Positions 1 through 45,080 of a stretch of DNA of 45,080 nt are shown here, piece by piece. The stretch is from positions 1-45,080 of the IMG/VR virus record IMGVR_UViG_3300033148_003978; one strand, 5' to 3'. A model generated the notes under the pieces. The model saw nothing but the letters and a program-made list of their open reading frames with translations. It did no database searches and was not told the origin of the DNA. Numbering within the stretch: the first letter of the stretch is position 1; the number at the start of each line of letters is the position of its first letter. The DNA is from a virus. The position numbers and the translations under genes are program-made.

Positions 1-114
1 CAATGGACATCACAACGCTTGTTGCCTGAAATTTTGAATTATGCTATGCAAAACAAATGGAAATGGGACTTAATGTTCTGGCATAAAACCAATTCTTGCC
101 CTGCTCATTTTAAT
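1..114. repeat. Terminal direct repeat, left copy
   Basis: The first 114 bases are identical to 44967-45080. The methyltransferase reading frame runs across the join without a shift, so the window is a circular or circularly permuted molecule with an overlap. A true short terminal repeat is possible, but the ends fall inside a gene, which fits an assembly overlap better. Confidence 0.9.
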
Positions 115-519
115 CATCTAATGGTAGATACTGAATACGGTGTTAGATTGTTTTGTTCAGGGGCATATTTTAACAATACGTTAGATTACAAATACTACCA
201 TAAATACCACATCGATACAGTACAATCCAATAATGGACATCCTACGCCCAAGCCATTGACCTTAATGCAAAAACAAGTATTATTATATAGTCAACCAGGG
301 GATGTCATTCTCGATCCCTTCTGTGGCTCTGGCACAACCTGCGTAGCCGCTAAAATGTTAGGCCGCAACTACATAGGCATAGACATATCAGAGGAATACT
401 GTAAAACGGCGAGGCAAAGGATTAAGGCTGTTGAGACCGGCGTACCAGTAAAAGAACAAAAGGCTGGGCAATTAGCTTTATTTAATGAAAAAGACTTGAC
501 AAATGATAGCAATGTGTAA
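1..519 (+). CDS. DNA methyltransferase, beta class, C-terminal part (gene continues from 44718)
   Basis: This is the C-terminal two thirds of an adenine- or cytosine-N4 DNA methyltransferase cut by the window ends. Joined with 44718-45080 it gives a 255-residue protein. The order is DPPY (motif IV, residues 31-34), a short middle region, a HPTPKP motif (about 163-168) and then the SAM-binding FCGSGTT (190-196). The N-terminal position of motif IV marks the beta class; DPPY rather than SPPY favours N6-adenine. It probably protects phage DNA from host restriction or from the phage's own nucleases. The next gene is an HNH homing-type endonuclease. The target sequence cannot be read from the sequence. 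Confidence 0.9.
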   Translation, partial: QWTSQRLLPEILNYAMQNKWKWDLMFWHKTNSCPAHFNHLMVDTEYGVRLFCSGAYFNNTLDYKYYHKYHIDTVQSNNGHPTPKPLTLMQKQVLLYSQPGDVILDPFCGSGTTCVAAKMLGRNYIGIDISEEYCKTARQRIKAVETGVPVKEQKAGQLALFNEKDLTNDSNV

Positions 520-525
520 TACAAT
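496..525 (+). promoter_or_regulatory. Possible sigma70-type promoter for the HNH-AP2 gene
   Basis: TTGACA at 496-501 and TACAAT at 520-525 are separated by 18 bases, straddling the end of the methyltransferase gene. The predicted transcript begins near 532, in front of a nested inverted repeat (GGGCAG 528-533 with CTGCCC 576-581; GGCGG 554-558 with CCGCC 568-572). Homing endonuclease genes often bring their own promoter, but this one is inside an operon and unproven. Confidence 0.4.
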
Positions 526-616
526 GCGGGCAGATAGGTTTAGCGACCGAAAAGGCGGGCATCTCGACCGCCCTGCTGCCCAAACATTATCGAGAAATAC
601 TACGAGAGGTATTAAA

Positions 617-1114
617 ATGAAACAAATTCCCTTAACACAAGGCAAGTTTGCATTAGTTGACGATGAAGATTTTGAAGAGTTATCGCAATTAAAGTGGCAC
701 GCTACAGAATTAGGCAAAAACTGGTATGCTTTTCATTCTTATAAGCCAGATACAAAATTAAAAGGTAAAAAAGCGTGGACGCAAACCTCTATGCACAGAA
801 TTATTATGAAATTTCCGGTAGGGCTTTATGTTGACCACATTAACGGCAACGGGCTGGATAATCAAAAACTGAATTTAAGGCTTTGTACTCCACACCAAAG
901 CAGCCTTCATCGGCCTAATATGAAAAGAGGTTTTTCAAAATACCGAGGAGTATGTTGGCACAAAAGGAAAAAAAAGTGGCAAGCAGAAATAGGGCACAGG
1001 GGCAAACTCATTTATATCGGGATGTACAAAACTGAAAATGATGCTGCGGCTGCCTACAACATAGAAGCAGAACGGCGATTTGGTGATTATGCTACACTTA
1101 ATGTTCTTGCTTGA
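617..1114 (+). CDS. HNH endonuclease with C-terminal AP2 DNA-binding domain
   Basis: A 165-residue homing-type endonuclease. The HNH core shows H60, D73-H74 and N87 (DHINGNGLDN region), followed by an AP2/ERF-like DNA-binding domain at about 108-160 (YRGV, WQAEI, Y.TE..AA.AYN). HNH-AP2 proteins are typical free-standing phage homing endonucleases. The ATG at 617 is chosen because GAGAGGT lies just upstream and homology-like sequence begins there; an upstream in-frame start at 503 would overlap the methyltransferase. It sits between the methyltransferase and a DUF1353-like gene, at the right end of a block flanked by a 17-bp repeat. Confidence 0.88.
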   Translation: MKQIPLTQGKFALVDDEDFEELSQLKWHATELGKNWYAFHSYKPDTKLKGKKAWTQTSMHRIIMKFPVGLYVDHINGNGLDNQKLNLRLCTPHQSSLHRPNMKRGFSKYRGVCWHKRKKKWQAEIGHRGKLIYIGMYKTENDAAAAYNIEAERRFGDYATLNVLA

Positions 1115-1131
1115 GATGGGATTATTTGAAT
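1115..1131 (+). repeat. 17-bp direct repeat, copy A
   Basis: GATGGGATTATTTGAAT at 1115-1131 is identical to 44082-44098. On the circle the two copies flank about 2.0 kb that holds a small gene, endonuclease VII, the methyltransferase and the HNH-AP2 gene. Copy A starts at the very end of the HNH-AP2 gene. Confidence 0.8.
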
Positions 1132-1142
1132 AAGGAGCTAAA

Positions 1143-1637
1143 ATGAAATACTCAAAAGTAAAAACATACAAATACAAGCTGGAGGCCAACTACCTTCGAG
1201 AAACGGGTATAACAGGCTATGATTTTTCAACCCGATATTATACAATGCTCGATGATGGTACATTCCTTGTGAAATACGGCTACGCTTGGGATGGTTCGAG
1301 CATACCACACAAGGGATTATTGCGGATTTTGAGTTTCTGGACGTATGACGCCGACAGATATTGCAAAGAAGCCAGCTTGCTACACGATGCACTATGCCAA
1401 GCGATGCGGGAGGGGCAATTGGGCAAGGAATGGAAGGTCATTGCCGACCAACTTTATGAGAAAATGTGTATTGAAGGCCGAAAGGCCAAGACGAAGAATA
1501 TCACACCCCAAAAGCTAAAGAAAATAAGAAAATGGGCAGAACGGAGATACTGGGCACTTCGAGAATTTGGCGATAAGGGCGTTGAGCCGGAGAAGCAGCC
1601 GAGGAATAAAATTTATGATACGGGAGTAAAAGAATGA
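1143..1637 (+). CDS. DUF1353-like phage protein
   Basis: 164 residues. A YAWDGSSIP segment (about 41-49) followed by ASLLHDALCQAM (about 78-89) matches the pattern of the DUF1353 family (G.xWDGxSIP ... HD), found in many phages near lysis or head genes and with no settled function. The conserved Asp and His-Asp could form a metal or catalytic site. The C-terminus is basic and helical. AAGGAGCTAAA precedes the ATG. It is the last clear gene of the rightward early operon before the terminator at 1718. Confidence 0.75.
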   Translation: MKYSKVKTYKYKLEANYLRETGITGYDFSTRYYTMLDDGTFLVKYGYAWDGSSIPHKGLLRILSFWTYDADRYCKEASLLHDALCQAMREGQLGKEWKVIADQLYEKMCIEGRKAKTKNITPQKLKKIRKWAERRYWALREFGDKGVEPEKQPRNKIYDTGVKE

Positions 1638-1717
1638 ATAAAGAGGCGTACAAAATAACAGCGTTGAATACTTTGATGATGCAAAAACCAAAATTGCTAT
1701 GCGGTGTGCATCGAAGC

Positions 1718-1746
1718 AGAGGCTTAACCTTCAGCCTCTTTTTTTG
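1718..1746 (+). terminator. Rho-independent terminator of the rightward early operon
   Basis: AGAGGCT (1718-1724) pairs with AGCCTCT (1733-1739) around an 8-base loop and is followed at once by a run of seven T. It ends rightward transcription coming through the methyltransferase, HNH-AP2 and DUF1353-like genes. The same bases encode the last codons and stop of the convergent small gene on the minus strand. Confidence 0.8.
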
Positions 1747-1867
1747 CCCATTCTGTCAGAATTAGTATAACTTCAATCTCTAACAATATTTCGTCCCGTT
1801 CCCTGGCCTTGCCTGTCTGGCCGTACTCGCGGCGCAGGCGGTTGATTATGCGTTTACTATTAGTCAT
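1724..1867 (-). CDS. Small protein, 47 aa, last gene of the leftward operon
   Basis: ATG at 1867 reads MTNSKRIINR..., a 47-residue charged helical protein ending WAKKEAEG at the TAA at 1724-1726. AAAGGT lies about nine bases upstream, and the start overlaps the stop of the preceding gene as ATGA, a pattern used by the whole leftward operon. Function unknown. Its final five codons lie inside the hairpin of the rightward terminator. Confidence 0.65.
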   Translation of the reverse strand: MTNSKRIINRLRREYGQTGKARERDEILLEIEVILILTEWAKKEAEG

Positions 1868-2022
1868 TTTCTAATACCTTTCTGACTTGTTGGTTTAGCT
1901 TTTTTGTTGCTCTGCCATTCACAAAATCTACCACCGCAAACACCGTCAATCGAGCAATACAATATACCATTTTTGGTTTTCCGGCCATATTTGCAGGTTT
2001 TATATGTTTTTTGTTTTTTCAT
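1864..2022 (-). CDS. Small four-cysteine protein, 52 aa
   Basis: Starts at the ATG at 2022 (MKKQKTYKTC...), with four cysteines at positions 10, 23, 29 and 34 that could bind one zinc ion. It is basic at both ends. The start overlaps the stop of the upstream gene (ATGA at 2019-2022), and its own stop overlaps the next start (1864-1867), so translation is probably coupled. Function unknown; a small nucleic-acid or host-factor binding protein is possible. Confidence 0.7.
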   Translation of the reverse strand: MKKQKTYKTCKYGRKTKNGILYCSIDGVCGGRFCEWQSNKKAKPTSQKGIRK

Positions 2023-2258
2023 ATACTTCCCCCCTTTTTCTTTGCTTTCTTTTTTGCTCTGCGTTCTGCGGCTAATTCAGCTTTAACCGCAGCCATATAA
2101 CAACCGTCGGTTGTTAGGCTATACCATTTACGACAGCCCTTCGCCCTAAAGCTGATAACATTCGGGGGTGATAGTTTGACGACAACCTCCCGTGACTTGC
2201 CAGCCTCACGCACAAAGCCATAGCTTATTCGGCTGACTGATTTGAGTAAGTTTGTCAT
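2019..2258 (-). CDS. Small basic protein, 79 aa
   Basis: Begins MTNLLKSVSRISYGFVRE and ends in a Lys/Arg/Ala-rich tail (about 62-76). The middle segment (VVVKLSPPNVISFRAKG, WYSLTTDGCY) reads as beta strands, so a compact nucleic-acid-binding fold is possible. A GAGGTG motif sits upstream of the start. ATGA overlap with the next gene. No family recognised. Confidence 0.75.
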   Translation of the reverse strand: MTNLLKSVSRISYGFVREAGKSREVVVKLSPPNVISFRAKGCRKWYSLTTDGCYMAAVKAELAAERRAKKKAKKKGGSI

Positions 2259-2370
2259 TTTTGCACCTCACTTTCTCACTTTCATTAAAGTAATTATTGT
2301 TTAAGCCTGCCTCTGGGAGTCGAACCCAATCCACTGCTTTTATAGCGGCCGCTGTGTCTGCGAAGGCCAT
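2206..2370 (-). CDS. Possible small protein, 54 aa
   Basis: An open frame from ATG at 2370 (MAFADTAAAIKAVDWVRLPE...) has plausible composition and would fill the only gap (2259-2417) in this packed operon, overlapping the next gene by about 50 bases. No good ribosome binding site is visible. Part of the same DNA looks like a tRNA T-arm, probably by chance. Uncertain. Confidence 0.3.
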   Translation of the reverse strand: MAFADTAAAIKAVDWVRLPEAGLNNNYFNESEKVRCKNDKLTQISQPNKLWLCA

Positions 2371-2417
2371 AAAAACAGTAATACCATTTTTTTGCCTAAA
2401 ACAATTAAACTTGAAAG

Positions 2418-2627
2418 TTAGCCCTCGGTTAAAATCCAGTCGATTGTGCCTTTGATTACACTAATTAAATTTTGTGCAGCCTGTTCAGTTTCAACAGCAG
2501 CAAAAAAACAATGCCTCTCTACCTCGCCGCTGCCTGCGCTAACTACCCAGCCGCTTTCGTCTTGGGTATAATAAAGCGAATTTTTGAACAAAAAAGCATT
2601 ACCCTTGATTTTTTCTACAAGTTCCAT
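2418..2627 (-). CDS. Hypothetical protein, 69 aa
   Basis: MELVEKIKGNAFLFKN...; a mix of predicted strands (LYYTQDE, WVVSAG, HCFFAAV) and a C-terminal helix (TEQAAQNLISVIKGTIDWI). AAGGGATGG lies upstream of the ATG. Acidic overall. Same leftward early operon; function unknown, and position suggests an early host-takeover protein. Confidence 0.75.
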   Translation of the reverse strand: MELVEKIKGNAFLFKNSLYYTQDESGWVVSAGSGEVERHCFFAAVETEQAAQNLISVIKGTIDWILTEG

Positions 2628-2663
2628 TTTCCATCCCTTTCAATTAAAGTAATTAACCTATGG

Positions 2664-2864
2664 CTAATCGAAAATAACATCTGTTGCTTCGTCTGTTTGC
2701 AAGGCATCGACAAAATCATTAAACCCGCAATTATAGGCAATCTCATCGCATCGCTTTAGCACTACACTTGCATCTGGCAGTGTTGAAGTTAGATTTTCCA
2801 AGCCTAAATCATCGAGATAATCATTGTACATCTGTCTTGCTTTTTCCTCTGTAATCTCATCCAT
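2664..2864 (-). CDS. Hypothetical acidic protein, 66 aa
   Basis: MDEITEEKARQMYNDYLDD...; strongly acidic and helical, with two cysteines (about 39 and 46). TTAGGAGTGATATT in front of the ATG gives a strong ribosome binding site. Size, charge and early position resemble small phage inhibitors of host enzymes, but nothing specific supports that. Confidence 0.75.
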   Translation of the reverse strand: MDEITEEKARQMYNDYLDDLGLENLTSTLPDASVVLKRCDEIAYNCGFNDFVDALQTDEATDVIFD

Positions 2865-2887
2865 AATATCACTCCTAAAAATAAGGG

Positions 2888-3082
2888 TTATTTGTTTGAC
2901 ATAAAGCCTTTTTCGATATCTGGCTGAAAATCGGCATAACAGCCAATAATCAGTTCCCCGATATATTTACTGCTGGTCAATTCGATTGTGTACATTGTTA
3001 TAGAATATGTAGTTGTGTCAATGGCTGTAATAATACCACGTCCGATTTTATGGATAACTTTATCACCGATTTTATGTGTCAT
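2888..3082 (-). CDS. Hypothetical small beta protein, 64 aa; first gene of the leftward operon
   Basis: MTHKIGDKVIHKIGRGIITAID... alternates hydrophobic and charged residues as in a small beta barrel (G-D-K-V-x-H-x-x-G-R-G resembles KOW/CarD-like or SH3-like folds). GAGGTGATAAA precedes the ATG. First gene after the structured leader, about 115 bases from the predicted transcription start. Confidence 0.75.
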   Translation of the reverse strand: MTHKIGDKVIHKIGRGIITAIDTTTYSITMYTIELTSSKYIGELIIGCYADFQPDIEKGFMSNK

Positions 3083-3101
3083 TTTATCACCTCAAATAAT
3101 A

Positions 3102-3197
3102 AGACCGCCGGCCCACAAACGATACCACATCGGAGGGCAGACCGGCGGCCTGAAGGATTTTAATATTCTGATTATTGTGGTATCGTTTCATAATTCT
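3102..3197 (-). promoter_or_regulatory. Structured leader RNA of the leftward operon (interleaved helices)
   Basis: Read leftward, AAACGATACCACA (3188-3176) pairs perfectly with TGTGGTATCGTTT (3129-3117), and GGCCGCCGGTC (3150-3140) pairs with GGCCGGCGGTC (3112-3102), allowing G-U pairs. The strands are ordered A-B-A'-B', so the helices form a pseudoknot or exclude each other. The 3' strand is followed by TTATTATTTG, which is U-rich. The element fills the space between the promoter at 3204-3231 and the first gene. A relative with the same topology lies at 34042-34139. Confidence 0.65.
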
Positions 3198-3203
3198 ATT
3201 GAA

Positions 3204-3231
3204 AGTATAACATATCTATCGGCCAAGTCAA
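3204..3231 (-). promoter_or_regulatory. Leftward early promoter
   Basis: On the minus strand, TTGACT (3231-3226) is followed after 16 bases by TATACT (3209-3204), a near-consensus sigma70-type promoter. Transcription should start around 3197 and read the structured leader and six or seven small genes. Host RNA polymerase is implied, since no phage RNA polymerase gene is visible. Confidence 0.75.
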
Positions 3232-3409
3232 GAAAAATCTTGAGCCTATTTTCTAACTACAGCGACAACAAAGACTTATAAGCGAAAAAACTTTGAAAAT
3301 AATTTATAGTCGGCAGTGATGAGTGGGTTGTGCCGATTCAGGTCTTGAATAGGCCATTTTCCTGATATCGGGAAAAAGGTAAAAAAACTTATATTTTAAT
3401 AAAAAAAGT
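3232..3409. other. Divergent intergenic region with inverted repeats
   Basis: About 180 AT-rich bases lie between the leftward and rightward promoters, with no gene. TCGGCA (3310-3315) and TGCCGA (3331-3336) form an inverted repeat, and the near-palindrome CCTGATATCGGG lies close to 3361-3372. These could be binding sites for a regulator, for example the HTH protein encoded just downstream; no direct proof. Confidence 0.4.
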
Positions 3410-3438
3410 TTGACAAAATAGCAGAATAGTGCTAAAAT
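3410..3438 (+). promoter_or_regulatory. Rightward (late operon) promoter
   Basis: TTGACA at 3410-3415, a 17-base spacer and TAAAAT at 3433-3438 make a nearly ideal sigma70-type promoter. It points at the HTH gene at 3496 and, beyond it, the terminase and virion genes up to 33906. Confidence 0.8.
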
Positions 3439-3495
3439 TGGTTACATTCTTGCTTATATATAGAAGGACGTTTTTTTATAAATAAAGGCCGTATA

Positions 3496-3744
3496 ATGGA
3501 TTGTACAGAGCTTTTAGCCGACAATGGCATAGACAAGCGAATACAAGCGATTTTTACACACTATTGCAACGGTTTAACGCATGCTGAAATCGGTAAAAAG
3601 TTGGATATCAGCCGCGTAGCTGTTACCAAAAGACTAAAAAGGTTTCGGCAGCGTTACCCGGCAATAACGCCAAGTTTTGAGGCTACAGGCAGAATGACCA
3701 GGTACAGCGAAAGTATGGACGGCGACGTTGTATGCAAATTCTAA
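3496..3744 (+). CDS. Helix-turn-helix DNA-binding protein
   Basis: 82 residues. Residues about 29-50 (THAEIGKKLDISRVAVTKRLKR) read as a helix-turn-helix of the sigma-r4/LuxR-like kind (A-E-I-G...L-x-I-S..AV..RL). It is the first gene behind the late promoter and directly upstream of the terminase pair. It may be a late regulator acting on the palindromes upstream, or an extra terminase-associated DNA-binding protein. Confidence 0.7.
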   Translation: MDCTELLADNGIDKRIQAIFTHYCNGLTHAEIGKKLDISRVAVTKRLKRFRQRYPAITPSFEATGRMTRYSESMDGDVVCKF

Positions 3745-3823
3745 CAAACAGGGCTTTTGGCGCAAAAACAGTGAGTAAGGGGCTACTGCTTGCGATTTAA
3801 GCCTCTAAAATTATGTGTGAGAT

Positions 3824-4234
3824 ATGGGCAAGATAACAAAACAAGCCGGAAACAAGCCGCTAAAGAGCGCAATGTATGAGCGGTTCGTGCAAGAGTACCT
3901 AAAAAAGCCAAACGCGGCACAGGCAGCAATCCGAGCAGGGTATAGTAAAAATGGTGCTAACGCGAAGGGGAGCCAATTGTTAGCAATTGTAAGCATCAGA
4001 GAACGGGTGGCGTACCTACAAGCCCAAATAGCCGAAAAAGTAGGAGTTGAAGTTCACGCAATAACGGCAGAGTTTAAGAAGTTAGCTTTCAGCCGTGTAT
4101 CCAAGCATTTGAGCAATAAGAACAAAATCTCAGCCCTTGAGAATTTGGGCAAGCATATCGGCTACTATGAGAAAGATAATGCACAAAAAAAGGATAACCT
4201 TGCTGACTTTTTGAAGGCGCTTAAAGATGAGTAA
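3824..4234 (+). CDS. terS: Terminase small subunit
   Basis: 136 residues. The N-terminal RFVQEYLKKPNAAQAAIRAGYS segment (about 21-42) is the hallmark DNA-binding helix-turn-helix of the Terminase_2 family, followed by an oligomerisation-type helical region. It recognises phage DNA and loads the large subunit for packaging. The stop overlaps the start of the large subunit gene. No clear ribosome binding site precedes the ATG at 3824. Confidence 0.9.
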   Translation: MGKITKQAGNKPLKSAMYERFVQEYLKKPNAAQAAIRAGYSKNGANAKGSQLLAIVSIRERVAYLQAQIAEKVGVEVHAITAEFKKLAFSRVSKHLSNKNKISALENLGKHIGYYEKDNAQKKDNLADFLKALKDE

Positions 4235-5690
4235 AGCGCAAGCACGGGCGTTTATAGCTAGATACAAGCCTGACCCTATAGGCTTCGCTTGTGATGTTCT
4301 CGATACTAAGCGCGAGCACGTATGGCCCAAAATGACCGAGATGGCCGAATCGGTGCGGGATTACCAGCGTACGTGTGTTTTTGCGGGCCACGGCGTTTCA
4401 AAAACTTATACTTTGGCTCGATTGGCTCTTTGGTTTTTATATACTCATATACCGTCTACAGTTATAACTACAGCCCCTATCTTTGACCAGGTCGAGAAAT
4501 TACTATGGAAAGAGATACACACCGCCCATAATCAGGCCAAAATCCCGCTTGGCGGTAAAATGACAAAGACCCAGCTCGATGTCGACCCTGGCGAGAAGTG
4601 GTTTGCTTATGGCTTTAGCACGAAGGCTGATACTGTAACGGGCGAAGCAACGCGTATGCAGGGCTATCACAACAAGCACGCCTTAATCATTTTTGACGAA
4701 GCGGCGGGCATACCAGAGGCCATTTGGAAGGCTTCAGACCATTTATTAACGGACGAAAACTGTAAAATGGTAGCTGTGGGCAATCCCACAAGCTCAAGCG
4801 GCTCATTTGCCGACTGTGAGGACGATGAGGCGTGGCATTTTGTGCGGGTGAGTGTGAAAGATACGCCGAATTTTAAGACTGGCCGGCAAATTATTCCCGA
4901 AATATCTGGCCGGTCTTATGAGTCGATGATAAGAAGGAAATATGGTGAGGAATCCATTGAATATGGTGTGCGCGTGGAGGGCAAAAAGCCCGAGTATACG
5001 CAAGGTACGTATTTAGGCCAGTGGTTAAGCAGGATTGAGACTGCTGGTCAGGTAGGTTTTATATCACATGAGCCAACTGCTAAAGTGCACACGGTGTGGG
5101 ATTATGGGAATGTTTATAACGCTATATGGTTTGTGCAATTTTTAAAGGAACAAATCCATTTAATAGACTTTTACTTTGATGGTGAGGGGCTTGGATTACC
5201 GAAATATGCGGAAATCCTAAAGCATAAGCCCTATATTTACGGAAACCACTATGCCCCGCCGGATGTTTGGGGTTCTAACGCTAAAAGCGGGCAGACCGGG
5301 GAATACACGGCAGACGTTGCGAGGCGATTAGGCATTGATTTTCAGCGGATTGAGTCTGTTTCTGTTAACGATCGCATAGAGGCTGCACGTGGTATAATCC
5401 CGAAATGTTGGTTCTCTCAAGCCGCAATGGAGGGCTTTAACGGCCTTAAAAACTGGCGACAGCGTAAGAACGAGGCTTTAAGTACTACGGACAAGCCAGT
5501 CTATTTTAAGGAGGCTGTGAAGGATTGGACTCGGCACGTTGGCGATGCTTTTAGTCATTTAGCGGTGGTGTACCGTTATTTGCCGATAGATACTGAGGTT
5601 TTAGGCGAGGTAGCTACTATATTACCTCCGAGTGGCAAAAGTCCTTACGATGACCACGTCTTGACTCGTGGTATGAGGATGACGGTATAA
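4227..5690 (+). CDS. terL: Terminase large subunit (packaging ATPase-nuclease)
   Basis: 487 residues. Walker A is GHGVSKT (54-60), Walker B is ALIIFDE with the catalytic Glu (152-158), and the coupling motif is near VGNPTSSSG (184-192). The nuclease half starts near VWDYG (290-294), with a later acidic site in the DAFSHL segment. It powers DNA translocation into the prohead through the portal and cuts concatemers. It overlaps terS by eight bases. The length is typical. Confidence 0.95.
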   Translation: MSKAQARAFIARYKPDPIGFACDVLDTKREHVWPKMTEMAESVRDYQRTCVFAGHGVSKTYTLARLALWFLYTHIPSTVITTAPIFDQVEKLLWKEIHTAHNQAKIPLGGKMTKTQLDVDPGEKWFAYGFSTKADTVTGEATRMQGYHNKHALIIFDEAAGIPEAIWKASDHLLTDENCKMVAVGNPTSSSGSFADCEDDEAWHFVRVSVKDTPNFKTGRQIIPEISGRSYESMIRRKYGEESIEYGVRVEGKKPEYTQGTYLGQWLSRIETAGQVGFISHEPTAKVHTVWDYGNVYNAIWFVQFLKEQIHLIDFYFDGEGLGLPKYAEILKHKPYIYGNHYAPPDVWGSNAKSGQTGEYTADVARRLGIDFQRIESVSVNDRIEAARGIIPKCWFSQAAMEGFNGLKNWRQRKNEALSTTDKPVYFKEAVKDWTRHVGDAFSHLAVVYRYLPIDTEVLGEVATILPPSGKSPYDDHVLTRGMRMTV

Positions 5691-5741
5691 GCGATTAAGA
5701 CAAAACACACATACACAAGGGATAGCAATAAAGGTGTAACT

Positions 5742-5954
5742 ATGCCATTAACAGGGCAAGCTAAGACAGATTACCAGCGAGATTATATGCGTAATCGCAG
5801 GTCTAACGCCAAACCTGTTAGACCTGCCGATAATGTTAGACCCCAAGCGGTAGAGACTGTTAGACCCAAAGTTAAGACCCAAAGCTATAATCCGATGGAG
5901 GTCGGTTATGTACCGCCGATAAAACAAGGAGGCCAAAATGACCGAGAGCGATGA
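5742..5954 (+). CDS. Small basic protein with VRP repeats, 70 aa
   Basis: MPLTGQAKTDYQRDYMRN..., a start pattern (YQRxYMRxRR) seen in small phage proteins beside terminase genes. It contains four VRP tripeptides spaced 7-10 residues apart (about 26-44). Basic and probably largely disordered apart from an N-terminal helix, so DNA or RNA contact is likely. AAAGGTG upstream. The next gene begins inside its 3' end. Confidence 0.65.
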   Translation: MPLTGQAKTDYQRDYMRNRRSNAKPVRPADNVRPQAVETVRPKVKTQSYNPMEVGYVPPIKQGGQNDRER

Positions 5955-6201
5955 CCCAGTAACAATAGGTTTAGGCATTGGTTCAGCCTTTTTGACTAAG
6001 AAGCTAACCGCTGGTAAAGCTGGCGAGATGCCTTCGCTGGAGGCTGGAGTACCCAAAAAGACGGCAGAGCCTTTGAGCCAGTTATCCGAAGCGGCTAAAA
6101 AGAACAGGCGTTTAGCTGCCTCATTCTTAACGAAGGAATGGTCAAAACCAAAGTTAGGCGCTGCCCAGATGACAGGCGGGGCTAATGTATTAGGATTATG
6201 A
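5938..6201 (+). CDS. Hypothetical protein upstream of portal, 87 aa
   Basis: Starts at ATG 5938 with a strong ACAAGGAGGCCAAA site, overlapping the previous gene by 17 bases. An N-terminal glycine-rich hydrophobic patch (TIGLGIGSAFLTKKL) is followed by a helical, Lys/Ala-rich region. No family recognised; position suggests a head accessory protein. Confidence 0.65.
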   Translation: MTESDDPVTIGLGIGSAFLTKKLTAGKAGEMPSLEAGVPKKTAEPLSQLSEAAKKNRRLAASFLTKEWSKPKLGAAQMTGGANVLGL

Positions 6202-6210
6202 AAGGATAAA

Positions 6211-6333
6211 ATGAGCAGAGGACTTCTTAAAAAAATTGAGGGGGTGGAGTTTGAGGTTGGAATGATAGTAGGCGGGATTTGGACTTTATCGTCCATAGTT
6301 TTCTTTTTACTGTTATATGTATTGGTAAATTAA
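6211..6333 (+). CDS. Small single-pass membrane protein, 40 aa
   Basis: ATG at 6211, preceded by AAAGGATAAA, reads MSRGLLKKIEG... followed by one long hydrophobic segment (about 15-39) that ends at the stop. One of several tiny membrane proteins in this genome; a holin-like role is possible but not shown. Confidence 0.6.
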   Translation: MSRGLLKKIEGVEFEVGMIVGGIWTLSSIVFFLLLYVLVN

Positions 6334-6342
6334 GAGGTGCTA

Positions 6343-8121
6343 ATGGTAGCTTGGAACACTAAAACTTTATACGAGCGAATAGTTGACCGATGGATGGAGT
6401 TGGAGAGCGATTACAGCAAGGTCAATCTCAATAGAGAACTCATAACGGCATATTTTCGTTGTGATGAGATTATTGAGACTGACGATAAGGGCAATTTACT
6501 CGGCCATGACATTTACAACGCTGCCGGCCCGTGGTTCTCTCGGTTAATGGCTACGGGCTTTCAGGGTTCTTTAGTGAGTAAGAATTTACCGTGGATACGC
6601 TATCAGATGGAACAGCGGGAATTGAGGGGTATCGATTCGTTAGATATTTGGGTGCAGGAGATTCGGGACTATATGAACGATGTCTATCAGAGGTCTAATT
6701 TCTACGATGTACAGCCTCAGTTTACTCTTGACGGATTGACTACAGGTAGCCCGGTAATGTTCGCTGAGGAAAAACTTCTTACAGGCCGGATAATGTGGCG
6801 GCCACAGCATTATAAGAAGATTAGGCTCTTTTACGACGGTGATAACGAGGCTGAGGGCGTTATTGTCAAAGACAAGAATTGGACGGCCAAACAGTTATTT
6901 GATGAGTTTGTCAAAACTGACGATGAGGATGGCACTCGCCGCAAGAAGTTACTGACGTTAGAGGTTAATAAGGCGCTAGAGGCTGGTAAGCTCAATGATG
7001 AGTTTACAGTCTGGCGAGCGGTATTTCGGGCAAATGATCCTATATGGGATGGCGTAGATAAGGATGGCGAATCGTTCAAGAAGCCTTTCGGCGATTGGGA
7101 ATGGTTCTCGGTGTACTTTCAGGAATTGTCTGATACTGACAACGACAAGAAGAACAAACCTCTAAATGAGAATATTGGCTACTTCTCTCGTCCTTTTGTT
7201 TATTGGAACTACGATAAGAAGCCGTGGGAAGTATCGAGCAGAACGCCAGCTTATTACGCTATCTGGGATAATATAGCCTTACAGCAGATAGATAAAAACT
7301 ACATTGAGAATATTCAGTTGAAGAACAGACCCCCTCGAATCGCTTTGAACAGTATGAAGAATAGAATGGCTTTGGGTCCGCAGGGTGTAATGGAGGTAAC
7401 ATCGCAGGAATACGACAGACCTCCGAGGGCGCTGGACGTGATTGGTGACGTTCGATTAGAGAAAGAGTTACTCGATATAAAGGTTGACGCTTTACGGCGT
7501 TGGTTCATGGTTGACTTTTTTCAGATGTTCAGTGATTTGGTCAGGCAGCAGAAACAGCCTGTAACCGCTACCCAGATATGGCAGATGGCCGGAGAGAAGG
7601 CTACTTTCCTTAGCCCAGCGATAGAGACGCACAGTAGATACCTTGAAAAGTCAGATGATAGAATGATGAATATTGAGGTAATGAAGGGTCGTGGCCCGTT
7701 CCATCCGGGAATTATGGACGAGATACAAAATATCGTTATGAACAACGCTAAGGACAGTTTTACGAGTTTCGGTATCCAGCCGGTGTTCATAGGCGCTTTA
7801 GCTCAGGCACAGAAGGTCAGTCAGGCGTTAAAGCCTATACAGGCGAGTATCGAAGCGGTAACACCGTTAGCAATAATGTTCCCCGACTTACCGAGTTTAA
7901 TGATACGCGAATACGATACAGCAAACGACATCTTTGAAGCTCTCGACTTCCCACAAAAGAATATTGTACCCAAAGACGAGTACGAGGCAGGTAAGACACA
8001 ATTAGCGGCGCAAAGGGCACAAGAGGCGGCAATGGCACAGGGGATTGAGATGGCGAAAGCCTCAAAAGATATTTCCGGGCCAGTTGACGAGAGTAGTATT
8101 TTAGGAAGTGTGGCAGGTTAG
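6343..8121 (+). CDS. Portal protein (T7-type head-tail connector)
   Basis: 592 residues from the ATG at 6343, which has GAGG five bases upstream (a GTG two codons earlier is less likely). The sequence follows the podoviral connector family: N-terminal YERIVDRWMELES, the GPWFSRLMATGFQG segment and the TLDGLTTGSPVMFAEE stem. A C-terminal barrel/crown region ends rich in Ala/Gln. Twelve copies should form the packaging channel and joint to the tail. Length and position after terL fit. Confidence 0.9.
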   Translation: MVAWNTKTLYERIVDRWMELESDYSKVNLNRELITAYFRCDEIIETDDKGNLLGHDIYNAAGPWFSRLMATGFQGSLVSKNLPWIRYQMEQRELRGIDSLDIWVQEIRDYMNDVYQRSNFYDVQPQFTLDGLTTGSPVMFAEEKLLTGRIMWRPQHYKKIRLFYDGDNEAEGVIVKDKNWTAKQLFDEFVKTDDEDGTRRKKLLTLEVNKALEAGKLNDEFTVWRAVFRANDPIWDGVDKDGESFKKPFGDWEWFSVYFQELSDTDNDKKNKPLNENIGYFSRPFVYWNYDKKPWEVSSRTPAYYAIWDNIALQQIDKNYIENIQLKNRPPRIALNSMKNRMALGPQGVMEVTSQEYDRPPRALDVIGDVRLEKELLDIKVDALRRWFMVDFFQMFSDLVRQQKQPVTATQIWQMAGEKATFLSPAIETHSRYLEKSDDRMMNIEVMKGRGPFHPGIMDEIQNIVMNNAKDSFTSFGIQPVFIGALAQAQKVSQALKPIQASIEAVTPLAIMFPDLPSLMIREYDTANDIFEALDFPQKNIVPKDEYEAGKTQLAAQRAQEAAMAQGIEMAKASKDISGPVDESSILGSVAG

Positions 8122-8131
8122 AAGGATAATT

Positions 8132-8407
8132 ATGGTAGCACAGAGAGCAATAAGAAGGCAGCAGCAGCGGCTACAGGCACAGACAGGCAAGGCGAATATG
8201 CAGACCGCTTTGAACAACTTTTTATGGAAGGTTGTTATGAACAATGGGGGTGTAGTGAATATGCCTGTCTTGGAGTTGAAGCAAGTACCGCTTAACGCTG
8301 CGATAAGAGCTAAGTTTGACTCGATATCGAATAGTTTAATAATCTATGCGACCTTAAACAAGGATAAACCAAACATTATAACTCCAAACGATGGGTTAAT
8401 TTTATGA
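8132..8407 (+). CDS. Hypothetical protein, 91 aa
   Basis: Start at ATG 8132 (MVAQRAIRRQQQRLQ) with GAAGGATAA upstream; a start 24 bases earlier would lie inside the portal gene. The N-terminus is Arg/Gln-rich; the rest has a hydrophobic core (FLWKVVMNNGGVVNMPVLEL) and predicted strands. It follows the portal gene directly; function unknown, possibly a head accessory factor. Confidence 0.65.
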   Translation: MVAQRAIRRQQQRLQAQTGKANMQTALNNFLWKVVMNNGGVVNMPVLELKQVPLNAAIRAKFDSISNSLIIYATLNKDKPNIITPNDGLIL

Positions 8408-8505
8408 GTAAAGGTAGCCATCGAAGACCAATGTTCATTAGCCATAAGGAATGGGCAAAGAGATATGAGAAGGCGTTTGGCAAGAGGAAAAAGGCAAAGA
8501 AATGA
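8404..8505 (+). CDS. Very small basic protein, 33 aa
   Basis: ATGA overlap at both ends (8404-8407 and 8502-8505) links it to its neighbours. MSKGSHRRPMFIS...KRKKAKK is highly basic, ending in a Lys/Arg tail. Likely translated by coupling. Function unknown; DNA contact in the head is a possibility. Confidence 0.6.
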   Translation: MSKGSHRRPMFISHKEWAKRYEKAFGKRKKAKK

Positions 8506-8783
8506 GTGACGCAGGCAAGGGCATTTATAGGGGATATCAACAGGCTGGTGCTAACTTTCTTGGCTATCGATTAGCGAAGTTATTTACAAGGATAGAGACT
8601 CCCGAAGATATTGCTTTACATAATGACGTATTGTTTGAGGTTTTGCAGATAATTGAGGGCGAGGAAAAGAGTTTTTTCAGAAGTTTAGCTGAAACGATAT
8701 TGTACCAACCTGTAGATAGGCGGAAACGGTTTTTGTTTCGGGTTGCGGGTATAGTTTTCAATATTGGACAGAAGAAAGGATAA
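8502..8783 (+). CDS. Hypothetical helical protein, 93 aa
   Basis: MSDAGKGIYRGYQQAGANF...; predicted mostly helical with hydrophobic patches (VLFEVLQII, FRVAGIVFNIG). Start overlaps the preceding stop. No recognised family. It lies in the cluster of small genes between portal and scaffold. Confidence 0.65.
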   Translation: MSDAGKGIYRGYQQAGANFLGYRLAKLFTRIETPEDIALHNDVLFEVLQIIEGEEKSFFRSLAETILYQPVDRRKRFLFRVAGIVFNIGQKKG

Positions 8784-8787
8784 GAAT

Positions 8788-9234
8788 ATGAAAAAGAAAG
8801 TGGCGGTTTTGTTAATATTGGCTTTCCTTTGCCTCTTGGGAGTACAGGAGCTTCTTGTATTTGGTAATGTCGCACCCAAGAAAGATTTGCACGATTTACT
8901 GTTACGACCCCCGAATATTGTATGGCAGACTTACGGCTACGGTGAGGATACTTTTCGGCTCTACAATATGTCCGAAGTATTAAAGGCGTGTATAGCGAAC
9001 AGACAAAGAATCGAGGTTCTTGAGAAACAGGTTGCGAAGTTAAAGGAACAGATTGTCGAGTTAGAGGGAATTGTTGGTAAATATCCGCCTGAACTTGACC
9101 CGAATGACTATGAGAATACAATCATTGGGGCAATACTTGGGCATACAAGCGCCATCAATCAATTTAGGGCACAAATTGATACCAATACTTCAAATATAAA
9201 AATAATGCTCGACCCTAACGAGGTGAAAAAATGA
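8788..9234 (+). CDS. Signal-peptide or membrane-anchored coiled-coil protein, 148 aa
   Basis: The ATG at 8788 follows AAAGGATAAGAAT. An N-terminal KKK plus hydrophobic stretch (about 5-27) looks like a signal peptide or anchor. Residues about 73-95 (RIEVLEKQVAKLKEQIVELE) form a heptad coiled coil. It ends ATGA into the next small membrane gene. The pair could span or cross the envelope (lysis or virion assembly), but neither is of a known spanin type. Confidence 0.65.
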   Translation: MKKKVAVLLILAFLCLLGVQELLVFGNVAPKKDLHDLLLRPPNIVWQTYGYGEDTFRLYNMSEVLKACIANRQRIEVLEKQVAKLKEQIVELEGIVGKYPPELDPNDYENTIIGAILGHTSAINQFRAQIDTNTSNIKIMLDPNEVKK

Positions 9235-9401
9235 ACGGAGTATCTAAAAAACTATGTATGACGGCTGCGAGTATTTTCTTAATAACCAAGTTGGCCGAAG
9301 GCGCAGAGGATAAATTACCTTATGCTCTTATCGTTGGTGCGATTTGCGTTGTGTACAAGCTGGTACAGGGGTTTATTGACTGGAAAAGGAACGTTAAGTA
9401 A
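9231..9401 (+). CDS. Small membrane protein, 56 aa
   Basis: MNGVSKKLCMTAASIFLI... with a hydrophobic segment at about 9-17 and a stronger one at 29-45, ending in a basic tail (DWKRNVK). It overlaps both neighbours (ATGA at 9231, TAATG at 9399-9403). Two short hydrophobic segments and a charged tail resemble small class II holins, but the position among head genes is not typical. Confidence 0.6.
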   Translation: MNGVSKKLCMTAASIFLITKLAEGAEDKLPYALIVGAICVVYKLVQGFIDWKRNVK

Positions 9402-9739
9402 TGTTTGGACGACTACAGCGATTATATTTGAACTTGAAAGCTCCTGACGGTGTGAGTTTGAACTGGAAATGGCAGCGATGCCGCAGAGACTTTTTGAAAA
9501 AGACAGGTAAGGTCTGCGTCTGTTGTGGTACGAGAAAAAAGATAGAGGTACACCATAAATTGCCGAGGCACATCAGACCTGACCTTGCTGTTGACCAGAC
9601 GAATTTAATTGCCTTATGTAAAAGTTGCCATTTTCATTTAGGCCATTTGAACTCGTATTTTACTTACAATGAGAATGTTTCAAACGTCTGTTGGTTTGCG
9701 CATAACAATAATCTATTAAGAAGGAACGAAAAGAGATAA
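9401..9739 (+). CDS. HNH endonuclease, packaging-associated type
   Basis: 112 residues. Zinc-binding C39-x2-C42 and C73-x2-C76 frame a beta-beta-alpha core with the catalytic H51-H52, N68 and downstream histidines. Small HNH proteins near terminase, portal and capsid genes assist terminase cleavage during packaging in several phages. Here it lies between portal and scaffold rather than next to terL. Start overlaps the preceding stop. Confidence 0.85.
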   Translation: MFGRLQRLYLNLKAPDGVSLNWKWQRCRRDFLKKTGKVCVCCGTRKKIEVHHKLPRHIRPDLAVDQTNLIALCKSCHFHLGHLNSYFTYNENVSNVCWFAHNNNLLRRNEKR

Positions 9740-9741
9740 TT

Positions 9742-10287
9742 ATGGCACGAAAAACAAAAGTACAGGTAATTGAGGAACTCCAGGTTAAAGGTATAGATTT
9801 TGACGAGAATGGTAAATACAATGATTTGTATGCACTATTGATGGGAACTTCTACTGTAAAAACAACGCCTACTGTAAAAACAACGTCCAGTATCTGGGAC
9901 AATCTCATTGCCCGCGCGAAGGAAATCGGTTTCACTGACGAGCAGATTGCAACTTATTCCGACCCTGCGGCTCTGAAGATAGCTTGCGATCAAGTGAGAC
10001 TACAGGCTACGGCGCATGAGTCACCGCTAAAGAAAAAGCCTGTTCCTTATCGCAGGCCGGTTGGAGTGCCTTCACAGGCTACGTGTACTATTGAAATAAC
10101 GGATGCAAGGGCTAATTACGTGCGACGTTGCACTTACGATGAAGGACAGTTAGGTGATTTCTGCCGTCGTGAACGAATAGACCCTCGTAGTATTGTGAAA
10201 TTGACAATTATACGGGACTGTGTATTGAACAGTCGAGGTTGCTTCATAACCGAGATTTTGATTGATTATATTAAGAGTGTATGGTAA
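9742..10287 (+). CDS. Hypothetical protein with N-terminal SAP/HeH-like motif, 181 aa
   Basis: Residues about 7-35 (VIEELQVKGIDFDENGKYNDLYALL) resemble a short helix-extended-helix/SAP-like motif found at the ends of phage head proteins. A Thr-rich linker with two VKTT repeats (38-48) follows, then a helical part and a C-terminal domain rich in Arg and Cys (four cysteines, about 112-166). Function unknown. Confidence 0.65.
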   Translation: MARKTKVQVIEELQVKGIDFDENGKYNDLYALLMGTSTVKTTPTVKTTSSIWDNLIARAKEIGFTDEQIATYSDPAALKIACDQVRLQATAHESPLKKKPVPYRRPVGVPSQATCTIEITDARANYVRRCTYDEGQLGDFCRRERIDPRSIVKLTIIRDCVLNSRGCFITEILIDYIKSVW

Positions 10288-10297
10288 AGGATAAACT

Positions 10298-11068
10298 ATG
10301 GAACATTGGACAGATGATTTTGAACACGAGTCTATAACGGACGAGAATAGAGAGCCATTTAAGACGGCAATGAGTAAATACGACAGCTTAAATGCGGCTG
10401 TTGTTGGCGGCTTTAACGCCCAGAAGGAAGCTGGCAGACCGTACAAGCTACCAAAGACGCTTGACAGTCTGCCTGACGATACTTCAAGAGACGAGTTCAG
10501 GGCAGGAGCGCATAAGTTACTTGGCATTGAAGTGGTTAAGAACGCCGAGGCGTTAGCCGACCTTGATATGAAAATAGGGCTTGCCGAGGGCGTGGAGCCG
10601 GACGAGAATCTTATCAATACGTTCAAGGCTTTTGTAGTTGAGAACAAAATCAGTAAGGGCGATGCCCAGAAGATGGTTGGCTTTTATAATCAGATAATGG
10701 GCGAAGCGAGAAACGCCCATATCCAGCAGGCTGAAGCCAATAAGACCGAGGCGGCCGCAAAGACAAATGAGGCTTTAATAGCTCATTACGGTAGTAAGGA
10801 AAAGGTCGCCGAACAATCGGAGCTTCTCCGCAGAGCCATTCAAAACTCCGGTATAACACCGGAGGAATACGAAAAGGTCGGCGATGCAATGGCGAATAGC
10901 ATATTGACTAAAGACCCTGTTATGGCATTGACCTTATTGAAACTTTTAGCTCCGTTAGCCGCTGAAGGAACGTCTTTAGGTGGTAAGGGCGGAGCTGCGA
11001 CTGCGAAGCCACAAGGTATAAAACAAGATTTACCTAAAACTGGTAAGGCTTTAGGTTGGGATAAATGA
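10298..11068 (+). CDS. Probable head scaffolding protein
   Basis: 256 residues, acidic, predicted almost wholly helical, with an Ala/Glu/Lys-rich centre (about 145-175) and a Gly-rich then basic C-terminus (GKGGAATAKPQGIKQDLPKTGKA). Composition, length and position immediately before the major capsid gene match podoviral scaffolds, which guide prohead assembly and then leave. No specific sequence motif proves it. Confidence 0.7.
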   Translation: MEHWTDDFEHESITDENREPFKTAMSKYDSLNAAVVGGFNAQKEAGRPYKLPKTLDSLPDDTSRDEFRAGAHKLLGIEVVKNAEALADLDMKIGLAEGVEPDENLINTFKAFVVENKISKGDAQKMVGFYNQIMGEARNAHIQQAEANKTEAAAKTNEALIAHYGSKEKVAEQSELLRRAIQNSGITPEEYEKVGDAMANSILTKDPVMALTLLKLLAPLAAEGTSLGGKGGAATAKPQGIKQDLPKTGKALGWDK

Positions 11069-11288
11069 AAAAGATAAGATTGAATTTTTACAGCACCTCG
11101 TTAAGAGACACTGCTGTCGCAGTATAAAAACCTCAAGACACCCAGGGCACTGCCTTGGCCTTGCGACTGCCGGAAAGACGGCAAAGCCAATATGTACGGC
11201 TTAAAGTGCAAGGAAGAAGCCTCGCAAGAGACACCTTCTCCCGAAAATAGTTTTAATGAAAATTGAAATTTATTTAAGGAGAACAAAG
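11069..11288 (+). ncRNA. Structured RNA candidate in the 220-bp gap before the capsid gene
   Basis: The gap holds no gene but folds well. Hairpin 1 is CCAGGGC (11142-11148) with GCCTTGG (11152-11158). An outer helix CTTGCGA (11160-11166)/TCGCAAG (11222-11228) encloses TGCCG/CGGCA (11168-11172 and 11179-11183) and GGCTT/AAGCC (11198-11202 and 11217-11221), giving a three-way junction with the last helix stacked on the outer one. GCACT (11147-11151) can pair with AGTGC (11205-11209) as a kissing loop. AGACAC occurs three times (11106, 11136, 11229 areas). A leader controlling capsid expression or a small RNA would fit. Confidence 0.5.
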
Positions 11289-12305
11289 ATGAGTACACTT
11301 ACTACAACGGGCAGGGGCAACCTGTTTGATGTTCAAAAGTTAAAAGCACCTGACGGCAGCGCCGTTGGTGTGACCAATACCTTAATCGAGCGTAACGACT
11401 TGATTAACGATTTACCCGCCCTGCCTGCCAACGGCGGCTTGTTTCATTCAGGGGTTCGGACGGCAGCACTCCCTGAAGCTACACTAACTAATATTGGCGG
11501 GACGTGGGGAGCGTCCAAGAGCGAGAGAACGCCGTTTGTCGAAGCTCTCGCAACACTTCGGTCGAGAATACAGATACCCAAAGATGTTTTAACTACAGAA
11601 GGTAAGGAAGTATCCCAAGCCCTTCTCGCAGCAGAGAAAGATGACCATATCGAAGGAATGGGTCAGGGCTGGGTGAACCTTATCATAAACGGGCCGTCTG
11701 CACCGCAGCAGAACGCTATTGTCGGGCTGATGGGACGTGCGCCTTACACTTCGATTGACAATGAATTTACCTATGACGTTGGCGGTACGACCAATCTTCG
11801 TAGTGCGTGGCTAATGCAGCCCGGGGCTACGACTGTCCATCTCGCTTACAATCCCAATCATCCGACTCTGGGTATTGAGATGGAGGATAAAGGCGAGGTA
11901 TTCGTACAGAAAACCGTTACCGAGGGCATAGTAACCGCCGCAAGGTGGGATATTGTTGTCGAGTTCATGCTCCAGGAAGGTTTTGTTATTAGAGACCAGC
12001 GAGCGGTGAAACGTATTGCCAATATTCCCGCCGGTCCGACAGACACGCCCGGCGCGGATTTAATAAATATGGTCATTCGAGCAAGTCTGAAGCATAGCGT
12101 TGGTATGAACAAGATGTGGTTCCTTTACTGTGATGCCGATGTTTATACCCAGCTTGTTATAGGTGCTAATGACAAGTTGAAGGTCTATATGTCTGATAAG
12201 AACATCTATCAAACTGTACTCCCGATGATTGGCACGAACGTCATTATTCGCCGGATGGACGCTTTGAACTACGCATCTGGAAGTGGCGAAAGTGAATTGA
12301 GCTAA
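11289..12305 (+). CDS. Major capsid protein (GP7-like podoviral family)
   Basis: 338 residues from ATG 11289, preceded by TTAAGGAGAACAAAG. The pattern follows the HK97-fold GP7 type: an N-terminal arm, TNTLIERNDLINDLPAL, then GLFHSGVRTAALP and the TEGKEVSQALLAAEKDDHIEGM spine region, then the INGPSAP segment and a beta-rich A domain. Position after the scaffold and before a cement protein agrees. The strong ribosome site and the separate structured leader suggest high, specially controlled expression. Confidence 0.85.
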   Translation: MSTLTTTGRGNLFDVQKLKAPDGSAVGVTNTLIERNDLINDLPALPANGGLFHSGVRTAALPEATLTNIGGTWGASKSERTPFVEALATLRSRIQIPKDVLTTEGKEVSQALLAAEKDDHIEGMGQGWVNLIINGPSAPQQNAIVGLMGRAPYTSIDNEFTYDVGGTTNLRSAWLMQPGATTVHLAYNPNHPTLGIEMEDKGEVFVQKTVTEGIVTAARWDIVVEFMLQEGFVIRDQRAVKRIANIPAGPTDTPGADLINMVIRASLKHSVGMNKMWFLYCDADVYTQLVIGANDKLKVYMSDKNIYQTVLPMIGTNVIIRRMDALNYASGSGESELS

Positions 12306-12338
12306 ACAGAATTAGAACTCTAATTAAGGAGATAAAAA

Positions 12339-12809
12339 ATGATTCTTGAAGAATTTGGAGTATTGATGGACAGTCAGGATTTAACTGACGCTGACGACAT
12401 TAGCGATAATGTTATCCTGATGGCGGCGATAGATTATACGGCATTAACTGACTTATGGTGGGTTGTTGATACCGAAGTTGCTGCAGCTACTGCTGGTACG
12501 ATAAAGCTTGAACTGGTTATAGCAACTGCTGCAGATCTCAGTACGGCTATACAGATTTGTTGTGTTGAGATTGCCGCTATAACTGATGTTCGCGTTGCTA
12601 CTGCCGGTCGGCATATTGCCGCATTCAACATTGGCAACCAGATAGTGAATATGTTGACTACGACCGGTTCTTCTTATCCGTATGTTGGTATGAAAACCGA
12701 CCTATCAACATCAGTGACTATTTCTGTCAACGCATCATTATCGCCGAGCAAACCCCGGACTGAGGACAATCAACAGGTAGTCCGTTCAAATGTCGGCGTA
12801 CCGTCGTAA
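12339..12809 (+). CDS. Capsid cement / decoration protein (Bbp16-like)
   Basis: 156 residues: a short N-terminal arm, an SDNVILMAA segment, then a beta-rich domain with TAGTIKLELVIATAADLSTA and a late YPYVGMKTDLSTSVTISVNASLS strand pair. This is the layout of the Bbp16 family of capsid cement proteins. AAGGAGATAAAAA upstream. It probably binds the capsid shell and stabilises it after expansion. Confidence 0.7.
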   Translation: MILEEFGVLMDSQDLTDADDISDNVILMAAIDYTALTDLWWVVDTEVAAATAGTIKLELVIATAADLSTAIQICCVEIAAITDVRVATAGRHIAAFNIGNQIVNMLTTTGSSYPYVGMKTDLSTSVTISVNASLSPSKPRTEDNQQVVRSNVGVPS

Positions 12810-12827
12810 GAGGAATTTTATTTTTCG

Positions 12828-12879
12828 GGGGCAGTCAGTGAGCTTATCCTTTCTGGCTGTCCTCGTTGTGAACTTTTTT
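12828..12879 (+). terminator. Terminator-like or attenuator hairpin after the cement gene
   Basis: CAGTCAG (12832-12838) pairs with CTGGCTG (12853-12859), extended by GGGG/CCTC (12828-12831 and 12861-12864) past a one-base bulge. A run of seven T begins at 12874, nine bases after the stem, so it is a weak terminator or an attenuator between the heavily expressed capsid genes and the appendage genes. Confidence 0.4.
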
Positions 12880-12893
12880 TAGGAGACAATAAG

Positions 12894-14612
12894 ATGAAAA
12901 AGATTTTAATGATTTTGTTATTGCTTGTTCTTACGGCGGGACAAGTACAAGCGGCTCTTGTTTATGGCGCTGACAATTACAAGAAGAATCTACAGTTTGT
13001 ACGCACTAATGCTACTGACGACCCTATCCGCCGATTTATGGTAGAGGTGGACGCTGCGTTGAGTGGCTCTACGGTCGGCGATGCTACTATTTACTATGTC
13101 AACTCCAACGTATCAACTGAAGGCGATGGAACTTCGTGGACGAACGCAAAAGATACCCTCGACGAGGCTATCAATCTTTGTAGTGCCGGTGATTTTATCT
13201 ATGTCGCAGAAGCTCATGCCGAAAGTGGCAGTGCCGCTAACCTTTGGGATGCTGATGTGGCTGGTATTACAATCGTTCACTTTGGTAACGGTACAAGGCA
13301 GGGTACTTACACCTTTGCCGACACTGACACAACAGTTGCTATTGGTGCAGCTAATGTTACTGTTATAGGCGGACGCTTTGTTGCTGGAATCAGTGGGGTT
13401 GTTGTGGGTATTAGCGTTGAAGCGGGCGGCGACAATTTCACCTTAATTGGCGCTGAATTTCCCGAACCCTCTACATCGTCATTTGAGTTTGTTCGTGCTA
13501 TTCTGTTAGCAACGGGGGCTGATGATGTTAGTATTATCGGTTGCGACTATGCAAACGTAGGGGCAACAGGCGGAACTAATTTTATCGACCTTGACACAGG
13601 TATAGTGGATGGATTTACAGCTATTGGCAATACAATTAAAGGCGAGTTCGCCGAAGGTGCTATCCACACAGATAAAGTCTGTACCTCGATGTGGATAGAA
13701 GGTAACGTCATCACTAACTTCACAACCGGACAGCATGGTATCGAGATAGCAGCCAACGCAACAGGTGTACTGAAAGATAACGTGGTATCGACAGATACTA
13801 TTGGCGCATCTTATGACGTTGGTTATCTTGAAGAATTGGGTATCAACTGGTGGGATGACGAAGGGACGAGAGATACGTCTCCTGTCCCCTGGACTACCAA
13901 CGAGACGGGTGTCAACCGTTGGGGCGCTACAGAGTTAGCTCAAATTGAAGGTGAGGCTACAGATGCTATAGAAGCGGATGACCTTGACCATCTGGTCAAA
14001 GCTGCTGCCGGCACAGACGTTTACCCTGTTCCACTCACATCCGATAGTATCCTTGCGATGATAATGTGCAAAGGTGCTACTGCAACAGCTTCGACCTACA
14101 ACAACACCACCGATTCATTAGAGGCGATTGCCGATAGGGACATATTGTCATTGGCAATTCTTGACAATTCGACTACAAAAGCAGGTCATTCATACGCCTC
14201 TGTAATCTATGATGTTGATTCTAATGACGCTGACCTTTTTGACGTTGATGGCGGTGCGATTCTGATTACCAGTTTTACAGGGTTAGTCACGACAGAAATC
14301 ACTAGCGCAACTAACAATATGAAGATTTTCCTTGATGCTGACCCTGGATTTGTTGACTACGATTTTTCAACGTCCGTTGACACTAACGGCGACCTTGTTG
14401 GCGATAGGGTTGTTTTTGACGCTACAGTAAACGAGTCTGTCTGGACACCTCTAACTGGTGCTGACAATGGTGCTGCTCAGGGTATGGTTTCTTGGTTTTG
14501 TGGCGAAGGTATGATTGAACAGGACGCTTCTGACGAAGATTCTGCTGGTGCATATACTTGGTATATGACGTGGATTCCCTACGAGGACGGTACAACTGTA
14601 ACAGCACAATAG
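12894..14612 (+). CDS. Exported-looking beta-helix protein, 572 aa
   Basis: The first 20 residues (MKKILMILLLLVLTAGQVQA) form a clear signal peptide with a VQA cleavage site. The body (about 65-300) begins IYYVNSNVSTEGDGTSWTNA, the usual opening of a right-handed parallel beta-helix in surface or carbohydrate-active proteins, and continues with repeated short strands (VTVIGGRFV, FTLIGAEF, VSIIGCDY). The C-terminal half is beta-rich and acidic. It sits directly behind the capsid genes, so it is probably a virion appendage or head fibre. The signal peptide is unusual for that role. Confidence 0.75.
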   Translation: MKKILMILLLLVLTAGQVQAALVYGADNYKKNLQFVRTNATDDPIRRFMVEVDAALSGSTVGDATIYYVNSNVSTEGDGTSWTNAKDTLDEAINLCSAGDFIYVAEAHAESGSAANLWDADVAGITIVHFGNGTRQGTYTFADTDTTVAIGAANVTVIGGRFVAGISGVVVGISVEAGGDNFTLIGAEFPEPSTSSFEFVRAILLATGADDVSIIGCDYANVGATGGTNFIDLDTGIVDGFTAIGNTIKGEFAEGAIHTDKVCTSMWIEGNVITNFTTGQHGIEIAANATGVLKDNVVSTDTIGASYDVGYLEELGINWWDDEGTRDTSPVPWTTNETGVNRWGATELAQIEGEATDAIEADDLDHLVKAAAGTDVYPVPLTSDSILAMIMCKGATATASTYNNTTDSLEAIADRDILSLAILDNSTTKAGHSYASVIYDVDSNDADLFDVDGGAILITSFTGLVTTEITSATNNMKIFLDADPGFVDYDFSTSVDTNGDLVGDRVVFDATVNESVWTPLTGADNGAAQGMVSWFCGEGMIEQDASDEDSAGAYTWYMTWIPYEDGTTVTAQ

Positions 14613-14619
14613 TCTTAAC

Positions 14620-14648
14620 GGGGCGGGTTCGCTCGCCCCTTATTTTTT
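14620..14648 (+). terminator. Rho-independent terminator
   Basis: GGGGCGGG (14620-14627) and CTCGCCCC (14632-14639) form an eight-pair stem (one G-U) closed by a TTCG tetraloop and followed by TTATTTTTT. A textbook intrinsic terminator between two late genes; it would lower expression of the tail genes relative to the capsid genes unless read through. Confidence 0.85.
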
Positions 14649-14660
14649 AAGGAGTTAATT

Positions 14661-15617
14661 ATGAAAAGGATTGCGAAAATAGGGAAAGTGTCGGTGTTTG
14701 TTATGGCTTTATTGATAATAGCGGCTTTGATTTATGCTGTTTTACCGACTAAGGCTGACCCAGTTGACCAATATCACTCGTCTTGGAAGTTGATACGTGA
14801 AACAAACGACGAGGATGGTGCAACTTTCGCGGCGGTGTATGATTTAACCCTCGAAAGTAATTTCGCTAATAAGGACAGTTCAACTGTAGCTAACGGTGGG
14901 CCATATCAAATACGTTCTTATCGTGGTAGTGGCGATGGTACGGAGTTTCAATCGTCAGGTGAAAAGTGGATGTTTGCCTTGTGTGCCAAGAATTATGATG
15001 TCGGTGCTGATAATACAATAGACAATACATTCAGCTTTGATATTATCGGTTGGAGTAGAACTAATGGTATGCTTCAAGTCATTGCCGAAGGCGATTGTGT
15101 TTTGGGTACGCAGGCTGTTGTTACTTATCCTGACGATAGTGCCGATGCGGTGGGGGTATTAGTTGACGAATCCAATGTAACTTATACCCACAGTTCAGAA
15201 ACATTCACAGTTACTAATGCAGCTTTTGATGATGTTGTTGCAGGTATGATGGTTTATGTAACTTCAGATGACGACTCGAATCTTACTACGGGATATTACG
15301 CAGTAACGACCGCTACCGATTCTAATGATTTTGTATGTTCGGGTATAACATCCTCTGGTGATACAACTGCCAGGGTTCAGATGAACCCTTCGTTTTGGGT
15401 GGATACTATCAATCTTGACGAAACTACAAAGTGGCCGTCGAGAGGTGTATCGGGCGATGCTAATGGCGTTATGGTTTATAATTCCGGTGATAATGAAGTG
15501 GCTGTTATCGTTGTCGAAACTACGGGCTTGGAATGGATACAATTTGTGATTTATGATGCCAAGCCTGCTCAAACAGGTGAAGCGGGCGATGTAACTGTTT
15601 ATGGTCGTTTGTTTTAA
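14661..15617 (+). CDS. Exported-looking beta-rich virion protein, 318 aa
   Basis: The N-terminus (MKRIAKIGKVSVFVMALLII...) carries basic residues then a hydrophobic stretch to about residue 28, ending near TKA-DPV (32/33), as in a Sec signal peptide or anchor. The rest is beta-rich with Ig-like spacing (VTYTHSSETFTVTNAAF, MVYVTSDDD). TTTTTTAAGGAG precedes the ATG, just past the terminator. No family recognised; a head or tail appendage is likely from position. Confidence 0.65.
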   Translation: MKRIAKIGKVSVFVMALLIIAALIYAVLPTKADPVDQYHSSWKLIRETNDEDGATFAAVYDLTLESNFANKDSSTVANGGPYQIRSYRGSGDGTEFQSSGEKWMFALCAKNYDVGADNTIDNTFSFDIIGWSRTNGMLQVIAEGDCVLGTQAVVTYPDDSADAVGVLVDESNVTYTHSSETFTVTNAAFDDVVAGMMVYVTSDDDSNLTTGYYAVTTATDSNDFVCSGITSSGDTTARVQMNPSFWVDTINLDETTKWPSRGVSGDANGVMVYNSGDNEVAVIVVETTGLEWIQFVIYDAKPAQTGEAGDVTVYGRLF

Positions 15618-15628
15618 GGATACAAACA

Positions 15629-15874
15629 GTGAACGAACAATGTAGTAATTGCAAGTTTGCAAAAGAAAATAAGTTGAGGAATAGTGTTATTAAAGATATT
15701 TTCTTTTGCTGTCGTTTTCCGCCACAACAGTCAGGAAACGAGCGTATTCCAGATGCTCATCCGTTCCCTGCAGTTCGCTCGAATAGTTGGTGTGGAGAAT
15801 ATAAACCCAAAAATGAGCAATTATGGCTAAAGGAAGATGAAAATGCCAGTGCGCATAAGAAAAATCAATCATAA
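15629..15874 (+). CDS. Small zinc-binding protein, 81 aa (GTG start)
   Basis: Starts with GTG at 15629, five to ten bases after AAGGA; no ATG fits. C5-x2-C8 near the N-terminus, then FFCCRFPP and a late WCGEYKPK supply further cysteines for a zinc knuckle. Small proteins ending WCGE-x-x are common and uncharacterised in phages. The 3' end overlaps the next gene by 32 bases in another frame. Confidence 0.7.
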   Translation: MNEQCSNCKFAKENKLRNSVIKDIFFCCRFPPQQSGNERIPDAHPFPAVRSNSWCGEYKPKNEQLWLKEDENASAHKKNQS

Positions 15875-16007
15875 ATACCGAGTAACGCACGGTGGAAAAG
15901 TATCTGCTAAAGGTACGACAAAGGCCAAGGCCAAGAGGCAGGCTAATTTGCTTCGAGCAGTTAAGCACGGATGGAAGCCCACAGGTAAACGGAAAAGGAG
16001 GAAATAA
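15843..16007 (+). CDS. Small very basic protein, 54 aa
   Basis: MPVRIRKINHKYRVTHGGKV...KRKRRK: beta-hairpin-like start, a K/A-rich helix (KAKAKRQANLLRAVKHG) and a Lys/Arg tail. It overlaps the genes on both sides (TAATG at 16005-16009). Similar basic mini-proteins occur in many phage head regions; DNA or RNA binding is likely, role unknown. Confidence 0.7.
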   Translation: MPVRIRKINHKYRVTHGGKVSAKGTTKAKAKRQANLLRAVKHGWKPTGKRKRRK

Positions 16008-16132
16008 TGGTAACAAGGCCATATAGAAACGGTAGAGGGACAAGGAAAACAGAGGCACAACGCAGAGCGACGCATAAAAAGCGATATGGAACGGCTAAAC
16101 TGCCTAAACGCAAATACAAACACAGAAGATAA
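16007..16132 (+). CDS. Very small basic protein, 41 aa
   Basis: MVTRPYRNGRGTRKTEAQRR...KYKHRR; more than a third Arg/Lys, with no hydrophobic core. AAAAGGAGGAAATA lies upstream, an excellent ribosome site. Follows another basic mini-protein with TAATG overlap. It may neutralise packaged DNA or protect RNA. Confidence 0.65.
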   Translation: MVTRPYRNGRGTRKTEAQRRATHKKRYGTAKLPKRKYKHRR

Positions 16133-16143
16133 AGGAATGAATA

Positions 16144-17166
16144 ATGGCTCTTGTAGATATTGCCAATAACGCTGGTGGTAAAATCGGCGGGTACGGCGAC
16201 CAGTTGAGCGGTGAGGCTTTTGTTACCGCCGCCCAATTAACCGCCAATACTGATAAGGTAAGTCAGTGGATAAATGATAAGTACCCTGTAATCAGGAAGA
16301 AGGTAATTAACGACTTCGCTGCGATGAAATGTCCTTTTGTAGAGACTCGCAAATTCGCCAGTCTGGGCAACGACTTAAAGCAGTATGACGTTAAAATATC
16401 GTCTATCGTTTCTTCTGGTACAGTGGTTACAGTTACTACTGACACGGTGCATAGACGCTCGACAGGTGATACTGTATTTTTGGCCGAAATTGAACCCCAA
16501 GATGGCACCTATGACATTGACGGAACTTTAATAACCTCTTTGAACGGAACGACAAAGACAATTACTGTTGTTGATACTACCAGTTTTACTCTTGACGATG
16601 TAACGGGCGTTGACTTGACTTGGTTACACGAACCGGACTCTGGTATTGTTAGTTACGTACCGGAAATAGGGGCGTGGAGCTACGCCTTTGCTCTGCCGAG
16701 CGACTTTTTTGCTCTTGTCCGGCAGTGTGATGAATCTTACGTCTCTAACGCCAATTACACGGTTAGGTCGGGTGTCCGCAAAGAATATCAATGCCGAAAG
16801 ATACTTAATATTGATGGTGATGGTTTCCTTCTTGTAACTAACGACTTGAGCGATGCCAACGCTGCCAGTGCCTATATTGAGTATTGTATCGACCAGGAGA
16901 CTTTCGCTTTGTTCAGTATCGCTTTTGAGGAATGTATTGCGCAGTTATTAGCTGCTGAACTATGCCCTGTTCTGGGTAAGAATTTAGAGATTCGGCAGCG
17001 ACTTCTGGTGGAGTATGACCAGCTAACCATACCAGATGCAAAGGACTTCATCCAATCGGAGCAGGATATGGTATCTGAAACAATACCCGACTTTTCCGGC
17101 GGGCGCAATTCAGTGTTAAGAGGTGCTGGTAACAATCAAAATAATCGTAATTACACGGCTATTTAA
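16144..17166 (+). CDS. Tail tube adaptor (T7 gp11-like) with an inserted beta domain
   Basis: 340 residues. The flanks (about 25-75 and 195-310) are helical and resemble the T7 tail tubular protein A/adaptor fold (SQWINDKYPVIRKKVINDF; FALFSIAFEECIAQLLAAEL). Between them, about 85-165, lies a beta-rich insert with strand repeats (VVTVTTDTVH, TLITSLNGTTKTITVVD). It should join the portal to the nozzle. It sits directly before the nozzle genes, as in T7-type gene order. Confidence 0.75.
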   Translation: MALVDIANNAGGKIGGYGDQLSGEAFVTAAQLTANTDKVSQWINDKYPVIRKKVINDFAAMKCPFVETRKFASLGNDLKQYDVKISSIVSSGTVVTVTTDTVHRRSTGDTVFLAEIEPQDGTYDIDGTLITSLNGTTKTITVVDTTSFTLDDVTGVDLTWLHEPDSGIVSYVPEIGAWSYAFALPSDFFALVRQCDESYVSNANYTVRSGVRKEYQCRKILNIDGDGFLLVTNDLSDANAASAYIEYCIDQETFALFSIAFEECIAQLLAAELCPVLGKNLEIRQRLLVEYDQLTIPDAKDFIQSEQDMVSETIPDFSGGRNSVLRGAGNNQNNRNYTAI

Positions 17167-17169
17167 GAG

Positions 17170-19767
17170 ATGAAAATACTTATAACTATACTATTCTTAT
17201 GCTCGGTATGTTCCGGCGTATCGTCTTCGATTGAGAGCTTTACAAGTGGTCAGGTTACGCCGTTACTCGAAGGCCGTGCCGACTTTCAGAAGTATAATTC
17301 TGCTAATCGGACATTGGAGAATGTATTTGTCTGGCCGCAAGGGCCGGTAACACGCAGGCCAGGCACAAGATTTATTGCAAGTACATCTCCGTACAGGGCT
17401 TATCCCTTATTAAGAGATGTTAATGAAACAGATTCGCCTGATTCGCCAGGCTGTCCAGATGAGACAGCGTTGAGTTCGCCAACAGAAATTTCTAATTTCG
17501 CTGAAATGGAATCTATATCAGGGAGTAACCATTATATTTTCACTGCCGATATAAATTGTGCAGGTGAGACGTGGACTAAAATAGCGGATTTTAACGGTGT
17601 TATTGATGCTTGTGATTACACGATAAGCAATTTAACTATTACTGCTATAAGCAAAGAAGATGATGTTGGAATGTTCAGTAATTTGGGTAATGCCGCTGAA
17701 ATAAGAAACCTGAATTTTAAGGATTGCACTGTATATTCGGGGACAAGCTATTGTGATAGTTATGGGATTTTAGTAGGCCAAATCAATGGCAAGCATAGTA
17801 TCTATCTAAAAAATATTGATTTTGAAAGTTGCACGATAGACCATAATGATGCTGGTACTTTGTCTTTAGCGGGTAGTTTAATTGGCTATATCCACGATAG
17901 TAATGTAAAAATTTGCGATTGCGATGTAAATAATCCTAACATAGAAGGAAATCTTACAAATTATTGGGATTCGTGGGAATTAGGGGGGCTTATAGGGGAT
18001 ATTGACCTTGAGGGAGATGGCAAAGTAGTTTATATAATAAATTGTACCGTTACGGGCGGCAATATAAATGCTTACGGTGAAGTTGGTGGTCTTATTGGGA
18101 ACGCTACGATTGGGGGATACCACGATGATTTTAGCAATTCATCTATAAAGATATTTGATAGTAGCAGTTCGGCTTTAATAAATGTTGGCGGTATGAGTGG
18201 CGGTGGTTTTATAGGATATGGGCCTGCCGTTAGAGGCTTTGGTCATACTGTTTATATTGTCGATTGTTGTTCAACGGGTGATGTAAATTTCGTTTCTGTT
18301 GATACGGATACATCAGGCCAGAATATTGGAGGGTTTGGTGGTTATGTCGCCATTATAGAAGATTCCAATAATGTTTTTGTCATTGATGATTGTTATGCAA
18401 CTGGTAATGTTACACACAATACGCAGGGCGATGCTGAATTTATAAGTGGTTTTATAACACATATAAGTAATGATACGACATTAAGTAGTGGTGTTAATAA
18501 TATGCTTTCTATAACAGATTGCTATTCGACCGGCAATGTCACGGTAACAGTTGACGACCCTCCACTTTCAGAATATCCAATAGAGTATGTCGCTGGCTTT
18601 GCTGCTTATGTTAAAGGCGGAGACGCTTCCAGAACTGAATTTTTTCAAGAGTGGCAAACGGCACACGCAAACGAGATTGACCATGGGTATTATGACAACG
18701 GGGTAACTTATTTATGTCGATGTTGCCACGATGATTGCGAACCAGAAGACATGGTGCCGGTTGTTCTTGGAATTGATGCTAACGGCACTACCGTTTATTG
18801 TGACGGACAGTGTTATTTGGTTCCGGGCTGGCCCTTGGATTGGGATTGGGTTAGTACTGGATGGGGTAATTTGGTAAGAGTTAAAAATTGCTACTCGACA
18901 GGCGATATAACTTTAACTACAGGGTACGATGATATTTTTATCAATGGCGGCTTTATCGCCGAAGCTGAAGGGTATGTTGTTCTTGATGGTTGTTACTCAA
19001 CAGGAGATATAACTGCGACTATTGAAGACGGTAATGATGCAGAGGGCGGAGATGAATCTTATATAGGCTATATTGGTGGTTTTGCAGGTCTTCTTAATAA
19101 TACAATAACCTACCGGTGTATGAGTCGGGGTAATGTAAGTTGTGTGAATAATTCTTACGAACTTGCTGGAAATGACGCAGGTTGGATACAAAACATTGGC
19201 GGTTTTGTAGCTTCGGCGAACCCCGAAAACCAAGCTGATGCTAATTCAATGTTTTTTATTCAAGATTGTTATAGTTGGGGCGATATAGTTTGTGAAGTAA
19301 ATGCTCCTAATGATACTTGCGATTATGGTACAATAACGTGGGTTGGCGGTTTTACGTCTGCCATAGCAAATAAGAGAGGTTTTGGGGATGAGGTTACGGG
19401 TGCTGCGTTACGTAATGTCTATTCGATAGGAGGGTTGAGCTTAACAACTACAAAAGGAACAGGTATTAGTTCTTATGGGGGCCTTATAGGTGACAATAGT
19501 AATTTTTATCCTATTGAAATATCTTATTGCTACTGGGACACAGAGGCTTCGGGCGAATCTTCAAGTGATGGTGGTGAAGGTTATCGAACAGACCCGATGC
19601 AATGGCGTGGCCATCCCGATACTTATACTTATTGGGATTTTAATGCCGTATGGTATTTACCAGACCCAACATTCTTCCGTTTAATTCCCTTTGAGTATAG
19701 CACTGGCGATAGTTATGTTTTGGGTTGGGGGCACGAAAATCTTGGATTTTTCAGGACTGTAAAATGA
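17170..19767 (+). CDS. Tail nozzle N-domain paralogue interrupted by a GLUG beta-helix adhesin
   Basis: 865 residues. After a hydrophobic leader (about 1-20), residues 22-70 (SFTSGQVTPLLEGRADFQKY ... RRPGTRFIA) match the start of the nozzle protein encoded at 19764. The last 31 residues (RLIPFEYSTGDSYVLGWG ... GFFRTVK) match its end. Between them lie about 750 residues of a GLUG-type repeat protein. It opens with YIFTADINCAGETWTKIADF, carries repeats such as CYSTGNVTVT, CYSTGDITLT and GGLIGD/GGFIGYG, and closes with CYWDTEASGESSSDGGEGYR. GLUG repeats are known from bacterial surface adhesins. It is probably a tail spike or receptor-binding part mounted on the nozzle. Confidence 0.8.
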   Translation: MKILITILFLCSVCSGVSSSIESFTSGQVTPLLEGRADFQKYNSANRTLENVFVWPQGPVTRRPGTRFIASTSPYRAYPLLRDVNETDSPDSPGCPDETALSSPTEISNFAEMESISGSNHYIFTADINCAGETWTKIADFNGVIDACDYTISNLTITAISKEDDVGMFSNLGNAAEIRNLNFKDCTVYSGTSYCDSYGILVGQINGKHSIYLKNIDFESCTIDHNDAGTLSLAGSLIGYIHDSNVKICDCDVNNPNIEGNLTNYWDSWELGGLIGDIDLEGDGKVVYIINCTVTGGNINAYGEVGGLIGNATIGGYHDDFSNSSIKIFDSSSSALINVGGMSGGGFIGYGPAVRGFGHTVYIVDCCSTGDVNFVSVDTDTSGQNIGGFGGYVAIIEDSNNVFVIDDCYATGNVTHNTQGDAEFISGFITHISNDTTLSSGVNNMLSITDCYSTGNVTVTVDDPPLSEYPIEYVAGFAAYVKGGDASRTEFFQEWQTAHANEIDHGYYDNGVTYLCRCCHDDCEPEDMVPVVLGIDANGTTVYCDGQCYLVPGWPLDWDWVSTGWGNLVRVKNCYSTGDITLTTGYDDIFINGGFIAEAEGYVVLDGCYSTGDITATIEDGNDAEGGDESYIGYIGGFAGLLNNTITYRCMSRGNVSCVNNSYELAGNDAGWIQNIGGFVASANPENQADANSMFFIQDCYSWGDIVCEVNAPNDTCDYGTITWVGGFTSAIANKRGFGDEVTGAALRNVYSIGGLSLTTTKGTGISSYGGLIGDNSNFYPIEISYCYWDTEASGESSSDGGEGYRTDPMQWRGHPDTYTYWDFNAVWYLPDPTFFRLIPFEYSTGDSYVLGWGHENLGFFRTVK

Positions 19768-20105
19768 TAAAAAGAATTGTTATTATAATATTGATAGTTG
19801 GGTTAGCGGCTCTTGCCCAAAGAGTTATATCGCCTTCTATGGTCAGTTTCACTACGGGACAAGTCAGTCCCCGCCTCGAAGCTCGCAGCCAGTTCCCAAA
19901 GTACAATAGCTCGTGCCGGACGTTGGAGAATATGTTAGTTCGTGTACACGGGCCGGTAAGTCGAAGGCCGGGTACACGATTTATCGCCGACGCTAACGAC
20001 TCCAACTACGAAGTTAGGCTGATACCCTTTGAGTATTCAAGCGACGATTCTTATGTCCTTGCTTTTGATAATGGTAATATACATTTTTTCAGGACTGCAC
20101 CATAA
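19764..20105 (+). CDS. Tail nozzle protein, N-terminal part (separate gene)
   Basis: 113 residues from ATG 19764 (ATGA overlap with the previous stop). A hydrophobic leader (MIKRIVIIILIVGLAALAQR) precedes SMVSFTTGQVSPRLEARSQF, RTLEN, RRPGTRFIAD and RLIPFEYSSDDSYVLAFDNG. This is the usual first 100 residues of podoviral tail nozzle/stabilisation proteins of the T7 gp12-like type. Those are normally single long proteins; here the frame stops after HFFRTAP and the remainder is the next gene. Confidence 0.8.
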   Translation: MIKRIVIIILIVGLAALAQRVISPSMVSFTTGQVSPRLEARSQFPKYNSSCRTLENMLVRVHGPVSRRPGTRFIADANDSNYEVRLIPFEYSSDDSYVLAFDNGNIHFFRTAP

Positions 20106-22177
20106 TGAAAAAAATAATACTTTTAATTATACTATTTCTTTCGGCAGTTTCTTTTGCTGAAACATCAGGCCAAATCCTCGATGATTCTAATGACCCTTAT
20201 TATATCAGCACTGTTTATGATGTAAATGAAATATGGACGATACAGTACGCTCAAGCGGACAATTTGATGTATCTTGTCAGTGGGACTGACCCGCCGCAGG
20301 TACTTACTCGTGCCGACCACGACGAATGGACTATCGCTGATGTTGAATTTACGTCTGGGCCGTTCTTACCAGAGAATGAGACGACTGCAACGATAACGCC
20401 TTCGGACGTGAATGTTGGCCAGTCGATTACGCTCCAATATTCCGGTGAGACGCTTTTTCAATCGACTACAGGTGCGAGCCACGTAGGTTCGATTTGGGCG
20501 ATAAATCAGGTTAGGGAAACCTCTATTGTATCGGGAACTTTTACAGCTAACGGCACGTCTATATCATCGCCCTATTTTTCAGGTGATTACAGCTTTACTA
20601 CCAGTGGTAACTCCGGCGGTACGATAACGCTTCAGAGGTCAACGAATAACGGTATTTCGTGGCGACCCGCATTGACGGCTTTGACTAATGAGGATTTTGA
20701 TAACCCCGCCGAAATAGAAGAGGACGGAGCGGTATATCGGGTAGTAATGAGCGATTATGCAAGCGGCTCACCTACCTATAACTTTACTATCGCGGATAAT
20801 ACCAATAAGGGCGTAGTCGAGATTACAGCCGTAACTGACGGCAATACAGCCACTGCTACGGTTATCACGGCGTTAGTAGATACAAGTGCGACTACAACGT
20901 GGCGGGAGGGTTACTGGAGCGATTACAGGGGCTGGCCTAAAACGGTAGCATTCCATCAGCAAAGGCTTATCTTCGGCGGTTCGACAAGTTATCCACAGAC
21001 TATGTGGTTTGGTAAGGCCGACCCAGATGATTATACTAATTTCCTTGAGGGAACGTTAGATACTTCGGCCTTCACTATAGCCTTGCAAGGCCAGAACCCT
21101 ATTCGCTGGCTCAAGAGTCAGGACTACCTTTTAATCGGCACGTCCGGTAGCTGTGGTAAGTATGGTGAGCAGGGCAAGGCTATTACACCCACTACACCTA
21201 ATTATCAGGAACAGGGTAAAGTTGGCTCTGCTTCGCTTATGGCGATAGATGCAAGTGATTCCGTACTATTCGTGGAGAGGGGCGCACGTAAGATAAGAGA
21301 GTTTGCCTATTCGCTTCAATATGATAAATACTTATTGCCAGACCTTACTTTATTGGCAGAGGATATCACCGAAAGCGGGATAAAGGACGTAGCCTTCCAG
21401 ATGAGTCCTGACCCTACGCTGTGGTGTGTATTAAATAACGGTGATATAGCTACTCTAACTTATAAGAGAGACCAAGAGGTTGTTGGCTGGTCGAAACAGA
21501 TTACTGACGGCGACTTTGAATCGGTATGCCGAATACCCGGTCTTACTTATGAAGATGAGATTTGGGTAATAGTTAAGAGGACGATAGACTCTAATGAGGT
21601 GCGTTACGTTGAGAAGTTTGAGCCTCGTGATTGGGGTAGCGACCCGAACGACGCGTGGTTCGTTGATTCAGGACTGACTTATACTGGTACTGCCACAACA
21701 GACTTTGGTGGTCTCGACCATCTTATAGGTAAAACTGTTTCTATTTATGCCGATACTCTTACTGAGACGAATGAGGTAGTTGATGCTAATGGTGAGATTG
21801 TAATAGATAACGCAGCGGCGAGAGTACTTGTAGGCTTACCGTTCACTTCAAAACTTGAGACTCTACCTTTGGTATTTGACCCGCAAGACAGGCTCGTAAA
21901 TAAGGCGCTAAGAAGGGTTGGTTTTGACTTATATGAGACAGGTACTCTCAAATATGGTAACGGTTCAAATGCAACTTTAGAGACTGTGAATTTTAAGAAT
22001 AATTTAGATGCCGACCCAAATGCTACGGCGCAAGACCTTTATACATCGGTAGTAGCACCGAAAATCTGCTACTGGCCTTACGGCTCGAAGAGGAAACAAA
22101 CAATTTACGTTGAGGTTGACGACCCTATGCCTTTAACGATAAGGGCGATTATACCGGAGTTTGATGTTTATCCATAA
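20105..22177 (+). CDS. Tail nozzle protein, main part, with its own signal peptide
   Basis: 690 residues. The signal peptide MKKIILLIILFLSAVSFA is followed immediately by ETSGQILDDSNDPYYIST. In unsplit relatives that segment directly follows the FF/FYR segment ending the previous gene. Also present are the family block WPKTVAFHQQRLIFGGS (about 279-295) and the propeller-like strands FLEGTLDTSAF and LLIGTSGSCGKYG. It should form the hexameric nozzle under the adaptor. TAATG overlap with the previous gene suggests coupled translation of the two halves. Confidence 0.85.
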   Translation: MKKIILLIILFLSAVSFAETSGQILDDSNDPYYISTVYDVNEIWTIQYAQADNLMYLVSGTDPPQVLTRADHDEWTIADVEFTSGPFLPENETTATITPSDVNVGQSITLQYSGETLFQSTTGASHVGSIWAINQVRETSIVSGTFTANGTSISSPYFSGDYSFTTSGNSGGTITLQRSTNNGISWRPALTALTNEDFDNPAEIEEDGAVYRVVMSDYASGSPTYNFTIADNTNKGVVEITAVTDGNTATATVITALVDTSATTTWREGYWSDYRGWPKTVAFHQQRLIFGGSTSYPQTMWFGKADPDDYTNFLEGTLDTSAFTIALQGQNPIRWLKSQDYLLIGTSGSCGKYGEQGKAITPTTPNYQEQGKVGSASLMAIDASDSVLFVERGARKIREFAYSLQYDKYLLPDLTLLAEDITESGIKDVAFQMSPDPTLWCVLNNGDIATLTYKRDQEVVGWSKQITDGDFESVCRIPGLTYEDEIWVIVKRTIDSNEVRYVEKFEPRDWGSDPNDAWFVDSGLTYTGTATTDFGGLDHLIGKTVSIYADTLTETNEVVDANGEIVIDNAAARVLVGLPFTSKLETLPLVFDPQDRLVNKALRRVGFDLYETGTLKYGNGSNATLETVNFKNNLDADPNATAQDLYTSVVAPKICYWPYGSKRKQTIYVEVDDPMPLTIRAIIPEFDVYP

Positions 22178-24783
22178 TGAAAAACTTACTATACATTCTG
22201 TTAGTTTTGTTATTTGTAACGAGCAGTATTGCCAACGTCGAAATCGTTGAAGATAGATTGGTTGTTTCTTCGCCGGACAGTACAGAGATGACGGAGATTT
22301 ATCGTGATGGCACTGATACTTATATCTGGTGGCGTGATGATACCAGCGTTCTATATTTCGGGCTTGGTGATATAGTCTTTGACGTTAATAGTAAGCTCAA
22401 GTGGGACGCTTCTACCGAAACTCTCTTTGCGGACGTTAATGGCACGTTTACAGACGGTACAACTACTATTGAGGACGGTAATTATACAGGCGTAGGTAAT
22501 ATCACAGGCGATGACGTTGATATAAGTGCGGGTACGGGCGATTATCTTTCATCGGGGACAATCGGGGCGGGTGCTATAACGGGTACATCTTTTACAGATG
22601 GCACTTTGACCATAAGCGGCGGCTCGATAACAAGCGCGGTTAATGGTACATTTTCAGGTACAGTTCAGGCCGAGCAACTAACCTCAACAGATGATGCAAG
22701 TATAGCTGGTAATTTATTCGTAAATACAGGCCATACTTACAATGAGGGCTTACGCCTTTATGGTAGCGGTACTTGGGCTGGAAGCTGCGATGGTGGTAAT
22801 ATCCATTGGTACAATAGTAAGACAGAAGAGCCGAACGGTTGGACTTATATCAATGCGTATAATCATTTCGTATGGGACAATGCTGCCCAAAGCAACGAAA
22901 CCGACTATGGTAATGCACACGTTGCTTTTGATACTGGCTATGCCTACTTTGCAGGAGGTCTTGCCACCGGAGGTAACTTTTCAACCTCCACCGGCACTGT
23001 AACAATGGGTTCAGCTACGCAAAACGCTGGTGTATTCTCAATGATACAAGGTGGCGTTACAGATGACCCTACATTCTCTATAACACAGTCTGGCGATGAC
23101 GTAACTATCAACCAGACCATAGGCGATATAACTATGACCGCTGGGGGTGGGAATATATCTTTTGGTAATGAGACTATAGAGTCGGGAGCGGCGACATTTA
23201 GTGCAAATTCAAGTGTTACTACGGCTACTGGCTTCGCTTTATTCGGAATAAATAGCGGAGATAGCTATAGTTATCTTTCTCTTGCTCCAGGCCAAGTAGG
23301 AGATGTGGGGTGGGTTGTTATGGGTGGCTATCCCAATCCTGGGGATTTTACTATAAGGGAAGCGGGGGTTGCCGATTATTTAACTATTGTAAAAACCACA
23401 GGTGCGGCAACTTTTTCAGGTGATGTAGATGCCAATAGTTTCACGGGCAATTTTACAGGCGACCTTACCGGTGATGTTACAGGCAATGTTTCTGGTAACG
23501 CAGGGACTGTAACAGTTGCAGATACAGATGCAGCTTGCTACGTAGGGCTATGGGAATCAGCTTCGGGTTCTCTGGCGGGTAAGACTGATGCTGGTCTTCT
23601 ATACAACGCAGGTACGAGTACGCTTTCAGGTGCGGATTTAGATGTTAATTTAGGGACAGGGGTTTTAGTTACTGATGGCCAGATAGGTATTGGAACTGCA
23701 CCTAACGCTGGGGTAGGATTACATATCCAGAAATCCTTTGATGAAAATGCGGCCTATGGAATGTTTGGTGGTGTAGTATCTACAAGGACAACAACTCATT
23801 CTCTTATTTCGGGATTGTCATTTAATGCTCTGTGGCAGCCTGCAAGCCTTGCAGGGTTTGGTGCTCAAACTTTAACTGTATTGGCAGGAGCATCTCCGAG
23901 TATAAAAGTACTCAAGCCAGACAGTGCAGCAAAGGCTATGATTGTAGCAAATGCTTATGGTTTTGTGCCTGCTGCCAGGTTTGACAATGGAGACACAGGC
24001 GATTTAACAATAACGAATTTCAAAAACTTTGCCGCTATAGATGCAACCCTTAATAATGGAGCAACCATAACAACGGCTTATGCTTTTTATGACCCAGGTA
24101 TGACAGCAGGAGATACTAACTGGGGTCTTTACGGACTATCTGCACAGAATTATTTATCAGGCAGTTTAACAATAGGGGATGGGCTTGACGTTACTGGTGT
24201 TACACAGTTAGGCGATGGCGGGATTAAGGATCATGTGGACGTTAATTCTACAGGTGTAATGACTTTTCACGGGGACGCAAGGTTTTGGCAAGGGATTTTT
24301 CTCGATACTTCTCGTTTCAAGGAACCCACATCGGATAAGGCAACGCTTGTCAATAGAGGTATAGGAACAGCTTATGAGTTTAGCGATAATCAAGATAAAG
24401 AGCACGTCCACGTACAAGTTAGATTACCTGGATTTTGGGATGTAACAGAAGACTTACAAGCTATTCTATTATGGGACAGTGTTACGACAGACGCTAACTG
24501 CGATTGGGAAATAAGATACCAATTTAGAGCATCAGATGAAGCTATGGATAGTGTTGCTCTTGATGGAACAGAAGCCGACTTTATGGTAAGTTCAGGAACA
24601 TCAAAAGGACTGAACCACTCGACAATCGCAATACCCGCAGCAGATTTTGATACAGGAGATAAGTTTTTAAGATTTACGGTGTACCGTGATGGTAATGACG
24701 CTGGCGATACTCTTAGCGCAAGTGCCTACCTTCACGGTATTATAGTTAGAGGGGTTAGAAACAAAACCGGTGGCGGAATATAA
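22177..24783 (+). CDS. Tail fibre protein with signal peptide, 868 aa
   Basis: Starts MKNLLYILLVLLFVTSSIA then NVEIVEDRLVVSSPDSTEMT. The body is Gly/Thr/Asn-rich with many short strands typical of phage fibres (TFTDGTTTIEDG, GTIGAGAITGTSF, FTGNFTGDLTGDVTGN). It ends in a compact C-terminal domain (about 720-868, HVHVQVRLPGFWDVTEDLQA onwards) of the kind that binds receptors or completes a trimer. The third tail gene in a row with TAATG coupling and a signal peptide. Confidence 0.8.
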   Translation: MKNLLYILLVLLFVTSSIANVEIVEDRLVVSSPDSTEMTEIYRDGTDTYIWWRDDTSVLYFGLGDIVFDVNSKLKWDASTETLFADVNGTFTDGTTTIEDGNYTGVGNITGDDVDISAGTGDYLSSGTIGAGAITGTSFTDGTLTISGGSITSAVNGTFSGTVQAEQLTSTDDASIAGNLFVNTGHTYNEGLRLYGSGTWAGSCDGGNIHWYNSKTEEPNGWTYINAYNHFVWDNAAQSNETDYGNAHVAFDTGYAYFAGGLATGGNFSTSTGTVTMGSATQNAGVFSMIQGGVTDDPTFSITQSGDDVTINQTIGDITMTAGGGNISFGNETIESGAATFSANSSVTTATGFALFGINSGDSYSYLSLAPGQVGDVGWVVMGGYPNPGDFTIREAGVADYLTIVKTTGAATFSGDVDANSFTGNFTGDLTGDVTGNVSGNAGTVTVADTDAACYVGLWESASGSLAGKTDAGLLYNAGTSTLSGADLDVNLGTGVLVTDGQIGIGTAPNAGVGLHIQKSFDENAAYGMFGGVVSTRTTTHSLISGLSFNALWQPASLAGFGAQTLTVLAGASPSIKVLKPDSAAKAMIVANAYGFVPAARFDNGDTGDLTITNFKNFAAIDATLNNGATITTAYAFYDPGMTAGDTNWGLYGLSAQNYLSGSLTIGDGLDVTGVTQLGDGGIKDHVDVNSTGVMTFHGDARFWQGIFLDTSRFKEPTSDKATLVNRGIGTAYEFSDNQDKEHVHVQVRLPGFWDVTEDLQAILLWDSVTTDANCDWEIRYQFRASDEAMDSVALDGTEADFMVSSGTSKGLNHSTIAIPAADFDTGDKFLRFTVYRDGNDAGDTLSASAYLHGIIVRGVRNKTGGGI

Positions 24784-24793
24784 GGAGCGTAAA

Positions 24794-25045
24794 ATGCCAA
24801 CAACAGAAATAACTATTACAGGTAAAGTAGATACGGATAAAGTACCTTTATTAAAGGAATATTTCCTAAAGGCACAACCGATACCCAAAGACAAAGACCC
24901 AGAATCGCCGACTTACGGTGATGATATGTACTCTTTTAATGAATGGCTCAAAAAGCGTATCTGGAGTTATGTTAGGGGCGAGATTAAGCAGGGCAAAAAG
25001 GAACTTGATGCACAGGCGGCAGACTTGGACAACATTATAAGTTAA
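24794..25045 (+). CDS. Hypothetical protein, 83 aa
   Basis: ATG at 24794 after ATAAGGAGCGTAAA. MPTTEITITGKVDTDKVPLL..., one strand then helices, ending in a charged helix (KQGKKELDAQAADLDNII). It lies between the tail fibre and the internal virion genes; probably a virion or chaperone accessory. No family recognised. Confidence 0.65.
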   Translation: MPTTEITITGKVDTDKVPLLKEYFLKAQPIPKDKDPESPTYGDDMYSFNEWLKKRIWSYVRGEIKQGKKELDAQAADLDNIIS

Positions 25046-25057
25046 GCAGGAGTTCTT

Positions 25058-25468
25058 ATGGAAGTAGAAATGCGACAGATGACCGTTGACGATTTCCTGA
25101 CGATAATGGACACGAATCCGGGCATTTACCCTGAATGGGATAATCTACCGAACGACCAGAAAAGGGGTTTAGCGGAGTTGAATATCACTACTGGTTCTGC
25201 GCAGTCTTATTTTGAGGATGATGTGTTAATCGGCGTTGGCGGGATAAGGTTTGTCGGGGTAGGCGAAGCGTGGATGATAACAAGGCCGGAGACAAGGTCG
25301 AAGAAGGCATTAACCCTTTTCAAAACTGTGCAGAAACTTCTGGCAAAAACGATAGAGGATAATAATTTATGGCGAGTATTCGCTGCAAGTAAGATTTCAG
25401 AGAACTTCCTGAAACATTTAGGTTTCAAAGCTGAACCGGAAACATTCTGCTGGACGAGGACTAAATAA
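25058..25468 (+). CDS. GNAT-like protein resembling T7 gp13 (internal virion protein A)
   Basis: 136 residues with a GNAT-fold layout: MRQMTVDDFLTIM start, DDVLIGVGGIRFVGVGEAWM strand pair (about 50-70), helical TLFKTVQKLLAKTIEDN, and a SENFLKHLGFKAEPETFCWT ending (about 111-131), like the C-terminal hallmark of acetyltransferases. In T7 and relatives such a protein (gp13) precedes the internal core proteins and helps assemble them; this position is the same here. Confidence 0.7.
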   Translation: MEVEMRQMTVDDFLTIMDTNPGIYPEWDNLPNDQKRGLAELNITTGSAQSYFEDDVLIGVGGIRFVGVGEAWMITRPETRSKKALTLFKTVQKLLAKTIEDNNLWRVFAASKISENFLKHLGFKAEPETFCWTRTK

Positions 25469-26085
25469 TGGAAAATATTTTTAAGACAACATATACCGTA
25501 GAACGGAACGGTAAAATCTTTCACCTTCACTGGAAGTATAGATGTAACCCTATACCTATGATAGGTGGATTAGCTGGCGGGGCAGGCGGGCTATTGAGTG
25601 GTGCGGGCGGAATGTTAGGTGGCATTACACAAATGGCTGGGCCGATAGGTAAGATTGCCGGCCCTATGATGGGGATGCTTACCACAAGAGAAGAAGGCAA
25701 AGAAGAACAGGCGATATCCAAGTACCGAGAGGCCGCGTACGAAAAAGAAGCGAGAAGGTTAGATATAAGGGCAGAGGAGCAAGCTCGTATCACAAAGGAA
25801 AGACTCATCCGGCTTTTAGCGACACAGAAGAGTGGAGCAGCGGCGGCGAATGTAAAGATGAATGTCGGCTCGCCTTTGGTTATAGCTTCGCAGACGAAGG
25901 CTGACGCTGCTAAAGATATTGGTTTTGCGCTTGCGGAGGGCAGATATCGTTCCGGTTTTATGAGGGATATGGCTGCTTGGGAAAGATATGCCGGTAAGAA
26001 GAAAAAGAAAAAGTCGAAGTGGGATACTATCAGCCAAGGGATAGGATTGTTCGGTACTATCGCTGATATGGGATTGCTTAATTAG
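25468..26085 (+). CDS. Internal virion protein resembling T7 gp14
   Basis: 205 residues. A Gly/Ala/Met-rich hydrophobic segment (about 31-71, GLAGGAGGLLSGAGGMLGG) could enter a membrane. It is followed by a coiled, Arg/Glu-rich helix and the block NVKMNVGSPLVIASQTKADA / DIGFALAEGRYRS that is typical of gp14-like ejection proteins. In T7, gp14 forms the outer-membrane channel during DNA ejection. A Lys-rich stretch lies near 176-183. Start overlaps the previous stop. Confidence 0.75.
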   Translation: MENIFKTTYTVERNGKIFHLHWKYRCNPIPMIGGLAGGAGGLLSGAGGMLGGITQMAGPIGKIAGPMMGMLTTREEGKEEQAISKYREAAYEKEARRLDIRAEEQARITKERLIRLLATQKSGAAAANVKMNVGSPLVIASQTKADAAKDIGFALAEGRYRSGFMRDMAAWERYAGKKKKKKSKWDTISQGIGLFGTIADMGLLN

Positions 26086-26096
26086 GAGATATTACT

Positions 26097-27638
26097 ATCG
26101 CAACTAAAATTCCATTATTTCAACGACAACAACTACCGCCAGCCGGCGGCTCTGTAGTCTTACCACCACACGAACTCGCCAAATCCCCACAGCGAGATTT
26201 TATCGAATCGACAACAAGTTTCTTCAATAACATTTTCCAGGCACAAGCGACAAACGAAGAGGCCGAAGCTAAGAGCCAAATTGATGTTTTAATTGAGAGC
26301 TTTGAGACTTTCGTTGCGGACAAGCCAAACGCAAGCCCAGAAGAATTGAAGAAACAATGGTCTAAAGTCGAGACTCAGATTAAGGCCATTCCCAGTGGGA
26401 TGAAAAATTCGCTTGCCAAGATGAATATGACACAAGCAATCGCTTCGGATATGCCCTTAACAATACAAGAGGCAAAGACGAAGATGGAGGCGATACAGTC
26501 CAAGCAGGAACTGGCACGGTATAGGGCTTTGAGAGAAAGTTACATTGCCGAGGGTACTGTAGCGGCGGAGATTAAACTACTCGAACTTGACGCAAAGATG
26601 TCCAGCCCAGAGATAGGGCTTGTTGACCCTGAGATTGTTAAAGCTCAACAGGGGATAGACCTTGCCAAGATGAAGGCTGGGCGGGCAGACGGAATAAAGT
26701 CTGCTGTTTTACAGCAAGCCCAGTTGTTTCGAGATGAAAAAACAGGTAAAATAGACATTAAAGCGGGACAGGATTTTATTAAGAAAAGCGGGTTACCGGC
26801 AGAAGACCAACTTGATGTACTCAAGGACTTAAATACTTGGAATGCACAAGAGCAACAGGCACTTGAGCAACAAAGAGGGGTTGACCGAAACACTATAAAC
26901 AATCAATTATATAAAGAACTTGATTTTGAAAAAGCTATTGCGACTATAGATGGTTCATCTTTGGATGAGAAAGAGCAAGGTCGGAAAATGAAAGAGGCTA
27001 GAGAATTGCAACTTCTATGGGCTAAAGGCGGAAGAGATGCTAAACAGGAAAAGGAGAAATCTGATTTACTTATTAAAATATCCCAAAACCCACGAAAATA
27101 TAACGAAAGTTATATATCAGATGAAGCGTTGGTCGGCAAGATACATCCAAGTCATTTGCCTCAATTAAAGTTGTGGCGGGATAAAGTAGTTAAGGGACTA
27201 ATTGGAACTGTAGCCGCCAAGAAGGGATATGATTTATTGAAAATCTATAACACGAGGGGTGTATTTGGTACGGGCACTGAAGGTGCGAATCTTTACATAG
27301 AAATGGTTGATAATTTTACAGAATTTCTTTTAGAAAAGGATAGAACTGCCAAAGAGGTAACAGAATACATCGGGAATATGACACCTGAACTTGGCGCTTG
27401 GGCAAGATTCTGGTCAGGTTTCAACGCTGGCGAAAGAAGGGAAAGGGCGAAAAGAATCAGGAAACTCGCTGACGTTGAAACAGAACGGCTTGAAGAGACA
27501 AAACTTAAAACACCTGAAATAACAATAGACCCTACAAAGGAACCGAAAACAGAAGATGAATTTATTAAGACTGCCAATTCGATTAGTGATGCAACTAATA
27601 AACGATTATATGTAGATAAATGGCTGGAGAAGTTTTAA
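26097..27638 (+). CDS. Internal virion protein (T7 gp15-like position), apparent ATC start
   Basis: The frame is open from 26082 to 27638 with no ATG in its first 80 codons, yet coding character runs up to the ribosome site TTAGGAGA (26082-26089). The codon eight bases after GGAG is ATC (26097), giving (M)ATKIPLFQRQ, a start commonly seen as MATK-x-P in such phage proteins. An in-frame TTG at 26346 would remove 83 conserved-looking residues and has no good site. The 513-residue product is helical and charged, with an LPAEDQLDVLKDLNTWN segment. By order it is the second ejection protein. Confidence 0.7.
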   Translation: MATKIPLFQRQQLPPAGGSVVLPPHELAKSPQRDFIESTTSFFNNIFQAQATNEEAEAKSQIDVLIESFETFVADKPNASPEELKKQWSKVETQIKAIPSGMKNSLAKMNMTQAIASDMPLTIQEAKTKMEAIQSKQELARYRALRESYIAEGTVAAEIKLLELDAKMSSPEIGLVDPEIVKAQQGIDLAKMKAGRADGIKSAVLQQAQLFRDEKTGKIDIKAGQDFIKKSGLPAEDQLDVLKDLNTWNAQEQQALEQQRGVDRNTINNQLYKELDFEKAIATIDGSSLDEKEQGRKMKEARELQLLWAKGGRDAKQEKEKSDLLIKISQNPRKYNESYISDEALVGKIHPSHLPQLKLWRDKVVKGLIGTVAAKKGYDLLKIYNTRGVFGTGTEGANLYIEMVDNFTEFLLEKDRTAKEVTEYIGNMTPELGAWARFWSGFNAGERRERAKRIRKLADVETERLEETKLKTPEITIDPTKEPKTEDEFIKTANSISDATNKRLYVDKWLEKF

Positions 27639-30600
27639 TGCCAATAACAGCAGAACAACAGGATTTAAGAAACCAATTATTAGAGCCGACCGAATCACAG
27701 CAGGCGTTAAGGAAAAGGCTGCTCGGTGTCCAACGTCCTGAAGGCCAAGAACAGGTAATGAAAGACCTGCCGTTTGCAATACAAGACGGTGTTTATTTCG
27801 AAGATGTACTTAATAGTGAGAGTAGGGAACTTTTCAAACAAAGATTAAGTGTATCGGACGACCCGAATTTCATTAGAGATAAGCACGTTGCTTCCTTGAA
27901 GATAGCGTTTGATAATGATTTGCCCTTTGAAGATGCTTATGCAATGTTCGATGATTACGCTAAGACCAAATACGAGGGTAATTCAAAGGCCGCCGCCGCT
28001 GACCTGAAAAAACAGCTTGGCGAAACCGTTGCGTTTTCAGAGAAACTAACACCGGAGCAAGTACAAGAAGAAAAAGTATTAGAAAGAAAACACGAAATAC
28101 AATTAGACCCTATTAAGGCGTTTCCTGAAGAATTTCACAGTCTTTATAAGCCGCTAAACAGTAAAGAGTGGGAGCAGGCAAGAGGCAGGAGAATAAAGCC
28201 CGGATTACAAATATCGCCATTCGCTCCGACCGTTCCGCTTCTTGAGAGTCCTGTCCCGCAAGATTTTTATCAGAAATCAAAGTTTGAACAAATTGCCCTT
28301 ACTATGGACGCAAGGGCAAAGCTCTTACCCGAAGGCGACCCATTAAAAGAAAAGTACAGTAAATGGAAATCTGTTATTGGGTTAAGGATGTCTCTTTTAG
28401 CCGCGCCGTTTGAAGAAGTAGAAAAAAGGCAAAGGGGTGGGGTGTTCCCCGAAGTTACGAGAGGTGCGGTATCCGGCTTAATAGACATCGCTGGCAGGGG
28501 ATTAGAAATATTTGCCAGAGAGATTGCGCCGTTGAGTGTATTCGACCCTGAACAAGTTGCGAAAGCCTCGGTTGTTTTGAGGGAATTTGCTCAAACAAAA
28601 GCACTTTCGCCGCCCGAAGGCGATAGTTATGCTTTCCAGATGGGTAGAGTATCATCTCAATTAGGCGCGGGTTTTGCCGCGTTTTTAACTACCGGCAATC
28701 CTTATGCCTTTGGTGTTCCTATTGGAATATTAGAATATTCAAATACGAGAGAAGAAGCCCTTGCCGCTGGCGCTACAGAAGAACAGGCCGAACTTGCCGC
28801 TACCGGAGTAGCGTTAGTCAATATGGCTATTGAGCAATGGCAATTTAAGACAATCAGAGGTTTTGCAACGAAAGGCGTTAGAGACGCCATCCGCAAAAGG
28901 GCTACTAATTTTACTATGAAGAACGCCCTTGCTTTTACTGGTGCGGTTACGTTGGATTCGGCTAAACTTATGGCTACTGGTGCTATTCAAGAAGGTATTC
29001 AATCAACAGTTTCAGGTGGTGCTGTCGCCATTTTTGACCCTTCGTCAATTAGAAATATCCCCAAGCAAGCCTTAATGGAGGGTTGGTATGGCGCTGGTGC
29101 GGAGCTGTTATTCGGCGGTCTTGGCAGGGTTTGGACAAATGCTAAAGTCGCAAGGCAAAATGCACAGACCAGAAAAGCGTTAGTATCACTTGACGAGGCT
29201 TTGGTTGAGGATACTGGTATTGCCCCTGCAAGGGCTGCCGAAATTGTCAACGAGGCTGTAGACTTGGCCGCAAAAGCTACTGATAAGGACGAAGCTGCTA
29301 AGGTTTTTTTGACTTCAGTTAATGACCAACTTGGCACAAAAGAGGCTGTTGAGCAGGAGGTAGAGAGGCCAATTACTGAGGAAATAGCTGAGACCGAACG
29401 TTTTGAGGTCGTAGAACCCACACCAGAGGCTACTGCTGCCCCGTCAGAGGCCGAACTCCCTGCCGAGGGTATCAAAGTACCCCCCAAACCAACTGGGGCG
29501 ATTGAGGGGAAGGGATTGCCTAAAGATGCTGATTTAACATATAAAGATAAAATCGCTGATATTGCAGAAGGTGATACAAAAGCAGCGATGCAAATTTACG
29601 AAAAGCACGTTGAGGAAACCGGAAAGCAGATAGCAAAAGTAATTAGCGAGCGAACAGATATAGCTAATATAGACAAAGGTGATTGGGGTTCTGCCACATC
29701 TTATTATTTTGATATTGAAAATGCCGATGGTGAACAAATAACAATCAGGATAAGCGACCATCCTGAAGTATATGGTGGTGTAGATATTTCTCTAAATAGT
29801 AATGACTCTGTTAAAGAAAATATCGAAATAGCCAAATGGCTTATAGAAAAGGAGTGGGGCAAACTAACAGAGGCCAAGCCGGTTGCAGCGGCGAAACAAG
29901 CCCAACCCACCCTCAAACCAACTGGGGCGATTACGGAACCTTCTGTTAAGATAGGCAAAGAATTTGATTATGCTGGAGCGCCTTATAAAATTACAGATAT
30001 TGAAGGGGATAGAGTAACTACTGAACGAACTGATATTACTGCCGAGCCACGTGTTTGGGACAAAGCTGGATTGCAAGTTGAATTGGCAAAGCAAGCCCAA
30101 CCCACCCTCAAACCAACTGGGGCGGTCGAGGTAATTGACAACGAAACTGGCAAAGTCCTGAAATTTAATACAAGAGCCGAGGCTGATGCCAAAATTAAGG
30201 AATTGAGGCAAGAACAAGCGGGCGGTATTTCCTTTGAGAAAATTCAATGGAAGCGCAAGTCTGGCGAAGTAGTCGAGACTACAAGAGGGGAACTAACAGT
30301 AGAATTGAATCGGCTCACTTCAGATTTAGATAAAAGACTTGCCGATAATAAAATCAAGACCACAGAGGATGTTAAGCAGGCTGAATCGGACTGGCAGGAC
30401 ATCAATTCTATGAGGGAATCTCTTGGTTATGCCAAAGGCGAAAAACCGTTTAAGATTATTCGCGCAAAAGGCAAAGATATACGAACTATTAAGAATATCA
30501 AGTCCCGTATTTGGCAATCAATAAAGCCCAAAACTGCGTCAGGTCTGACTACGAGTCAGGTTATCAACGCCGTTATGAAGGGGATGGAAAAATCCGCACG

Positions 30601-33466
30601 GAACGCTTTCCAGGAAGGTGCGAGAGAAGTTGTTAAGAACCATAAGAATCTTGCCGCTTATGCGAAGGCCAGACTTAAAGGATTGGTTGTTAATAACGCA
30701 ACGGTAAATAAATTACTGAGTGCGGTATCACGTCCGAGAACGACTGGCGAACAAGTGTCCGCAATGGCGGCGATTGAAGTAATAGCACAAAGAGCAGAAC
30801 ACGCAAAGGCGGTATCAGACCTTAAAAAGACTGTGATGTTCGTTAATAAAAAGACCGGCCAGATAATGCAGAAGGGTGGTATTAGGCCGGAGTTTCTTGA
30901 ACGCATACAGGATGTATTAAACTCTTTCGTCTTCAAGAAACCATCAGGCCGGAAAATAAAAGGCCGCAAACAAACACTGCAACAAAGAGTAGTCAGTCTC
31001 AAAAAACATCTTGAGGGCTTGCGTTCTTCGTTAGACAGTAAATATAACAGAGAATTTGCAGAGGAATTACTACCTACACGATTAGTTGAATCTGTTGATA
31101 AACTTGGCGTGTCGTCTTTGGCTGATATGACCGCTGAAGAAATAGATGAAATCAATAGAGATATAACATCATTACTCCATCAGAACAGGACAAAGAATCG
31201 GCTCATCCTTGAGAGAATAGCTCGTAACGCCGCCGAGGACATCAATCAGATGATGGCTGAATCTGATAATGTAACAGATAAGAAACTTATCGAGGTCGGC
31301 GATGAGGTCAAGCCCAAGCCAGAAGGGGCAATGGGGAAGGCCGTTGCCGTTACTGGGGGCAGGTTTAATCACGGCCTTGAAACTTTAATAGACACTCTTG
31401 ACGGTGGTCAATTTGGAATACTACACAAAAATATAGCACAGAACTTCTCAGATGGCAGACGAAAAAGAGCAAGATTTTTCAAGAAACTCGATACTTTCGT
31501 TGAAGCCGAGATGAAAAAAGCTGGTATTACTTTAGATGACGTACAAGAATTAAGCCCTGCTTTTTATAGAATGCTTAAGGGCAAGAAAGGATTGAAGCTC
31601 AGGGATAAAATTTTAGTGAAAATAGGCATAGTCGAAAAACACAAAACTCACGAAGTTATTCTCGGCGGCAAAAGATTTAATCTTACAATGGCCGAAATTA
31701 TGAGTATTTATATGCACGCTCAAGCAAAATACAATTTAATGGCTATGCTTGAAAGTGGCGTTGCGGTTCAAGACGGTGTTACCAACGTTGTTAGTAGGGT
31801 CAGGGATGTTGATGTTACCGAGATAGAAGCAATAGATAAACTCATAAAGTCTAACCCAAAAGCGTTAAGGCTTTGCGAAATCGCTGCCGAAACATACGAT
31901 ACTATATTCAAAGATGCAATCAACCAAGTATCAGTATCATTAAAGGGTATTGAACTTGCCAAAGAAGAAAATTATTGGCATATCCAAAGATACAGAGGAA
32001 AAGTGTGGATTCCAGGTACGGAAACATATCGAATATCAGAGTTAGAATCAGAAGGCCGACTTCAAAAAAGAGAGGGAAGTGATTATCCGATACGAATAAA
32101 TGACTTCTTTGCTCAAACATTAGCCGACAGACAGGCGATAGGCGAATATGTAGGGATGGCTCAAGCGTACCGAGCGGCGAAAATGTTGTTAAATTATAAG
32201 CCGTGGCAAGAGAAAATGGAATTAAAGGGTTATGGTGATGAACTTGAAAAACTTGCTGTTATAATCAAAAGAACTTCACAGTCCAAACAAGGCGGCTATG
32301 ATATTACATCGGGCTTTGTAGGAAAACTACTTCGTGGCCTTACTCGTTCAGTTCTCGGCAATCCAGTGATTATGGCAAGTCAGTATGTATCTGTGCACGG
32401 ATACTTTACTGAAACCGACTTTAAGTATATAAAGGCATTGAAATTCCTGCCGTTCCAGAAAGACATTGATAGATACCTTGAACATTGGACACGATATTGG
32501 GAAAGAATGAACGGTGTTGTTTCGTCTATAGCTTTACAGGAATTAACTAATTCTGACCAAGGGTTGAGAGTTCTTTTCCATAAGACTGATTATATAAACT
32601 TAATAACAGTCGGCATACACAAGGTCGATATGATGGCTATTACCGAAGCGGGCAGGATTACCGAAGCTGAAATGGCCGATGATAATCTTGGTGGTAAAGC
32701 AAAGAAGTATTGGGACAGAGAAGGAATCAACCCGACAACATTAGAATTTGAATCAACTGAATACTGGGATGCGTTTAACAAGAGAGCGGATTATCTTGTA
32801 CGCCGGACTCAACCTATGTTTGACAAAGAGAATCGTTCGGTTTTAACTGGTGCTGAAACTGGACTGACAAGGTCTTTCGTTTTATTCCGGTCGTATATAG
32901 ACCAGCCGTTGCGGATGTTTGCGAGAAACCAAACAGCATTAGCAAACAATCAAATATCTAAAAAAGAATATGCACAGCAAACAGGGCTTATACTTGGTGG
33001 ATTGTATGGCTATGCGCTGTTAAGGCATATTCTCGATAAACTCATATATCAAGACGACGACGATGTTTCTGATGTAATGCTTGAAATGATGATGTCTCCT
33101 GTCAAGCTCCTCACCTTTGTCGGCTATCCGATATTACAGTTATCCAAAAGGGTTTTTGATATAGCTAAAGGCAAAAGAGTATCTTTTTTCACCCCCGAAT
33201 TTGACACTATTGCAACTTCATTCGTTGATTCAGTATTAGATAATTCGACTGAAATAGCTACCGGAATTGGTTTTTGGCTAAAAGGCGATACTGACGTATT
33301 CCAATCAGGGCCGAGGAAATGGGAATTGAAATCATCGGCCTATATTTCTGATGGGGTAAAAGGTCTATTTATAGACATACTTACACTTATAGGTATTCCC
33401 ACAAGAACAGCAAGTAAAATATACGATGGCTGGCTAAAAGAAAACGAAGAAGTCTTTAAATTATAA
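27638..33466 (+). CDS. Giant internal virion (DNA ejection) protein, 1942 aa
   Basis: The largest gene, starting at the TAATG overlap (27638) with GGAGAAG upstream. It occupies the place of T7 gp16, the long ejection protein. Residues about 330-450 hold hydrophobic segments (AGFAAFLTTGNPYAFGVPIG). A low-complexity linker at about 580-830 contains three KPTGA repeats, two of them from 33-bp identical DNA (29897-29929 and 30092-30124). The C-terminal 900 residues are helical, with a membrane-like GLILGGLYGYALL stretch near 1790. I see no clear lysozyme or polymerase motif. Confidence 0.75.
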   Translation: MPITAEQQDLRNQLLEPTESQQALRKRLLGVQRPEGQEQVMKDLPFAIQDGVYFEDVLNSESRELFKQRLSVSDDPNFIRDKHVASLKIAFDNDLPFEDAYAMFDDYAKTKYEGNSKAAAADLKKQLGETVAFSEKLTPEQVQEEKVLERKHEIQLDPIKAFPEEFHSLYKPLNSKEWEQARGRRIKPGLQISPFAPTVPLLESPVPQDFYQKSKFEQIALTMDARAKLLPEGDPLKEKYSKWKSVIGLRMSLLAAPFEEVEKRQRGGVFPEVTRGAVSGLIDIAGRGLEIFAREIAPLSVFDPEQVAKASVVLREFAQTKALSPPEGDSYAFQMGRVSSQLGAGFAAFLTTGNPYAFGVPIGILEYSNTREEALAAGATEEQAELAATGVALVNMAIEQWQFKTIRGFATKGVRDAIRKRATNFTMKNALAFTGAVTLDSAKLMATGAIQEGIQSTVSGGAVAIFDPSSIRNIPKQALMEGWYGAGAELLFGGLGRVWTNAKVARQNAQTRKALVSLDEALVEDTGIAPARAAEIVNEAVDLAAKATDKDEAAKVFLTSVNDQLGTKEAVEQEVERPITEEIAETERFEVVEPTPEATAAPSEAELPAEGIKVPPKPTGAIEGKGLPKDADLTYKDKIADIAEGDTKAAMQIYEKHVEETGKQIAKVISERTDIANIDKGDWGSATSYYFDIENADGEQITIRISDHPEVYGGVDISLNSNDSVKENIEIAKWLIEKEWGKLTEAKPVAAAKQAQPTLKPTGAITEPSVKIGKEFDYAGAPYKITDIEGDRVTTERTDITAEPRVWDKAGLQVELAKQAQPTLKPTGAVEVIDNETGKVLKFNTRAEADAKIKELRQEQAGGISFEKIQWKRKSGEVVETTRGELTVELNRLTSDLDKRLADNKIKTTEDVKQAESDWQDINSMRESLGYAKGEKPFKIIRAKGKDIRTIKNIKSRIWQSIKPKTASGLTTSQVINAVMKGMEKSARNAFQEGAREVVKNHKNLAAYAKARLKGLVVNNATVNKLLSAVSRPRTTGEQVSAMAAIEVIAQRAEHAKAVSDLKKTVMFVNKKTGQIMQKGGIRPEFLERIQDVLNSFVFKKPSGRKIKGRKQTLQQRVVSLKKHLEGLRSSLDSKYNREFAEELLPTRLVESVDKLGVSSLADMTAEEIDEINRDITSLLHQNRTKNRLILERIARNAAEDINQMMAESDNVTDKKLIEVGDEVKPKPEGAMGKAVAVTGGRFNHGLETLIDTLDGGQFGILHKNIAQNFSDGRRKRARFFKKLDTFVEAEMKKAGITLDDVQELSPAFYRMLKGKKGLKLRDKILVKIGIVEKHKTHEVILGGKRFNLTMAEIMSIYMHAQAKYNLMAMLESGVAVQDGVTNVVSRVRDVDVTEIEAIDKLIKSNPKALRLCEIAAETYDTIFKDAINQVSVSLKGIELAKEENYWHIQRYRGKVWIPGTETYRISELESEGRLQKREGSDYPIRINDFFAQTLADRQAIGEYVGMAQAYRAAKMLLNYKPWQEKMELKGYGDELEKLAVIIKRTSQSKQGGYDITSGFVGKLLRGLTRSVLGNPVIMASQYVSVHGYFTETDFKYIKALKFLPFQKDIDRYLEHWTRYWERMNGVVSSIALQELTNSDQGLRVLFHKTDYINLITVGIHKVDMMAITEAGRITEAEMADDNLGGKAKKYWDREGINPTTLEFESTEYWDAFNKRADYLVRRTQPMFDKENRSVLTGAETGLTRSFVLFRSYIDQPLRMFARNQTALANNQISKKEYAQQTGLILGGLYGYALLRHILDKLIYQDDDDVSDVMLEMMMSPVKLLTFVGYPILQLSKRVFDIAKGKRVSFFTPEFDTIATSFVDSVLDNSTEIATGIGFWLKGDTDVFQSGPRKWELKSSAYISDGVKGLFIDILTLIGIPTRTASKIYDGWLKENEEVFKL
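29485..30124 (+). repeat. Repeats in the linker of the giant ejection protein
   Basis: Two identical 33-base units (29897-29929 and 30092-30124) encode QAQPTLKPTGA; a third, shorter copy of 16 bases (29485-29500) encodes KPTGA. They separate folded modules of the protein, like repeated hinges. Exact DNA identity points to recent duplication or conversion. Confidence 0.8.
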
Positions 33467-33505
33467 GGGCCAACATAACACCATAGTTTAATAAAGGGGT
33501 TAAAA

Positions 33506-33775
33506 ATGGCAAAGGACAAAAACGGCAAAAACGGCAGGTTGAGAATCATAGGCTTAATTGTAACTTTGGCGGTTCTGTTTGCTGGGATTGTCGGTACGTG
33601 GGCGCTATACGGGGAGAATATCGAGGATAACAAAATCGTTCTCGAAAAACACGACATCCGCTTAGAGAAAACTGAAGACGATATGGCAGAGGTTAAGTCC
33701 GATATTAAGGTTATCCGCGTAGAGCAAAGATATATCCGAGATGGTATCGAAGAAATTAAGTCTCGATTAAAATGA
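33506..33775 (+). CDS. Membrane-anchored coiled-coil protein, 89 aa
   Basis: A basic N-terminus (KDKNGKNGRLR) and one transmembrane segment (about 14-36, IIGLIVTLAVLFAGIVGTWAL) precede a heptad coiled coil (about 46-88, KIVLEKHDIRLEKTEDDMAE). This layout matches i-spanin or holin/XhlA-like lysis proteins. It follows the last virion gene and is coupled by ATGA to another coiled-coil mini-gene. Confidence 0.7.
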   Translation: MAKDKNGKNGRLRIIGLIVTLAVLFAGIVGTWALYGENIEDNKIVLEKHDIRLEKTEDDMAEVKSDIKVIRVEQRYIRDGIEEIKSRLK

Positions 33776-33906
33776 CCGAAACCGAAGAGCTAAAAGCCGA
33801 AATAGAATCACTGAAACGGCAGCTTGAAGAGTTGAGGACTTTCATTAAAGAGAGCCTGCTCAAACCCCCTGACAATCTGGACAATAAACCGCACAATACC
33901 CCCTAA
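33772..33906 (+). CDS. Small coiled-coil protein, 44 aa
   Basis: MTETEELKAEIESLKRQLEE..., a single heptad helix ending in a Pro/Asn-rich tail. ATGA overlap with the preceding membrane protein suggests a partner that binds its coiled coil. Last gene of the late operon. Confidence 0.6.
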   Translation: MTETEELKAEIESLKRQLEELRTFIKESLLKPPDNLDNKPHNTP

Positions 33907-34003
33907 TACTTTGTGCAGGAATTTTTTTATAAATTTTTTCCCGCCCAAAATCCCTGTTTATAGCCTGAAAATCACGGTTTTTTCAAAACTCCTTAAAAAC
34001 TTC
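33907..34003. other. AT-rich intergenic gap at the end of the late operon
   Basis: The 97 bases contain long T runs (after 33921 and 33937) but no stem strong enough to call a terminator. Late transcription may end here inefficiently or need Rho. Confidence 0.4.
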
Positions 34004-34031
34004 TTGACAACGCCGATGTAAGTGTTATGAT
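34004..34031 (+). promoter_or_regulatory. Rightward early promoter
   Basis: TTGACA at 34004-34009, a 16-base spacer and TATGAT at 34026-34031. Transcription would begin near 34038, at the foot of a structured leader, and run through the lysozyme, recombination and replication genes to the terminator at 1718 past the window junction. Confidence 0.75.
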
Positions 34032-34041
34032 AAAGTTATGA

Positions 34042-34139
34042 ATAAGGTGCTGGATATCACGACTCATAACATAACAAAGGCCGCAGAATCTCCGACTCAA
34101 TTCGACTTCAGCATCTTATCAGGTCGGCCTGCGGTCTTT
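34042..34139 (+). promoter_or_regulatory. Structured leader RNA of the rightward early operon
   Basis: Helix A is ATAAGGTGCTG (34042-34052) with CAGCATCTTAT (34109-34119), one G-U. Helix B is AAAGGCCGCA (34076-34085) with TGCGGTCTTT (34130-34139), one G-U. Helix C, CCGAC/GTCGG (34092-34096 and 34123-34127), is inside B. A and B are interleaved, as in the leftward leader at 3102-3188. Both leaders have a first loop of about 23-25 bases, a three-base A'-to-B' link, a shared GGCCGC/GCGGTC helix with the same G-U pair, and a TATTTGA/TAATTTGA tail. Confidence 0.65.
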
Positions 34140-34165
34140 GTAATTTGATAAAAGGATATAAAAAT

Positions 34166-34588
34166 ATGTGTATTGGCAAAGGAATGATAATCAGGCGTGG
34201 TCAAATATGGCCAGATTACGTAATGAGTAGCAATGATCACCAACCTTTGGTGGAAAAATTCAAATTGGAAGATGATAAATTGATTGACCGTGATTTCGTA
34301 AGGATTGAACTTCTACCATTAAATTCATTGACTTCAATTAAACCGAAAGACTGGGAGTTCCGAGTTGACGAGGTGGGCACTCTGCCGACCTGGTTCAGAA
34401 AAACCCAAGTCGATTGGGAGTTCAAATGCAAAGAGTTGCTGGTTAAAAAAATAATACCTAATTGGGTTAAAAATGGTGTAAGCGGGTCTTTATACCTTCA
34501 AGGCACGCCGCTAAAGTCTCTCGGCCAGCTTAAATCTGTAGGTGGGTATTTATACCTTCAAGGCACGCCGCTAAAAAGGTTGCAATGA
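34166..34588 (+). CDS. Phage protein with a short leucine-rich-like repeat end, 140 aa
   Basis: ATG at 34166 follows AAAGGATATAAAA. The N-terminal ~105 residues are mixed, with several Trp (RRGQIWPDYV, KPKDWEFRV, VDWEFKC). The C-terminus has two copies of SLYLQGTPLKSL / YLYLQGTPLKRL, the phage leucine-rich repeat pattern that usually occurs in long arrays. The frame stops within the second unit, so the array may be shortened. The stop overlaps the lysozyme start (34585). Confidence 0.65.
   Translation: MCIGKGMIIRRGQIWPDYVMSSNDHQPLVEKFKLEDDKLIDRDFVRIELLPLNSLTSIKPKDWEFRVDEVGTLPTWFRKTQVDWEFKCKELLVKKIIPNWVKNGVSGSLYLQGTPLKSLGQLKSVGGYLYLQGTPLKRLQ
34489..34575 (+). repeat. Two 27-bp direct repeats, 60-bp period
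   Basis: Bases 34489-34515 and 34549-34575 are identical and encode the LYLQGTPLK parts of the leucine-rich-like repeat. The period of 60 bases equals 20 residues. Slippage between units could lengthen or shorten the protein. Confidence 0.85.
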
Positions 34589-35106
34589 AATTTCTTAATA
34601 TGGCTACTATTTTTTCCGTTGGTTTTTTAATCGGGTTATATTTACCCAGAGCGGACGTGTCATCACCCTCCTCCGAAGCTGTGGCTGGGGCGCAAAAACC
34701 CCAGTCCAGCTTTAATGATTTGCTCGATGCTATTGAATGGGTTGAAAGCAAAGGCGATGCCAACGCTGTCGGTGATAACGGCAAGGCTGTTGGAGCATTT
34801 CAAATCCACAAGATTTATATTGATGATTTGAACCGAATTTATAAGTCAAGGCATACGGACAAGTTTTCAACCCCTATTCGCTGGAGCGATTTTCACAGGA
34901 AAAGTAAAGTTTGTAGTAGGTTGATGGTGCGGGATTACTTGCGACATTATGCTACTGCTAAAAGAATTGGCAGAGAGCCAACATTAGAAGATATGGCTCG
35001 AATCCACAATGGCGGGCCGACTGGGTACAAAAAAGAATCTACCAAAAAATACTGGCAAAAAATCAAGTCCAGATTGGAGACGCAAAATGCTAAACTTGCT
35101 AAATGA
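34585..35106 (+). CDS. Lysozyme-like muralytic transglycosylase (endolysin candidate)
   Basis: 173 residues. A hydrophobic N-terminal segment (about 5-20) can act as a signal anchor, followed by a Ser/Ala linker. The catalytic-domain pattern is AIEWVESKGDANAVGDNGKA (Glu54 in the ES pair as the likely acid), GAFQIHKIYIDDLNR, then MARIHNGGPTGYKK (about 137-150). This is the GEWL/SLT-like family common in phages and PVC bacteria. It cleaves peptidoglycan at lysis. It lies near the start of the early operon, not beside the late genes, so timing may depend on membrane release. Confidence 0.8.
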   Translation: MKFLNMATIFSVGFLIGLYLPRADVSSPSSEAVAGAQKPQSSFNDLLDAIEWVESKGDANAVGDNGKAVGAFQIHKIYIDDLNRIYKSRHTDKFSTPIRWSDFHRKSKVCSRLMVRDYLRHYATAKRIGREPTLEDMARIHNGGPTGYKKESTKKYWQKIKSRLETQNAKLAK

Positions 35107-35182
35107 ATTTCTTCAATGGTCTTTTATTATTTTCGCTTTATTAGCAATACTCGGCCACTGTTTGTGGCATAAGGACGAATAA
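35087..35182 (+). CDS. Tiny membrane protein, 31 aa, downstream of the lysozyme
   Basis: ATG at 35087 with GGAGA six bases upstream, overlapping the lysozyme 3' end. One hydrophobic segment (about 8-26, FLQWSFIIFALLAILGHCL) and a charged tail WHKDE. Position next to the lysozyme makes a holin- or pinholin-like role worth considering; the size is at the lower limit. Confidence 0.55.
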   Translation: MLNLLNEFLQWSFIIFALLAILGHCLWHKDE

Positions 35183-35183
35183 A

Positions 35184-35480
35184 ATGTATGAGCAAGGAAA
35201 CTTGAATTTCGCTCACGCAAGGAACACAGACCCGCCACAGTCTTATATGGCTGCGGACTCTATGACAGTTGAGAAGTTAACGAAAGGCCGTAGGGAAGTG
35301 TTATGGGCGGTGAATCGTTGGCCAGGTTGCACAGCTAAACAGATTGACAAGTATTGGTCAGATGGCAAAGCCCACCGCCGGGCAAAAGAGCTTGAAGATT
35401 TGGGCTTGATAACCAGAGACCCACGAGGCCGTGAAATGAAGTTATTTATAACAGAAAAAGGAAAGGAGATGTTGAAATGA
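35184..35480 (+). CDS. Winged-helix DNA-binding protein, 98 aa
   Basis: Residues about 34-98 form a winged helix: GRREVLWAVNRWPGCTAKQI, then DGKAHRRAKELEDLGLITRD as helix 3 and wing lead, and MKLFITEKGKEML as the final strand/helix, as in MarR/PadR-like regulators. Upstream AAGGACGAATAAA. A likely transcription regulator of the early operon. Confidence 0.75.
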   Translation: MYEQGNLNFAHARNTDPPQSYMAADSMTVEKLTKGRREVLWAVNRWPGCTAKQIDKYWSDGKAHRRAKELEDLGLITRDPRGREMKLFITEKGKEMLK

Positions 35481-35719
35481 CAAATCTATACGAAAGAATT
35501 AAGCAAGCTGATGATGCCCAGTCCCGCATAGAAGGCTGGTCTTTCGAGTGGCGATTTCGAGCATTTACTTCTCACGAGAAATTGTTCGCTAAACTTTTGC
35601 ACCGAACTAATCTACTAACACAATGTTGCCAATGTTATAATGTGCAGGATGATTCTGTCCGACCAGTAAAGTGTGAAGCGTGTGGCTCAAGTGATACTGT
35701 ATCATCTTATTATTGTTAG
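35477..35719 (+). CDS. Small zinc-ribbon protein, 80 aa
   Basis: ATGA overlap with the regulator gene. C-terminal cysteines: QCCQC (about 49-53) and VKCEACGSSD (about 64-73) make a zinc ribbon. The N-terminal half is helical with aromatic residues (GWSFEWRFRAF). Function unknown. Confidence 0.7.
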   Translation: MTNLYERIKQADDAQSRIEGWSFEWRFRAFTSHEKLFAKLLHRTNLLTQCCQCYNVQDDSVRPVKCEACGSSDTVSSYYC

Positions 35720-35750
35720 CGGGTAGAATACCGTCCTGTGGAGAATAAAA

Positions 35751-36362
35751 ATGCAAGTTTATAGTGATATAATACAAGGGTCTCAAGAATGGATAGACGT
35801 AAAACTTGGCATTGTTTCATCGAGCAACTTTGTTAAAGTCTTGGCTAAAGGTAAAGGCCAGACTCGAAAATTATATATGAGAAAACTGGTAGCGGAGCGA
35901 TTAACGGGCGAGTTGCAAGTTTCTTACACGGACAAGAATATGGAGGACGGCATAGAATTAGAGCCAGCCGCCAGAGAATATTACGAACTCCTGAACGATT
36001 GTACTGTCGAAGAAGTTGGCTTTGTAAAAAGAGATGACAATGTCGGAACATCCCCTGACGGATTAGTTGGTAACGATGGGCTTATTGAGATAAAATGCCC
36101 TATACCGTCAACACACATCGACACTCTCTTGGCTGACAAAATGCAGACCTGTTACATACCGCAAGTGCAAGGCCAGCTTTGGATTACCGAACGCAAGTGG
36201 TGTGATTGGATAAGCTACTGCCCGGCAGTATCTAAAAGGCCATTTTATTGTGTACGGATTAACAGGGACGAGACATACATAAAAGAATTAGCAATACAAG
36301 TAACTATCTTTGTCGGTGAATTAAAAAAGATGGTTGAGCAGATTACTGAGTCTGAATTTTAG
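35751..36362 (+). CDS. YqaJ-type (lambda Exo-like) recombination exonuclease
   Basis: 203 residues. N-terminal QGSQEWIDVKLGIVSSSNF is the usual YqaJ start. The active site is D103 in GTSPDGLVG and E113-x-K115 in LIEIKCP, with E69/E71 in GIELEP. It degrades one strand from DNA ends to give single strands for annealing. It forms a recombination set with the ERF protein and SSB two to three genes downstream. Confidence 0.9.
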   Translation: MQVYSDIIQGSQEWIDVKLGIVSSSNFVKVLAKGKGQTRKLYMRKLVAERLTGELQVSYTDKNMEDGIELEPAAREYYELLNDCTVEEVGFVKRDDNVGTSPDGLVGNDGLIEIKCPIPSTHIDTLLADKMQTCYIPQVQGQLWITERKWCDWISYCPAVSKRPFYCVRINRDETYIKELAIQVTIFVGELKKMVEQITESEF

Positions 36363-36375
36363 AAAGGATAGAATT

Positions 36376-37158
36376 ATGACAATTGAGACAATGAATTTAA
36401 CTGTTTTTGACCCTATCATGGCAACTTTGGTCAAGTTAGAAGCGCAGGACAAATCGCTTGTGTTTGACCATACTACGCCAGAAGGCGAAAAAGACCTGCG
36501 GTCGTGGGTTTATCGGGTACGGAGCGGCAGGAGCGACCTTGAGAAAGCAAGGGTTGCAGCAAAGGCCGAAGCGTTAGCCTATGGTAAGAAGGTTGACTCT
36601 TTGGCGAAAGAGCTAAAAGCCCCGTTTGATAAGATAATCACCGAAAGAATGAAACCACTGGACGAAATCGAAGCAAAGAAACGAGCAGATGCGGAGGCTA
36701 TTATCGAAGCGGAGCGGGTTGCGAAAGAAAAGGCCGAACAAGAAAGAATTGCCGACCTCGAAAGACGAGAGGCTGAAACTGCCCGCAAAGAAGCGGAGTT
36801 CAAAGAAAAGGAACGTCTTGAGCGAGAGAAGAATATCGCAGCCGAGGCAGCGGAAAAAGCTCGCAAGGATGCTATTGCAAAAGCTGAACGTGAAAAGGCA
36901 GAAGCTATTGAGGCCGAAAAGGAAAAGGCTCGTCGGATGGAGCGAGACCGTATTGCCAAAGAGGAAGCCGAGAAAGCCGAAAAGGAACGGCTTGCGAAGA
37001 TTGAAGCCGACCGAATCGCAAACAAGGAACATCGCGAAGAAATCGAACATTGTATAGGAGAGCAATTAAATGGGTTTATTGGCAATACAGCGATAACAAA
37101 TCACATAATGGATGCTCTCAAGGCAGGGCGAATCAGGAACGTAACAATCAATTATTAG
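36376..37158 (+). CDS. Long coiled-coil protein linked to the recombination genes, 260 aa
   Basis: ATG at 36376 after GAAAGGATAGAATT (an upstream in-frame start would overlap the exonuclease). Residues about 90-235 are a charged Glu/Lys/Ala/Arg coiled coil; the N- and C-terminal ends are small folded parts. Coiled-coil proteins between exonuclease and annealase genes are common in phages (DUF1351-like) and may scaffold the complex. The repetitive codons produce long shadow frames in other phases. Confidence 0.75.
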   Translation: MTIETMNLTVFDPIMATLVKLEAQDKSLVFDHTTPEGEKDLRSWVYRVRSGRSDLEKARVAAKAEALAYGKKVDSLAKELKAPFDKIITERMKPLDEIEAKKRADAEAIIEAERVAKEKAEQERIADLERREAETARKEAEFKEKERLEREKNIAAEAAEKARKDAIAKAEREKAEAIEAEKEKARRMERDRIAKEEAEKAEKERLAKIEADRIANKEHREEIEHCIGEQLNGFIGNTAITNHIMDALKAGRIRNVTINY

Positions 37159-37168
37159 GAGAATAAAA

Positions 37169-38134
37169 ATGGACACTGACATCCAAAAAACAGGGCCAAT
37201 ATCGCCGTTAGCGTCTGCCGCAGAGTTGGTAAGCAAAGATGGAAATATGGACGTTGCAAAATTAAAAGAACTTCTGGACGTTCAGGAAAGATGGGAAGCC
37301 AACGAAGCGAAAAAGGCATTTATGGTAGCGATGGCAGAATTTAAGGTAACCCCGCCAGAAATACTCAAAGACCAGACGGTATCGTATAAGCAAACCTCGT
37401 ACAAGCACGCCTCGTTACATAACGTAACCAGTTGTATCAATAAGGCTTTAAGCGAACACGGCCTTACAGCGTCCTGGGTAACATCGCAAGACAAAGAATT
37501 TATAAAAGTAACCTGTAAAATTACACATATTATGGGACATAGCGAAGAAACGAGCTTGACAGCCGCACCGGATACATCCGGCAGCAAGAATCCCATCCAA
37601 GCAATCGGCAGCACGGTAACTTATCTGCAACGGTACACACTGTTGGCTTTAGTAGGATTGGCAACCAGCGACCAAGATGACGATGGGGCTGAAAGCGGAA
37701 AAAATACTCCGCCAGCCTTGCCCACAATGACAACCGAAAATAAACATTGCCTGAAAGCGATTTGTGCAAAGTTGCAAGAATCACTGCCAGAGGGTAAGGT
37801 GGTTGACACCGACAAAGTAGCAAAGATTATGCTTGGCCTAAATAAGGGTGTGTATCCAAGCAAACTTGAAAAAGCTCCGGCTGCCGCCGCTATACTTATC
37901 AGTATGAAGCAACCTGACAGTTGGGCAAAAGAAACAGGCAGTGCGGCAGACGATGCGTTTGCAGCTTATTCAAAGCACTATTTTAAGGATATACCGCTTG
38001 GCCACAAGATATCTCGTGAGCGGTTCAATAGTTGTGCAGAGGGTTGCAACGTACCGGTAGATGGCACATCGGGGGCCAAATGGGCTATCGCAAATATTCC
38101 GCTTAAAAATACACTAATCGAAACGAAAGGATAG
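37169..38134 (+). CDS. ERF-family single-strand annealing protein
   Basis: 321 residues. The ERF core lies at about 45-175: KKAFMVAMAEFKVTPPEI, SYKHASLHNVTSCINKALSE, then NPIQAIGSTVTYLQRYTLLA and LVGLATSDQDDDG. It anneals complementary single strands, supporting circularisation or recombination with the YqaJ exonuclease. The C-terminal ~130 residues are less typical and may bind SSB or DNA. Confidence 0.9.
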   Translation: MDTDIQKTGPISPLASAAELVSKDGNMDVAKLKELLDVQERWEANEAKKAFMVAMAEFKVTPPEILKDQTVSYKQTSYKHASLHNVTSCINKALSEHGLTASWVTSQDKEFIKVTCKITHIMGHSEETSLTAAPDTSGSKNPIQAIGSTVTYLQRYTLLALVGLATSDQDDDGAESGKNTPPALPTMTTENKHCLKAICAKLQESLPEGKVVDTDKVAKIMLGLNKGVYPSKLEKAPAAAAILISMKQPDSWAKETGSAADDAFAAYSKHYFKDIPLGHKISRERFNSCAEGCNVPVDGTSGAKWAIANIPLKNTLIETKG

Positions 38135-38137
38135 GCA

Positions 38138-38512
38138 ATGAACTATAATTTATTGGTACTCGGAGGCAATATCACTCGTGAAGTTAAGTTGAGCTATACG
38201 CCTTCACAGGTGGAAATTGCTGATTTTGGTATTGCCGTCAACAAAAAGTACATCACGAAATCAGGCGAACAAAGGGAATCCGTGCTTTACATTGACTGCG
38301 TGGCATTTAAGAATAATGCTGTCAACTTAAACAAATACGTCTCCAATGGCAGCCCTATTTTATTAACCGGCGAACTTCAATTTGATACTTGGGAAAAAGA
38401 CGGCCAGCGGAAAAGCAAACACAAGATGTTGGTTCAATCGTTCCAATTTTTAGCCACAAAGCCCAAAGCAGAGCCGAAAAACGAACAGCCGCCGAGCGAA
38501 GAGGAGCCGTAG
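38138..38512 (+). CDS. ssb: Single-stranded DNA-binding protein
   Basis: 124 residues of an OB fold: NLLVLGGNITREVKLSY, VEIADFGIAVNKKY, SVLYIDCVAFKNNA, GSPILLTGELQFDTWEKDG, and a C-terminal acidic tail ending SEEEP, the usual partner-binding tip though without the terminal Phe. Part of the recombination and replication block. Confidence 0.92.
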   Translation: MNYNLLVLGGNITREVKLSYTPSQVEIADFGIAVNKKYITKSGEQRESVLYIDCVAFKNNAVNLNKYVSNGSPILLTGELQFDTWEKDGQRKSKHKMLVQSFQFLATKPKAEPKNEQPPSEEEP

Positions 38513-38514
38513 TA

Positions 38515-38988
38515 ATGTCTGAATTTACTTATGATATAAAGAATGGCCAGTCGATATATGACGATCCCGCAAGCCGACAGCGATACCTTGACAAGAAACC
38601 AGACGGCAGCAGAGGTATCGAAAAACACCGCACCCCGAAGGGTGCGAAGTCAGACCCGCAACTTGGCTATTATTGGGGATTCTTATTGATTCAAATAACC
38701 GCGGAATTGAAAAGGCAGGGATTTACTAAAACTCTAAATTTGGGCAAACATTCGGTTGAGCAGTATTATACCAAAGACGACGCACACGAGTTTCTAAAGG
38801 AACACTGTGCAAAAATCGGTGATGACGGGCAATATGTTACATTGTCTGCACAGGATCGGTATTTGTGCTCGAAGTATCTTGATAATGTCATTTGGGTTGC
38901 TGAGCATTGGCTCGGGATGGATAGAGATGCCCTGGAAGCCAAAAGGCCAGAACTTGTATCGCCGCCTGACCCGGAATTGCGGAAATAA
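38515..38988 (+). CDS. NinB-like recombination accessory protein (tentative)
   Basis: 157 residues from ATG 38515; SSB ends three bases before it. The pattern SDPQLGYYWGFLLIQITAEL (about 46-65), then DAHEFLKEHC (about 90-99), LSAQDRYLCSKYLDNVIWVA (about 111-130) and a final LGM matches the order of features in NinB-type proteins (QN/LxYxWG ... LK ... LS...Y...I..WA...G). NinB assists phage recombination; location after ERF and SSB fits. Sequence similarity is not strong. Confidence 0.55.
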   Translation: MSEFTYDIKNGQSIYDDPASRQRYLDKKPDGSRGIEKHRTPKGAKSDPQLGYYWGFLLIQITAELKRQGFTKTLNLGKHSVEQYYTKDDAHEFLKEHCAKIGDDGQYVTLSAQDRYLCSKYLDNVIWVAEHWLGMDRDALEAKRPELVSPPDPELRK

Positions 38989-39191
38989 AAAAGGCTACAG
39001 GATGCGTTTTAAGCGTGGGTATTTGAAGATTAGTATATAAACACGTATTTTCTATTTTAACGCACCAGACAGGCATAGATTTGCGCATTTGTACGTTAGA
39101 AACACTACTTGGTCAGCAGATTAACAGCTATTTTGCAAAAAACCTAAAAAATAAAAGATTTTTGCGCAGAAGCAGAAAGCGGGGTAGAATA
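38989..39191. other. AT-rich gap of 203 bp within the early operon
   Basis: No convincing gene. TTTGCGCA occurs twice (about 39078 and 39158), and GCGTT/AACGC repeats lie near 39004 and 39058. This is the longest untranslated stretch of the operon and could hold a promoter or replication signal, but no clear -35/-10 pair is seen. Confidence 0.35.
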
Positions 39192-39395
39192 ATGCAATGT
39201 GATATTTGTGAAAAAACGGCTACGGTAAAAGCAGCTTTCGGCCCAACAATGACAAAGGCTGGAAAATACGGCCACGATAAACCTTGGCCTAACCACTGGA
39301 CTTATCGATGTGATGAACACAAAGATAAACCAGACAGCCGATTAAGGCCACTGTGGTTATGGGGCAAATTAGAAAGCGAAACCAATGGCTCGTAA
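39192..39395 (+). CDS. Small zinc-binding protein, 67 aa
   Basis: ATG at 39192, starting MQCDICEKTATVKAAFG. C3-x2-C6 and a later YRCDEH (Cys/His, about 39-44) supply zinc ligands, a pattern of small treble-clef phage proteins. Overlaps the next gene by 11 bases. Confidence 0.65.
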   Translation: MQCDICEKTATVKAAFGPTMTKAGKYGHDKPWPNHWTYRCDEHKDKPDSRLRPLWLWGKLESETNGS

Positions 39396-39636
39396 AAAGC
39401 CAAACTACATAGGCGTACCCTGCCGCATCTGTGGGATAAGACCAACGGCATACAAAACGGTGAAGCATTGTAAAGAATGCCACAAGGCTTATGTTCGTGC
39501 AAACTGGCTAAAACACCATCCCAAAGACACCTACGGCGAATGTGAACAATGCGTACATTATCAAGAGTGCGTCAACTATGGCGAAATAAAGGATGGGGAT
39601 TGCTGGTGGTTTCAGACAAAGGGAAAATATTTATGA
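39385..39636 (+). CDS. Small double zinc-knuckle protein, 83 aa
   Basis: Two cysteine groups: CRICG and CKECH (about 13-33), then CEQCVHYQEC and a late DCWWF (about 53-73). The start overlaps the previous gene and the stop overlaps the next (ATGA at 39633). One of several tiny zinc proteins in this operon; function unknown. Confidence 0.7.
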   Translation: MARKKPNYIGVPCRICGIRPTAYKTVKHCKECHKAYVRANWLKHHPKDTYGECEQCVHYQECVNYGEIKDGDCWWFQTKGKYL

Positions 39637-39902
39637 CGATAGAATGTCCAACAAAGCAGAGTACAGACTCATTAAAAAAGAGAATTAAAAAGTTAGAAAA
39701 GACCAAAATGGAGTTATACTACGAAATGGCCGAGCGGGGCGAAGCTCTGGAGCGGATAAAACAAATGATTGATTCTTGGATAGAGTTATTGCCTTTGGAC
39801 TTTTACGAAGAATTACATAAAATTGTGTATGATTACGTAGAGCGTTGCACATCGCAGGCCGAAATGAGGGATAGAAAAATATTGCCGGAGAAAGAAGAAT
39901 GA
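39633..39902 (+). CDS. Coiled-coil protein, 89 aa
   Basis: ATGA overlap at 39633. Residues about 11-50 (TDSLKKRIKKLEKTKMELYY...) form a coiled coil followed by helices (ELLPLDFYEELHKIVYDYV). The stop overlaps the next start at 39899. Function unknown. Confidence 0.6.
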   Translation: MTIECPTKQSTDSLKKRIKKLEKTKMELYYEMAERGEALERIKQMIDSWIELLPLDFYEELHKIVYDYVERCTSQAEMRDRKILPEKEE

Positions 39903-40186
39903 AGAAATACGGGTTGAGTCAACAAGCAAAAGACGCCCTATACGAAACAATGCGCCCTAAAGATATTGTTAATTTGCCAATCCGTCCCCTCGCCGATGAT
40001 AACTGTGTTTTGTTTTTATGGGTTATGGACTCGCAAATACAGCTTGCGTTTGATGTTATCAAGCATTGGGGCTTCGTGTACAAAACAGTTGCCTTTACTT
40101 GGGTTAAACTAACAAAGCGTCCCTTGGCCGGTTTTTTTATAAGGAACAGAATATGGCTGGTTATACCCCATTGTTCGGTTCAATAG
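39899..40186 (+). pseudogene. Remnant of an MT-A70-type adenine methyltransferase, 95 aa
   Basis: Residues about 23-72 (IVNLPIRPLADDNCVLFLWV...VIKHWGFVYKTVAFTWVKLTK) match the middle of MT-A70-like methyltransferases. The upstream DPPW catalytic/SAM segment is absent and the frame departs from the family after VKLTKRP; the last part overlaps the next gene's start (40153). It cannot be an active methyltransferase. It may be a decayed gene or a small protein kept for another use; ATGA coupling keeps it translatable. Confidence 0.65.
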
Positions 40187-40914
40187 TAACGAGTAGTATC
40201 TGGAATGAATCCAGCGAAACCCGCATAGTCTGGATTACTATATTGGCTTTAGCAGACGCCCACGGCAAGGTCGAAGGCAGTGTATCCGGGCTTGCTCCAG
40301 TGGCAAGAGTGCCTATTGAGTCCTGCGAAAAAGCCATCAATAGACTCAAAGCACCAGACAAATACAGCAGGACAAAAGAATATGACGGTCGGCGGATTGT
40401 AGATATTGATGGCGGGTGGCAAATCCTAAACTTCACCAAATTCAGGGAAAAAGCAAAAAAAAGAACTGCGGAATATTATAGAAATTACAGAAAACGAAAA
40501 CAAGAAACTAACACTAAAACTAATACTAATACTAATACTAATACACATACACAAACAGGAGAGCGTTGCGCAACCGTTGCAAAAGTTGCAAAACCCCATT
40601 TAAGAACCTATAACGGCGATTTCTCAACCTTCTGGTATAACTACCCGAAAAAGGTTGGTAAGGGCGCTGCTTACGACAGTTGGCTTAAAATTCAACCGTC
40701 GAATGAGTTGATTGGGAAAATTACTGCCGCCGTTGAAAGCCAGAAAAAAAGCGCAGCTTGGCAGAAGGATAAGGGGAAATACATACCGAATCCGGCGACT
40801 TGGCTGAATCAGGGCAGATGGGACGATGTGCTTCCCAAAGCGCCGCCGACAACATCTGAAATATTTGATAAATTCGCAAAAGAAGAAGCGGAGGCTGAAA
40901 ATGCTACAGGTTGA
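40153..40914 (+). CDS. Replication initiator (lambda O-like / replisome organiser)
   Basis: 253 residues. N-terminal winged-helix part (about 1-100): MAGYTPLFGSIVTSSIWNES, VWITILALADAHG, ...VEGSVSGLAPVARVPIESCE, a pattern of phage replisome organisers. A Thr/Asn linker (about 118-137) encoded by tandem ACTAAT repeats leads to a C-terminal domain (FWYNYPKKVGKGAAYDSWLK ... YIPNPATWLNQGRWDD) that meets the helicase loader. An origin inside the gene, as in lambda O, is plausible. Confidence 0.8.
   Translation: MAGYTPLFGSIVTSSIWNESSETRIVWITILALADAHGKVEGSVSGLAPVARVPIESCEKAINRLKAPDKYSRTKEYDGRRIVDIDGGWQILNFTKFREKAKKRTAEYYRNYRKRKQETNTKTNTNTNTNTHTQTGERCATVAKVAKPHLRTYNGDFSTFWYNYPKKVGKGAAYDSWLKIQPSNELIGKITAAVESQKKSAAWQKDKGKYIPNPATWLNQGRWDDVLPKAPPTTSEIFDKFAKEEAEAENATG
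40519..40542 (+). repeat. Tandem hexanucleotide ACTAAT x4
   Basis: Four exact ACTAAT copies with degenerate copies on both sides (ACTAAC, ACTAAA before; ATACAC after), inside the linker of the replication initiator. They could be iteron-like binding sites or a simple microsatellite coding for a Thr-Asn linker. Confidence 0.8.
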
Positions 40915-41563
40915 AAAAAAGGATTTTATAGAAAATAGGCTGAAAAAGCTATGGAGTAAATGGGATTTTGAAGAAGTGCAGCTCAAAGTATGGTATGGCA
41001 TATTAAGCGATTTTAGTTTCGCCGATGCCTGTAAAGCGATTGAGCAGGTTTATGCCACTGGCCATAGATTCCAGAATCAGTTAGTGCCTGTGTTTATTTC
41101 GGCTGTGAAGGCCATCAGGCAGCCGTCGGGTAGAGATAGGACGAAAGACGAGCCTGTATTACTCTATCGATTGTTTTCCGAAGGTAACCCGCAACGTGTT
41201 AGGCGGTATTATCTTAACCATAGCAGAGATGGCATACCATCAGGCCGAGCGATTCTGGCAGAGGCTGAACAAAAGCAAAAAATGCTCGAACGCAATTATG
41301 GTGGGATTTGGCGGATATTGCGTGATTGGGAGTGTGAGCCTGATGTTGTTGTTGACGATGGGTTGCGTGGCAGAGAGGCTTTTGAACTTGCCGCCGCCCG
41401 AATATCTGCGGGGCCAGACAGTGCCGGTAAAAGATGGCTGTTAAAGCATTTATCTGAAAAGCCGGCGAAAGCTGTGAACATAGTCAAAGATTTCAAATTT
41501 TGGCAAAATAGGAGTGTAAAATGGGCGAACGTGAAGTTAAAGCCGAAGTGCGGCACATTATAG
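40901..41563 (+). CDS. Probable replicative helicase loader, 220 aa
   Basis: ATG at 40901 with GGAGG about seven bases upstream. The N-terminal domain (IENRLKKLWSKWDFEEVQLK ... FADACKAIEQVYATGHRFQN) looks like the helical fold of G39P/DnaI-N-type helicase loaders. The rest is charged and partly disordered, with a GIWRILRDWE segment. Its position directly after the initiator gene is the usual place of a lambda P-like loader. No AAA+ motifs. Confidence 0.6.
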   Translation: MLQVEKKDFIENRLKKLWSKWDFEEVQLKVWYGILSDFSFADACKAIEQVYATGHRFQNQLVPVFISAVKAIRQPSGRDRTKDEPVLLYRLFSEGNPQRVRRYYLNHSRDGIPSGRAILAEAEQKQKMLERNYGGIWRILRDWECEPDVVVDDGLRGREAFELAAARISAGPDSAGKRWLLKHLSEKPAKAVNIVKDFKFWQNRSVKWANVKLKPKCGTL

Positions 41564-41664
41564 GCAAATTAGTTTTCGATACTACTGTAAGCAAAAAGGT
41601 ATGTATTGCACGAGCAGAGCTGCTAAAAGCTGAAATAGATGATATGTTGAAAGCAAAAAGATAG
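41521..41664 (+). CDS. Small helical protein, 47 aa
   Basis: ATG at 41521 after TAGGAGTGTAAA, a strong site, overlapping the loader's 3' end by 43 bases. MGEREVKAEVRHIIGKLVFD..., helical and charged. Function unknown. Confidence 0.6.
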   Translation: MGEREVKAEVRHIIGKLVFDTTVSKKVCIARAELLKAEIDDMLKAKR

Positions 41665-41673
41665 GAATGTAAA

Positions 41674-41856
41674 ATGAGCAAGAAACTTAAATATGGCAAA
41701 GTAAAAGGATATGCCCCTGAAGACAGCAGTAAATGGAAGTGCAACTGGCTTGAATGTGCTAACGGGATGGGGCTTGCCGGCGCAGGCTTATGTTCAGCAG
41801 ATGGATATTGGGGTTATAAGAATTGCCGCAAGTTTGAACAGCGGACAAGGGAATAA
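41674..41856 (+). CDS. Small cysteine-rich protein, 60 aa
   Basis: ATG at 41674 after TAGGAATGTAAA. Four cysteines (about 23, 28, 40, 51) with aromatic spacing (KWKCNWLEC, GLCSADGYWGYKNC) suggest one zinc site. Function unknown. Confidence 0.65.
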   Translation: MSKKLKYGKVKGYAPEDSSKWKCNWLECANGMGLAGAGLCSADGYWGYKNCRKFEQRTRE

Positions 41857-41857
41857 A

Positions 41858-41923
41858 ATGAAGCAAGGAAGCGACATAACCAGCAGGGCAGGCGACAGGA
41901 TGAGCAAATGCCCTGCTATTTGA
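41858..41923 (+). CDS. Possible mini-protein, 21 aa
   Basis: ATG at 41858 immediately after the previous stop, with AAGGGAATAAA upstream: MKQGSDITSRAGDRMSKCPA. Too short for any inference; kept because spacing and ribosome site are good. Confidence 0.3.
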   Translation: MKQGSDITSRAGDRMSKCPAI

Positions 41924-41935
41924 AAGGTGAATGAT

Positions 41936-42052
41936 GTGATAAGGTTAAAAAATATCAAATATCCACCAGAGCCGGAGCGGGAAATATGCGAAGCTATTTG
42001 TAAGTTATTTAGCGGATTTATAAAAGGAGGCCAAAATAATGGCAAAGACTAA
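41936..42052 (+). CDS. Possible small protein with GTG start, 38 aa
   Basis: GTG at 41936 lies seven bases after AAAGGTG and reads MIRLKNIKYPPEPEREICEA. Two ATGs in between lead at once to a stop. It ends 14 bases into the next gene. Two cysteines; function unknown. Confidence 0.45.
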   Translation: MIRLKNIKYPPEPEREICEAICKLFSGFIKGGQNNGKD

Positions 42053-42230
42053 ATCTAAAAAGTGTCCGCATTGTAAAGGTACGGGGAAAATTGAAGTTTG
42101 CAAAACGTGCGGCGGGTCTGGAATATTACCAAAGATTGTTAAGGATAGTGGCAAGGGTTGTGCGTACACCAGTACTCCGTGCCCTGACTGCCACTCTAAC
42201 CCAATACCGATGTTTGAGAGGTCAAAATAA
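42039..42230 (+). CDS. DnaJ-type zinc-finger mini-protein, 63 aa
   Basis: CPHCKGTGKIEVCKTCGGSG (about 9-28) is the CxxCxGxG repeat pair of the DnaJ central zinc domain, and CPDCHS closes a later pair. No J domain is present. AAAAGGAGG upstream. It may bind unfolded protein or nucleic acid, or adapt a host chaperone. Its first 14 coding bases and upstream bases are duplicated at the start of the next gene. Confidence 0.75.
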   Translation: MAKTKSKKCPHCKGTGKIEVCKTCGGSGILPKIVKDSGKGCAYTSTPCPDCHSNPIPMFERSK

Positions 42231-42670
42231 TGGCAAAGACTAAAGGCGTTAGATACTGGAAGAAGAGGGCTACGGCTTTGTGGTCTGACCTTATCCGAGA
42301 AGTCGGCGAATGTGAGATTTGCGGCAGGGAAGGCAAGCGTGGCAAAACACAGGGCTGGACAAATCTTGACGCTCATCATTTAATACCCAAAGGCACATCA
42401 GATTTATTCCGGTGTGATTTAAGTAACGGCGTATGTCTTTGTGTTCGTTGTCATCAATGGGACGAAGGCGTATCGCCACACCAGAACAAAGAGGGCTTTG
42501 AGAAATGGCTGGAGACTATGCGCCCAGGCCAATGGAAGTGGTATAATAGGAATTACCCCCTTGAAGATGAAAAACAAATCGGCAATATTACAGTACCTAC
42601 AAGAATTGTTAAGAAATATTCTGGTAAAATAGATTGGGAAAAGATTTATTACGAACTGAAAGGAGACTGA
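42230..42670 (+). CDS. HNH endonuclease, NinG/recombination-type candidate
   Basis: 146 residues. Zinc and catalytic pattern: C28-x2-C31, LDAHHLIPKG with H49-H50, N66 (LSNGVCL), C71-x2-C74-H75 and H84. A C-terminal ~55-residue extension (WLETMRPGQWKWYNRNYPLE) differs from homing HNH enzymes. The place among recombination and replication genes suggests processing of branched DNA, but a homing role cannot be excluded. TAATG overlap with the previous gene. Confidence 0.8.
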   Translation: MAKTKGVRYWKKRATALWSDLIREVGECEICGREGKRGKTQGWTNLDAHHLIPKGTSDLFRCDLSNGVCLCVRCHQWDEGVSPHQNKEGFEKWLETMRPGQWKWYNRNYPLEDEKQIGNITVPTRIVKKYSGKIDWEKIYYELKGD

Positions 42671-42672
42671 TT

Positions 42673-43029
42673 ATGAAATGGATAGTAAGTCTAACGCTGG
42701 CCGTGTTAGCGGCTGGGTGTGGCGAGCCGTTTGCAGGTGGCTTCGCCGCTGGAGCGGCATCATATAAGGCTGTAGCCGATGATGCGCAAAGTGATTTCAT
42801 CGAGGCTGTCAAAGCCTTAAACAGCGAGACAGGGCGGTTGAACGATGAGATTGAAGTAGTTAAGGCTATTAACATCAAAGACTTTGTTAAGCCGGAAGCT
42901 ATCACAGCCATTGAGTCTTTGAAGGGCAAAGAGAAAGACCCGACCTTGTGGATCGCCTTGGCCTCGATGTTGCTTGGCGGTACTGGCGTGAACATCTTCA
43001 AGAACAGAAAGGCGGGGAACAATGGATAA
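42673..43029 (+). CDS. Putative lipoprotein with C-terminal membrane segment, 118 aa
   Basis: ATG at 42673 after AAAGGAGACTGATT. The N-terminus MKWIVSLTLAVLAAGCGEP has a signal peptide with lipobox LAAGC (Cys16). A helical middle (about 40-85) and a second hydrophobic segment near the end (about 91-108, LWIALASMLLGGTGVNIF) follow. A lipoprotein with a C-terminal membrane anchor could link both membranes, as a unimolecular spanin does, or block superinfection. Confidence 0.65.
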   Translation: MKWIVSLTLAVLAAGCGEPFAGGFAAGAASYKAVADDAQSDFIEAVKALNSETGRLNDEIEVVKAINIKDFVKPEAITAIESLKGKEKDPTLWIALASMLLGGTGVNIFKNRKAGNNG

Positions 43030-43183
43030 AATAACGCCGTTAGAAGTGGAAATCCACATACAGGGCAAATGGGGCGGCGAGCGTGAAACCAAGCTAAAAT
43101 GCCCAAACGAATTTGCTATAGCTCAAAAAGTCAATGAGATTATAGATTGGATAAACAAGAAGGAGTCTAATGATGCGAGTTAA
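43022..43183 (+). CDS. Small protein, 53 aa
   Basis: ATG at 43022 overlaps the lipoprotein end. MDKITPLEVEIHIQGKWGGE..., strands then a helix (FAIAQKVNEIIDWINKK). It overlaps the PAPS-reductase-like gene by 14 bases. Function unknown. Confidence 0.55.
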   Translation: MDKITPLEVEIHIQGKWGGERETKLKCPNEFAIAQKVNEIIDWINKKESNDAS

Positions 43184-44045
43184 ATGTGCGAATTGTGGAA
43201 TGATTTATGATATCAACTCAAGCTCAATGGAAACTCGTACTGAAGCTGAACGCTTGAGTGGTGCGGTATGTCCAAAGTGCAGAAGTAATGCTAGATGTGT
43301 GAATCACATTGTTGGGTTTTCTGGTGGCATTGCCTCTGCGGTAATGGCGAAAATTGTCGCTGATAAGTTTCCTGATACGACGATATTGTTATATCACAGT
43401 ACAAATACAGAACCAGCGGATAATGATAGGTTTCGCAGCGAAGTGGCAAGCTATATCGGTCTTCCAATAACAGAGGATTCTGATGGCAGAGATATTTGGC
43501 AGGTATTCGATGATGAAAGATTTTTGGGTAGTGGTAGAAATACTCCTTGTTCAAGAATACTCAAACAGGAAAGAAGTTTGCGGTACTTAAAAGCAAATCA
43601 GCCAGCGGTTATATATATTGGTTTTACTTTAGATGAATACCGTAGGGCGCAGCGAGTCTTTGCGAGGTATGCAAAATATGATCTGGAAGCAAAATTTCCC
43701 TTAATAGACCAAAAAATAACCAAAGAAGAATGTATGTATAGGGTTATAAACTGTTGGGGCATAACACCGCCTGCTATTTATTCTTGGGCTGAACATGCGA
43801 ATTGTATTCCTTGTGTCAAAGGCAAAAAAGCATATTGGGGCTTGATATATATGTTTGAGCGGGCGGCTTGGAACAAAGCAAATCAAGCGGAAAAAGATTT
43901 CAAGCGAAGAATTTTTACCGAGGGGGATGGCCTTGAAGATGAATTGGAAAATTGTTTGAGATTAGCCAAATTATATTTAGCTAACAAAAAAAACAAAGAA
44001 TCGCAAATGAATTTATTTGAATATCCTTGTGAGTGTGCAGTTTAA
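43170..44045 (+). CDS. PAPS-reductase-like PP-loop protein with N-terminal zinc ribbon
   Basis: 291 residues. An N-terminal zinc ribbon (C6-x2-C9 ... C34-x2-C37) is joined to an adenine-nucleotide alpha hydrolase fold with PP-loop FSGGIASA (50-57). A NTPCSRILKQERSLRYLKAN segment and a late HANCIPCVKGKKAYWGLIYM segment with further cysteines follow. Related proteins act in sulfur transfer (CysH, DndC of DNA phosphorothioation), and many phage versions are uncharacterised. It could modify phage DNA or tRNA; no other dnd genes are seen here. AAGGAG precedes the ATG; the second ATG at 43173 is equally possible. Confidence 0.75.
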   Translation: MMRVKCANCGMIYDINSSSMETRTEAERLSGAVCPKCRSNARCVNHIVGFSGGIASAVMAKIVADKFPDTTILLYHSTNTEPADNDRFRSEVASYIGLPITEDSDGRDIWQVFDDERFLGSGRNTPCSRILKQERSLRYLKANQPAVIYIGFTLDEYRRAQRVFARYAKYDLEAKFPLIDQKITKEECMYRVINCWGITPPAIYSWAEHANCIPCVKGKKAYWGLIYMFERAAWNKANQAEKDFKRRIFTEGDGLEDELENCLRLAKLYLANKKNKESQMNLFEYPCECAV

Positions 44046-44081
44046 GAGATTCCAATGTGCCGCCAAAGCCTTTAGAGAATT

Positions 44082-44098
44082 GATGGGATTATTTGAAT
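44082..44098 (+). repeat. 17-bp direct repeat, copy B
   Basis: Identical to 1115-1131. It ends at the first two bases of the ATG at 44097 and marks the left edge of the nuclease/methyltransferase block. Confidence 0.8.
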
Positions 44099-44318
44099 GA
44101 CACTACCAATAAATAAAATAGCTACAAAGGAAAAGTTTTTTGGCCAGAAAATTTATTTGGAATCTTCTGGGAATAAATTGGTAGATGAATCGTTATGTTC
44201 TGTTTTCCGCGACCATTATAACAAAACTGCTCCATTGACTATGGATAGAGAAGATGTGAGAACGATACTTGACTGGCAGGCCGCTAAAAGGGAAGCAAAT
44301 GACACTACCAATAAATGA
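44097..44318 (+). CDS. Hypothetical protein, 73 aa, methyltransferase-like first residues
   Basis: MTLPINKIATKEKFFGQKIY...; the first eight residues (MTLPINKI) are like those of the next two genes and of many phage DNA methyltransferases (MTLPLNTI here). The rest (DESLCSVFRDHYNKTAPLTM) is unrecognised. It overlaps the endonuclease gene by 20 bases. Confidence 0.6.
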   Translation: MTLPINKIATKEKFFGQKIYLESSGNKLVDESLCSVFRDHYNKTAPLTMDREDVRTILDWQAAKREANDTTNK

Positions 44319-44721
44319 AATAAAGCATACTTGTCGAGTCTGTGGTAAGGTTTTAACTGATGACAACTGGCCGAAAAGCTGGAAGATGAACTACCAGTAC
44401 AAGTGTAGTTTGTGCCACTATGATTACATTAAAGCAATTCACAGAAAACACCCAGAGAGAAGAGTTAATCGAGAACTCCGCAAAAGGTATGGTATTACAT
44501 TAGACGAATATAACGCCGTGCTTGCAGAGCAAGGATACAAATGCAGTATTTGTGGGCGACCGTCATCAATGTTTGCCAAGCGACTGCATGTAGACCATAA
44601 CCACGCTACGGGTGGAATTCGCGGGCTGCTGTGCTATGGGTGTAACAAGTATTTGGGGCAGATAAACGATTCGACAACGGTACTTAAACGAGCTATAAAT
44701 TATTTAGGGAACAAGCAATGA
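44299..44721 (+). CDS. Recombination endonuclease VII family protein
   Basis: 140 residues from ATG 44299. Core: RKRYGITLDEYNAVLAEQGY (61-80), C82-x2-C85, HVDHNHATGGIRGLLCYGCN (97-116, catalytic D99-H100-N101-H102 region and C112-x2-C115) and KRAINYL at the end. T4 endonuclease VII resolves branched DNA; small phage members like this one are often homing-like free-standing nucleases. It starts MTLPINEI like its neighbours and overlaps the methyltransferase start (ATGA at 44718-44721). Confidence 0.88.
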   Translation: MTLPINEIKHTCRVCGKVLTDDNWPKSWKMNYQYKCSLCHYDYIKAIHRKHPERRVNRELRKRYGITLDEYNAVLAEQGYKCSICGRPSSMFAKRLHVDHNHATGGIRGLLCYGCNKYLGQINDSTTVLKRAINYLGNKQ

Positions 44722-45080
44722 CGTTGCCTTTGAACACCATAGTCTGCGGCGATTGCCTTGAGGTTATGAAGGGCTGGCCGGACAAGTGCGTGGGTGTGTG
44801 TCTTTGTGATCCGCCATACGATATTGTTGTGAATAAAAGAGGCAAAGGTTCTGGCTTTTATGCCAAAACCGACCACCTGGCTGATATAGACGAGAGTTTT
44901 GGGTCTAATTTCAAATCCATAGATTACATAGAAGCGATGATGCGAATTTCAAACAATGGGCTTGTACAATGGACATCACAACGCTTGTTGCCTGAAATTT
45001 TGAATTATGCTATGCAAAACAAATGGAAATGGGACTTAATGTTCTGGCATAAAACCAATTCTTGCCCTGCTCATTTTAAT
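44718..45080 (+). CDS. DNA methyltransferase, beta class, N-terminal part (continues at 1)
   Basis: The first 121 codons of the gene cut by the window end; the last 38 codons are the repeated 114 bases. MTLPLNTIVCGDCLEVMKGW is the typical start of such enzymes and DPPYDI (31-36) is catalytic motif IV. The full 255-residue protein is described with the left part at 1-519. Confidence 0.9.
   Translation, partial: MTLPLNTIVCGDCLEVMKGWPDKCVGVCLCDPPYDIVVNKRGKGSGFYAKTDHLADIDESFGSNFKSIDYIEAMMRISNNGLVQWTSQRLLPEILNYAMQNKWKWDLMFWHKTNSCPAHFN
44967..45080. repeat. Terminal direct repeat, right copy
   Basis: Identical over all 114 bases to 1-114; see the left copy. Confidence 0.9.

Follow-up and report, generated by a model that had tools for sequence, protein, structure and literature searches.

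A family of 5'-terminal pseudoknot leader RNAs, alike in architecture and not in sequence, at promoters of an uncultured phage family

Some promoters of one uncultured phage family almost certainly belong to transcripts that open with a distinct family of pseudoknot leader RNAs. Eleven such leaders, found in ten phage lineages, carry two helices in the interleaved order A-B-A'-B' but have no helix sequence in common and do not align; to judge from their sequences, they are a new family of 5'-terminal pseudoknot leaders held together by architecture only. In this layout strand A lies at or near the predicted first nucleotides of the transcript (it begins at, or no more than about 15 nt from, the predicted start in ten leaders) and is followed by a loop rich in A and poor in G, by strand B, by a second loop made largely of pyrimidines, and by strand A', a short link and strand B', after which there mostly come a U-rich run, a ribosome binding site and a gene. 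Across the eleven, the helices measure 8-17 bp, loop 1 12-30 nt, loop 2 7-23 nt and the A'-B' link 0-10 nt. This is the geometry of an H-type pseudoknot, two interleaved helices joined by loops of sufficient length for both, and we estimate that the helices could be present together provided that A' and B' stacked into a single uninterrupted strand. No description of such a leader design was found in the openly accessible literature.

Two of the leaders lie in the window, by which we mean the whole 45,080-nt stretch of viral DNA analysed here (IMG/VR record IMGVR_UViG_3300033148_003978). Both have their helices in pseudoknot order and begin approximately at the predicted transcript start; their features are as follows.

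34004-34031 (+): rightward sigma70-type promoter, TTGACA, 16-nt spacer with GCCGAT, TATGAT; layout as in other leaders
34042-34054 (+): rightward leader, helix strand A, pairing with A' at 34107-34119
34074-34086 (+): rightward leader, helix strand B, pairing with B' at 34129-34141
34107-34119 (+): rightward leader, helix strand A', 13 bp with A, two of them G-U
34129-34141 (+): rightward leader, helix strand B', 13 bp with B, one of them G-U
34038-34148 (+): rightward leader, short open frame, ATG 6 nt past the -10 box, 36 codons, TGA 17 nt 5' of the gene start
34166-34588 (+): rightward operon, first gene, 140 aa, no family
3204-3231 (-): leftward sigma70-type promoter, TTGACT, 16-nt spacer with GCCGAT, TATACT
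3176-3188 (-): leftward leader, helix strand A, pairing with A' at 3117-3129
3142-3151 (-): leftward leader, helix strand B, extendable to 3137, pairing with B' at 3102-3111
3117-3129 (-): leftward leader, helix strand A', 13 bp with A, no mismatch
3102-3111 (-): leftward leader, helix strand B', extendable to 3116, 10 bp with B, 15 with the G-U extension
3087-3191 (-): leftward leader, short open frame, 34 codons, stop 4 nt 5' of the gene start
2888-3082 (-): leftward operon, first gene, 64 aa, no family

An earlier note on this DNA had described interleaved helices in leaders at both early promoters, and both are indeed present, at 34042-34141 and, on the minus strand, at 3188-3102. Its measurements need amendment. 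The rightward helices, given as 11 bp for A and 10 bp for B, are real and were understated, being 13 bp each; the supposed three-base link between A' and B' is 9 nt on the right and 5 nt on the left (0 with the extended helix); and the first loops, given as 23-25 bases, measure at most 19 and 24 nt. The GGCCGC/GCGGTC helix and the word CTCCGA are common to both window leaders, as was said, but such words are confined to these two, and GGCCGC/CTCCGA, considered as a family signature, is not retained by the other nine. The TTTGA tail also occurs in both, where it closes the short frame that opens close to where transcription is predicted to begin, and is not a family feature. Farther along, the rightward operon encodes a destabilase-like lysozyme, a YqaJ nuclease, an ERF annealase and an SSB; the first of these, at 34585-35106 (+), is of the invertebrate type (PF05497, E 1.5e-10).

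The note's proposal of a leader RNA family of one topology, with covarying helices, is supported. Relatives were gathered by terminase and portal alignments, longer contig parts were added, and all were scanned for interleaved helices; nine further leaders came to light, with the same helix order and unrelated helix sequences. Two copies occur in the window phage and two in G046.

G002: L015, 1831 (+)
G005: L017, 7035 (+)
G003: L009, 8854 (-)
G046a and G046b: L096, 7674 (+) and 14774 (+)
G055/G056 (identical): L098, 14453 (-)
G052: L101, 2117 (+)
G048: L106, 6819 (+)
G050: L111, 5600 (+)

When the eleven are aligned pair by pair, three or more types of pair occur at each of the eight outermost helix positions, in A and likewise in B, a variation that we read as covariation of the whole architecture. 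Rfam 15 covariance models gave no relevant match for any leader, and for the window leaders none even at permissive thresholds. In the 'phages' collection nothing matched the leader at the DNA level and all terminase matches were distant (<60% identity), and searches for relatives of the first rightward gene, of a 1948-aa protein and of the G050 gene brought none that were new. Searches for structured RNAs need conserved sequence or alignable families, and are therefore blind to leaders that keep only interleaved order and loop composition. A second, opposite leader in G003 (L009, 9518, +), with a leaderless 46-codon frame, an A helix of 8 bp and a weak B, is a possible degenerate member and was excluded from the count of eleven.

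The controls for chance were run with fixed thresholds which were picked after the first sightings, in an order of discovery partly led by the window leaders, though they were equal for the shuffles: 816 kb of sequence from the phage family contain 2,241 promoter-like sites, of which seven scored at least 52, as against none of 12,633 such sites in six order-2 Markov shuffles, where the best score was 48. With a wider A'-B' gap and a threshold of 50, the promoter-like sites of the same 816 kb (n=2,241) gave ten interleaved arrangements, one nested and no tandem, and three shuffled copies gave a single interleaved one in total (about 0.3 per genome set). Ten interleaved against one nested and no tandem means that the interleaved order has itself been kept; it is this order that is selected. 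In 291 kb of unrelated phage contigs with the GCCGAT-spacer type of promoter, there was no match at a score of 50 or more.

On the transcribed strand, G-U pairs outnumber A-C pairs by 35 to 13 over the eleven leaders under symmetric scoring, a scheme that selects another helix pair for G002; this bias points to pairing in RNA rather than DNA. The 220 nt of loop 1 consist of 49% A and 6% G, and loop 2 is 61% pyrimidine. H-type pseudoknots usually have loops rich in A in the minor groove and loops rich in pyrimidines in the deep groove, and by this analogy the leader loops would have the compositions expected where they cross the minor and deep grooves. If the transcript is cut after A', the best fold contains the full A:A' helix in all eleven leaders, and when B' is added the best nested fold turns to B:B' in nine of them; pseudoknot-free folding of the window leaders prefers the B hairpin, with A' inside its loop. 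The A/A' and B/B' strands are disjoint save for 1-2 nt in two leaders, and a classical mutually exclusive antiterminator is absent.

Where B' ends, the sequence is rich in T. Over ten positions (the last two of B' and the next eight) T makes up 56% (62/110) as compared with a background of 27%; nine leaders have at least five T in the ten, G048 and G050 have two and three, and a run of T7 or longer crosses the B' end in G002, G046b and G052. Termination cannot be universal, because no U run follows B' in G048 and G050.

Nine leaders also have an open frame beginning 6-13 nt past the -10 box (with ATG in eight and GTG in G052), G050 offering two candidate ATGs in one frame. All nine frames run through A' to within 3 nt of the B' end or beyond it, and in each of the eight framed leaders with a known gene start the stop lies between -21 and +23 nt of that start, in several cases 3' rather than 5' of it. 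Ribosomes of the 70S form bind leaderless mRNAs directly (PMC9031893). Strand A starts a few nucleotides from the start codon in most of the nine, and A:A' pairing would therefore hide the leaderless start. G046b has no such start and the frame of G048 is only four codons long, and for this reason leaderless translation cannot be the sole input. A conserved leader peptide was considered and rejected, the frames being mutually dissimilar, with a codon usage that is not gene-like (mean -0.05 versus 0.20 for genes); it would therefore be translation itself, and not the peptide, that mattered. No codon runs are common across the leader frames.

The spacer word GCCGAT was likewise rejected as a marker of the leaders, since the leaderless promoters that bear it form a broader class, most of them without pseudoknot structure. 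Promoters of the form TTGAC-N3/4-GCCGAT-N5/6-GNTATNNT, followed after 6 nt by ATG, occur in 32 viral contigs (L029-L060), far more often than the one or two matches roughly estimated for chance, and many open long leaderless genes.

The genes behind the leaders are diverse. The G046a leader precedes an HNH nuclease, and the G002 gene, which matches no family, resembles an HNH gene by eye; the others encode small proteins of no known kind, a zinc-ribbon protein and a phrog_8203 protein. Behind the G052 leader, with its T7 run, there is no protein gene directly, and a tRNA-Thr gene lies about 0.2 kb downstream; the position of this leader ahead of a tRNA gene favours action on transcription. Between the two, at L101 2250-2400 (+), lies a structured-looking stretch without an Rfam match. 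The downstream genes have nothing in common, which counts against regulation by their products. The window has its own HNH gene (617-1111), 41% identical to the gene behind the G046a leader, with an int-alpA RNA in place of the pseudoknot leader. This RNA (527-595, +; RF02996, 42 bits) stands directly 5' of the gene, an HNH-AP2 nuclease, and an open frame from upstream passes through it into the gene. Like our leaders, int-alpA RNA is promoter-proximal, and like most of them it has a U run and Shine-Dalgarno sequence after its closing helix; it differs in being nested, multi-helix and conserved in sequence, and the leaders do not match its model.

In proposing a mechanism, we tentatively favour one that we rate a little short of an even chance, namely that the leader is a co-transcriptional attenuator with leaderless translation as its override. 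Strand A', once made, would pair with A. B would thereby be shut into a loop, and the 5' end of the message, where the short leaderless frame begins in most leaders, would be buried. As B' emerges it would pair with B, as a terminator-like hairpin or a completed pseudoknot, and B:B' would lower either transcription into the gene or the gene's translation; A:A' might assist or delay termination by B:B'. A ribosome loading early on the free 5' end would hold A, B and A' open by way of the short frame and, stopping beside the gene start, would allow the gene to be expressed. Expression of the gene would thus depend on which comes first, the leaderless loading of a ribosome or the knotting of the RNA. 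Trp-type leader-peptide attenuators similarly place a short leader frame and a terminator-like, U-tailed hairpin before the first gene, as most members do here; the present leaders depart from them in the leaderless start, in having no regulatory codon runs, in a pseudoknot without strand sharing and in two members without a U run. The alternative hairpins of classical attenuators share strands, which those of our leaders do not.

A larger claim, which we regard as doubtful, is that these leaders are regulatory elements of a new type: the transcript's own 5' end is a pseudoknot strand, loading and knotting compete, the architecture is independent of both sequence and gene, and what is reported is the availability of host ribosomes. 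If the leaders work as proposed, one small module would join transcription start, leaderless translation and attenuation, and would offer a testable route by which a phage might sense how actively its host translates. The scan for promoters with interleaved helices, in which nested and tandem order are built-in controls, could be applied to other phages.

Control of translation is an unlikely alternative to attenuation, but one with a close parallel. The leader would here act post-transcriptionally: its pseudoknot, lying beside the ribosome binding site, would have its folding set by translation of the short frame and by coupling to the gene, in the manner of repZ of plasmid ColIb-P9. Leaders of the repZ type control their gene through a leader frame joined with a pseudoknot that adjoins the ribosome binding site, and by analogy these are the closest in working to the present leaders. 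Both repZ and IncL/M repA (PK-repZ) combine leader-frame translation with a pseudoknot just 5' of the ribosome binding site, a layout present in most of our leaders (G046b and G048 lack the frame), with no family match; repZ has a short conserved loop-loop pairing and an antisense RNA, whereas here there are long, variable 5'-end helices of 8-17 bp. Such leaders are cited within PMC10724649. Consistent with translational control, each of the ten leaders that precede a protein gene has its B' end only a few nucleotides 5' of the Shine-Dalgarno sequence, the short frames stop at the gene start and two leaders are without a U run; yet G052 has the full structure and its T7 run where no protein gene directly follows, the ribosome binding sites stand outside the helices, and the tails are U-rich in 9/11.

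It is decidedly unlikely that the leaders serve to protect the 5' end, a pseudoknot shielding the first nucleotides from 5'-end-dependent RNases and so giving long-lived early messages. The placing of A so near the predicted start in ten leaders and the conservation of architecture alone speak for protection, and it would suit any downstream gene, tRNA included. A simple hairpin would suffice for the purpose, however, yet nested and tandem double helices are nearly absent, and both the U-rich tails and the stops at the gene start would go unexplained.

Less probable again is autogenous control, with the protein of each operon binding its own leader pseudoknot. There is a phage precedent in gene 32 of T4, where a pseudoknot in the mRNA leader is bound by the gene's own product (PMC535899), and like our leaders that operator lies 5' of the ribosome binding site; the variation of leader sequences from gene to gene would also agree with it. 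The T4 case, however, is a single gene with a pseudoknot of about 28 nt, while here a constant architecture precedes unrelated genes (HNH nuclease, zinc ribbon, phrog_8203, tRNA), with no common binding sequence. Another pseudoknot RNA, the STAXI motif (RF01728), a repeated candidate near phage and plasmid DNA-handling genes (PMC2864571), differs in being a tandemly repeated conserved motif, and it has no match here.

The analogy drawn in the earlier note, whose interpretation as a whole is partly supported, was with the put RNAs of phage HK022. A leader RNA of that sort would bind RNA polymerase and make it resist later terminators, which we consider very unlikely for the present leaders. Like putL and putR, they are promoter-linked early phage RNAs at the 5' end of operon transcripts, with two copies in the window phage as there are two in HK022. 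The putRNAs, however, are about 70 nt long, have sequence in common and form two tandem stem-loops that bind the zinc-binding domain of the polymerase beta' subunit (PMC9378689), whereas our leaders have interleaved helices (11/11), no common sequence and, in nine of the eleven, a terminator-like, U-rich tail of their own at the gene. As both architecture and sequence differ, the put analogy is rejected.

That the inverted repeats act in DNA, as operators or recombination sites, is hardly credible, even with perfect repeats resembling repressor operators at about 28.32-28.41 kb of HK022, given the G-U bias on the transcribed strand, the asymmetric loop composition, the position 3' of the promoter and the differing repeats in one phage's two leaders. 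Those HK022 repeats (L130, 28316-28410, -; interleaved, 11 bp) call for caution, since sites in DNA may imitate the interleaved pattern. As a control for the scan, HK022 gave two promoter-free matches at scores of 50-51, these operator-like repeats and a site preceding the holin gene, and the promoter-like sites of its early region (27.7-29.3 kb) are without an interleaved leader. Interleaved helices of 13 and 12 bp lie just 5' of the HK022 holin start (37197-37264, +), the last strand including the ribosome binding site. In the leader of an unrelated phage (L043, 438-560, +), ATGCGGGG/CCCCGCAT and a short second helix are interleaved and followed by a U run, an arrangement that may be due to chance.
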